In this document: positions 1-44,798 of the stretch, piece after piece
Layout of the letters: each line of letters opens with the position of its first letter
Numbering within the stretch: the stretch's first letter is position 1
Source: Candidatus Anoxymicrobium japonicum
GTDB lineage: Bacteria > Actinomycetota > Geothermincolia > Fen-727 > Anoxymicrobiaceae
NCBI GenBank assembly: GCA_002843005.1
Contig: PHEX01000005.1
Span: forward strand, 1-44,798
Direction: 5' to 3'
DNA length: 44,798 nucleotides
Made by a program: the position numbers and the translations under genes
Notes under the pieces: generated by a model
The model's input: only the letters and a program-made list of their open reading frames with translations
Told to the model about the DNA's origin: nothing
The model's database searches: none

Positions 1-2
1 AT

Positions 3-2703
<2,701 letters not shown>

Positions 2704-3035
2704 CAACTCTCTCAAGATTACCTCATATTCGTCTCGCTAATTCGTGGCTTAGTCCAGCAAGCTGAGGAATGGTACACAACGCCACGTTTCCTGCGCTCGT
2801 CCGGCAAGACAGTATCTTCCTGGTGAAAAAATTAATATATCTCCGCCAGGTGGTTGAATTCGTCAGTCATGTGGTATAAATTCTACGATTAGTGGTAAGC
2901 ATGCGGCTTGCGATGGCGGATATTTGTGATGGGACTGAAAGCCCCCTTTCGAGGGCTTTCTCTTGAAAAAACGCAACACAGGGATCGTACCCCTGTGTTG
3001 CGTTTTGCTCTTTTTGTCTTGACAATGGAGAACAC
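2704..3035. other. Intergenic leader with promoter-like boxes and two hairpins
   Basis: This 332-nt gap separates the divergent lepB and radical SAM genes. On the plus strand it contains TTGAAT at about 2854 followed by a TATAAA-type box near 2873, a small hairpin (GTAAGC/GCTTGC, about 2895-2911), an 8-bp hairpin GAAAGCCC/GGGCTTTC (2937-2960), and then a palindromic repeat element (2967-3006) ending 30 nt before the ATG at 3036. The order promoter, hairpin, hairpin, gene would suit a leader RNA or attenuator. I do not recognise a known riboswitch consensus in it. No protein-coding gene is supported here. Confidence 0.4.
2967..3006. repeat. GGGGTCAG-family palindromic element, AACGCAACAC arm type
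   Basis: An imperfect palindrome with arms ACGCAACACAGGG (2971-2983) and CCCTGTGTTGCGT (2991-3003), flanked by A and T runs. The arms match the copies at 21036-21077 and 36401-36439, but the central core reads GATCGTAC instead of GGTCAGAC, so this is a diverged copy. On either strand it would form a strong hairpin followed by U residues. It lies just upstream of the radical SAM gene, so it may affect read-through into it. Confidence 0.8.
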
Positions 3036-4514
3036 ATGAAAACCATTCTAATCTCTGATTCGGCGGCGCTGGGCATAATGGAGGTCAGGCCGGAACCAGC
3101 CTGGCGGGTGCGGCTGACCGGCCTGCGCAACAAAGATCTCCTTGCGCCGGACTACGGCGCGATGCATGTGGCCGCGTTCCTGAAAGCGAGCGGGCGCCGG
3201 ATTCATGTCGCCAACTTGATCGCCGATGTGCACGACAGCGCCGCGCTCTTCACCGAGCCAAACACGAAACCAGACGAACTCTCCGGCTCAGGCATAGCGA
3301 AGCATGAATCAGCGCATGCTTCCAGGCGTTACCTCTTTGATACACTTGCCGACATCGACCCGGACGTGATCCTGGTTACGCTCTCTACCTACAATCTGGC
3401 GCTCTACACACGCAGCCTTCTCGGGGAAATCAAAACCGCGTGCCCTGGCGCCACGCTTGTCACCGGCGGCATCTACTCCACCATGCACCCGGAGGAGATA
3501 CTCGCAGACGGTCACGCCGACGTGGTCATCCGTGGCGAGGGAGAACTGACCGCATCAGAGCTTCTGGACCGGCTCGCGGGCGGCCGTGACCTCGATGGGC
3601 TAAAAGGGGTCAGCTATCGACAGGGTGCGCAAGCGTATCACAACGCGCGCCGATCGCCAATCGCAAACCTGGACGCTCTCCCGCACCCGTACACCGTCAG
3701 CGATGAGTTCAACATATCAACTCGCTTCAATATCCTGTCGGAGTTGCTGCCGGAGGGAGACTGGATTCCCGGCGCGGGCTTTCTGACCTCGCGCGGTTGC
3801 CCCGAGGGCTGCTCTTTCTGCCTGGATCCGGCGATCAACGGCAGGCGCGCGCGCTTCCACTCGCCCGCATACGTTCGCGAAGTTCTCGAGTTCTGCGCGG
3901 ACAGGTTCAGCGGCGGGGCAGGCGCTTTCTTTTTTGGGGACGCGGCGTTCACCTTGAACAAAAAACGGCTTGCCCGAATGCTCGAAACGCTGAAAGGCCT
4001 GCCGTACACCTACCAGATCCAGACACGCGCCGATTACCTGGACACCCCAACCATCGAACGCCTCGCAGCCAATGGTTTCACCAACGTGGCAATTGGCGCG
4101 GAGACGTTCAACGAGGACATATTGCGCACAGTCGTGCGCAAGCGCCTCGAAGTGCGCGACGTGCTCAAGGCCGCGCGCGCCGTATCCAGAGCGGGCATGA
4201 AGCCGATCTTGACGTTTATAATCGGGCTGCCCGGTGAGACCCGCGAAAGCGTGATGCGAACCCTCGAGATACTTAGAGAGAATGGCCTTTACGACGCCAC
4301 GTTCTTCCCGCTCGTGGTGTTCAAGGGCACGGCGCTGTTTGATGAGTTCAAGGCGCGTGTGACGCCAGAGGAGATGGAGAACCTGCGGCTGAATCCATCC
4401 AGCGAAGAGTTTATATCCGTGAGCGATGAGTTCCCGAGGGCGCAGGAGCTCATGGATTTCACGGAGCAGGTGAACACTGAACTGCTGTCGTCGCGCCCAA
4501 CCGCATTACCGTGA
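3036..4514 (+). CDS. B12-binding domain radical SAM protein
   Basis: A 492-residue protein with an N-terminal Rossmann-like cobalamin-binding domain (about residues 30-200; GGIYSTMHPEE and VIRGEGE are typical of the family) followed by a radical SAM barrel. The [4Fe-4S] cluster motif CPEGCSFC (CxxxCxxC) has its cysteines near residues 255, 259 and 262. Family members are methyltransferases, hopanoid-modifying enzymes or ring-rearranging enzymes; the substrate cannot be read from the sequence. The ATG is preceded by GGAG at 5-6 nt spacing. It appears to be transcribed alone. The motif starting DxHxSA, common in this family for cobalamin ligation, is not evident, as in many 'B12-binding' radical SAM proteins that bind the cofactor base-off. 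Confidence 0.88.
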   Translation: MKTILISDSAALGIMEVRPEPAWRVRLTGLRNKDLLAPDYGAMHVAAFLKASGRRIHVANLIADVHDSAALFTEPNTKPDELSGSGIAKHESAHASRRYLFDTLADIDPDVILVTLSTYNLALYTRSLLGEIKTACPGATLVTGGIYSTMHPEEILADGHADVVIRGEGELTASELLDRLAGGRDLDGLKGVSYRQGAQAYHNARRSPIANLDALPHPYTVSDEFNISTRFNILSELLPEGDWIPGAGFLTSRGCPEGCSFCLDPAINGRRARFHSPAYVREVLEFCADRFSGGAGAFFFGDAAFTLNKKRLARMLETLKGLPYTYQIQTRADYLDTPTIERLAANGFTNVAIGAETFNEDILRTVVRKRLEVRDVLKAARAVSRAGMKPILTFIIGLPGETRESVMRTLEILRENGLYDATFFPLVVFKGTALFDEFKARVTPEEMENLRLNPSSEEFISVSDEFPRAQELMDFTEQVNTELLSSRPTALP

Positions 4515-4580
4515 TGTTTCTCGACCAGGCCAAGTTCCGCGCCCAGCGGTAACAGGGCTTCCAGTCGAGTGAGCGCAAAG

Positions 4581-4610
4581 TTGTATCCAGAAAACCCGAT
4601 GCGGTATATT
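4581..4610 (+). promoter_or_regulatory. Putative promoter of the zinc-finger membrane protein gene
   Basis: TTGTAT (4581-4586) and TATATT (4605-4610) are separated by 18 nt and would start transcription about 26 nt upstream of the ATG at 4643. This is a match by eye only. Confidence 0.4.
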
Positions 4611-4642
4611 AGACTCATGACGCGACACGGGAGAGACGATTG

Positions 4643-5605
4643 ATGTCTGATTCGATGAAGTTTCAGGGGTGCTACCTGCATCCGCAAAGGCCGGCAGATC
4701 GAAAATGCGTCAACTGCGAACAGCCTATCTGCGCGCTCTGCGAAGAAGAGAGTTGTGAAGCGCTCTTGTGCCTTCCATGTAAAGAGAAATTGGAAAAACT
4801 CAAAAAACCTGGTCTGTCCAAAGCGGTAAAGGACGCTGAAGTCGCTCCCGCGCCGAAGCGCCAGACCCCGTTTGCCGTGGGCGAGCTGACTATCACGGAA
4901 GAAGGTCGGGTCTTTGCGCCTTCGGTCGAGCAGAAAGACGAAGAAAAGACGGCGCATGTGAACGGCGCTGAGCCACCGCCCGAGAAAGAGCAACCCGCGA
5001 CCAAGGAGATCCCGGCCAAACCAAAAAAATCGAGCGCCGCGAAAACCGCCGAAGAAGCCCATGACGTGAAACCCGCGAGAAAGCGCGCCGGTTCCGCGTC
5101 CCGCGCCAGGACAAAATCCGAGAAACCGCCTAAACCGCCTAAAGAACACAGGGAGCGAACCGGGCCACTCTACCAGCTCGTTTCCGCAATCCCGTTCGGC
5201 GTGGGCGCGGCTGTCGGCGTTTCGTGCGTATGGTTGGTTGTCACGTTCCTTGCGAAGCAGTGGAGCCAGATCTCCGTCCTGACCACCGGCATGGTAGTTC
5301 CCTGGGCCCTTTACAAAGGAACGACCATGAGAAAACGGCATGGCAAGCGAGTCTGGGCTTCTCCACTTCGACCTTTGTGGACAGGCGTCACCTCGCTCAC
5401 TGTCGTTGCAGCCATCACGCCGCTTCTCGAGTTCATCGCCTACAAGATCATCTACGGGACAAACTCGTTGAGACTGCCTTTCAGCGATTTTATGACGAGG
5501 TACTTCACTGCGACAGATTGGATCCTGGTTGTCTGCGGCATGGCGCTGGCTTTCATCATGCCTTTCATCCTCGTCTCCGGGGAAGACTGGAAGAAGCCGG
5601 ATTAG
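4643..5605 (+). CDS. Membrane protein with N-terminal B-box-like zinc finger
   Basis: A 320-residue protein of unknown function. Residues about 9-50 carry a Cys/His array (C..HP......C..C...C..C.......C..C) that resembles a B-box zinc finger, a fold reported in some bacterial membrane proteins. A long Lys/Ala/Pro/Glu-rich linker (about 60-170) follows, then roughly four membrane segments (about 180-205, 215-230, 255-280, 295-315). The arrangement suggests a cytosolic zinc finger tethered to the membrane. An in-frame TTG directly precedes the ATG; GGGAG upstream could serve either. The gene ends 3 nt before a palindromic repeat element that may be its terminator. Confidence 0.75.
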   Translation: MSDSMKFQGCYLHPQRPADRKCVNCEQPICALCEEESCEALLCLPCKEKLEKLKKPGLSKAVKDAEVAPAPKRQTPFAVGELTITEEGRVFAPSVEQKDEEKTAHVNGAEPPPEKEQPATKEIPAKPKKSSAAKTAEEAHDVKPARKRAGSASRARTKSEKPPKPPKEHRERTGPLYQLVSAIPFGVGAAVGVSCVWLVVTFLAKQWSQISVLTTGMVVPWALYKGTTMRKRHGKRVWASPLRPLWTGVTSLTVVAAITPLLEFIAYKIIYGTNSLRLPFSDFMTRYFTATDWILVVCGMALAFIMPFILVSGEDWKKPD

Positions 5606-5607
5606 CC

Positions 5608-5660
5608 AGGGGTCAGGCACCGTCTACCTTTGCGTCTACCGCTACGCGGTAGACGCAAAG
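5608..5660. repeat. GGGGTCAGGCACCGTCTACC-type element with hairpin
   Basis: Begins with the 20-nt motif GGGGTCAGGCACCGTCTACC (about 5609-5628), which is nearly identical to copies at 11993-12019 and 25497-25543. A 15-bp perfect stem follows, from CTTTGCGTCTACCGC (5628-5642) to its complement at 5646-5660. It lies directly 3' of the zinc-finger gene and before the convergent PHP gene, where it could terminate transcription. Confidence 0.8.
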
Positions 5661-5708
5661 TCAAAAGTCCAGGGCGAGGGGCTACTGGCGTATCATGTCT
5701 ACCCTTTA

Positions 5709-6362
5709 TCACATCCTGAACCGCGTGTACGCGGAAGCGAGGGGATTGTACCGCTTGCCGTGAACCACTCCGCGAGCGAGCTTCTCGAGCAGGTCGCCGG
5801 GGCCGTCAAAATCGTCCATCTCCACGTACGCGGCGCCCAGGCGCGTCGGCTCATGGGAGTCGCTGCCCGCCCCGCGCGCAAACTTTTTTCCCACGAGAAA
5901 TCTTCGAGCCAGCGCGTTGGCTATCGGCAGGCGCGGCTTTCCGTTGAACTCCTCGATGATATCTATCATGTCATCGAGCGCCTCCAGGTCTTTGGCTTTG
6001 AGCCTCTTCAACTTGAGCAGGTCAAAGGGGTGCGGCACATAGACTAGCCCGCCCTGCGCGCGGATGCGCTCCATGGTCTCGACCGGGCTCAGGTGGTCGG
6101 GAATCCACTCCTTTAGAAACAACCCGCAAATCTCGCCGTCTGTCGTGCGGACTTCCTCGCCCACAAGGATCCGCGGGGCCCACTCGCCACGGGCGCGGGA
6201 CTCCTCGGCGAGGCGCGAGAACTCGAGCGCACCCTCGATGACATCGTGATCCATTATCGCGACAGCATCCACGCCGCGCTCCCGGCACGATGCGACCAGG
6301 CGCTCGAACGTGATGATCGAATCCGGCGAAAAAACTGTGTGGACGTGAAAATCAACTTTCAT
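5709..6362 (-). CDS. PHP-domain metal-dependent phosphoesterase
   Basis: A 217-residue PHP-superfamily protein. The metal-ligand motifs are visible: DFHVHTVFSPD at the N-terminus (HxH), IMDHD near residue 37, a central histidine in YVPHPFD, and a late GSDSHE motif. Stand-alone members hydrolyse phosphomonoesters or nucleotides such as 3',5'-bisphosphates; the substrate here is not known. The ATG at 6362 has GGAG 6 nt upstream. It lies downstream of purQ on the same strand, separated by repeat elements (6378-6499), so it may no longer be co-transcribed with the purine genes. Confidence 0.85.
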   Translation of the reverse strand: MKVDFHVHTVFSPDSIITFERLVASCRERGVDAVAIMDHDVIEGALEFSRLAEESRARGEWAPRILVGEEVRTTDGEICGLFLKEWIPDHLSPVETMERIRAQGGLVYVPHPFDLLKLKRLKAKDLEALDDMIDIIEEFNGKPRLPIANALARRFLVGKKFARGAGSDSHEPTRLGAAYVEMDDFDGPGDLLEKLARGVVHGKRYNPLASAYTRFRM

Positions 6363-6377
6363 TTCTTTCTCCGCGGG

Positions 6378-6420
6378 TGGTCAGGTCTTTTTCTTAAAGT
6401 CGGCGGTCCGTCCAGAGAGG
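6378..6420. repeat. GGTCAGGTCTTTTT-type element fragment
   Basis: Contains GGTCAGGTCTTTTTCTTAAA followed by a GTCCGTCCAGA box. Both are shared with the element at 26454-26554, and the first part is shared with 30911-31067 and 44462-44511. Together with the palindrome at 6452-6499 it fills the whole purQ-PHP intergenic region, so this is probably one composite insertion. Confidence 0.7.
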
Positions 6421-6451
6421 CCTACCTCTCCGTCTGCCTTCACTGCGTAAA

Positions 6452-6499
6452 GGGGTCTGGCACCGTCTACCGCTAAAGCGGTAGACGTTGCCTGACCCC
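6452..6499. repeat. GGGGTCAGGCAACGTCTACC-type palindrome at the 3' end of purQ
   Basis: A near-perfect palindrome with 22-bp arms (6452-6473 and 6478-6499) differing at only a few positions around a TAAA loop. The right arm, read on the minus strand, encodes the last eight residues of PurQ, and the stop codon falls at the loop (6473-6475). It is a likely terminator for the purine operon. Confidence 0.85.
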
Positions 6500-7180
6500 A
6501 CAGTTAAGCAGCGAGTTCCAGATGACCATGCCGTCCGTGGAACCGAGATCATCCTCCGCCGCGCGCTCCGGGTGCGGCATCAAGCCGAGCACGTTGCCCT
6601 CGGCGTTGCATATGCCCGCGATGCTTTCCATCGCCCCGTTTGGGTTGAACTCTTGTGAGATGCTTCCTTCAGGTGAGCAGTAGCGGAAAACAATCTGCCC
6701 TTTTCGTTTCATCTCCTCGAGCTCATCGTCTGGCGCCTGATAGCTCCCCTCGTTGTGCGCGATGGGTATCCTGAGCACCTGTCCCTCGCGGGCGGCCGAG
6801 GTCCACGGCGTGCCGGTGGTTTCAACCCTGATGTCCACAAAGCGGCAGATGAACTTGAGCTCGACGTTCCGCATTATAGCGCCGGGCAACAGTCCCGCCT
6901 CGAGCAGTATCTGAAATCCGTTGCATATCCCGATGACCAGCCCGCCGCCGTCCGCGAACTTCTCGATGGTCTTCATCACCGGCGAGAAACGGGCGATTGC
7001 CCCTGTCCTCAAATAATCCCCGTAGGAGAATCCACCAGGCAGCACCAGACAATCGTATCCCGAGACATCCACGTCCTTATGCCAGACGTAACCGGCATCC
7101 TGCTTCAACACGCTCTCGAGCACGTAGTGGCAATCACGATCGCAGTTCGACCCGGGAAACACGACAACCCCGAACTTCAT
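6473..7180 (-). CDS. purQ: Phosphoribosylformylglycinamidine synthase subunit PurQ
   Basis: Glutaminase subunit of FGAM synthase; supplies ammonia to PurL in step 4 of purine synthesis, together with PurS. The class I amidotransferase triad is visible: nucleophile Cys in GICNGFQ (about residue 86) and PHPERAAE near the C-terminus. The start ATG at 7180 overlaps the purS stop by 1 nt (TGATG), indicating translational coupling. The normal enzyme ends near the NSLL stretch. The final residues GVRQRLPL and the TAG stop are translated from a palindromic repeat that has invaded the 3' end. No purL follows, although purS-purQ-purL is the common order. Confidence 0.96.
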
Positions 7181-7425
7181 CAAACTTCTACCTCCATCCG
7201 GTAGTTTTCGATGATCGGATTGGCAAGGAGCCGTTCGCTCATCTCGCCCAACCGCTTCTCGAGCGCGTCTTTGTCGTCGCCGGTCATCTCGAGCTCCATG
7301 TACTTGCCCACACGCAGATCGAGCACCTCGTCGTATCCAAGCGACTTCAGCGCGCGAAGCACGATCTTGCCCTGCGGGTCCAGTATGCCTTCCTTGAGCG
7401 TGATGTATACCCTGGCGCTTGTCAC
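7180..7425 (-). CDS. purS: Phosphoribosylformylglycinamidine synthase subunit PurS
   Basis: Small 81-residue subunit that bridges PurQ and PurL in the bacterial and archaeal three-part FGAM synthase. Length and sequence ([10 protein letters not shown] near the N-terminus, VGKYMEL in the middle) match the family. The GTG start has a strong GGAGG 8 nt upstream. The stop overlaps the purQ ATG by one base. Its presence implies a small-type PurL elsewhere in the genome. Confidence 0.95.
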
Positions 7426-7455
7426 CTCATGCCTCCTTCAGTCTCGTATTCCTTG

Positions 7456-8760
7456 CTACCTGACGTCTAAAGATTCCAACCGCGCGAAGACCTCGTCGAG
7501 ACGCCTCAGCGATCCTGACAGGTCGAAACAGAAATCTATCTCCTCCGGTGAGAGGTACTTGCCTACCTCCGCGTCGTGGATGAGCCCTTGCATGAAATCT
7601 TCCTCGCCGCGCGCCGCCCGCATCGCGTTGCGCTGAACCATATTGTAAGCATCCTGCCTCGTGGCGCCCTTGCCGACAAGCGAGAGCAGTATTTTCTCCG
7701 AGAAAACCAGGCCCTGTGTAAGCTCGATGTTTTTTTCCATCTTCCACGGATAGACCACGAGCTCCCTCGTCAACACAATAAACTTGTTCAACACATAGTC
7801 GAGCAGGATCGTGCTGTCAGGGAGTATCACACGCTCCGCGGAAGAATGACTGATGTCGCGTTCGTGCCAGAGCGGCATGTCCTGCAGCGCGACCTGCGCG
7901 TTGGCCCTTATGACACGGGCGCACCCGCACACCCTTTCGCAGATGATCGGGTTGCGCTTGTGTGGCATCGCCGACGAACCTGTCTGGCCCTCGCGGAACG
8001 GTTCCTCGACTTCCATCACCTCGGTCTTCTGCAACGCCCTGATTTCAGTCGCGAACTTCTCGAGCGATGACGCGGAGATGGCAAGCGCCATCATGAACTC
8101 GGCGTGACGGTCTCGCTGAATTATCTGGTTGGACGCCTCGGCGGGCTTCAGCCCAAGTTGCTCGCACACGTACTTCTCCACGAACGGGTCGATGCTGGCG
8201 TAAGTCCCTACCGCGCCTGATAGCTTTCCAACAGAGACGGTTTCCTTCGCCCTCTTTAACCTGTCCAGGTTGCGTCGCGTCTCGAACGCCCATACCGCGA
8301 GCTTGAGCCCGAAAGTTATCGGCTCGGCGTGGACTCCGTGGGTACGCCCCATCATTGGCGTGTCGCGGAACTCGAGCGCGCGATTTTTGAGGATCCCCAG
8401 GAGATTGCTGGTGTCCTCGATGAGTATGTCCGCGGCGTCGCGCAACTGAACGGCGAGTCCTGTGTCAAGCACGTCCGAGGATGTCATGCCGTAGTGAAGC
8501 CACCTGGCCGGCGGGCCTATGTTCATGGCGAGATTTTCGATGAAAGCGACCACGTCATGCCGTGTTCGCTTCTCGATCTCAAGCACCTTCTCGACATCGA
8601 AGCTTGCTTTCCGCTTTATCAGCTCGAGGTCGCCCGGCGGGACAATGCCGAATTTCGACATCGCTTCAGCCGCAAGCGTTTCGATCTGCAGCCAGTTGTG
8701 CATGCGCGCCCGGTCGCTCCATATATCTTTCATGCCGGGAAGGCTGTATCGCTCTATCAT
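7456..8760 (-). CDS. purB: Adenylosuccinate lyase
   Basis: Cleaves SAICAR to AICAR in the IMP pathway and adenylosuccinate to AMP in the branch to ATP. The 434 residues include the fumarase/aspartase-superfamily signature GSSAMPHKRNPI with the catalytic serine loop, the early substrate-binding segment MTSSDVLDT and the histidine in MGRTHGVHAEP. The ATG at 8760 overlaps the purE stop by 4 nt (ATGA). It is followed by purS after 30 nt. It serves both the IMP branch and, with PurA encoded in the same cluster, the AMP branch. Confidence 0.97.
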   Translation of the reverse strand: MIERYSLPGMKDIWSDRARMHNWLQIETLAAEAMSKFGIVPPGDLELIKRKASFDVEKVLEIEKRTRHDVVAFIENLAMNIGPPARWLHYGMTSSDVLDTGLAVQLRDAADILIEDTSNLLGILKNRALEFRDTPMMGRTHGVHAEPITFGLKLAVWAFETRRNLDRLKRAKETVSVGKLSGAVGTYASIDPFVEKYVCEQLGLKPAEASNQIIQRDRHAEFMMALAISASSLEKFATEIRALQKTEVMEVEEPFREGQTGSSAMPHKRNPIICERVCGCARVIRANAQVALQDMPLWHERDISHSSAERVILPDSTILLDYVLNKFIVLTRELVVYPWKMEKNIELTQGLVFSEKILLSLVGKGATRQDAYNMVQRNAMRAARGEEDFMQGLIHDAEVGKYLSPEEIDFCFDLSGSLRRLDEVFARLESLDVR

Positions 8761-9224
8761 CGGCTGCCTCCTTCAGCAAGCGTCTTCCTGTAATCCTTCA
8801 GCTTTTTTCTGATGCCGGGATCTTTGATAGCAAGAATACGGGCGGCAAGCACCGCCGCGTTCTTCGCGCCACCAACCGCGACCGTGGCGACAGGAATGCC
8901 CGTTGGCATCTGAACCATCGAGAAGAGGGCGTCTATTCCACCTGGCATCCCCGAGTCGAGAGGAACGCCGATGACCGGCAAATCCGTGTGGGACGCGACC
9001 ACTCCCGGAAGCGCGGCGCTCATGCCGGCGCCCGCGATGATCACTTCAGCCCCCGCGGCTTCCGCCTCGCGAACCGCGTCGAGCACCTTTTCGGGCGCCC
9101 TGTGGGCCGAGGCCACAACGATCTCGCAAGTTATGCCAAGCGCGCCAAGCATCTCAGCGCTCCCGTCCATCATTGGAAGATCGTTCTCGCTTCCCGTAAT
9201 GATAAGAACATTTATCGCGTTCAT
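8757..9224 (-). CDS. purE: N5-carboxyaminoimidazole ribonucleotide mutase, class I PurE
   Basis: Converts N5-CAIR to CAIR in purine synthesis. The 155-residue protein carries the class I signature: GSENDLPMM near the N-terminus (family consensus GSxSD), the ASAHRAPE motif with the catalytic histidine, and GAGMSAALPGV. The ATG has GGAGG 4 nt upstream. It overlaps purB by 4 nt. A PurK partner that makes N5-CAIR is not encoded in the window. Confidence 0.96.
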   Translation of the reverse strand: MNAINVLIITGSENDLPMMDGSAEMLGALGITCEIVVASAHRAPEKVLDAVREAEAAGAEVIIAGAGMSAALPGVVASHTDLPVIGVPLDSGMPGGIDALFSMVQMPTGIPVATVAVGGAKNAAVLAARILAIKDPGIRKKLKDYRKTLAEGGSR

Positions 9225-9267
9225 CTCGCCTCCAGCCTCACTTTTTTCTCTGCCGCGCGCGCTGTTA

Positions 9268-10539
9268 TTAAAGCGCGCGGAACCCTATGTCGGTCCGGTA
9301 GTGCATCCCTTCAAAACTGATCCTTTCGGCGGCCTCGTAAGCCAGGCCGCGCGCCTCGGCGAAGTCCTTGCCAGAAGCGACCACATTCAGCACCCTGCCT
9401 CCAGAGGTTACCACCTCTCCGTCCTCCAGCGCGGTTCCGGCATGAAAAATTTCGACCTTTGAATCGGTGGCGGCGGCCACGAGGCCACGGATAGGAATTC
9501 CAGTCGAGTATTTTCCCGGATAGCCACCCGAGGCTATGACCACGCACACGCAATACTCCGGCGACCAATCCATCTCGAGGCTCGAAACCGTGCCGTCTAT
9601 AGTCGCCCGCAACGCGGGAACAAGATCGCTTTTCATCCTCGGCAGCACCGCCTGCGTCTCCGGATCGCCGAACCGCGCGTTGAACTCCAGCACCTTCATG
9701 CCGTCAGATGTGAGCATCAATCCCCCGTACAGCACTCCGCGGTACGGAACGCCCTCGTCACGCATGGCGATGACCGTCCCGTTCATGACCTGCTCGTGTA
9801 TCGCGGCCTCACAAGCCGCGTCGAGCAACGGAACCGGGGAGTAGGCGCCCATGCCACCGGTGTTGGGCCCCTGATCGCCGTCGAACACCCGCTTGTGATC
9901 CTGTGACGGAACCATGTGCGCTACAGCCTCGCCATCCGAGAGGGAAAGAATCGACACTTCCGGCCCTTCCATGAACTCCTCGATAAGCACTTTCGCGCCG
10001 GACTCGCCGAACACATTCTCAACGAGACAGTCCCGCAACGCCTCCACGGCCACCTCGGCGCTCTTCGCGATAATTACCCCCTTGCCGGCCGCCAGCCCAT
10101 CCGCCTTGACGACAAGTGGCGTCTGCTGCGATTCGACGTATTCTCTGGCGTCATCAAAGTTATCGAAGACTTTCGCGCGACCGGTTGGGATGCCGTGATC
10201 CTCGAGAATCCTCTTCGCGAACTGTTTGCTTCCCTCGAGCCGGGCCGCCTCGCGAGAGGGGCCGAACGCCCTCAAGCCTCGCTCCTCGAAGTGATCCACG
10301 ATACCGGCTACCAGCGGCGCCTCGGGCCCGACAACAGTCAGATCAATGCCCCACTCCAGAGCTATCTTCGCGACCGCGCGCGCGTCGGCGACGTCGGCGT
10401 TGACGCACTCGCCTATTTGCCGCATGCCGCCGTTGCCCGGGACAAAAAGGATGTCGCTAACTAACGGGCTTTGTGAGAGCTTCCAGGCGAGGGCGTGCTC
10501 GCGGCCTCCGCTCCCGACAATCATCACCTTCAACGGCAT
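9268..10539 (-). CDS. purD: Phosphoribosylamine-glycine ligase PurD
   Basis: ATP-grasp ligase joining phosphoribosylamine and glycine to make GAR (step 2). The 423-residue protein has the N-terminal GSGGREHALAWK motif, the ATP-grasp core (VVKADGLAAGKGV) and the metal-binding FNARFGDPE. The listed ATG at 10539 has GGGAG directly against it, too close to function. The TTG at 10533, 6 nt after GGGAG, gives an N-terminus (MKVMIVGSGG) matching the family and may be the true start. It lies 12 nt downstream of purA. Confidence 0.96.
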   Translation of the reverse strand: MPLKVMIVGSGGREHALAWKLSQSPLVSDILFVPGNGGMRQIGECVNADVADARAVAKIALEWGIDLTVVGPEAPLVAGIVDHFEERGLRAFGPSREAARLEGSKQFAKRILEDHGIPTGRAKVFDNFDDAREYVESQQTPLVVKADGLAAGKGVIIAKSAEVAVEALRDCLVENVFGESGAKVLIEEFMEGPEVSILSLSDGEAVAHMVPSQDHKRVFDGDQGPNTGGMGAYSPVPLLDAACEAAIHEQVMNGTVIAMRDEGVPYRGVLYGGLMLTSDGMKVLEFNARFGDPETQAVLPRMKSDLVPALRATIDGTVSSLEMDWSPEYCVCVVIASGGYPGKYSTGIPIRGLVAAATDSKVEIFHAGTALEDGEVVTSGGRVLNVVASGKDFAEARGLAYEAAERISFEGMHYRTDIGFRAL

Positions 10540-10551
10540 CTCCCGCTTCTT

Positions 10552-11901
10552 CTAATCAGCCTGGCAGGGAGACTCAAAATCCTCCCGGAAAAGGAAAGGT
10601 CCCTCCTCTATCGGCTGCTTGTACTCCTCACGAGCAACTATCGTCTGGCTCCTCTTAGGACCTACCGAGATAATCTCGACCGGGACGCCAACGCCCTGCT
10701 CGACAAACTCCACATATCTGCGGGCTTCGGAGGGAAGATCGTCGCGTTCGGTCACGCCCGAGATGTCCGTCCGCCACCCGGGCAACTCTATGTACTCGGG
10801 TTCGCACTTGTGAAATATCGTCTGGTGCGGTGGAAACTCGTGGTATATCTTGCCCATGTACGAGTAGCCGACGCATACCTTGATCCGGTCGAACTCCGAC
10901 AGCACGTCGAGCTTTGTGAGGGCTATCCCTGAAAGGCCGTTCACGCGCGCCGCGTACCGGAGCAGCACCAGATCGAGCCACCCGCAGCGCCGTTTGCGTC
11001 CGGTAGTCGTTCCAAACTCGACTCCCTTTGCGACCATTAGCTCGCCAGTCTCGTTGATCTGTTCAGTCGGGAACGGCCCGTATCCCACCCTCGTGACGTA
11101 CGCCTTGGCAACGCCAATGATCCTGTCGATGTAACGCGGGCCGACTCCCGTCCCCGTGAACGCGCCACCTACCGTCGGCGACGACGAGGTGACAAACGGA
11201 TAAGTGCCGTGGTCGATGTCGAGCAACACCCCTTGCGCGCCCTCGAAAAGCACTTTCTTGCCGTCGGTCAGCGCGTTGTAAACCAGCAGGGATGTGTCCT
11301 CGACGTGCGGCGCCAGCCTCTCCGCGTACCCCATGTACTCGGTGAGGATCTCGTCAACATCGAAAGGCGCCTGCTCGAACGCCCTGGTCAGGATAGCGTT
11401 CTTGCGCTCGAGAGATGCATCGAGCTTTGCCCTGAATATTCTCTCGTCGAGAAGGTCCTGGACGCGCATCCCCATGCGGTCGGCTTTGTCCGCGTACGCG
11501 GGCCCTATTCCACGGTGCGTCGTTCCCAGCTTCGCCTTGCCCAGGCTGACCTCGCCCAACCGATCAAAAGCGAGATGATACGGCATGACCAGGTGGGCGT
11601 TGCAACTGATACGCAGTTTCGCGCACGTGATTCCTCTTTGCGTGAGGCCATCCATCTCCTCGAGCAGGATTTTCGGATTGATGACGACACCGTTCCCGAT
11701 GACGGCGATAATATGCGGATGGAGTATCCCCGAGGGCATCAGGTGGAGCTTGAACTCATCCTCGCCGCATACCACTGTATGGCCGGCGTTGTTGCCCCCC
11801 GCAAAACGGACGACCATGTCCATCCGATCCGCTATGAGGTCGGTTATCTTGCCTTTTCCCTCGTCGCCCCACTGAGCGCCGAGCACCACCGTTCCCGGCA
11901 C
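10552..11901 (-). CDS. purA: Adenylosuccinate synthetase
   Basis: Makes adenylosuccinate from IMP, aspartate and GTP, the first committed step to AMP. The 449 residues begin with the GTP-binding loop GAQWGDEGKGK, followed by FAGGNNAGHTVV with the catalytic histidine, and contain TTTGRKRRCGWLD near the C-terminal third. The GTG at 11901 is preceded by a G-run at 7 nt; a TTG at 11907 is an alternative. It is the first gene of the leftward purine cluster. The C-terminal tail is about 20 residues longer than usual and its last part shows no family motif. Confidence 0.96.
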   Translation of the reverse strand: MPGTVVLGAQWGDEGKGKITDLIADRMDMVVRFAGGNNAGHTVVCGEDEFKLHLMPSGILHPHIIAVIGNGVVINPKILLEEMDGLTQRGITCAKLRISCNAHLVMPYHLAFDRLGEVSLGKAKLGTTHRGIGPAYADKADRMGMRVQDLLDERIFRAKLDASLERKNAILTRAFEQAPFDVDEILTEYMGYAERLAPHVEDTSLLVYNALTDGKKVLFEGAQGVLLDIDHGTYPFVTSSSPTVGGAFTGTGVGPRYIDRIIGVAKAYVTRVGYGPFPTEQINETGELMVAKGVEFGTTTGRKRRCGWLDLVLLRYAARVNGLSGIALTKLDVLSEFDRIKVCVGYSYMGKIYHEFPPHQTIFHKCEPEYIELPGWRTDISGVTERDDLPSEARRYVEFVEQGVGVPVEIISVGPKRSQTIVAREEYKQPIEEGPFLFREDFESPCQAD

Positions 11902-11940
11902 GCGCAAACCCCCATTCGCCTTATAGATTGAAGACGCCTT

Positions 11941-11949
11941 ACTATATCA
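11941..11949 (-). promoter_or_regulatory. Extended -10 promoter of the purine cluster
   Basis: On the minus strand this reads TGATATAGT, an extended -10 box (TGn plus TATAGT), about 40 nt upstream of the purA GTG. No convincing -35 is seen. The same TGATATANT form precedes the lipoprotein genes at 20189 and 42176. Confidence 0.5.
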
Positions 11950-11992
11950 TTCTCGCTATCGCCTTTGCGGAAGCGCCAGATGGACAACTAAT

Positions 11993-12019
11993 TAACTTAG
12001 GGGTCAGGCACCGTCTACG
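11993..12019. repeat. GGGGTCAGGCACCGTCTACG-type half element
   Basis: A single arm, TTAACTTAGGGGTCAGGCAC continuing into CGTCTAC, without a facing second arm. The 9-nt sequence TGGACAACT occurs on both sides (11981-11989 and 12023-12031), which could be a target-site duplication. It lies in the divergent purA/P-type ATPase intergenic region. Confidence 0.65.
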
Positions 12020-12132
12020 AAGTGGACAACTGGCCCGAAAAGCCAATATGGTATGTTTGCTCGATGAAACGCTTTCCGCAAGGGAGCGAGCACGTGCTTA
12101 AATGAGCATCCTTTGTCGAGATTGGAGAACGA

Positions 12133-14529
12133 TTGTCCCTGTCCACCAGAGTCGATGAACGCGGCGACGAGCGGCCCGAACTGTTCGGCCTGACGCCGGC
12201 TGAAGTCGCCGAGCGCGTCCGCCTCGGGCAGACGAACGCGGTCAAAGAGACGTCCAGCCGCGCCTACCGCAGCATCATCAGGGGCAACATATTCACGAGG
12301 TTCAACGCGATTCTCGGCGCGCTGTTTGTCGTGGTGCTCCTGTCTGGCTCCCCGCGAGACGCTCTCTTCGGGATGGTGCTTCTCGCCAACACGCTCATCG
12401 GCATCGTCCAGGAAGTGCGCGCCAAGTGGACGCTCGACCGCCTCTCTCTCATCAACGAGACGATGGCGCGGGTCGTGCGCGGAGGCGAGTCACGCGAGAT
12501 TCCACACGAGCAGATAGTCCTCGGCGATGTGCTCGAGCTCGAGAGCGGCAACCAGATTGCGGCCGACGGGGTCACGCTTTTTTCCTCGGGCCTCGAAATC
12601 GATGAATCACTTCTCACGGGTGAATCGGCGCCGGTGGTCAAACGCCCCGGGGACGAGGTTCTCTCCGGCAGCTTCGTTGTGTCCGGCACCGGGTTCTTCC
12701 GGGCGGACAAGGTCGGCGCTGACGCCTACGCCCGCAAGCTCGCCTCCGACGCCAGACGGTTCCAGCTCGTGCAGTCCGAGTTGCGCGATGGCATCAACGT
12801 GCTTCTTCGCGGCATCACATGGCTTATGCTGCCTGCCGGGATACTGCTGCTGTCCAGCCAGCTCAAGGCTTACGGGACATTTTCTGCGTCCGTGCCCGGG
12901 ACAGCCGCCGGGTTGGTGGGAATGGTTCCCGAGGGGCTGGTGTTCCTCATCAGTGTCGTCTTCGCGGTCAGCGTAATCAATCTCGGCCGTAGAAACGTGC
13001 TCGTCCAGGAATTGCCAGCCGTAGAGTGCCTCGCCCGGGTAGATGTTATATGCCTCGACAAGACCGGCACGCTCACTGATGACAATCTAACTTTCAGCGC
13101 TCTCGAACCGCTGGACGAAGGGTTGAAGGACAGCGACGCGCTCAGCAAAATTCTCGGCGCGTTCGGCTCGGACCCCAACTCAAAAAGCGGCACGCTCGAT
13201 GCCATCGCGAGGTCGTTCGGCGCGCCTGAAGAGCTGGAGATAACAGGTGGAGTCCCGTTCTCGTCCACGCGCAAGTGGAGTTCTCTGTGCCTTGGCGGGG
13301 CAGGGACGTGGGTGCTCGGCGCGCCTGAAATCCTGTTTGAGAGCGCCGGCGCCGACGAATCGCTCAAGGCGCGGGTGAACGGAATCGCCGGAAAAGGAGT
13401 GCGGGTGCTTCTGCTCGCGCGCGCCGGGAGCGACCTCGAAGGCGAGACGCTGCCCGAGCGGCTCGAGCCGGCCGCGTTGCTGCTCTTCGAAGAGCATGTA
13501 CGCTCCGACGCGCGCAAGACGCTCGAATATTTCACGGAGCAGGACGTGGCCATAAAGGTTATATCAGGGGACAACCCCGTGACGGTCGCGGCGGTAGCCC
13601 GGCGCGCATGTGTTCCCGCGTGCGGCGAGCCGGTAGATGCCCGCGCGCTCCCGGAGGACACGCAAGAACTGGCCGCGATCATGGAAGAAAGAACCGTATT
13701 CGGCCGTGTAACGCCTGCCCAGAAAGAAGCAATGGTCGCGTCGCTTCAGAGCCGGGGGCACGTTGTCGCCATGACCGGTGACGGTGTCAACGATGTGCTT
13801 GCCCTCAAGAAAGCGAACATCGGAATCGCAATGGGTTCGGGGTCGCCCGCGTCCAGGGCGGTAGCGCAACTGGTGCTGCTGGACGGTCGTTTCGAGACAC
13901 TACCCGAGGTGGTCGCCGAAGGACGCAGAGTGATCGGCAACATAGAGCGCGTCGCCAAACTGTTTCTTGTGAAAACCGTTTATGCGACACTGCTCTCCAT
14001 CGCAATCGGGCTCGCGGGCTGGGCTTTCATATTCCTGCCGCGGCACCTGACGCTGGTCGGTGGACTGACCATCGGCGCGCCCGCCTTCATTCTTTCCTTC
14101 GCGCCTAACAAAACGCGGTACCGGCCCGGGTTCATAAAACGAGTCCTGCGATTCTCAATCCCCGTCGGCGTCGTGATGGCGCTCGCGGCCTTTGCCGCCG
14201 CGCTCTCACACATCTATCCCTGGATCGGACAGAACGAATCGCGGACAACCGCGACTCTTGTGCTGGTCATCCTGGGACTATGGGTGCTGAGCGCCCTCTC
14301 CAGACCGTGGACCTGGTGGAAGCAAGGAATGATCGCGGCCCTCGCGACGGGATTCGTCGTCATCTTGATCGTGCCGTGGTTCCGCGACTTCTTCGCGCTC
14401 GCTCCGCCACGGTTGACGATAATCCTCCAGACCGCGGCGATCTCCGCCGCCGCGATCGCGCTCATGCAACTCACGTGGAGCTTCGCCGGGTGGCGCCGCG
14501 GTCGAGCGCGCCGAAATACGGCGCCTTGA
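12133..14529 (+). CDS. Cation-translocating P-type ATPase, CtpE-like
   Basis: A 798-residue HAD-type P-type ATPase in the cytoplasmic membrane. Motifs in order: the actuator LLTGESAP (about residue 160), the PEGL motif in the fourth membrane helix (MVPEGLVFL), the phosphorylation site DKTGTLTDDN with Asp about 309, and the hinge MTGDGVNDVLALKKA. About ten membrane helices are visible. The absence of heavy-metal CPx or CxxC motifs and the similarity in layout to mycobacterial CtpE and streptococcal CaxP suggest Ca2+ or another light cation (inference). The TTG start has GGAG 5-6 nt upstream. It is divergent from the purine genes. Confidence 0.9.
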   Translation: MSLSTRVDERGDERPELFGLTPAEVAERVRLGQTNAVKETSSRAYRSIIRGNIFTRFNAILGALFVVVLLSGSPRDALFGMVLLANTLIGIVQEVRAKWTLDRLSLINETMARVVRGGESREIPHEQIVLGDVLELESGNQIAADGVTLFSSGLEIDESLLTGESAPVVKRPGDEVLSGSFVVSGTGFFRADKVGADAYARKLASDARRFQLVQSELRDGINVLLRGITWLMLPAGILLLSSQLKAYGTFSASVPGTAAGLVGMVPEGLVFLISVVFAVSVINLGRRNVLVQELPAVECLARVDVICLDKTGTLTDDNLTFSALEPLDEGLKDSDALSKILGAFGSDPNSKSGTLDAIARSFGAPEELEITGGVPFSSTRKWSSLCLGGAGTWVLGAPEILFESAGADESLKARVNGIAGKGVRVLLLARAGSDLEGETLPERLEPAALLLFEEHVRSDARKTLEYFTEQDVAIKVISGDNPVTVAAVARRACVPACGEPVDARALPEDTQELAAIMEERTVFGRVTPAQKEAMVASLQSRGHVVAMTGDGVNDVLALKKANIGIAMGSGSPASRAVAQLVLLDGRFETLPEVVAEGRRVIGNIERVAKLFLVKTVYATLLSIAIGLAGWAFIFLPRHLTLVGGLTIGAPAFILSFAPNKTRYRPGFIKRVLRFSIPVGVVMALAAFAAALSHIYPWIGQNESRTTATLVLVILGLWVLSALSRPWTWWKQGMIAALATGFVVILIVPWFRDFFALAPPRLTIILQTAAISAAAIALMQLTWSFAGWRRGRARRNTAP

Positions 14530-14588
14530 CGCGAGTTTCCATATATACTTATTTTCGCCAGACAACTTGGACGCGCAAAGGAGGGGTC

Positions 14589-15056
14589 ATGGATCAAAAA
14601 ATCGAGATAAAAGAGTACCCGCCGCAACCGGTGCTGTCGATGCGCGGACAGATTCAACTCGCGGAGCTTGCCGGGTTTTTTGGTGACGCTTTCTCGAAGT
14701 TGTTGCCTTATCTGGCGGGTCTGAGCGAGTCCCCTGTAGCCCCGCTTTTCGCCGTTTACCACGGCGCGCCCACCGAGCAGGGTGTTGACGTCGAGGTTTG
14801 CGTCCCTACCGGCGCGCTGCTTGCCGGCTCTGGCGAGATCAAGGCGTCCGAGTTGCCCGGCGGCGATTTCGCCTCAACAATTCACGCCGGACCGTACGAG
14901 CGGATATCAAGCGTTTACGAGGATATCATGAAATGGATGGCCGAGAACGGATACCGTCCCTCAGGCCCCTCCAGGGAGGTATATATCGTTGGCGCGGGCC
15001 AGGCCAACCCGGCCGACTACATAACCGAGGTGCTGTTTCCAATAGCAAAAACATAG
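14589..15056 (+). CDS. GyrI-like/AraC effector-binding domain protein
   Basis: A 155-residue single-domain protein of the GyrI-like small-molecule-binding superfamily. The pattern of an N-terminal strand with a Pro-rich start (IEIKEYPPQP), a central LFAVYHG and a C-terminal strand (REVYIVG) fits stand-alone members, which bind or hydrolyse small hydrophobic ligands. AAGGAGG lies 4-5 nt upstream of the ATG. It is 59 nt downstream of the P-type ATPase and may share its transcript. A palindromic element begins 4 nt after the stop codon. Confidence 0.85.
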   Translation: MDQKIEIKEYPPQPVLSMRGQIQLAELAGFFGDAFSKLLPYLAGLSESPVAPLFAVYHGAPTEQGVDVEVCVPTGALLAGSGEIKASELPGGDFASTIHAGPYERISSVYEDIMKWMAENGYRPSGPSREVYIVGAGQANPADYITEVLFPIAKT

Positions 15057-15060
15057 CCTG

Positions 15061-15096
15061 AACGCAAAAAGGGGTCAGACTCCTTTTTGCGTTTTT
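15061..15096. repeat. Palindromic element, AACGCAAAAA arm type, shared terminator
   Basis: Perfect 12-bp arms AACGCAAAAAGG (15061-15072) and CCTTTTTGCGTT (15082-15093) around the core GGTCAGACT, followed by a T-run. It fills nearly the entire gap between two convergent genes and encodes the end of the lipid kinase on the minus strand. It is a likely bidirectional Rho-independent terminator. Confidence 0.85.
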
Positions 15097-15980
15097 ACGC
15101 TCAACGCGCGCGGCGCGACGCTTATGTTGAAAACCTCGCCTTTCCCTGCGATGCGAGCCTCCCCGTCCGACTGCGTGTACACTTTCTCCAAGCATTCGAT
15201 CACGATTTCACGCGCGTCGTACTCGTCCATCTGACGGACCCAGGTGTGCTTGCCCGTAGTTGACATGCCAAACAGCAGCAGGGCCTTCAATCGGTTCATC
15301 ATTGTGAAGGTGACGAGATTCATGACGCCGTCGTCCATCAACGCCCGCGGCATCATCTTCATGTACCTGCCGTAGCTACCGGCGTTGCCCGCCACGACCA
15401 GGAGGAAGTCGCCTTCGATCTTTTCGTCACCAACAGTGATCGCGAGCCGCGAGCGCGGTGGTGGCTCGAACAGCATCGAGAGGCCGTGGTACCAGTACGC
15501 CAGAAGGCGCAAATGTTTGCTCTGATAACTTCGGTACGCGATCTCGGCGTCCACGCCCACACCGGCCGTAACACCCACAAACCGGCCGTTGACGCGCAGA
15601 AGGTCTATGGCTTTTTCCTCTTCGCCGAGTAGAACCTCGAGGGCTTTCTCCCGATCGCGAGGAATGCCCATGTTGCGGGCGAAGTCGTCGGCTGTTCCGC
15701 TCGGAAACACCGCGAGCTTCCTTCCCGGCTGGCTCGAGTTCATGATGCCGTTGATGACTTCGTTGACGGTTCCGTCGCCGCCGACCGCGACCACCACATC
15801 CACGGCTTCAGCCCAGTTTGCCACGAGATCTTGCGCGTGCCCGATTTTCTCGGTGAAAAGAGCGTTGTGCTCGATGCCCATCTTTCGAAGTTTGTTGAGC
15901 AGCCATATCGCCTGCCGCTGAGCGTGCCCGCCCCGCCCCACAGGATTGACGACTATCAGGTAACGCTCGTCGGTGTCCAC
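15075..15980 (-). CDS. Diacylglycerol kinase family lipid kinase
   Basis: Phosphorylates diacylglycerol or a related lipid with ATP. The 301 residues have the DAGK catalytic domain: VNPVGRGG near the N-terminus, the nucleotide-binding GGDGTVNEVING (about residues 73-84), and FPSGTADDFARNMG (family consensus GTxNDFAR; here A-D replaces x-N). I prefer the GTG at 15980, with GGAGG 5 nt upstream, over the ATG at 16052. The last residues KTQKGV and the TGA come from a palindromic repeat insertion, so the original C-terminus was lost or extended. Transcribed divergently from the gene at 16103. Confidence 0.9.
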   Translation of the reverse strand: MDTDERYLIVVNPVGRGGHAQRQAIWLLNKLRKMGIEHNALFTEKIGHAQDLVANWAEAVDVVVAVGGDGTVNEVINGIMNSSQPGRKLAVFPSGTADDFARNMGIPRDREKALEVLLGEEEKAIDLLRVNGRFVGVTAGVGVDAEIAYRSYQSKHLRLLAYWYHGLSMLFEPPPRSRLAITVGDEKIEGDFLLVVAGNAGSYGRYMKMMPRALMDDGVMNLVTFTMMNRLKALLLFGMSTTGKHTWVRQMDEYDAREIVIECLEKVYTQSDGEARIAGKGEVFNISVAPRALSVKTQKGV

Positions 15981-16087
15981 CAAAACCTCCGTGCCGCGAC
16001 CGGCCTGGATACTGTACGCAAAGATATGATAACACCACAGCAGGTCAGGCATTGCCTCGACACCGGCGACATCAGGAAACTTCCTTC

Positions 16088-16096
16088 TGCTATCAT
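16088..16096 (+). promoter_or_regulatory. Extended -10 box with apparent leaderless start
   Basis: TGCTATCAT ends exactly 6 nt before the ATG at 16103, placing the transcription start at or next to the A of the start codon. No Shine-Dalgarno sequence is present. The genes at 32840 and 36381 have the same spacing. Confidence 0.5.
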
Positions 16097-16102
16097 TCGT
16101 TT

Positions 16103-18559
16103 ATGATTCACCGAGAAACACGGCTGAAAATAAGCGCTGCTGCAGTACTGGCGATTGCGATCCTGCTGTCCTGGTCGGCATGTTTCGGCGCGGGAGGTTC
16201 AGTGGCGCACGGGCGCGCCGTGGCAGCCGCGCGCGGCAAAGTCGTTCTGGTGATCATCGACCGCATAGGAATTGACGACCTGACCAACACCACCGCCCCC
16301 AACTTGATGAAGCTCATCGAACGCGGCGGCGTCGGCCTTATGAACGCCCGGGCCAAGTACGACCTGTACGGGCTGGGAAGCTATCTCGTGATCGGCGCCG
16401 GCGGGCGAGCGCTCGGTGGAGCGAACGCCGGTCTCTCCTTCAACTCCAGTGAACGCCTGCTGGAACACGATGGCAACGTCATAAAATCGAGCGACATATT
16501 CAGGTGGCGCACCGGAAAGCGCGCACCTGCGGGCGGGGTCGTAAACCTTTACATCGAGGAGATGAAAAAGAAGTCTGATACTCCGCAGGCTACCAGTACT
16601 CCCGGGCTTTTGGGGCAAATCCTGAAAGTCGGGGGCAAGAGGATCGCGGTTCTCGGCAACGCGGACTCATTGACACCGGCTTCCTCAATTGACATTTCAC
16701 CGATCGATGAAGCGCGACAGGCGCGAGGCGAGGAGTTCACGTTCACGGATAGCGAAACGGACGGCGAGCCCGGGGCGCCGGATTCTAAAGGATCATCATC
16801 TTATCCGCTGATGTCGTCAATCCATCGAGAGGTGGCTTCAATCGCGATGGACGAGTGTGGCGCTGTGCCCGCTGGCGACGTATCGAGAGCCCTGACCGGC
16901 AATTTCTCTCATCGCGGCGTGACAACAAACTTCGCCAGGCTCGAGCGGCGGGTCGCCGCGCTGCTGCCCTCGTCGGACGTGATCGTCGTCGATGCCGGCC
17001 AGACCTCGAGGGTCGATGAGCAGGCTAACTTCTTCTCGGCGCCGGAGCTGGATCGAGCGCGAGGCGAGGCGCTGCGGGAGTGCGACCGCGCGCTTGGCCG
17101 GATTTCAGGCATGCTGGACGCAAAAAAAGACCTGATAATCGTTTGTTCGCCGACCCCTACACGAAAAATGATTGAAGACGGTGAACTCCTGACTCCTCTG
17201 GTCGTGGCTGGTCCAGGATTCTCTCCCGGCAATTACCTGCGATCCGGCACGACCAGGAGAACCGGTCTGGTTTCCAACTACGACATCGCGCCCGCAATCA
17301 TCAAATATCTCGGACTGGAACCGCCGGCCGTCATGGACGGCACTCCGCTATCGACCGGTGATCCGGCGCCGGGTCTTGCGGAATTAAGAGCCTTTCGCGA
17401 TCGTGCGGTTGGGGCGTTCAATACGCGCAGGGCCATGGTCAGGGTGTACGTCATCGCCGCGATGTGTGTCATCGCCCTTTTATTTCTTGTCATGCTGGCG
17501 CGAGAGGACCTCGCGTGCCGCCACCCGTTCTTCATGTCAGCAGCCCTCCTTGCCGTGCTGGTCGGGCCGCTTATCTGGCTTGCGGCGGGCGCGCTCAGCA
17601 GGTTCTCATTAGCGACGGTCATAGCGATCTCGGTCGCCGCGAGCGCGCTTTTAGGCCTTGCCTCTCTGATGCTTCGTGCCCGCGACACAAAACCGCACGT
17701 TGATATCCAACTCAACGGAAATCTGGCGGACTCAATACTCGCTGTCTCAGGCGTCACCTTGCTGTTGATACTCATTGACACATTGATGGGTTCTCCGTTG
17801 ATGACTTTCAGCGCTTTCGGCGCCAGCGCGATCATGGGCGACCGCTACTACGGCGTCGGCAACCTCTACATGGGTTTCGCGGTGGCGTCCGCCATTCTTT
17901 TCACCTGCCTCGCGATCCAGTTCCACGCGTCAAGCCTCGACAAACCGTGGAAGAGGCGCTTGCTTGCCGGGGTAGTTCTGGGCGTCACTATTTTTGTCAT
18001 AGGTTTCCCACGCCTCGGCGCCAATGTCGGTGGCCTCATCGCCGCCGCCGCCGCCTCGCTGGTTATTTTTATGAAGTTGGAGAGGAAGCCCATGACTCTC
18101 AAGCGCGCGGCAACCGTTTCACTCGCGCTGATGTTGTGTGTTGGAGGACTCTTGCTGATCGACTCGGTCATGCCGGGCTCAGCGTCACACGCGGGGCGGG
18201 CTGCCGGCAAGATACAGAGTGGCGGCCTGTCAGCGTTAATCTCGCAAGTCGGCCGCAAGCTGTCCGCCAACTGGGCGCTCACCTGGATGTCGATCTGGCG
18301 ACTGCTGCTGCTGCTTGGCGCGGTCGCGTGGCTTGTCTTCAACTGGAAGTTCGGCATTCTGAAACGCGCAAGAGATGAATATCCGTATCTCAACGCGGGC
18401 CTCATTGGGATGACAGTGGGCGTTGTTGTCGCGTGGATTTCCAATGATTCCGGGATAGAGGCAGCCGCGGCGATGTCCGTGTTTCTCTTTGTGCCATGCT
18501 TTCTCATGCTGATACCGTGGTCTAAAAAACAGCCGAGGTCGCCGAAGTTGAATGGATAA
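16103..18559 (+). CDS. Large membrane protein with alkaline-phosphatase-superfamily domain
   Basis: An 818-residue protein of unknown function. It has an N-terminal signal or anchor (about residues 8-30), an extracytoplasmic domain of about 400 residues related to the alkaline phosphatase/sulfatase superfamily (KVVLVIIDRIGIDD at the start, SNYDIAPAIIKYLGLEPP near the end), and about ten membrane helices in the C-terminal half. The metal-binding SDHG motif expected late in the domain is replaced by CSPTPTR, so catalytic activity is doubtful. Its last 8 nt overlap the next gene, suggesting coupling. The first codon follows an extended -10 box at leaderless spacing. Confidence 0.75.
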   Translation: MIHRETRLKISAAAVLAIAILLSWSACFGAGGSVAHGRAVAAARGKVVLVIIDRIGIDDLTNTTAPNLMKLIERGGVGLMNARAKYDLYGLGSYLVIGAGGRALGGANAGLSFNSSERLLEHDGNVIKSSDIFRWRTGKRAPAGGVVNLYIEEMKKKSDTPQATSTPGLLGQILKVGGKRIAVLGNADSLTPASSIDISPIDEARQARGEEFTFTDSETDGEPGAPDSKGSSSYPLMSSIHREVASIAMDECGAVPAGDVSRALTGNFSHRGVTTNFARLERRVAALLPSSDVIVVDAGQTSRVDEQANFFSAPELDRARGEALRECDRALGRISGMLDAKKDLIIVCSPTPTRKMIEDGELLTPLVVAGPGFSPGNYLRSGTTRRTGLVSNYDIAPAIIKYLGLEPPAVMDGTPLSTGDPAPGLAELRAFRDRAVGAFNTRRAMVRVYVIAAMCVIALLFLVMLAREDLACRHPFFMSAALLAVLVGPLIWLAAGALSRFSLATVIAISVAASALLGLASLMLRARDTKPHVDIQLNGNLADSILAVSGVTLLLILIDTLMGSPLMTFSAFGASAIMGDRYYGVGNLYMGFAVASAILFTCLAIQFHASSLDKPWKRRLLAGVVLGVTIFVIGFPRLGANVGGLIAAAAASLVIFMKLERKPMTLKRAATVSLALMLCVGGLLLIDSVMPGSASHAGRAAGKIQSGGLSALISQVGRKLSANWALTWMSIWRLLLLLGAVAWLVFNWKFGILKRARDEYPYLNAGLIGMTVGVVVAWISNDSGIEAAAAMSVFLFVPCFLMLIPWSKKQPRSPKLNG

Positions 18560-19178
18560 GATTAAAGAAGCTGACGAAAACAAGGTTCAGAAGCGCATCG
18601 TGAAGGCCGAGAAAAAAGCGATGAAGATCGCGGGCGTCGACCAGGATCTCATCCACCACTTCTGGGAACTCGTAAACATGTTCCCCAAAATATCGACCCC
18701 TGAGCTCGAAAGTCGCATCGAGCGCTTCATCATGACGGCGGCGCCGGGACAACTCTTCGTGATGCAACGTGCTATCTTCGCGGAAGCAACGCGTTACTTA
18801 CTCGAGGATCAGCGCGTGAAGTACGTGATGGGCCGCCTGAGCGGCAAGCGGATAGGTCTTGCGATCGCGGGAGAGTACGAGTCCACCGTGACACTCGACG
18901 GCACACGTTTCAAAATCGAGCGCGGCATAAAGGACGGTATTCCCATCATATCCGTGGAATCACGGAAGGATTACGCTGACGCCGTCCTGCTCAAGAAAGA
19001 TCCAATCAAGATGATCCTCCGGCGACGGATACGGGCCAGCAAAAAATTCACGCTGCTGAGATGGGGGCTGCCGCACGTCGATCTTCTCCGGGATAGAAGC
19101 TTGTTTGAGAAGTACCTCACCCATCAACCCGAAATTGAACGCGCAGTAGAAGAGAACCTCGAAAAAATGGGGTATTGA
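18552..19178 (+). CDS. Conserved hypothetical protein, SCP2-like fold possible
   Basis: A 208-residue soluble protein without a motif I can name firmly. The middle (LSGKRIGLAIAGEYESTVTL) followed by a segment that reads like DP..M..RR.I shows the strand pattern of SCP2/sterol-carrier lipid-binding domains, but this is weak. A charged, possibly coiled N-terminus precedes it. The ATG overlaps the stop of the large membrane protein by 8 nt, so the two are probably made together. The A of its TGA stop is the first base of a palindromic element. Confidence 0.7.
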   Translation: MDKIKEADENKVQKRIVKAEKKAMKIAGVDQDLIHHFWELVNMFPKISTPELESRIERFIMTAAPGQLFVMQRAIFAEATRYLLEDQRVKYVMGRLSGKRIGLAIAGEYESTVTLDGTRFKIERGIKDGIPIISVESRKDYADAVLLKKDPIKMILRRRIRASKKFTLLRWGLPHVDLLRDRSLFEKYLTHQPEIERAVEENLEKMGY

Positions 19179-19215
19179 AACGCATAATGGGGTCAAACCA
19201 TTTTATGCGTTTTTA
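19178..19215. repeat. Palindromic element, AACGCATAAT arm type, between convergent stops
   Basis: AAACGCATAATGGGGTCAAA continues into CC and a facing arm ending GCGTTTTT. The element occupies the whole gap between two convergent genes. The left gene's TGA ends on its first base, and the right gene's TAA shares its last bases. Its arm type matches the two copies at 44353-44455. It is a likely bidirectional terminator. Confidence 0.85.
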
Positions 19216-19608
19216 CTCTTTGGCGGGGCGCTTGGGCACCAGTTCGGATAGCGACGGCGGCGCGGGTTTTTTGGCAGGTGGCCGGACCGTAGCTGAAGGC
19301 TTCTTTCGAGTCGCGATTTTCTTCTCTATATCCGCGACCCTGCGCTCAACGCTCATGAGATCGGACCTCGTTACAATGCCCGTGTTCTCCAGCGCGCGCT
19401 GCACCGTCCTTGCAACAACCTGTGAAAACTCGTCACCCTTTGAGACCAGCCCCTTCTTCTCCCCCGCCATTTTCCTGCGCCCCTCAGGGGTAAGACTCTT
19501 GCCCTTTTCGACAAGGCGCTCGGCCGCCTTTTCTATCTCTTCCTGAAGCGCCACGACACCACCAACCATCAGGTAAGGGATTCCGGAGAGCTCTCTCTTC
19601 TCTGCCAT
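19213..19608 (-). CDS. Phasin-like protein (second of a pair)
   Basis: A 131-residue mostly helical protein with an alanine/lysine/proline-rich C-terminal tail ending KRPAKE. Residues 20-95 look like the phasin or PHA-synthesis regulator type (long amphipathic helices followed by a short heptad segment). The GIVTRSDLMSVERRVADIE stretch matches the gene at 19618 (GMVTRADLARIQRRIDEID), so the two are paralogues. AGGAGGAGACA precedes the ATG. It lies 9 nt downstream of its partner. The stop TAA is completed by the A-run of a palindromic element. Confidence 0.75.
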   Translation of the reverse strand: MAEKRELSGIPYLMVGGVVALQEEIEKAAERLVEKGKSLTPEGRRKMAGEKKGLVSKGDEFSQVVARTVQRALENTGIVTRSDLMSVERRVADIEKKIATRKKPSATVRPPAKKPAPPSLSELVPKRPAKE

Positions 19609-19617
19609 TGTCTCCTC

Positions 19618-19965
19618 CTATTTGTCTTTCCCCAGGGCGCGATCTATCTCGTCGATCCGTCGCTGGATCCTGGCCAGATCCGCGCGCGTCACCATGCCGG
19701 CCGACGAGAGGATTTTCCTGACTTCGCCGCCGATTGACTGGATGAATTCCTCCTGCCCTTTCTGTCCCCTGGATATCATGTCGGCGACAGTCGGCTTCTC
19801 TCGCGTACGCCTTATCAGCTCGGATACCTGCGGGCTTCCGGCCACATCCTCCTGTCCCATCCGCTTCCTGCCCTTGGCGATGAGAGCGTCATAGACTTCG
19901 CCATAAAGCCCACCGATGGTACTGGAAACGCCTTCGAACAAGTACTGTACCTCTTTCACTCCCAT
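19618..19965 (-). CDS. Phasin-like protein (first of a pair)
   Basis: A 115-residue helical protein resembling phasin or polyhydroxyalkanoate granule-associated proteins: a hydrophobic helix (FEGVSSTIGGLYGEVYDALI), a basic turn, and a C-terminal coiled segment that is shared with the following gene. I start at the ATG at 19965 (GAGGAG about 9 nt upstream); the longer reading frame to 20040 has no good ribosome site. Such pairs often coat storage granules or regulate their formation, but no PHA synthase is encoded here. Confidence 0.75.
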   Translation of the reverse strand: MGVKEVQYLFEGVSSTIGGLYGEVYDALIAKGRKRMGQEDVAGSPQVSELIRRTREKPTVADMISRGQKGQEEFIQSIGGEVRKILSSAGMVTRADLARIQRRIDEIDRALGKDK

Positions 19966-20146
19966 CTCTATACACTCCTCATGTCGGCGGACATATCTTA
20001 TGAATATTTGCGAGCCGGCGTCCTTTGAATCGAAGCGCAAGCGCCTTCACTGTACTATCCAATTGGAGTTACAGTCAATGGGAAGATGGGCGACTGAGCA
20101 TCTCAAGACAGGTCAAAACAAGAAAGAGGCGCTTTCCGCATTGATT

Positions 20147-20155
20147 TGATATAAT
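20147..20155 (+). promoter_or_regulatory. Extended -10 promoter of lipoprotein gene
   Basis: TGATATAAT, a consensus TATAAT with the TGn extension, lies 34 nt before the ATG at 20189. The -35 region is poor, as expected for extended -10 promoters. Confidence 0.6.
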
Positions 20156-20188
20156 CAAAATTAAGATTCTCAATCAGGGAGGTTTGTG

Positions 20189-21037
20189 ATGAAGAAGATC
20201 GGTATCGTGTTTGTTGCGGCATTTGTTGTCGCCACACTGTTTGTGGCGGGTTGCGGCGGCAAGAAGCCCGTCGCGTCAAATAACGCCAAAGATCTCTTGA
20301 AAAAGAGCCAGACCAAGATGAAGAGCGTCAAGTCGATGAAGATCAACGGGAACTACTCCGTGGAGACGCCGGAGGCGGAGACAAAGAAAGAATCCGCTTC
20401 TTTCGTAGCGGAGATCAAGCGCCTCGGCAAAGATGATGCCGATGCGCACATGACGATGACACCGGAATCCGGCAAAGCGGAAGAGATGTTCATGGTTGGC
20501 GGTTACGCGTACAACAATGATCCGGCAAGCGGCTGGACCAAAACGAAGGTCGGATCTTCCAGCGACCTTCAGAAGTCGGGAGTGGTAACTCCCGACATGA
20601 TCTCCGACATGTCCAAATTCGCCCAGAACATGCGGTTGGATCCGGAGGAAGGTGGCAAGTACGTCATCGCTTTTGACGTCGGTTCAATGTTCTTTGAGCA
20701 GATGCTCGACCAGGCCGCGAGTAGCGCGACGGCGCAAGGTTCGAGCCCGGATGGGGATGCCACGAAGAAGCAGGCTCAGGCAATGAAAGACATGCTGAAA
20801 GGTCTCAAAATGGCGCTCGTTTACAAGATGGACAAGAAATCGCTGCTTGCCGACAGCGCGGTTGTCACCGCTTCTCTGAATGGCTCCGCTTTCGGCAATG
20901 TCAAATTTGATATGACCACAACGTTCAGCGATTACAACGCGCCTGTATCGATAACGCTTCCACCTGAAGCGCAAAACGCGAAGGAAATCCAGCCCGGGCC
21001 CGGTGGCGTCCCCGGTGTTCCAGGGATGGGATTTTAA
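20189..21037 (+). CDS. Lipoprotein, LppX/LolA-like fold likely
   Basis: A 282-residue exported lipoprotein: signal peptide with lipobox VAGC (cysteine about residue 21), then a domain starting AKDLLKKSQTKMKSVKSMK, which is the typical opening of LolA/LppX/LprG-like lipid-binding folds and related DUF lipoproteins. It is followed by a Gly/Pro-rich tail. GGGAGG lies 6 nt upstream of the ATG; the preceding in-frame GTG is less likely. A role in carrying lipid across the envelope is inferred from fold resemblance only. The TAA stop is formed by T plus the first A bases of a palindromic element. Confidence 0.8.
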   Translation: MKKIGIVFVAAFVVATLFVAGCGGKKPVASNNAKDLLKKSQTKMKSVKSMKINGNYSVETPEAETKKESASFVAEIKRLGKDDADAHMTMTPESGKAEEMFMVGGYAYNNDPASGWTKTKVGSSSDLQKSGVVTPDMISDMSKFAQNMRLDPEEGGKYVIAFDVGSMFFEQMLDQAASSATAQGSSPDGDATKKQAQAMKDMLKGLKMALVYKMDKKSLLADSAVVTASLNGSAFGNVKFDMTTTFSDYNAPVSITLPPEAQNAKEIQPGPGGVPGVPGMGF

Positions 21038-21077
21038 AACGCAACACCGGGGGCCTGACCCCATGTGTTGCGTTTTT
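21036..21077. repeat. Palindromic element, AACGCAACAC arm type, between convergent stops
   Basis: Arms AAAACGCAACAC and GTGTTGCGTTTT flank the core CGGGGGCCTGACCCCAT. It fills the gap between the stop codons of the lipoprotein gene (TAA 21035-21037) and the 23-residue-repeat gene (TAA 21076-21078), contributing bases to both. It is a likely bidirectional terminator. Confidence 0.85.
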
Positions 21078-21978
21078 AACGGGGAAGCACGTACGGGTGG
21101 TTATTCGATCTGGTGGGCAGGCGGCTCTTGTCCATGCGACTCGCGCCCAGCATCTGAACGCTTCCCTTCATTAATTTATGCTTCATCGGCACCGAGTACG
21201 CCATCTCGATGGCGACCTGCCCCAGCACCCTGTTCTTTGCCAGCTTGTTCACAATAGAAATAAGCGTCTCGGGACTCAGCGAGTCGAGAACCCTTTCGAG
21301 AAGTGAAGCAATCTCGTCGACGGCGTCGGCGATGACGGCGGGATCCACCTGGCGGATCAACTGGCTCGCCCAGTCGCCGATAGCGTTCACGGTGTCCGCG
21401 ATGGCCTTCGGGTCGATCTCGTTTGCCACAGCCGCGAGCCACCCGGCATTGGCGTTGACGCTCGAGGCCACTACCCCGGGGTCGATTTTTGAAAGCATCT
21501 CGGTAATCCATGCGGCGTTGTTGTTCGCGACACGGGCGACGAGGTCGGGTGATATTTTTGAGGTGAGCCGTACGACAAACTCGGGATTCTCGTTGACGGC
21601 GCGCGCAAGCACTTCCGGGTCGAGCGTCCGCATGAGACCACCTATGAATCCGGGCGTATCGCCTATGACTTCCGCGATCACATCAGGCGACAGCGCGTCT
21701 ATTGTCCTTATCAGGAAGTCGGGGCTGAGGTTGAGCGCTTCGGCGATCGGCCCGGGATCGATCTCTCTGAGATAATCAACCAGTATCTGCGGGTTGCCGC
21801 CCAGCGCCCCCGCGACGACAACCGGATCTACCTGCTCCATAACTTTCGCCAGAAAGTCCGGGTTGTCATTGATGGCGTCCGCCACGACTCTCGGGGGGAG
21901 CGAAGCCATTGCGCCCGACAGGAGCTTGCCGTACCCAACCAGGGCGCCCGTCGCGCGGCCAATCATCTCGAGTATCAT
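21076..21978 (-). CDS. Protein of ten tandem 23-residue helical repeats
   Basis: A 300-residue protein whose residues about 27-255 consist of ten consecutive units of 23 residues with no gaps. The consensus is hydrophobic-D/S-P-x-h-h-A-x-h-h-N-x-N-P-x-F-h-x-x-h-h-x-x. A clean unit is LDPEVLARAVNENPEFVV plus RLTSK. Each unit would form two short helices broken at the DP and NP positions, giving an alpha-solenoid. The N-terminus (IGRATGALVGYGKLL) is weakly hydrophobic. The C-terminus is basic and contains ends such as MKHKLMKGSVQMLG. I do not recognise the family; the function is unknown. It lies downstream of the exported module protein at 22025 on the same strand. Confidence 0.8.
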   Translation of the reverse strand: MILEMIGRATGALVGYGKLLSGAMASLPPRVVADAINDNPDFLAKVMEQVDPVVVAGALGGNPQILVDYLREIDPGPIAEALNLSPDFLIRTIDALSPDVIAEVIGDTPGFIGGLMRTLDPEVLARAVNENPEFVVRLTSKISPDLVARVANNNAAWITEMLSKIDPGVVASSVNANAGWLAAVANEIDPKAIADTVNAIGDWASQLIRQVDPAVIADAVDEIASLLERVLDSLSPETLISIVNKLAKNRVLGQVAIEMAYSVPMKHKLMKGSVQMLGASRMDKSRLPTRSNNHPYVLPR

Positions 21979-22024
21979 TCTGTCACCTCGCTATCTGAAA
22001 ATGGAAACGGGCGCGGACACGCCA

Positions 22025-23605
22025 TTATTTCTTCCATCCCACAGAAACGTGCCCGGCGCCCCTGTTGTGCCAGTACATGGCTCGCTCGGCCATAATCGGC
22101 TGCGCGCAGGTCAGCTTCACGGAAACGTCCTTGTCTGGAAGCTCGCTGGCCACGTTGATCGTGATCCTGCTGTTGGCGGGCACTGTTCGCGTCGCTCCCA
22201 CCACCGGGCCGTCTCCTGTCATGTAAACGACCGAGACCTCTGCGGGATCATCATTCGGATTTTGGACGCAGACGAACGTCTCGAAGCCCCAGGCGGTGGA
22301 GCCCTCCGCGAGGTATATCTCACTCGCGGGAGCGGTGAAGCCCACAGTCTCGTGCCCTGCCTTGCCAGTGCCGTTGTCCCAGTACATGGATCGCTCCGCG
22401 ATCACCTCTTTATCGCTCGCAACCTCGATGGAGGTGTCGCTGTCTTTTACCTCATCGTTTACGTTGATTGTTTGTCTGGAGCCAGGCGGCATAATGATGG
22501 GCGGCCGCTTGACAGGGCCGCTTGACGTCATGTAAGTCACATCCACTCTGGCGGCGGCGCTATTCGGGTTCCCAAGGAGGAGCCACGTCTGAAAGCCCCA
22601 CGCCGTGGTTCCCTCGGCCAGGTACCATGTTTTTGAGGGAGCGGTCACCCCCACTGAATCGTGCCCGCCCCTCCGGCTGTCCCAGTACATAGCGCGCTCG
22701 CAAACGACATCTGAGTCGCTGACCACGCGGGCGGACACGTCGCACTCGCCAACGTCCTTCGAGACGTCGATGGTTTTGCGCTGGCCGGCGCCGACAGTAA
22801 TCATCGGCTTTTCGACAGTTCCTTTGGATGTCATGTAGGTTATCCCCACGTTCGCGTCCGCGACGCGGCTGGGGTTCTGGACGCAGATCCACGTCTCAAA
22901 TGGCCACTGCGTGCAGCCCTCCGCGAGATACCAGGTCTTCGCGGGCGCAGTAACTCCGATAGAATCGGTCCCCTCAATGCGATTGTTCCAGTAAACCGCT
23001 CTCTCACAGACTATCGCCTGGGAGGAGTCGAGCTGAGTCGAAACGTCAACAGCGGGAATGTCGTCGTTCACGCGCAACGTGACACGCGAGCCGGGAGGCA
23101 CGTTCAGGGGCTGCGTCCTGGGGATCCTGCCGTACTGCGCCGTATTATAAGTAACGTTCACAGTCGCGTCGATGTCGGTCGTGTTCTCCATCAGAATGAA
23201 CGTCTCAAAGCCCCAGGCGGTGGAGCCCTCCGCGAGATACCATGATTGCGCGGGCGCTGGAAGATCGTTCACGGTGAACTGCGCGCCGTTGCTCGATCCC
23301 GCGAGCGTGGTCACCACAACCGGCCCGGATGTCGCCCCATCAGGAACCTGCGCGAGGATCAAGCCGTCCTGCCACAGTGATGGAATGGCCGGCACGCCGT
23401 TGAAGGTGACCTCACTCGTTGGAACGGGCAAGCCGAAATTCGTTCCGTTGATCCGCACGGGCATGCCCACAATCCCTTGCGCGGGCAAAATGCTGTCGAC
23501 ATGCGGCGCGGCGACAGGTGCCGCAAGCGCATGGATCGCCCCGATGATCGTAACGCTCGCGGCAAGCAACACCAGAACGACCAACAATCGCGCAGCCTTT
23601 TTCAC
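22025..23605 (-). CDS. Exported protein: TIG domain plus four YLAEGST modules
   Basis: A 526-residue secreted protein. A signal peptide (about 1-29) is followed by an IPT/TIG immunoglobulin-like domain (about 35-115, VDSILPAQGIVGMPVRINGT) and four consecutive modules of about 102 residues. Each module begins like SWYLAEGSTAWGFETF, runs through NPN, YMT and a Pro/Gly-Ser-Arg turn, and ends like ERAMYWDNRxxGHDSVG. The modules look like all-beta domains and resemble in style what Pfam calls DUF5719 (not verified). No catalytic motif is seen. The GTG start has AGGAAG upstream. It is probably a surface or matrix protein. Confidence 0.82.
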   Translation of the reverse strand: MKKAARLLVVLVLLAASVTIIGAIHALAAPVAAPHVDSILPAQGIVGMPVRINGTNFGLPVPTSEVTFNGVPAIPSLWQDGLILAQVPDGATSGPVVVTTLAGSSNGAQFTVNDLPAPAQSWYLAEGSTAWGFETFILMENTTDIDATVNVTYNTAQYGRIPRTQPLNVPPGSRVTLRVNDDIPAVDVSTQLDSSQAIVCERAVYWNNRIEGTDSIGVTAPAKTWYLAEGCTQWPFETWICVQNPSRVADANVGITYMTSKGTVEKPMITVGAGQRKTIDVSKDVGECDVSARVVSDSDVVCERAMYWDSRRGGHDSVGVTAPSKTWYLAEGTTAWGFQTWLLLGNPNSAAARVDVTYMTSSGPVKRPPIIMPPGSRQTINVNDEVKDSDTSIEVASDKEVIAERSMYWDNGTGKAGHETVGFTAPASEIYLAEGSTAWGFETFVCVQNPNDDPAEVSVVYMTGDGPVVGATRTVPANSRITINVASELPDKDVSVKLTCAQPIMAERAMYWHNRGAGHVSVGWKK

Positions 23606-23675
23606 GTCCTACTTCCTGATAATTGATATGTGAATATTACCACGACTTTCCGTCTCTCGTTGACATGACCGTGGG

Positions 23676-25463
23676 TCAGTCGCTCTCGTACATGCTCTCG
23701 ATTTCGCTCGCGAACCGCGTTTCGACCTCTCTCCTCTTCACCTTGAGTGTTGGGGTCATCAGACCGGCCGCCTCGGTCATCTCTTCGGGCAGCAGCGTAA
23801 ACTTCGTCACGCGCTCGTGCCGGTCGAACTCCGAGAGCGCTTCATCGATGCGCAATTTGTACATCTTTTGCGCGCGCTCGTCGGCCAGCAGCGCGGCACT
23901 GTCGCTCGCGTCTATGCCTTCCCTTTTCGCCCACTCCTCGAGCTCCGGGAAAGCCGGCACTATGAGCGCGCTCACAAACTTGCGCTTATCGCCGATGACC
24001 GCGACCTGCTCGATATACCTGTCCAGCTTCAAAGCGTTTTCGATATTCTGCGGAGCGATGTTCTTGCCGCCCGCGGTGACGATGAGGTCTTTCTTGCGAT
24101 CGGTGATAAAGAGGTAGCCGTCTTTATCGAGGTGTCCGACGTCCCCCGTGTGGAACCAGCCGCCCTCGAGCGCCGAAGCGGTTGCGCCTGGATTGTTCCA
24201 GTAACCGGACATCACATTCGGACCTCTGGCCAGGATCTCTCCGTCGTCCGCTATTCTGATTTCGACGTTGGGCAACGCCTGCCCCACCGAGCCAAACCGC
24301 ATCGCGCCAGGAAGATTCATTGTCAGCACCGGCGACGTCTCGGTCAGGCCGTACCCCTCGAGAACATTGATCCCCACGGCGCAAAAGAACTCCGCGATCT
24401 CTCGCGCGAGCGGCGCGCCGCCAGAAAAGCAGAACCTCAGCCTGCCGCCCATCTTTTCGAGAATCTTCGAGAAAACCAGCTTGTTCGCAACGACGTGCTC
24501 GAAGGCGAGGCGCAACGGCACTGGCCTGTTGCTGGTCGTGAGCTGATTGACCTGGCGACCGACTCTGACTGCCCGGTGAAAGATTTTTCGCTTGATCGGC
24601 GATTCGCTCTCTATGCTCGCATGAATTCCGGCGTAGATTTTCTCATACAGCCTGGGGACACCTATCATCCAGTGTGGCCTGATGTCCATTATGTCGTTCG
24701 CAAGCGTATCAATGCTCTTTGCGTGAGCGATGGTAACGCCGTTGAAGATCGCCGTATAGTAGCCGCTCATCCGCTCGAACACGTGGCTCAACGGCAAAAA
24801 AGACAGATAGACGTCCGTGTCGTCCGCGTCAGACAGGCTCGACGCCGCGGTCACGTTAGACATGAAGTTCTTATGGCTCAGCATAACTCCCCTGGGGTTG
24901 CCGGTGGTGCCGGACGTATAGACTACGCTGCAAAGATCGTCCGGCTGTATGGCGCCGAGTCTGCGCGGGAACTCGTCCGGGTTCGCGTTCTTCGAGCCAA
25001 GATCAATCATGTCCTCGAACGTGATTACGCCATCGGGCCCCGTTGCCGTGTTGTCCATTGTCACTATCTTTTCGAGCCCGGGGAGATTGTCCCGCGCCTC
25101 GAGCGCTCTGTTCATGTGATCCTCGCCGCCGACAAAGACGATCTTCGAACCCGAGTCGGAAAGGATGTGCTCCACCTGCTTCGCGGTTATCGTGGCGTAG
25201 AGCGGCACGCTCGCCGCGCCGACGGAGAGAATCGCCATGTCCGCCATCTGCCACCGCGGACTGTTCGGCGAGAATATCGCGACGCGGTCGCCCGGCTTTA
25301 CACCGCTCGAAATGAGCGCGAGGCCAAGGCGCCGGACGTTGTCGAAGAACTCGTTCCAGGAGATCTCTTTCCACGCTTCCCCTGCCACGTGTTTCATCAT
25401 CACCCTGTCGCCGTACTTCTCAACCCTTTGCGACAGCATGCCGCAAATCGTTTCCTCACCCAT
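23676..25463 (-). CDS. Long-chain fatty acid-CoA ligase
   Basis: Activates fatty acids to acyl-CoA through an acyl-AMP intermediate. The 595 residues show the adenylate-forming motifs: VYTSGTTGNPRGVMLSH (P-loop-like), the YGLTETSPV segment, and TGDVGHLDKDGYLFITDRKK, with LKVKRREVETRF near the C-terminus, as in FadD15-type enzymes. I start at the ATG at 25463, which has a G-rich stretch upstream. A TTG further upstream at 25505 would read into a palindromic element and add residues that are not part of the family. The TGA stop lies in CTGACCC, possibly a remnant of the same repeat core. Confidence 0.93.
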   Translation of the reverse strand: MGEETICGMLSQRVEKYGDRVMMKHVAGEAWKEISWNEFFDNVRRLGLALISSGVKPGDRVAIFSPNSPRWQMADMAILSVGAASVPLYATITAKQVEHILSDSGSKIVFVGGEDHMNRALEARDNLPGLEKIVTMDNTATGPDGVITFEDMIDLGSKNANPDEFPRRLGAIQPDDLCSVVYTSGTTGNPRGVMLSHKNFMSNVTAASSLSDADDTDVYLSFLPLSHVFERMSGYYTAIFNGVTIAHAKSIDTLANDIMDIRPHWMIGVPRLYEKIYAGIHASIESESPIKRKIFHRAVRVGRQVNQLTTSNRPVPLRLAFEHVVANKLVFSKILEKMGGRLRFCFSGGAPLAREIAEFFCAVGINVLEGYGLTETSPVLTMNLPGAMRFGSVGQALPNVEIRIADDGEILARGPNVMSGYWNNPGATASALEGGWFHTGDVGHLDKDGYLFITDRKKDLIVTAGGKNIAPQNIENALKLDRYIEQVAVIGDKRKFVSALIVPAFPELEEWAKREGIDASDSAALLADERAQKMYKLRIDEALSEFDRHERVTKFTLLPEEMTEAAGLMTPTLKVKRREVETRFASEIESMYESD

Positions 25464-25489
25464 CGAACCCCCTTTCTTTCCCGACTTAA

Positions 25490-25545
25490 CTTTGGAGTCA
25501 GGCACCGTCTACCTCTCCGCAGTAAAGGTAGACGGTGCCTGACCC
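25490..25545. repeat. GGGTCAGGCACCGTCTACC-type palindrome
   Basis: Perfect 18-bp arms (25497-25514 and 25526-25543) with an 11-nt loop, preceded by TTAACTTTGGA and followed by T5 (25546-25550). It encodes the last residues of the DUF89 protein on the minus strand and lies directly upstream of the acyl-CoA ligase gene. Confidence 0.85.
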
Positions 25546-26432
25546 TTTTTCAGCAAAAGCGAGACTCCTTCTTTGCAGGCGTTGATCGCGGCCACGGCGG
25601 GGCACTTCGCCTGAAACATGAAGAACACCTCGCGGGAACACTCGTCAAGCTCGTCGAGCGTTTCCCAGTTTCCCTGGCCTTTCGAGATGACCAGATCGGC
25701 CGCCTCAAAGATCTCGCGGAACTCACGTGTCGTCCGCGCCAGTACCGTCCCCGGCATCTCCGAGCCGCTCGAGATGATCCGCGCTACCGCGTCAATGCCC
25801 ACCTGGCGCGCCTCGGCCTCGGTTACATCGTTGATGATTGGCGCCGCGCGCACAGCCACGGTGACGTCCAGTTCCCCGGCGCGCAAGCGACGCATCGTTT
25901 CTATCAGCACCAGGTCGAACACGATCTCGCCGCTGTTATCCGCCACAAGCAGCACGGTATCCGCGCGGGCTAGGCTCGAAGCGAACGCGTCGAATTGCTC
26001 GAGCCCGTTCCGCGGCGCCACAGCCTCTATTACGCTCTTCTCGAGGTCGAAAGACGCCTGCGCCCCCGTGTCAACCACGTTCCCGGCGATTGCGAGCCTC
26101 ACCGCCATGAGTAGCGGGTCGGCGGCACCGGCGACTGTCTCGCGCAGCCAGGGGAGTATCGCCTCTACCGCCTGGTTCTGCTGCCGTTTTTGTTGCGCGA
26201 AAGGGTCTTGAACTTGTGATATCTCGCGGATCATCCGGTAGATTCCCTCGCCAGCCTCGGGTGGCGTTATGTCGCACCGGCTTTCCACCAGCAACCTCGC
26301 GGCCTCACGGAGACAGCGGCGCTGGAACTCCTCGCCGTCGCTGATGAGCCTCGCGGCCGAGAGCGCCTGTCTCATAGCGCAAACATAGCAATCTGGAAGT
26401 ATCTTCAACAGTTTGTTCACTTTCAAACGCAA
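25509..26432 (-). CDS. DUF89/ARMT1-like damage-control phosphatase
   Basis: A 307-residue member of the DUF89 family, metal-dependent phosphatases proposed to remove damaged or excess sugar phosphates. The early CYVC (CxxC) is typical of the prokaryotic subgroup. The metal and phosphate motifs are visible as LLVADNSGEIVFDLVL and VISKGQGNWETL. The start is uncertain: the listed TTG lacks a ribosome site, and GTG at 26420 or TTG at 26408 (giving MKILPDCYVC) are alternatives. The last 12 or so residues (GQAPSTFTAER) and the stop are encoded by a palindromic repeat, so the native end was replaced. Lies upstream of the acyl-CoA ligase. Confidence 0.85.
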   Translation of the reverse strand: MRLKVNKLLKILPDCYVCAMRQALSAARLISDGEEFQRRCLREAARLLVESRCDITPPEAGEGIYRMIREISQVQDPFAQQKRQQNQAVEAILPWLRETVAGAADPLLMAVRLAIAGNVVDTGAQASFDLEKSVIEAVAPRNGLEQFDAFASSLARADTVLLVADNSGEIVFDLVLIETMRRLRAGELDVTVAVRAAPIINDVTEAEARQVGIDAVARIISSGSEMPGTVLARTTREFREIFEAADLVISKGQGNWETLDELDECSREVFFMFQAKCPAVAAINACKEGVSLLLKKGQAPSTFTAER

Positions 26433-26453
26433 CCAGGTTTCAATAGTTGCACG

Positions 26454-26554
26454 CTTAACTTTGAGGTCAGGTCTTTTTTCTAAAGTCGATCGTCCGTCCA
26501 GACGGCGCCTGACCCCTCTTAAACTTTAAAAAAAGACCTGCTCCCAAAGTTAAG
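26454..26554. repeat. Composite palindromic element of about 100 bp
   Basis: Starts CTTAACTTTGAGGTCAGGTC and ends with the complementary form (AAAGTTAAG), so its ends are inverted repeats of about 30 bp. Inside are a GTCCGTCCAGA box and a GGGGTCAG half-core facing the other way. It looks like one small transposon-like unit. Its end provides the TAA stop of the radical SAM gene at 26550. Confidence 0.75.
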
Positions 26555-27281
26555 CGGATCTGATTCTGGTTGCACCGCCACGGATTGTCGAGGTCGGCAC
26601 GTACTGTCGCGCCTGCTTCAGCATGACCTGCATATCTTCGTCGGTAAACGGTCTCAGCGTCGAATACCTGGGGTCCAGTGTGTCCACCGGGCTGAAATGT
26701 TGCAAAATGAAGCGGCTCTCGCCCTTTAGATACTCCGCTATCTTCGCGACCTCGGCGGGAGAGTGCATGAGCGGCACGACTGTCGTCCGGAATTCGTGCT
26801 GTACTGTCGATGATCTCAGCATGTCAATGCTTTCGCGCACAAAACCTATCAGATCCGGTCGGTCGATCCCCGTCGCGATGCGATAGTGGCCCTCATCGAG
26901 GCTCGCCTTCACATCCATGGCCACGTAATCCACCAGCCCGTCCGAAAGAAGCCGCTCGAGGGCGGCTGGAAAGCTGCCGTTGGTGTCGAGTTTGACTTTC
27001 ACTCCCAGCGATCGCAGATCCGCGCATAGCCCCGGCAGATCCTCGTGCATGCACGGCTCGCCTCCGGTAATACATACTCCCTCTACCCAGCTTATCCGCT
27101 CTCTCAGGTAGTCGGCGATGACTGAGAAAGGCAACGTCTCCAATCTCCCGGGCGCGAGAACCAGCTCCGCGTTCTGGCAGAAAGGGCACCTGAAGTTACA
27201 CCCGGGGAGGAACACGGTCGACGCCAGCATCCCCTCCCAATCGAGCATGGTATTGGGGATGAAGCCTTTTATCTCAAGCAA
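26550..27281 (-). CDS. Radical SAM activating enzyme (anaerobic NrdG/PflA type)
   Basis: A 243-residue protein with the compact activating-enzyme fold. The cluster motif CNFRCPFC has cysteines about residues 28, 32 and 35. The GITGGEP-like motif is seen as CITGGEPCMHEDLP, and KLDTNGS follows. Its length and lack of extra ferredoxin clusters fit the anaerobic ribonucleotide reductase activase family, which installs a glycyl radical on NrdD; no NrdD is in the window. The start is a TTG, weakly supported. It lies 18 nt downstream of thioredoxin on the same strand, plausible since thioredoxin can supply electrons. The TAA stop comes from the repeat motif CTTAACTTT. Confidence 0.87.
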   Translation of the reverse strand: MLEIKGFIPNTMLDWEGMLASTVFLPGCNFRCPFCQNAELVLAPGRLETLPFSVIADYLRERISWVEGVCITGGEPCMHEDLPGLCADLRSLGVKVKLDTNGSFPAALERLLSDGLVDYVAMDVKASLDEGHYRIATGIDRPDLIGFVRESIDMLRSSTVQHEFRTTVVPLMHSPAEVAKIAEYLKGESRFILQHFSPVDTLDPRYSTLRPFTDEDMQVMLKQARQYVPTSTIRGGATRIRSA

Positions 27282-27299
27282 GAGACACCAGCCGTCCTG

Positions 27300-27614
27300 T
27301 CAAGAATTGAGCTTGCTCTTGATGTCTTCAGTGGATGTCACGCCTATCATTTCGTCAGACTTCTCGCCGCCCTTGAAGATCACGATCGTCGGTATCGCGG
27401 TGACGCCGAACCGCTGGGCGAGCCCCTGGTTCTCATCCACGTTGCACCGCGAGATGACGGCTTTGCCGGCGTACTCCTCCGCCAGGCTCTCGATCACCGG
27501 GTGCATCATGCGGCACGGCCCGCACCACGGCGCCCAGAAGTCCACGAGCGCCGGCATATCGGCATTTTTTATCTCCGCCTCGAAATTTTGTTCGTTGATT
27601 TCAAGCACTTCCAC
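27300..27614 (-). CDS. trxA: Thioredoxin
   Basis: A 104-residue thioredoxin with the active site WCGPC (cysteines about residues 31 and 34), the cis-proline loop TAIPT and the end segment seen in the family. It reduces disulfides in cytosolic enzymes. I prefer the GTG at 27614, with GGAGGG about 7 nt upstream, over the GTG at 27638. It is first in a likely two-gene operon with the radical SAM activase. Confidence 0.95.
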   Translation of the reverse strand: MEVLEINEQNFEAEIKNADMPALVDFWAPWCGPCRMMHPVIESLAEEYAGKAVISRCNVDENQGLAQRFGVTAIPTIVIFKGGEKSDEMIGVTSTEDIKSKLNS

Positions 27615-27637
27615 CACTGTTCCCTCCTGCTCGCTCA

Positions 27638-27666
27638 CAAATACCGCGACCCGCCGAGAGTGTCAA
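27638..27666 (-). promoter_or_regulatory. Putative promoter of trxA
   Basis: On the minus strand TTGACA (27661-27666) and TATTTG (27638-27643) are separated by 17 nt, placing the start of transcription just upstream of the trxA GTG. The -35 is a perfect match, the -10 weak. Confidence 0.4.
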
Positions 27667-27709
27667 TGCGCTTTGTCAACCAGGCTCTCAACTGAAGGAC
27701 GCTATAACT

Positions 27710-27916
27710 CTATATCATCTTCACCGCGTGATTGGCGCACGCCTTCTCACAGTCGCCACACCGCTTGCACTCCTCGAGATCTATGAGTGGAAACTCCGCG
27801 GCCAGGCCGGGCTCATCCATTGACGCCGGCTGCACGTGGAACGCTTTCTTCTTACAGTTCAGAGCCGCCTTGCAATCAAGTTCGCGCTTGCACAGGGCGC
27901 GATCTATCCATGGCAT
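27710..27916 (-). CDS. Small ferredoxin-like 4Fe-4S protein
   Basis: A 68-residue protein. Its C-terminus has a clear cluster motif CKRCGDCEKAC (CxxCxxCxxxC). The N-terminal half has three spaced cysteines (CKRELDCKAALNC) that may be a degenerate second site. It is probably an electron carrier. The ATG is preceded by only a weak ribosome site. It follows the subtilisin-like gene on the same strand, 43 nt away, and precedes trxA. Confidence 0.75.
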   Translation of the reverse strand: MPWIDRALCKRELDCKAALNCKKKAFHVQPASMDEPGLAAEFPLIDLEECKRCGDCEKACANHAVKMI

Positions 27917-27959
27917 CTTTAACTGCAACTGCTAAGCGCTCCATCCCATGCTCGTCAGA

Positions 27960-30770
27960 CTATTTCATCAGGCCGGTCGAAACGTGCCCGCCGCCGCCGT
28001 TGTTCCAGTACATCGCGCGCTCGGCAATAACCGGCACGTTCGAGTAAACGCGCGCCGAGGTGTCCACGCCGGGCACATCCTCGTTGACGTGCACACTCAC
28101 TCTGCTGTTGGCAGGAAGCGTGAACGCGTTCTTCGGAACCAATCCGAACTCGGTCATGTAGTCGATCCCGACGTTCGCGGCCGCCTCGTTCGGGTTCTGC
28201 ACGAGTATCCACGTCTCAAAGCCCCAGTCGGTCGAGCCCTCCGCGAGGAAACATTGCTGCCGCGGTTGTGGAACCCCGATAGCGACGTGCCCGGCTTTTC
28301 CCGTCCCGTTGTTCCAGTACATCGCTCGCTCAGCCACTATCCCACGATCGGCGGTCAACCGCACGGAAACATCCTTCCCCGGGAGCGCGTCGTTTACATG
28401 CACGGTCGCTCGCGTCCCGGCGGCAACGCTCACGGCGGGCTCGATAACCGGCCCTGACGGCGTCATATACGTGAGCGTCACGTTCGCGGCCGCCGCGCCA
28501 GGGTTCTCTATCAGCACGTACTCGTCGTACCCCCAGTCGGTCGATCCCTCGGCAAGATACCACTGCTCGGCCGGTATCGTCGTGCCGATAGAGTCGTGAC
28601 CGCCCCGCCGACCATCCCAGTACATGGAGCGCTCGGCGATAACCCTCCTGTCGGCGACGACTTTGAAAGACATCTCTTTTTCGGGCAGATCGTCGGCGAC
28701 GTTGATGCTGTAACGCGAGTTCGCTTCAATAGTAAATGGTTCCTTCTCGACAGGCCCCTCGGCTGTCATGTACGTCACTTCCACGGTTGTTTCGCTGTCG
28801 GTCGGGTTTTGTATCAGCAGGAACGTCTCGAAACCGTAGCTGGTGGCGCCCTCCGCCAGGTACCACGTGTACGAGGGCGACTGCACTCCAATGGAGTCGG
28901 TCCCCTCGACTCGCGAGCCCCAGTACATCGAGCGCTCACAGATAATGTCCACATCCGCGGTTATTTTCGCCGATACGTCCGTATCTGTCATGATATCGTT
29001 CAACGCTATGGTGAACCTGCTGCTGGCGGGGACTGTCACGTCATACGGCTCGAGCGCGCCGTCGGGCGTCATGAACGTCACGGTAACGTTCGCGATTCCA
29101 GAGTTCGGATTCTGAATCAGGAAATACTCCTCGAACCCGTACGCTGTCGAATCCTCGGCTAGGTACCACGTCCTGTTGTTCGCGTTGTCCACCATGAATC
29201 CGCCCTCGATTGAGCTGGAGTGAAGGGTCGCGCTCTCCACCACCACGTTCCACAACCCCGGTTGCGCGTTTACGAGTGGCATATCGCAGGTGACCCTTGT
29301 GGCGCCTGACACGGCCACACTCGAACTGTTGAGTCCGATCTCGCTCTCTCGCTCGAGAGTAACCTTGACTTTCGAAGAGAAGCCCGCGCCGGTCACGGTC
29401 AGATGCGGGGTGGTTCCGGTGGCGGCAAAAGCGGGCGTCACGGAAACGGGCGCCGGCGCAGTCGCTGAAGGCTTCGCCGCGGCGAGAGCGGCGTTCGCGT
29501 CGATCAAGCCCCAGCCGAACTGGGAATCCCAGCCCGCGGCGCCGAGATCGTAGCAGGTTGAGGCGATCGCGGCGCGCGCGTCGCTCGCTGTCCATGTCGG
29601 GTTGTGCGCTTTCACGAGAGCCGCCACGCCCGCGACGTGAGGAGTGGCCATGGACGTGCCGGCCATTCCTTTGCAGATGATGCCACTCTGCGGTTTTCCT
29701 TCGATTTTGAACGTCTGCTGGTAGATCGGCCCGCTACTGTCCCCGCCGGGCGCTGCCACGTCAAGCGCCGCTCCAAAGTTCGAGTAAGAAGCCTTTGCCT
29801 TCGTTCTGGTCGTGGCGCCCACCGCGACACACGCGGGATACGCGGCGGGATACTCCACCGCTTCTATCCCGGCGTTGCCCGCCGCCGCGCAGATAACAAC
29901 GTTTTTCCCGAAAGCGTAGTCGAGGGCGTCCTCGAGCGCCGCGCTGGGATCGGGGCTGCCCAGGCTCAGATTCATGACTTCCACGCCGCGCTCGGCGGCA
30001 AACGTTATCCCCTGGATAATCTGAGCGTCGTCGCCGTACCCGGTGTGATCCAGAACCTTCACCGGCATTACCGTCGTCTGGAAAGCGATGCCGGCGCAGC
30101 CGATCGCGTTGTTTGTGCTTTGCGCCACGGTCCCGCAAACGTGCGTCCCGTGCCCGTGGTCGTCATCCGCGTAGGAATCGTTATTGATGAAATCGTAACC
30201 CTGGACAAAGTGCGTTCCCGCCAGATCGGGGGCTCGAGTGAAACCGCCGCCGGTTCTGTACGCCACGCCGGTATCCAGGATAGCCACGACCACAGTCGTC
30301 GAGCCTCCTGTGATATCCCAGGCGTCGGTCATGCCTATGCCACCGCCCGCCGGCGCGTTCTTCATGTTCCACTGCCTGTTGGCAGGCTGACTGAAGTACG
30401 GATCGTCCGGGCTGTACTCCGCGGATCGGATATAGTTCGGCTCCGCGTACTCGACGAGAGACGATGCGCGAAGCAGCGCAATAGCGCTCCGGACGTCTGC
30501 CGCCGGCACTGTCAACCGCTCGAGCCCGAACCCGGTCAGCGTCTTTCCGGCCGTTGCGGCCACACGCGTTCGCAGAGATTCCACGCTTCGGGCGCCCACC
30601 CCGGACTTGAACTTGACAAGGATCTCACCGGGAACGTAGTTTGCGCCATCGGTTGAGGGCGCGCCCTTGCCCGATTGCGCATTCTGTGCCAACGCGCCAT
30701 TGGCCGCAGGCGCAACTGCTCCCGCCGCGACCAGCGACAGAGACACTATTGCTACGAATAAACGCTTCAA
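27960..30770 (-). CDS. Secreted subtilisin-like protease with TIG and four YLAEGST modules
   Basis: A 936-residue exported S8-family protease. Layout: signal peptide (about 1-30), an inhibitor-type prodomain (about 45-125), the catalytic domain with Asp about 166 in ILDTG, His about 207 in GHGTHVCG and Ser about 373 in GTSMATPH, a TIG-like domain (about 445-535), then four tandem YLAEGST modules to the end. The full catalytic triad suggests an active enzyme. The TTG at 30770, 6 nt after GGGAGG, is the best start. Its 5' end follows tRNA-Arg by only 24 nt and no terminator lies between. The modules match those at 22025, 34369 and 36449. Confidence 0.93.
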   Translation of the reverse strand: MKRLFVAIVSLSLVAAGAVAPAANGALAQNAQSGKGAPSTDGANYVPGEILVKFKSGVGARSVESLRTRVAATAGKTLTGFGLERLTVPAADVRSAIALLRASSLVEYAEPNYIRSAEYSPDDPYFSQPANRQWNMKNAPAGGGIGMTDAWDITGGSTTVVVAILDTGVAYRTGGGFTRAPDLAGTHFVQGYDFINNDSYADDDHGHGTHVCGTVAQSTNNAIGCAGIAFQTTVMPVKVLDHTGYGDDAQIIQGITFAAERGVEVMNLSLGSPDPSAALEDALDYAFGKNVVICAAAGNAGIEAVEYPAAYPACVAVGATTRTKAKASYSNFGAALDVAAPGGDSSGPIYQQTFKIEGKPQSGIICKGMAGTSMATPHVAGVAALVKAHNPTWTASDARAAIASTCYDLGAAGWDSQFGWGLIDANAALAAAKPSATAPAPVSVTPAFAATGTTPHLTVTGAGFSSKVKVTLERESEIGLNSSSVAVSGATRVTCDMPLVNAQPGLWNVVVESATLHSSSIEGGFMVDNANNRTWYLAEDSTAYGFEEYFLIQNPNSGIANVTVTFMTPDGALEPYDVTVPASSRFTIALNDIMTDTDVSAKITADVDIICERSMYWGSRVEGTDSIGVQSPSYTWYLAEGATSYGFETFLLIQNPTDSETTVEVTYMTAEGPVEKEPFTIEANSRYSINVADDLPEKEMSFKVVADRRVIAERSMYWDGRRGGHDSIGTTIPAEQWYLAEGSTDWGYDEYVLIENPGAAAANVTLTYMTPSGPVIEPAVSVAAGTRATVHVNDALPGKDVSVRLTADRGIVAERAMYWNNGTGKAGHVAIGVPQPRQQCFLAEGSTDWGFETWILVQNPNEAAANVGIDYMTEFGLVPKNAFTLPANSRVSVHVNEDVPGVDTSARVYSNVPVIAERAMYWNNGGGGHVSTGLMK

Positions 30771-30794
30771 TTCATGCCTCCCGACTGTCAATTC

Positions 30795-30870
30795 TGGAAG
30801 CCACGGTCGGATTCGAACCGACGACCTACTGCTTAGGAGGCAGTTGCTCTATCCACTGAGCTACGTGGCC
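30795..30870 (-). tRNA. tRNA-Arg (anticodon CCU)
   Basis: A full cloverleaf on the minus strand: acceptor GGCCACG/CGTGGCT, D-stem GCTC/GAGC, anticodon stem ACTGC/GCAGT with loop CTCCTAA (anticodon CCU, reads AGG), T-stem GTCGG/CCGAC with TTCGAAT, and an encoded CCA end at 30795-30797. It is 76 nt including CCA. Confidence 0.95.
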
Positions 30871-30889
30871 GCTCTCTTTACAGGAAACA

Positions 30890-30895
30890 ATTATA
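30890..30895 (-). promoter_or_regulatory. -10 box of the tRNA-Arg gene
   Basis: A perfect TATAAT on the minus strand, about 20 nt before the tRNA 5' end. The upstream region runs into the end of the repeat element at 30911, so the -35 is poor. Confidence 0.5.
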
Positions 30896-30910
30896 ACGCG
30901 CAACCACGCT

Positions 30911-31067
30911 TAACTTTCGGGGGGTCAGGTCTTTTTTCTAAAAGTCGGTACACGTTATCCGAATTGAAGGTCGGCGACTTAATATATCTTCCACGTTATG
31001 TCAGATATTCTGATATGCCATGGCAAATTTGTTAAGTTCTACGCGAGCAACTGACCCCGGAGGTTAA
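30911..31067. repeat. Composite element of about 157 bp with inverted ends
   Basis: Left end TTAACTTTCGGGGGGTCAGG; right end its inverted form (CTGACCCCGGAGGTTAA, 31051-31067). The first 50 bp, including CTAAAAGTCGGTACACGTT, are nearly identical to 44462-44511. The interior contains two palindromes, TCAGATATTCTGA (31001-31013) and TGCCATGGCA (31016-31025). It has no coding capacity. It fills the space between tRNA-Arg and the metallophosphoesterase 3' end. Confidence 0.75.
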
Positions 31068-31079
31068 CGCACGCTGAGG

Positions 31080-32840
31080 CTAGCGGATCCAGACGTCCAA
31101 CTTTGCCGGCGTACCCGGAGTTGTCTCATCAGATCCCGGCACGCCAGCCGCAATCTCCGTCTTGACGTACACCAGCGCGCGGGTCGGATCCCCCGGAAGA
31201 GGCACGACCTCGTACACCTCGCCGTTTTGAACCTCATACCCCTCTTGCGCCGGGAAAACGCCGGCGAGGCCTCGAACCTCCATCGGGATGCCGAGGACGC
31301 TGCTCAGAGAAAAGCCGTCCCCCCGGGCGGCGACCGACATCGCGTGCCTATCCAGTTTTTCGGAGTCGTTCCCGCCGTTCAGGGCAGAGCCGTCGTAGAG
31401 CGGAACCGAATGGAAACTGTCGAGGTAGGTGAATCCGCCGACTTTGTCGTCCTTGACGCTCCAGACGCGGTATCCCGGGTAGGAGTCCTTGATCCCGCGC
31501 ATGTCGTAAGTCACCATCGTCTGGTTGACGTACGCCGTCGCGCCTTTGCCATCTTCCCACTTCGCGCGGCCGATGTAGTCGCTGTGCTCATGCCCTGTCA
31601 GCACATAATCCACGCAGTGCTTCGCCATGAGCACCCTGAGGGCCACGCTTCCCTTTCCGCCACCCCCCAGCGCGAACAACGCGCCGAACCGCTCATCCTT
31701 CCATGCGCTCGGCTTTCCTCCCGGCCTGAACGGGTCGTGGTGCATAAGGACAAACCTGTTTCGCGAACGTAAGTGCCCCGCCAGGTCGTCCCGCAGCCAC
31801 GCGAGCTGACTTGTGTAGGTCTTTGGATTGCGCTCGTCGGTCGCGCCCAGCACTTGCCCCTGCCACTTCCTTGGGCCTGGAATCAAGCCAAATTTCTCCA
31901 TCATCATACGGTCGGTCGCCGGCCACTGGGTCGTATTTACCGCCGTAAAATGGGCGTCGCCAATGTCGAATGAGTAGTGGAGCGGACCGATGTTTTCCTC
32001 GAAAACCCTGGCGCCATCAACTTCATTGAAGTACGTATCATGGTTTCCCGGAATAATAAAGACCGGAACCTGAAACCTGGACAGCGCCTTGTAGAACTGC
32101 CGGAACTCTACCTGGTAATCTCCCGGGGCGTGCTGCGCCCTGATGTTGTCTCCAAGAATAACCGCGAAGTCAGGCCGGATCAGATTTACCTGGTCGATGA
32201 CCCGCTCGAAAAACACGGGCGTCCCGTCGGCGGCGATGCCTTTATCCGTCTGCGGCACCCTGAAACCCGCTATGTTGCGCCTGTGCACATGCACATCCGC
32301 CAGCGACACGAAGGTAAAATCCTTGTCTGCCGCCGCGGGACGCACGGAAACGGCGTGCCGCTGCGTGTCTTCGATGCGCCTGCCATCAATGACCGCCTCG
32401 ATAGACAGGTCATACAGCTCGGGAACAGTTTGCCGCGGAACCGTGAACCGGACGCGCCAGACGTTGCCATGTTGCCCAAAGCGCGTGCCTTCTGGCCAGC
32501 GCTTAGAGCGACCTTTTGAGACCGCTTCCGCCTTTAATGAGTAAGAGAGACCACTCAGCTCGGAGCGCGCTGGCTTCAATGTCGCGGTGAATTCGCCGCC
32601 GGCGCCGCGGTCTCCCGGCGCGACAACTTCCGCGAGCAAAGGCAAACCCGGCGTCACTATCTCGGGATAACCGATCGTCGGCCAGATGAGTTCCTTGATG
32701 TTCGGCGCCGGGCGTTTCCCGTTTGTAGGAAAGCGGCCGACCGACGAGTATATGTTTATCGCCAGGACGCCGTAAATGACGATCATTCCCAGCGCGATGA
32801 TGCCGAGGACGCGAAGCAATCTGTTTCTGCGAGTATTCAT
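31080..32840 (-). CDS. Membrane-anchored calcineurin-like metallophosphoesterase
   Basis: A 586-residue protein with an N-terminal membrane anchor (about residues 8-30), a beta-rich region (about 60-185, possibly Ig-like) and a metallophosphoesterase domain. The dinuclear metal motifs are all present: SLADVHVH, VILGDNI, IPGNHDTYF, LMHHDP and LTGHEHSDY. It probably hydrolyses phosphoesters outside the cell membrane; the substrate is unknown. The ATG follows a TATACT box at exactly 6 nt, and no ribosome site is visible, suggesting a leaderless message. Confidence 0.88.
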   Translation of the reverse strand: MNTRRNRLLRVLGIIALGMIVIYGVLAINIYSSVGRFPTNGKRPAPNIKELIWPTIGYPEIVTPGLPLLAEVVAPGDRGAGGEFTATLKPARSELSGLSYSLKAEAVSKGRSKRWPEGTRFGQHGNVWRVRFTVPRQTVPELYDLSIEAVIDGRRIEDTQRHAVSVRPAAADKDFTFVSLADVHVHRRNIAGFRVPQTDKGIAADGTPVFFERVIDQVNLIRPDFAVILGDNIRAQHAPGDYQVEFRQFYKALSRFQVPVFIIPGNHDTYFNEVDGARVFEENIGPLHYSFDIGDAHFTAVNTTQWPATDRMMMEKFGLIPGPRKWQGQVLGATDERNPKTYTSQLAWLRDDLAGHLRSRNRFVLMHHDPFRPGGKPSAWKDERFGALFALGGGGKGSVALRVLMAKHCVDYVLTGHEHSDYIGRAKWEDGKGATAYVNQTMVTYDMRGIKDSYPGYRVWSVKDDKVGGFTYLDSFHSVPLYDGSALNGGNDSEKLDRHAMSVAARGDGFSLSSVLGIPMEVRGLAGVFPAQEGYEVQNGEVYEVVPLPGDPTRALVYVKTEIAAGVPGSDETTPGTPAKLDVWIR

Positions 32841-32846
32841 GCTGTC

Positions 32847-32852
32847 AGTATA
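32847..32852 (-). promoter_or_regulatory. -10 box with apparent leaderless start
   Basis: On the minus strand TATACT ends 6 nt before the ATG of the metallophosphoesterase gene. The spacing matches the boxes before the genes at 16103 and 36381. Confidence 0.45.
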
Positions 32853-33070
32853 TAGCTTTCTCCACCGGGGAACGAGGTGGAAAGTGACGCCTCACGCAAA
32901 GCTTTGACATTTAACATGAGAGTACGGTATGACATGGTAAGAACATTACAAGGTTGGCAATAATTTGGAGTAAGATGATTAACTCAATAGACTGGCGCAG
33001 GCCTCGACGGTAGCGGTAGCGCGAAGCGCACGGTAAAATCCAAATTGTGGAATGACAAAGGAGTTTTGAG

Positions 33071-34141
33071 ATGAAGATAGACGAAATTGCTGACCTTCTC
33101 GGTGATGAGGCGGGCTACCTGCTCGATTTCGACGCGCCGCGGGTGCCGAAGGATACTCTGCAACTCCCAGGCGCGGAGTGGGTCGACCGGGTCTGTTGTG
33201 ACTCGGATCGCCCGACGCCTGTTCTGCGCAGCCTGCAATCTCTTTTCAGCAACGGCAGTCTCGGTGGAACCGGATACCTGTCCATCCTTCCCGTGGATCA
33301 GGGGATAGAGCACTCGGCCGGCGCTTCTTTCGCCCCGAACCCCATTTACTTCGACCCGGAGAACATCGTGAAACTTGCCGTCGAGGCCGGCTGCAACGCG
33401 GTCGCAAGCACCCTTGGGGCGCTCGGCAGCGTTGCCCGCAAGTACGCGCACATCATTCCGTTCATTGTGAAAATCAATCACAATGAGCTTCTCACTTGCC
33501 CGAACCACTATGACCAAATTCTTTTCGCGAGCGTCGAGCAGGCGTTCGACATGGGCGCGGTCGCGGTTGGCGCGACCATCTACTTCGGTTCGGAGGAATC
33601 CGATCGTCAAATCATGGAAATATCCGAGGCGTTTGAGGCGGCCCACAACCTTGGGATGGCGTGCATACTCTGGTGCTACGTCCGCAACGAAGCTTTCATC
33701 GTTGATGGCGCCAACTATGAGGCGTCGGCCGACATCACCGGCCAGGCGAACTATCTCGGCGCCACTATCGGCGCTGACATAATCAAGCAGAAGTCGCCAA
33801 TCATCAATGGCGGGTACGAGGCCGTGAACAAGGCCGGCGTGAAGTTCGGGAAGTATGACCGGCGGATGTACGACGAACTCTGCTCGGACCACCCGATCGA
33901 CATGACCCGTTACCAGCTTTTGAACTGTTACATGGGTCGGGTCGGGCTTATCAACTCGGGGGGCGGGTCGGGCAAAAACGACATGGCTGAAGCCGTGCGC
34001 ACCGCGGTCATCAACAAGCGGGCGGGCGGCATGGGGCTTATCAGCGGCCGAAAGACCTTCCAGAAGCCGCTTGACGAAGGCATCCGGCTCTTCGAGGCGA
34101 TCCAGAATGTCTATCTCTGCGATGAGGTTACGGTAGCCTGA
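33071..34141 (+). CDS. fbaB: Fructose-bisphosphate aldolase class I (FbaB/DhnA type)
   Basis: A 356-residue Schiff-base aldolase of the archaeal/FbaB family that interconverts FBP with DHAP and glyceraldehyde-3-phosphate. Family features: the early [10 protein letters not shown] segment, a central NH..L motif, and the [10 protein letters not shown] segment with the likely Schiff-base lysine near residue 239. AGGAG lies about 7 nt upstream of the ATG. Transcribed alone, convergent with the next gene. It may act in glycolysis or gluconeogenesis alongside the bifunctional enzyme encoded at 40470. Confidence 0.93.
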
Positions 34142-34223
34142 CCATTTGCCAACCACGCTTGAGGACGCCTATCAGGCCGCCCGTGGCCAGATGAAACCGC
34201 GCGGTCGAGACGCGACTCAAGAG

Positions 34224-34330
34224 CTCCCTCTCCCCCTGGGAGAGGGTTGAGGCAGAACCCCCCTAGCCCCCCTTGTCAGGGGGGTACCTCGCCCCCCACC
34301 TTAATCCTCCCCCGTCTAAAGGGGAGGAGA
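34224..34330. repeat. Cluster of three C/G-rich hairpins
   Basis: Three stem-loops in a row: CCCTCTCCC/GGGAGAGGG (34226-34246), CCCCCCT/AGGGGGG with loop TGTC (34267-34284), and CCTCCCC/GGGGAGG (34306-34327). The second matches the hairpin at 40561-40578. This type of CCCCTGGGAGAGGG sequence is a widespread bacterial dispersed repeat. It lies between two convergent genes and may stop transcription from both. Confidence 0.75.
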
Positions 34331-34368
34331 TCAATAACTCGTCCCGTTTGACAGTAAGACAAGAGAGA

Positions 34369-36381
34369 TTATTCCATCTCGATAGCTGACGATGCCGGAA
34401 CGGCACCTGTCGCCTGGTCCGGCCTGTAATTGATCTGAAGGTGCGCGTGATTTCCTTCCTCCCCCGTGTACGGGTTCGGCCCGCTGTTGAAGTACGGCAC
34501 GAGGTCGCGCACGACGCCTATGGGGGTCTTTCCCGCTTCCACCCGCTGGCCGCTCGAAACAGCGAGTTGCGACATGTGCAGGATCGCCATCTGATAATCC
34601 GCGTGACCGTCGATGCGGATCTTCACGCGGAGATCCGGGTACCTGCTGTAGAGCATGTAGCTTTCCGCGGCTACGACGGTTCCGCTCACCGGCGCGTACA
34701 CAGTCGTTCCCGCCTTTGCTTGAACGTCGCACGCGGTAGTCGAGTACGTGCCTCTGCCCCGTGTTTCCTCGACGAAGTAGTACGGGTCGTTGCCTTGATT
34801 GTGCACAAGCCCCGGCGCGAGCCGCGCCGGATTATCATCACGCAGGCAAATGCCGGCCGGTTGCAACGCGGGGCAATTGTTGCAACGCCCGTCCCCGCCA
34901 TCTGCCGACGCCTCGTGGAACACCGGCCCAAGCAGGTCGCAGTACTGGATAGGACTTATTATCTCGATCCCCGCCCATGAGGCTATGGAAAACGGCTCGG
35001 GGTCGATTCGTGGAGAGTAGGAAAAATATGTCGGGCGCTCGGCAATCAAATCACGCGTCCCTGTCACCTTGAGCCACGGGTTGCAGATGTTCGCCGACGC
35101 CGTGTTGACGTCAAATGTCGCCCGCGCGCGTGGCGCCATGGTCAGCTCTTCACTGTTGTAATCCCCGCCATCACCAAATATCTCGACGAGAACTTTGTTC
35201 TCAGACGCGCCAGGGTTGGCGACGCAAAGCCACGACTCGAACCCGGGACCCGAGCACGCCGTGGGGAAAAACCATGTTCTCTCTCCGGACGTCGCCCCTA
35301 CGATGTTGTGCCCCCCTTCAATGGCGTTGTGATAGCAGAAGTACATCGGCCGCTCACAGAGTACATCCGCATTGGCGCTAACGTTCATGGATACGTCTTT
35401 CTCAGAGCCTATCTCCTCGTTCACGAACAGTGTCGTTCGCGAATGCGCCTTGAGGGCATAATCCTTGACGACCGGGCTGCCGTCTTTGAACAGGTACTCA
35501 ACCCTGGCTGAAGCCTCCGCCCCGGGGTTCATTACGCAGAGCCACTCCTCGAATCCATTGCGCGTTGTCCCCTCGGCAAAGTGCCACTCTCTCGCAAGGC
35601 CCGCCGCGCCGGTTGACGTGTGACCGCCTCTCCACGCGTTCTTGTAGTTAAAGTACATCGGGCGCTCGGCAATGATAGGCGTGTCCGCCTTTACCTCGAC
35701 GGACGCGTCCTGACCGGCCCCCAGCGCGCCGTTGACGTCCACCGTGCCGCGGCTGTTCGCGCGAAGCTTCAGCTCCTGCTTGCGGGTCTCTCCGGTACAG
35801 AGCATGTAGGTGAGAGTTGCGGCGACCTCATGGTCCGACGGGTTCAAAAGGCACAGCCACTCCTGGAACCCGGCGCGCGTTGTGCCCTCGGCGAAGTACC
35901 ACCTGTCCTCTGGCTCGCTGACCGCGCATGCCACGTTCCCGCCCGCCCATACGCCCTTGTAGTTGAAGTAAATCTGCCGTTCCGCGATTATCCCCGGAGT
36001 GGCGCTGATAGCCACCGACACATCTTTCCCTTGCCCGATTACGTCGTTCACGCAGATCGACGCGCCAGACCACGCTTTGAGCTCAATCTCTTCCGAGTGC
36101 GGCGCCCCGGTCGGGAACAGGTAGTTGATGGTCACGATGGAACTGTCGCCGCCCGTGTTCCTCAAGAGGAGGAACTCCTCGAAGCCGTTGCGCGTCGTAC
36201 CCTCGGCAAAGTACGCGGTTCCGCTCGGCGCCGAGAAGCCCACCGTGTCGTGCCCGCCTTCCCAGTTATACGACGCGGCGTACGCGCTCAGCGATGGCCC
36301 CGCGACAAGCGCGACCACAAAAACGGCCAGCGCGACGCAAATCACCGCCAGCTTCCTCGCCACCCTGATCGAATAAAGCAT
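34369..36381 (-). CDS. Exported protein with four YFAEGTT modules and M23-like domain
   Basis: A 670-residue secreted protein. After a signal peptide (about 1-36) come four modules (YFAEGTTRNGFEEF, YFAEGTTRAGFQEW, HFAEGTTRNGFEEW, and a diverged fourth, WFFPTACSGPGFESW), then a segment with four cysteines, and a C-terminal peptidase M23/LytM-like domain (VYAPVSGTVV, ILHMSQL, HAHLQI). The HxH is kept, but the first metal-binding His of M23 appears to be missing, so activity is uncertain. The ATG follows a TACAAT box at 6 nt. The modules place it in the same set as the genes at 22025, 27960 and 36449. Confidence 0.82.
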   Translation of the reverse strand: MLYSIRVARKLAVICVALAVFVVALVAGPSLSAYAASYNWEGGHDTVGFSAPSGTAYFAEGTTRNGFEEFLLLRNTGGDSSIVTINYLFPTGAPHSEEIELKAWSGASICVNDVIGQGKDVSVAISATPGIIAERQIYFNYKGVWAGGNVACAVSEPEDRWYFAEGTTRAGFQEWLCLLNPSDHEVAATLTYMLCTGETRKQELKLRANSRGTVDVNGALGAGQDASVEVKADTPIIAERPMYFNYKNAWRGGHTSTGAAGLAREWHFAEGTTRNGFEEWLCVMNPGAEASARVEYLFKDGSPVVKDYALKAHSRTTLFVNEEIGSEKDVSMNVSANADVLCERPMYFCYHNAIEGGHNIVGATSGERTWFFPTACSGPGFESWLCVANPGASENKVLVEIFGDGGDYNSEELTMAPRARATFDVNTASANICNPWLKVTGTRDLIAERPTYFSYSPRIDPEPFSIASWAGIEIISPIQYCDLLGPVFHEASADGGDGRCNNCPALQPAGICLRDDNPARLAPGLVHNQGNDPYYFVEETRGRGTYSTTACDVQAKAGTTVYAPVSGTVVAAESYMLYSRYPDLRVKIRIDGHADYQMAILHMSQLAVSSGQRVEAGKTPIGVVRDLVPYFNSGPNPYTGEEGNHAHLQINYRPDQATGAVPASSAIEME

Positions 36382-36387
36382 GGAAAC

Positions 36388-36396
36388 ATTGTACCA
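36388..36396 (-). promoter_or_regulatory. Extended -10 box with apparent leaderless start
   Basis: On the minus strand TGGTACAAT ends exactly 6 nt before the ATG at 36381. A palindromic element begins 5 nt further upstream, in the -35 region. Confidence 0.5.
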
Positions 36397-36400
36397 GAGG

Positions 36401-36439
36401 AAACGCAACACAGGGGTCAGACCCCTTGTGTTGCGTTTT
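36401..36439. repeat. Palindromic element, AACGCAACAC arm type
   Basis: AAACGCAACACAGGGGTCAG followed by the facing arm ACCCCTTGTGTTGCGTTTT. It is the best-preserved copy of this arm type in the window and carries the full GGGGTCAGACCCC core. It sits 9 nt after the stop codon of the upstream module gene and just before the promoter of the next one. Confidence 0.88.
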
Positions 36440-36448
36440 CAAGAGAAG

Positions 36449-38977
36449 TCAGATAACGGCGCCGATCGAGTTGGTGCCACCCGTCCTGTTTCCCCAGTAA
36501 ACGGATCTTTCGCAGATGACCGGATGGTTCGCGGTCACTTTGGTGGAGACGCTCCACTCTCCCGGCAACACATCCGAGATGTTGATCGAGACCCTCCCGT
36601 TCGGCGGCAGGGACACGACCGGACCTTGCTTCTCGCCATTCGGTGTCATATAGACCACGTTGGCGGTGGTCTCCTGTTCGCCAGGGTTCTGGATGAGAAC
36701 CCACGTCTCGAAACCTCCGTTGGTCGAACCTTCGGCCATGTACCACGTGTCATTCGCGCATGTCACGCCGATGGAGTCGTGCCCCTCGACACGTGAGCCC
36801 CAGTACACCGCGCGCTCGGCGATGACCGGACGGTCGGCCGTGACTTTCGTGGATATGCTCCACTGGGCCTGTACCGTCTCGCCCACGTCCACGCTCACGC
36901 GAGAGTTGGCAGGTATATTGACTGTCGGGCCGGGTGTGGATCCGCTCGGCGTCATGAAGGTCAACGTGGCATTAACGGCCACGTCACCGGAGTTCTGAAC
37001 GAGAACCCACGTCTCGAAGCCGCCGTTGGTCGAGCCTTCCGCCAGGTACCATACGCTCGAAGCCGTGGTTACTCCGATAGAGTCGTGGCCACCGTTCCTG
37101 TTGTTCCAGTAAACCGCGCGCTCCGCTATCACCGGCTGATCCGCGGTTACCTTGGTCGATACGTTCCATTCTCCCGGAACCTTTTCGGCCACATCGACCG
37201 ACTTCCGCGAGTGCGCCGGGAGATCCACGGTCGGGCCGTCCACCTTGCCCTTGTCCGTCATGTAAGTCAGAACGGCCATGGCCGGCACGTCGCCCGGGTT
37301 CTGGATGAGCACCCACGTCTCGAAGCCCCCATTGGTGCAACCTTCGGCCAGATACCAGACCGGGAACGGGGCCGTCACGCCAACGGAATCGTGCCCGGCC
37401 TTGCGGTTGTTCCAGTACATGGCCCTCTCGGCGACTATCGGCTGATCGGCGCTGATGACCGTGGACACGCTCCACTCGGACGGCACGCTTTCCGCGACAT
37501 TTATGCTTTTCCTGCTGTTTGGCGCGAGATCGACGGCCGGTCCTTTCCGCTCTCCCGTTGGAGTCATGTACGTCACCTGCGCCGTGGTTTTCACGCTGTT
37601 GGGGTTCTGGATGAGGATCCACGTCTCGAATCCTCCATTGGTGCAGCCTTCGGCCAGATACCAGGTTTTTGACAGCTCCGCCCTGGAGGTGGGGGGCGTC
37701 CCCGCCCAGACTTCGCATCCTTGCGTCTCGTTCGTCGTTCCCGCATAAGTCAACCCATCGAAAAATTCGAGCGAGGTGATCCCTTTGTTGTTCGGATTTC
37801 CCATGCCGGGATCCGCCGCCGAGAACCAGTCGTTCCCATCGAACGCCTTCAACTTGCCCACGCCGGCGGCGGAAAGGACGCTGAGCAGGAGCATGCTCTT
37901 GCCGCCAGCGTTCACCACCTCGAAGCTGTTGGCGCCCATGTCGTCCGTGCTCTCGAATCCTCCACGCACGGACTCGGTAATGCTGGCGCCATTGTATGAA
38001 TAGACAAACAGGCCGGACGAACTGTAAGTCTCGTCAGACGTCTTCTGCGCGCTGATGTCGTAGATCAGCGACCCATCCCCGTTGGTGGTGCCGACATACA
38101 GCTTGCCGCTGTAGGCGCTCATCGCGGATATTCCCGCATTGCGCTTGTCGGTAATGCCGTCCCCCGCGATCTTGGACCGCGCCGCCCACGTCGCGCCGGT
38201 CATTTTCCACAGCTCGCAGCCAAGGCTCGTCATTATGACCTTCACATGAGTAAAGTCGACGAACTCGGTCGTCACGCGCACCCGATCCGTTCCGGCGTAG
38301 AGCTTCGATCCGTATTCGCACAACGCGGTCACCCCGATGTTCTCGGTGTTGCCGAAGCCGCCCGTCATCTCAGGAGTCCAGGCGGCGCCATCGCCGGTGG
38401 AGTATATCTCGGCGCCCGCGCTGCTGACGCCGGAGAAGCTGTAGCTCATGTTGATTGTGCTCGCGTACAACTTTCCGTTGAAAACCACCAGCGCGCCAAC
38501 GGCTTTATTGCCGGTCTTGCCGAAGCCTCCACTCACGACCCGCGTCCAGTTTGTCTTGCCGGGGCCGTCGAATCGCCAGACCTCGCAGCCGCTCTCGTTT
38601 CCGGTGCCCACATACAGCTTTCCATTAAAGGCAGCCATCCTCGCGACGGCCTTGTTATCCGCGTTCCCAAAGCCCGGGTTACTCATCTCCGTCCAGGTGG
38701 AACCGTTTTTTACCATCACCAATGAGCCAATGGTTTCGGTAGAGACTCCGGCGTAGAGCTTGCCACCGCATTGCGCGAGGGCCGTCACCGACAGGTTCGC
38801 GCTTCCCTTGCCGAACCCGCCACTTGACAGGCGCTGCCACTGTCCGATTCCTGTTCCCGGCCGTGCGGACTCCCCCGCGAAACCCGCCGATAGCGACATA
38901 GAGAACGCGACGGCAACCGTCAAAACAACAAGAACCACTATGTACGCCAGATGCTTCCGCATGATCTTTCCCTTCAT
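36449..38977 (-). CDS. Exported protein: propeller-like domain plus four YLAEGST modules
   Basis: An 842-residue secreted protein. A signal peptide (about 1-35) is followed by about 400 residues of repeats of the type GKLYVGTGNESGCEVW, each with GGFG and NKAV segments, most likely a beta-propeller, then four tandem YLAEGCTNGGFETW modules. The start at 38977 overlaps the upstream stop by one base (TAATG). An ATG at 38962 has a better ribosome site (AAGGGAAAG). There is no catalytic motif. It is the longest of the four module proteins and its modules are the most alike. Confidence 0.82.
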   Translation of the reverse strand: MKGKIMRKHLAYIVVLVVLTVAVAFSMSLSAGFAGESARPGTGIGQWQRLSSGGFGKGSANLSVTALAQCGGKLYAGVSTETIGSLVMVKNGSTWTEMSNPGFGNADNKAVARMAAFNGKLYVGTGNESGCEVWRFDGPGKTNWTRVVSGGFGKTGNKAVGALVVFNGKLYASTINMSYSFSGVSSAGAEIYSTGDGAAWTPEMTGGFGNTENIGVTALCEYGSKLYAGTDRVRVTTEFVDFTHVKVIMTSLGCELWKMTGATWAARSKIAGDGITDKRNAGISAMSAYSGKLYVGTTNGDGSLIYDISAQKTSDETYSSSGLFVYSYNGASITESVRGGFESTDDMGANSFEVVNAGGKSMLLLSVLSAAGVGKLKAFDGNDWFSAADPGMGNPNNKGITSLEFFDGLTYAGTTNETQGCEVWAGTPPTSRAELSKTWYLAEGCTNGGFETWILIQNPNSVKTTAQVTYMTPTGERKGPAVDLAPNSRKSINVAESVPSEWSVSTVISADQPIVAERAMYWNNRKAGHDSVGVTAPFPVWYLAEGCTNGGFETWVLIQNPGDVPAMAVLTYMTDKGKVDGPTVDLPAHSRKSVDVAEKVPGEWNVSTKVTADQPVIAERAVYWNNRNGGHDSIGVTTASSVWYLAEGSTNGGFETWVLVQNSGDVAVNATLTFMTPSGSTPGPTVNIPANSRVSVDVGETVQAQWSISTKVTADRPVIAERAVYWGSRVEGHDSIGVTCANDTWYMAEGSTNGGFETWVLIQNPGEQETTANVVYMTPNGEKQGPVVSLPPNGRVSINISDVLPGEWSVSTKVTANHPVICERSVYWGNRTGGTNSIGAVI

Positions 38978-39576
38978 TAGTCGATGTTCAGCTTTTCAGC
39001 CAGATCAGCCGCTTCCTCGTTTAACTCTTTGATCTGCCCGGTTATTTTATCGCGTTCTTCGCTCAACGGGACACTCTGTTTTTGAACGAGCGCTTCGTCG
39101 ATTGTCTGGCCGTTCATAGCCTGATCGACCGTCATTTCGTAAACGGCGGCGATCTGCTTGGTGAGTTCTGCCTGTCTCTTTATTAGATCGATCAAATCAA
39201 TTCGGTTGTGAGCGTATTTCTTGAACTCCATGACGCCGTTGAGGTCAAGAATATTGTTATATTCGACGCGCGTGTCCTGTGCCGCCGCGCTGATCGCTTC
39301 AACCAAATCCACGGTGTCACCAAAAAACTTTTTCACCGTCGCGGCGATGTCCGGTGTAATATTCGGCGGGAGCGCGGCTAAAAACTTCAGAAACTCCTCT
39401 CCTTTTTTTCGGAGCTTCTTCTCAACGAGCATTATTTTTTTACTTTTTTCCTGCGCGGACTCTATATACTTACGGGCTTTGCCCTCGTCGCCGCCGCAAC
39501 CAGCCAGCGTGCCGGCGAAGAGCGCCGCCGCCAGAAGCGCCGCGGTGATAAGCAAAGGGATTCTGTTCTTTCTCAA
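38977..39576 (-). CDS. Putative lipoprotein with coiled coils
   Basis: A 199-residue lipoprotein: signal peptide with lipobox LAGC (cysteine about residue 27), then charged helices likely forming coiled coils (for example ARKYIESAQEKSKK and KELNEEAADLAEKL near the end). The TTG start has GGAAGGAA immediately upstream. Its stop overlaps the start of the exported propeller protein (TAATG), so the two are probably translated together and may act together at the cell surface. I do not recognise a family. Confidence 0.75.
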   Translation of the reverse strand: MRKNRIPLLITAALLAAALFAGTLAGCGGDEGKARKYIESAQEKSKKIMLVEKKLRKKGEEFLKFLAALPPNITPDIAATVKKFFGDTVDLVEAISAAAQDTRVEYNNILDLNGVMEFKKYAHNRIDLIDLIKRQAELTKQIAAVYEMTVDQAMNGQTIDEALVQKQSVPLSEERDKITGQIKELNEEAADLAEKLNID

Positions 39577-39649
39577 TTCCTTCCTTCCCTTAAATCAGGG
39601 CGAACCGCCCACCATGTCTATTCTAGCCGTTTGTTCTTCAAATGGAAGT

Positions 39650-39670
39650 AACTAATTAGGGGTCAGGCTG
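39650..39670. repeat. GGGGTCAGGC core fragment
   Basis: AACTAATTAGGGGTCAGGCT. The AACTAATTA part is shared with the copy at 11985-12010. No full second arm follows, only GGTCTGA at about 39676. It lies upstream of the acyltransferase gene. Confidence 0.55.
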
Positions 39671-39762
39671 AATATGGTCTGATACTATTGTTCAAGGCAA
39701 ACCGCGCCGCCGCCGATTGAAAAACAGGATGGACGCATCGATGTTCGAATGCCAGGATATAC

Positions 39763-40542
39763 ATGGGATGGAGCGCTGACTTGGACATCAAAAGCATGCT
39801 CTTCACAGAAAGTCTCAGGCTCTTTCTTGGGCCTCTTTACTCTTTTCACCTGCGGTTGCGCTGTGAGGGCGAAGACAACATTCCACAGTCGGGTGGCGCA
39901 GTGATAGTCGCGAACCATCGCTGTTACGCCGACCCGATCATTCTCGGATACAGCGTCGAGCGTTTTATCAACATCGCCGCCGGCTCACACCTCTACGCGA
40001 TTCCGGGCGCCAGCCATCTCTTCAAGATGGTCGGCTTTTTCAAGATGAACCTCTATGGCGGCGACGCCGGGGATCACAGCATTGACGAAGGCGCGCGCCT
40101 TCTCGAGAACGGCGAGCTTGTCGGGATATTCCCCGAAGGCGTCGAGTCGTTCATGCACGTCTATAGCGCCAGCAAGATTTCGACATTCAAGACAGGCTTC
40201 GTCAAGCTCGCTTTGGAGAACCACATGCCGGTCATCCCCGTGGCTATTGTCGCGGCTGAGGAAAAGAAAATCATCAAATTGCCCGGGTCGCTCGTGTCTA
40301 TGTTTGTCAAACACCCTACCGCCAAAAAAGGCGTCGAGCTTATAACGTACCGTCACGTGACCTGCAGGATCGGCAAGCCGATCGATCTGGCGTCCTACTA
40401 CAGCGAAGATGAGACAAAGTTCGTTATCGACCGGATTGCCGCGAAAGTCAGGCGGATTGTGACAAAGCTCTACGACGGCGATGATCTGGACAGATTCATG
40501 ACCGGAGAGACACCCTTCGATTTCGCGCGCGACAAGGTATAA
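39763..40542 (+). CDS. 1-acyl-sn-glycerol-3-phosphate acyltransferase-like protein (PlsC)
   Basis: A 259-residue LPLAT-family acyltransferase. The catalytic NHRCYAD motif (HxxxxD) and the substrate motif FPEGVES are present. It probably adds the second acyl chain to make phosphatidic acid. The ATG has AGGA 5 nt upstream; a TTG at 39781 after GGAG is a close alternative. Its last 73 nt overlap, on the opposite strand, the repeat-derived end of the FBP aldolase/phosphatase gene. Confidence 0.88.
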   Translation: MGWSADLDIKSMLFTESLRLFLGPLYSFHLRLRCEGEDNIPQSGGAVIVANHRCYADPIILGYSVERFINIAAGSHLYAIPGASHLFKMVGFFKMNLYGGDAGDHSIDEGARLLENGELVGIFPEGVESFMHVYSASKISTFKTGFVKLALENHMPVIPVAIVAAEEKKIIKLPGSLVSMFVKHPTAKKGVELITYRHVTCRIGKPIDLASYYSEDETKFVIDRIAAKVRRIVTKLYDGDDLDRFMTGETPFDFARDKV

Positions 40543-41636
40543 GGGGCATAACCCCCCTCGCCCCCCTTATCAGGGGGGAGGGAGGGCATCGTAGTGTACT
40601 CCATCTCCTCCAACGGCAACCTGTGCGGCTCGAACGGGCCGTGCCGGCGCAAGTAATCCGCCGCGTCAAGGGCCTGCTGCCTCGCGTTGTCGAAGGATTT
40701 ATCGGCGAACATGTCGCGAGGACCTATCAGCTTTCCATCTTTTAGCTGAAACCCCAAGGCGACCACACGCGGTGGCCCGTCAAAACGGGTTGGCGTATCA
40801 TCTTCCGTGCCGACCGGCATGAGCGGCCCATGGTGTGAGCCCCTCATCCATCCCGCTACCGAGTGGGGAAACGAGAACGGCTCAAGAACCTCGCCCACCG
40901 CGGGAAGGCCACTCTGGCAACGAACCGCCATGACCGGGTCATCCTTGCCGACGTAGCGGCCAGCCATCAGGAAAAGCCTCTGCGTGGAAGTCGCCGCGAC
41001 AGGTTCGTCCGAACTCTTGCGGAAGATGTGCTTGATGACGTATCGCGAAGGCGAACCTATAAGGACGAGCATGTCATAGATTTCCTCCGGAGTGTTGAAG
41101 ATGACGTTGCGCTCGCCGATGAGGTCGAGAACCTCGAAGCGGAAGCCGTCGTGCATGCTCGGGTCGATGACGAGCCCGATTGTGTTGAACGGATCCGCGA
41201 ACATCTTGTAAAGTGGCATGTTCCACGCGCCGGGCTCGGTCTTGTCCGCGAGAAAGATGATGATTGGCTCGGATGGGCGCTCTTCGATGGTCATCTCCGC
41301 GAAGCCCGGCCCCATGCCCTTGAGGTTTCCGCTGAACGCGTCTACCAGAAGATCCTGCCCGGCCCCGTACTGCCCGTACTCCTTTGCGACCTCGGTCATT
41401 GCCGTAAAGGTGTTCCATGCGAACTTGTGTATCTCTTCGTTTTCGATTCCTTTCTCATGGGTCATGATAAGCGCGATGTCGTCGCCGACTTCCCCGCGGC
41501 AGAAATCGATGATGAGGCCATCCTTCTTCGCCCGGGCAAGCTGCTCAACCGCTTTCTCGCGGAGCTTCGGGTGCACGTCCGAGTGCCCGACCCATCCGCC
41601 GACGTCGGCCTTGATAATACTCAATGTGACCTGCAT
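40470..41636 (-). CDS. Bifunctional fructose-1,6-bisphosphate aldolase/phosphatase
   Basis: A 388-residue enzyme of the archaeal-type FBPA/P family, found in archaea and in some deep-branching and thermophilic bacteria. It makes FBP from triose phosphates and then removes the 1-phosphate, a one-way gluconeogenic step. Typical parts: VTLSIIKADVGGWVGHSDVH at the N-terminus, GDDIALIMTH, and PFNTIGLVIDPSMHDGF. I start at the ATG at 41636, with GAGGT upstream. After EEMEYTTMPS the tail (PPDKGGEGG and beyond) is translated from a C/G-rich hairpin repeat and runs into the acyltransferase gene. Confidence 0.93.
   Translation of the reverse strand: MQVTLSIIKADVGGWVGHSDVHPKLREKAVEQLARAKKDGLIIDFCRGEVGDDIALIMTHEKGIENEEIHKFAWNTFTAMTEVAKEYGQYGAGQDLLVDAFSGNLKGMGPGFAEMTIEERPSEPIIIFLADKTEPGAWNMPLYKMFADPFNTIGLVIDPSMHDGFRFEVLDLIGERNVIFNTPEEIYDMLVLIGSPSRYVIKHIFRKSSDEPVAATSTQRLFLMAGRYVGKDDPVMAVRCQSGLPAVGEVLEPFSFPHSVAGWMRGSHHGPLMPVGTEDDTPTRFDGPPRVVALGFQLKDGKLIGPRDMFADKSFDNARQQALDAADYLRRHGPFEPHRLPLEEMEYTTMPSLPPDKGGEGGYAPYTLSRAKSKGVSPVMNLSRSSPS
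40551..40590. repeat. C/G-rich hairpin repeat
   Basis: CCCCCCT (40561-40567) and AGGGGGG (40572-40578) with loop TATC, flanked by ACCCCCCTCG and GGGAGGG. It is the same repeat as at 34267-34284. It encodes part of the C-terminal tail of the FBP aldolase/phosphatase. Confidence 0.8.
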
Positions 41637-41705
41637 ATCTACCTCTTCGTCTTCAAGAACCTGGTCTCTTCGCCAAAAGTCTGACAAAACAACGGACACT
41701 CGTGG

Positions 41706-42176
41706 CTACCCCAGTTTCGTATCCACGTACCAGGCGCCGTTCATCCTCACGACATCGAAGGTGGGCCTGTCCCTCGAGTCCATCTTCGTGATGTCCTGAG
41801 TATCCGTCTTCTTTTTCCCGAGGATAGTCGCCGTGTATATTGCCTTCCCACTTACAATCGTCACAGTCGCCCTGTTTTTGTCCTTCGGATCTAAACCGGT
41901 CTGCATCTTCAGATCCTGAAACTTGACCTGTATTTGCTTGAACTTCTGCTTTGCAAGCTCTTCCTGATCTTTTGTGAGTTTCTTCTCGGGGTTGACCGTC
42001 TTCTTGTACGCTTCCCAATTTAGCGACTGCCAGGCGTTGAGATGCCCCCGCACTGCCCCCTCGGGTGTGTTGCCTCCACAGCCCGCGAGCAAGACGAGCG
42101 CTGGCACTAGAATAGCAAGCATGAGAAGGACACAGGTCGCGCGCGCCGCCGCTTCGCGTTGACTGTTGGTGTTCAT
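41706..42176 (-). CDS. Putative lipoprotein (paralogue of 42287)
   Basis: A 156-residue lipoprotein with lipobox LAGC (cysteine about residue 32), followed by GNTPEGAVRGHLNAW and a C-terminus ending WYVDTKLG. This is the outline of DUF4878-type lipoproteins with an NTF2-like fold (inference). The ATG has AGGGGG 6 nt upstream. The adjacent gene at 42287 has the same outline and probably arose by tandem duplication. Function unknown. Confidence 0.75.
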   Translation of the reverse strand: MNTNSQREAAARATCVLLMLAILVPALVLLAGCGGNTPEGAVRGHLNAWQSLNWEAYKKTVNPEKKLTKDQEELAKQKFKQIQVKFQDLKMQTGLDPKDKNRATVTIVSGKAIYTATILGKKKTDTQDITKMDSRDRPTFDVVRMNGAWYVDTKLG

Positions 42177-42211
42177 TGACCGCCCCCTGAATGTTCTAAA
42201 ACACTGGATAT

Positions 42212-42220
42212 AGTATATCA
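42212..42220 (-). promoter_or_regulatory. Extended -10 promoter of lipoprotein gene 41706
   Basis: On the minus strand TGATATACT, about 36 nt upstream of the ATG at 42176. The same extended -10 form is seen before purA and the lipoprotein at 20189. Confidence 0.5.
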
Positions 42221-42264
42221 ACAAAAAGACGGGCCCGTTTAGAGCCCATCCATCACTAAGCGAA

Positions 42265-42285
42265 TTTGACCCGCGCCTGACCCTG
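42265..42285. repeat. Decayed GGGTCAGGC element
   Basis: On the minus strand AACAGGGTCAGGCGCGGGTC, which keeps the GGGTCAGGC core but no clear hairpin. It is located between the two paralogous lipoprotein genes, at the 3' end of the upstream one. Confidence 0.45.
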
Positions 42286-42286
42286 T

Positions 42287-42793
42287 TCACATCCCCGATG
42301 GTTGCTGCGTGTCCTTTGCGGCCAGTGGAATATCCACATACCAGCATCCCTTGAACTTTACTGTTTTGAGCGCCGGGGCACGACCCATCTGTTTTTTGAT
42401 CTTCGACACGTTGGTCGTTTCTTCTTTGCCGGTCTGCGAATTCTTGACCTTGAAGCTGCCTGACGTCAACTCGACATCAGCTTTGTTCTTGTTTTTCTTG
42501 TCGTACTTCGCATTGAGCTTGAGACCCCCGTACTTGAAGCTATTGCCGAGGAAGCCTTTTTTCTGCTCGCGAGTGTCCGTGTCTGTCATGCGACGAACAT
42601 TGTTCGGCAGGATCGCGGACAAATACCCATTCCAGTTGTGGTTCTCTATAGCCGCGAAAAAGTTTCGCACCGCGCTCTCAGGCGTCTGGGCTCCGCACCC
42701 TGCCGCCAGCAACGACAGTGCCAGCGCAAGCGTCAATACGACCGCGATCGCTATTCCGGTTGTTCTCTTTTGTGAATCTGTTTTCCCTGACAC
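42287..42793 (-). CDS. Putative lipoprotein (paralogue of 41706)
   Basis: A 168-residue lipoprotein: signal peptide with lipobox AAGC (cysteine about residue 33), then GAQTPESAVRNFFAAIENHN, a central Lys-rich region and the end segment CWYVDIPLAAK. The GTG start has AGGAGG 4 nt upstream. It shares its outline with the gene at 41706. Its stop lies next to a remnant of the GGGTCAGGC repeat (about 42265-42285). Confidence 0.75.
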   Translation of the reverse strand: MSGKTDSQKRTTGIAIAVVLTLALALSLLAAGCGAQTPESAVRNFFAAIENHNWNGYLSAILPNNVRRMTDTDTREQKKGFLGNSFKYGGLKLNAKYDKKNKNKADVELTSGSFKVKNSQTGKEETTNVSKIKKQMGRAPALKTVKFKGCWYVDIPLAAKDTQQPSGM

Positions 42794-42824
42794 TGCGCCT
42801 CCTGTCTCCGTGTTTATCAGTACG

Positions 42825-43163
42825 TTACTCCTCGCTCGGGCCTGCCGGAGGTGGAGGAGGTGGAGGTGGCGGCGCGGCTGGCGCGCAACTCTCTGGCGCT
42901 GATGGCGCAGCCGATTGCGGCTTCGCGGCCTGCGCGGATGCACTGGCTTCCTCCAGCTTCCGGTCGAGGTCGGCTATCTCCTGGCACGCCGGCGCAAACT
43001 CCTGATTCGCAAGTTGCCCACTCACGTAGAGGTTGTAAACTTGCTCTCCCAACTGTGTCAGTTTTTGACCTTTCTCGCGCTTGATCTGGGCATCGCCGAC
43101 CATCGTCTTGGTCTGCTCGGTAGCGCTGGAAATCGTTTCCTGTATCTTGTCAAAGAATCCCAC
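42825..43163 (-). CDS. Small coiled-coil protein with proline-rich tail
   Basis: A 112-residue soluble protein. It starts MGFFDKIQETISSATEQTK, a helical opening common to small cell-envelope-associated proteins; the middle (about 30-75) is likely coiled coil; the tail has nine consecutive prolines in an alanine/proline region. GTG start with AAGGAGG 6 nt upstream. No signal peptide. Family not recognised. Confidence 0.7.
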   Translation of the reverse strand: MGFFDKIQETISSATEQTKTMVGDAQIKREKGQKLTQLGEQVYNLYVSGQLANQEFAPACQEIADLDRKLEEASASAQAAKPQSAAPSAPESCAPAAPPPPPPPPPAGPSEE

Positions 43164-43275
43164 CTGTCGCCTCCTTTGTAAAATCTCACGTCTAAAATAA
43201 TCATATCAGTGAAATGGCGCGACAACAACAGCACGCAACGCTTGCCATGTGTCCTTGCCGTTTTCTTAAGAAGAA

Positions 43276-43791
43276 CTACCCGATGTCCCTCGAAAGATAC
43301 ATTTCCCCAAGGATTACGTACGCGTCCTTCCCCACCCTGAAACCCTCCTTAGCCCTGGGAGAAAGCTCCTTGATCGGTTTTGAGGGAACGCCTCCGACAA
43401 GCCAGCCCGGCTCGACTCTGGTTCTTGGAGTAACTGTCGAACCCGCGGACACAACCGCTTCTTCGCCAATGACCGCGCCGTCCAGCACAGTGGAATTGAT
43501 CCCGACCAGCGCGCCATCTTCTATGACGCAGCCGTGCAAGACAGCTCCGTGCCCGACTGTCACGTCCGCGCCTACCGTAACGCCGTCCCTCACTGTGCAG
43601 TGAATAACGCAATTGTCCTGGACGTTGGAACGCGCTCCGATTTTGATCGCGTTCAAGTCGCCCCTCAAAACCGCGCCCCACCAGATACTTGCCTTGCTCT
43701 CTACAGTTACGTCTCCTACAAGGACAGATGTCGGCGCGACAAAAGCGTCCGGCGCGACTGTCGGCTTCTTGCCGTTCATCTCAACTAACAT
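43276..43791 (-). CDS. Gamma-carbonic-anhydrase-like hexapeptide protein
   Basis: A 171-residue left-handed beta-helix protein of the gamma-class carbonic anhydrase (YrdA/PaaY) family. Hexapeptide repeats run through about residues 10-145. The three zinc-ligand histidines are kept (VIHC, and two in VGHGAVLHG). The ATG at 43791, 5 nt after GGAGG, is preferred over the GTG at 43797. It may hydrate CO2 or act as a metal-dependent hydrolase. Divergent from the anti-sigma gene. Confidence 0.88.
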   Translation of the reverse strand: MLVEMNGKKPTVAPDAFVAPTSVLVGDVTVESKASIWWGAVLRGDLNAIKIGARSNVQDNCVIHCTVRDGVTVGADVTVGHGAVLHGCVIEDGALVGINSTVLDGAVIGEEAVVSAGSTVTPRTRVEPGWLVGGVPSKPIKELSPRAKEGFRVGKDAYVILGEMYLSRDIG

Positions 43792-43828
43792 TGCCACCTC
43801 CGCGATTTTATTGATTGATACATATCAT

Positions 43829-43856
43829 TTGCTTCTTGTTTCAAAGTTTATAGAAT
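43829..43856 (+). promoter_or_regulatory. Putative promoter of the anti-sigma kinase gene
   Basis: TTGCTT (43829-43834) and TAGAAT (43851-43856) are separated by 16 nt, about 35 nt upstream of the ATG at 43891. Confidence 0.35.
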
Positions 43857-43890
43857 AAATCGATATTTGGAAATCTAGGAGTTGTTTCAA

Positions 43891-44316
43891 ATGAATGAGG
43901 GGAATGCCCGCAATGGGCGATCCCAAAAAGTAAGCTGTTACACGCTCGCGCCTTTCGTGCCCGCGCTTACAACCCTGAGGGAATTCATGAAGGCCACGCT
44001 CATCTCGTATCCAGGCGTCGAGCCTTACATTCAGGACATAATCACCGCGACCCATGAGGCCGCCAAGAACGCTGTTGTCCACAACCCAGGCAGCAGCAAG
44101 CCTATCGATGTAATCTGCGAGATTCGCGACCGCGCGGTGTTGGTCGAAGTCTCTGATCGTGGTCACGGATTCAAGCCAACCGGGAAATCGCCCTGCCCGC
44201 CCGACATTGACGCGCTATCGGGCCGGGGATTCTTCATCATGCACTCGCTCATGGATGAGGTTCAAATCAAAAGCAACCGGCACGGATCCTGCGTCCGGAT
44301 GCTGAAGCGCCTTTAA
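43891..44316 (+). CDS. RsbW-like anti-sigma factor serine kinase
   Basis: A 141-residue single-domain protein of the HATPase_c_2 type. The N-box (EAAKNAVVH), the G1 motif (VSDRGHGF) and the G2 motif (GRGFFIMHSLMDEV) are visible. Such proteins bind a sigma factor and phosphorylate an anti-anti-sigma partner to control stress responses. Neither partner gene is in the window. The ATG has AGGAG about 9 nt upstream. A pair of inverted repeat elements lies after it. Confidence 0.9.
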   Translation: MNEGNARNGRSQKVSCYTLAPFVPALTTLREFMKATLISYPGVEPYIQDIITATHEAAKNAVVHNPGSSKPIDVICEIRDRAVLVEVSDRGHGFKPTGKSPCPPDIDALSGRGFFIMHSLMDEVQIKSNRHGSCVRMLKRL

Positions 44317-44352
44317 CTTTTTCCTGTCAGTCCCCCATGGCGCGCGGACACG

Positions 44353-44389
44353 AAAACGCATAATGGGGTCAAACCAAATTATGCGTTTT
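44353..44389. repeat. Palindromic element, AACGCATAAT arm type (left copy)
   Basis: AAAACGCATAATGGGGTCAA followed by the arm ending ATTATGCGTTTT. It is the exact reverse complement of the copy at 44419-44455 over 37 nt, and it is itself nearly palindromic. A close relative is at 19178-19215. Confidence 0.88.
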
Positions 44390-44418
44390 TATGGGCGCTC
44401 CTATCATTTATCTGTTGC

Positions 44419-44455
44419 AAAACGCATAATTTGGTTTGACCCCATTATGCGTTTT
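44419..44455. repeat. Palindromic element, AACGCATAAT arm type (right copy, inverted)
   Basis: The exact inverted copy of 44353-44389, 29 nt away. The pair lies between the anti-sigma gene and the convergent GerMN gene. Confidence 0.88.
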
Positions 44456-44461
44456 CATCCA

Positions 44462-44511
44462 GATAACGTGTACCGACTTTTAGAAAAAAGACCTGACCCC
44501 CGGAAGTTAAG
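44462..44511. repeat. GGGGTCAGGTCTTTTTTC-type element end
   Basis: On the minus strand this reads CTTAACTTCCGGGGGTCAGG and continues through TCTTTTTTCTAAAAGTCGGT to ACACGTTATC, nearly identical to 30911-30960. The TTAAC gives the TAA stop of the GerMN gene. Confidence 0.8.
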
Positions 44512-44798
44512 GCTGGAGAACCTCGTCCGCGGGCTTTCCGTCTACGGTTATAATTACGGTCTTGATCGTCTTGTTGTTGTTCATGATTGTGTTGTCTATC
44601 TGACTTCTGATCGCCTGGACGCGCGACGACCCTCCATCGTAATTGAGCATCTCTTTAGAGAAACCGACGGTCGCGTGGTCATCCGCGACAGAATAGGATC
44701 GTAACTTTGTTCCTTCAGGAATCGCGGTGCTATAGCCCTGTTTCTTTTCAGTTGCGGTTGGACCTTTCAACATCTCGGAAAGCGCCTCCTCGACGGAC
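44507..44798 (-). CDS. GerMN-domain protein, partial at the window edge
   Basis: The 3' part of a gene that continues past the right edge: upstream of the in-frame ATG at 44773 the frame stays open to the last base and reads SVEEALSEMLKGPT, which is the typical opening of a GerMN domain repeat. The visible part (about 97 residues) includes IPEGTKLRSYSVADDHATV. GerMN domains occur in spore germination proteins and in actinobacterial lipoproteins such as LpqB. Start, signal and second domain copy are outside the window. The TAA stop is provided by a repeat element. Confidence 0.8.
   Translation of the reverse strand, partial: SVEEALSEMLKGPTATEKKQGYSTAIPEGTKLRSYSVADDHATVGFSKEMLNYDGGSSRVQAIRSQIDNTIMNNNKTIKTVIITVDGKPADEVLQP

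Follow-up and report, generated by a model that had tools for sequence, protein, structure and literature searches.

The window, by which we mean the whole 44,798-nucleotide stretch of DNA analysed, contains three gene pairs that, as the preliminary description had it, are all convergent and all carry a palindromic element at the junction. The genes and elements (types A, A' and B are characterized below) are:

2968..3006: type A copy with the core GGGATCGTACCCC, in a divergent gap
14589..15056, plus strand: GyrI-like gene, from ATG at 14589 to TAG at 15054-15056, ending 4 nt short of the element (pair 1)
15061..15096: type A' palindrome AACGCAAAAA-GGGGTCAGACTCC-TTTTTGCGTTTTT, between the GyrI-like and diacylglycerol kinase genes
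15075..15980, minus strand: diacylglycerol kinase gene; the element supplies its final codons and its TGA (15077-15075)
18552..19178, plus strand: conserved protein gene with no Pfam match; TGA at 19176-19178, the native ...MGY-TGA being conserved in relatives (pair 2)
19178..19214: type B singlet AAACGCATAATGGGGTCAAACCATTTTATGCGTTTTT, occupying the whole stop-to-stop gap
19213..19608, minus strand: phasin-like gene, its TAA (19215-19213) adjoining the element
20189..21037, plus strand: DUF6612 gene; TAA at 21035-21037, made of a host T and AA of the element (pair 3)
21036..21077: type A palindrome AAAACGCAACACCGGGGGCCTGACCCCATGTGTTGCGTTTTT, occupying the whole stop-to-stop gap
21076..21978, minus strand: conserved protein gene with no Pfam match; TAA at 21076-21078, ending ...VLPR-TAA at the element
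36400..36439: type A copy with a minus-strand gene on either side, reaching into the start of the 34369-36411 gene
44353..44389: left-hand type B element of an inverted pair (REPIN)
44419..44455: right-hand type B element of the 44353-44455 REPIN, whose spacer TTTATGGGCGCTCCTATCATTTATCTGTTGCAA is found in other copies too

The description had further taken each gap to consist of the element alone, from one stop codon to the other, with the stop in most cases formed from a host base and the A-run or core of the element. The first part stands for pairs 2 and 3. Pair 1 had been misread: the TGA at 15059-15061 is not in frame with the GyrI-like gene, whose TAG lies outside the element, and the stop of the diacylglycerol kinase gene (TGA 15077-15075) sits within the GGGGTCA core, not at 15097-15095. 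The kinase ends in ALSV-KTQKGV and its orthologues diverge after ALSV; by this comparison, the element has evidently taken the place of the native C-terminus. The proteins of relatives corresponding to the 21076-21978 gene of pair 3 are 2-3 residues longer at the C-terminus. Neither pair 1 nor pair 3 is conserved as a pair in the relatives, which hence offer no empty site there.

Pair 2 allows the comparison with element-less relatives that the description had proposed, and there the native stop was found at the same codon, with no element at the junction. Both stops match the best tblastn matches in the relative G004, and the syntenic junction, free of an element, is -7, +6 and -7 nt wide in G002, G006 and G007, respectively; therefore, the gap of pair 2 was probably near zero before the element arrived. 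The formation of a stop from a host base and the A-run is seen at several junctions; the plus-strand stop of pair 2, however, is native, as its ...MGY-stop occurs in the relatives lacking the element. In G009 and G001 the same junction bears other GGGGTCAG (GGGGTCA) elements.

The three elements are members of a large repeat family. Across the 1.77 Mb draft genome the pattern AACGCAN{15,29}TGCGTT has 122 matches, against 2 for a reversed control pattern. The outer ends of the palindromes are AAAACGCA...TGCGTTTT, and the genome has about 120 copies in total, mostly in gaps or at gene ends. The GGGGTCA core is common to types A, A' and B, and the arms are AACGCAACA in type A, AACGCAAAAA in type A' and AACGCATAAT in type B. 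Distinct sequences number 48 among the 50 type A copies (A' included) and 20 among the 64 type B copies. Type B forms 20 inverted pairs (+/- orientation) with a conserved spacer of 30-33 nt: this is the arrangement of a REPIN, an inverted pair of REPs with a conserved spacer (PMC3116915). No such pairing with a spacer was seen for type A; since deletion between two REPs yields a long palindrome holding one REP (PMC3116915), an internal deletion may account for this type. The type B inverted pair around its 30-33 nt spacer is probably the mobile unit; the singlets, and type A with its greater divergence, are probably remnants or copies with internal deletions. At the type A joints (1-4 nt, from outer arm to core) the two sides are identical in 5 of 40 cases (shuffle mean 1.4), and at G000:C1:27909-27961 a type A element is apparently split by a second, partial copy.

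The core links the family to a group of Y1 (HUH) tyrosine transposases. GGGGWSAS is the motif of the terminal inverted repeats at genes of the TIRYTs, RAYT-related Y1 transposases (PMC3733652; PMC6006769); type A GGGGTCAG mostly fits GGGG[AT][CG]A[CG], and type B GGGGTCAA misfits at the last position. The genome encodes a single Y1_Tnp protein of 183 aa, with a B element 96 nt upstream of the gene and none found downstream. This protein scores 66 bits over the whole NCBIfam REP_Tyr_transpos model, for which the cut-off is 80, and a sequence search found no relative of it in the PDB. In six relatives (G002, G005, G006, G009, G016 and G017) Y1 transposase genes are flanked by inverted GGGGTCAGGTC / GACCTGACCCC. 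The likeness to the TIRYT/TIRtron systems (PMC3733652; TnpA_REP subclass 2.1, PMC6006769) extends over the GGGGTCA(G/A) core, the inverted copies around the relatives' Y1 genes, and the dispersed copies and inverted dimers. Unlike in those systems, the core here is embedded in a longer palindrome that has an A-run/T-run at its ends, and the Y1 protein of this genome is without the long C-terminal part seen in its relatives. With the RAYT-associated REPs and REPINs (PMC3116915; PMC3733652) the elements share palindromes of 20-40 nt, spaced inverted pairs, termini giving stop codons, and a location mostly near 3' ends between convergent or codirectional genes. They differ from these in having T-tails and in lacking the GTAG/GTGG tag: no GTAG, GTGG or CGTC was found at the hairpin foot, the outer flank of the A and B copies being AAAACGCA. 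A DNA-uptake-like repeat was considered as well and set aside because of the palindromic core, the REPIN pairing and the Y1 association.

We studied the positions of the elements relative to genes in 1.03 Mb, sampled in stretches, with 917 genes predicted by a simple custom hexamer caller, so that individual gene ends may be wrong; REPINs were merged and counted as one A/B unit. Of 85 convergent gaps, 28 contain an A/B unit, where even placement over non-coding DNA would give 6.5; divergent gaps are depleted (9 units, 18 expected). Outside the divergent gaps, 53 of 76 A/B units lie within -25 to +10 nt of a stop, where random placement gives 7, with a maximum of 18 in 5000 trials. The focus on gene ends is hence strongly borne out to within a few bases, and also beyond the window. 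About 40 gene stops are inside an element or at its boundary; they come from a T or TG joined to the A-run, from the GCA-TAA of the B arm, or from the GCC-TGA of the A core. In a few cases a gene is translated through the entire element and stops just past it. Among the genes ending in or at an element, 9 of 28 share their exact last residue with orthologues, compared with 45% of controls. Taken together, we consider it quite probable that the elements are of the REP/REPIN class, belong with the GGGGWSAS (TIRYT) group of Y1 transposases, and are retained at gene ends, where they sometimes provide the stop codon.

It is possible, though doubtful, that they are instead the standard palindromic two-way terminators of the host, maintained by selection and placed next to stops as any terminator would be. 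The structure is suggestive in this regard: the hairpins have energies of -12 to -26 kcal/mol with a T-run on both strands, the three elements of the window fold better than shuffled sequences on both strands (RNA folding z of -3.6 to -5.7), and most copies (39 of 50 A, 50 of 63 B) have tails on both strands that clear a TransTerm-like cut-off. A hairpin/T-tract terminator is predicted at 164 gene ends of the sample, and 70 of these have an element nearby. Furthermore, the A/B elements are somewhat more stop-focused than type C, a family without a T-run (53 of 76 versus 46 of 92 near a stop, p = 0.012), and somewhat more concentrated in convergent gaps (p = 0.042). Against selection, the T-run in codirectional gaps is 4.07 long on the transcribed side and 4.04 on the other, with no bias for A and B tested alone either; thus, the length comparison bears no sign of selection for the transcribed-side T-run. 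T-less GGGGTCA families are found at stops too, as are those of G002, mostly without an A-run, and terminators need neither near-identical sequences nor REPIN pairing. The three window elements were absent from the output of a simple terminator scan, probably because their A- and T-runs pair with each other, and Rho is encoded in the genome. What the elements share with bidirectional Rho-independent terminators is a hairpin followed by a T-run, on both strands and between convergent genes; unlike those, they are scattered copies of a family that has a conserved core and REPIN pairing, and the A/B elements give no sign of T-run selection. The preliminary description of the elements as two-way Rho-independent terminators is therefore sound in its anatomy, and from the hairpins and T-runs two-way termination is plausible; termination as the reason for their location is not supported, given the unbiased T-runs and the presence of type C at gene ends. 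Tools of the RepRanger type exclude terminators by their T-tails (PMC12306157).

The fit between element and stop was also measured from the ends of the elements. We counted ends at most 3 nt from a stop, with even placement over -3 to 60 nt as the null. In G002, which belongs to another genus, 400 kb contain at least four GGGGTCA families, often in inverted pairs: family F1 has 20 gene-facing ends, 17 of them this close (2.2 expected; TGA, TAA and TAG are all seen), and F2 has 9, of which 8 are. The corresponding figures for the present genome (G000) are 12 of 30 for type B, 9 of 17 for one side of type A and 5 of 16 for the other, and 14 of 59 for type C; the chance expectation is 1-3 each for F1, F2, B and the 9-of-17 side of A. 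This exact abutment is tighter than predicted by a mere tolerance of insertions at gene ends. It might point to insertion aimed at gene ends by a machinery that recognises pre-existing terminator hairpins or single-stranded DNA, and such a reading also has in its favour that hits scale per junction, not per base of gap, and that the elements of G009 and G001 at the pair 2 junction are different ones. We regard it as unlikely: gene-distant copies have a stop-like trinucleotide at their outer boundary in only 2 of 29, 1 of 30 and 2 of 20 cases, and biased retention could produce a similar pattern. The gene-distant copies thereby exclude a stop-like target motif, and imply that there is no sequence target.

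A further proposal places the effect in translation: by analogy with the E. coli REPs near stop codons (PMC12306157, cited in its support), a hairpin at the stop codon might stall the last ribosome and lower expression. The distance between element and stop, mostly below 10 nt, would suit such a role; many elements, however, fall inside the end of the coding sequence and become part of what is translated, and we think it quite improbable as the explanation. At the speculative end, transposition could put REPIN-like elements exactly behind stops with no sequence target, for instance via a coupling to the termination of translation or transcription. We give this little credence; were it true, mobile hairpins would be ready-made gene ends.

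Under the preferred reading, the elements would be dispersed REP/REPIN-class palindromes with the GGGGWSAS-like core of RAYT/TIRYT Y1 (HUH) tyrosine transposases, inserted or retained almost only at gene 3' ends, such that the outer end of the repeat comes to lie at the stop or a few bases from it. Insertion within the last codons would create a new stop from the A-run (TAA), the GCA-TAA of the B arm or the TGA of the core. An element-only gap would arise where convergent genes nearly touched beforehand, largely by insertion into junctions that had a width of about 0 nt to begin with. There is no need to suppose that host DNA between stop and element was trimmed, since the host residuals of convergent gaps with and without an element do not differ significantly. 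As the RNA hairpin is followed by U4-U5 on both strands, two-way intrinsic termination would be a likely by-product. Movement of the elements is inferred; the transposase would be its putative driver, and termination in the cell is likewise a prediction. Counting against this reading are the transposase score below the RAYT cut-off, the B copy on just one side of its gene, the missing GTAG/GTGG tag, and an abutment to stop codons closer than mere tolerance would give.

A location of REPs near 3' ends, and REP termini that often give (TAG) stop codons, have already been reported (PMC3733652). Within the open-access literature searched, and as far as we found, the exact coincidence with stops in several families and two genera is new, as is the built-in A-run/T-run. 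That the repeat boundary coincides with a stop within 3 nt far above expectation, across several GGGGTCA families of two genera, means that insertion targeting can be tested directly against retention. Should the hairpins terminate transcription, a large part of the predicted intrinsic terminators of this genome would come from a single mobile-type repeat.

Other repeats are present in the window, and an Rfam search of it returned one tRNA and nothing else. The type C family GGGGTCAGGCACCGTCTAC occurs at 5609, 6493, 12000 and 25486-25549; it is the commoner family, with 108 clusters in 1.03 Mb, has mostly an A before GGGG, and is also focused on gene ends. Another family, GGGGTCAGGTCTTTTTTCTAAA with the outer arms CTTAACTT, is found at 26452-26556, 30916-30964 and 44457-44505. 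Between 22025 and 37700, direct repeats of about 306 nt lie inside three large minus-strand genes and correspond to a repeated protein domain.
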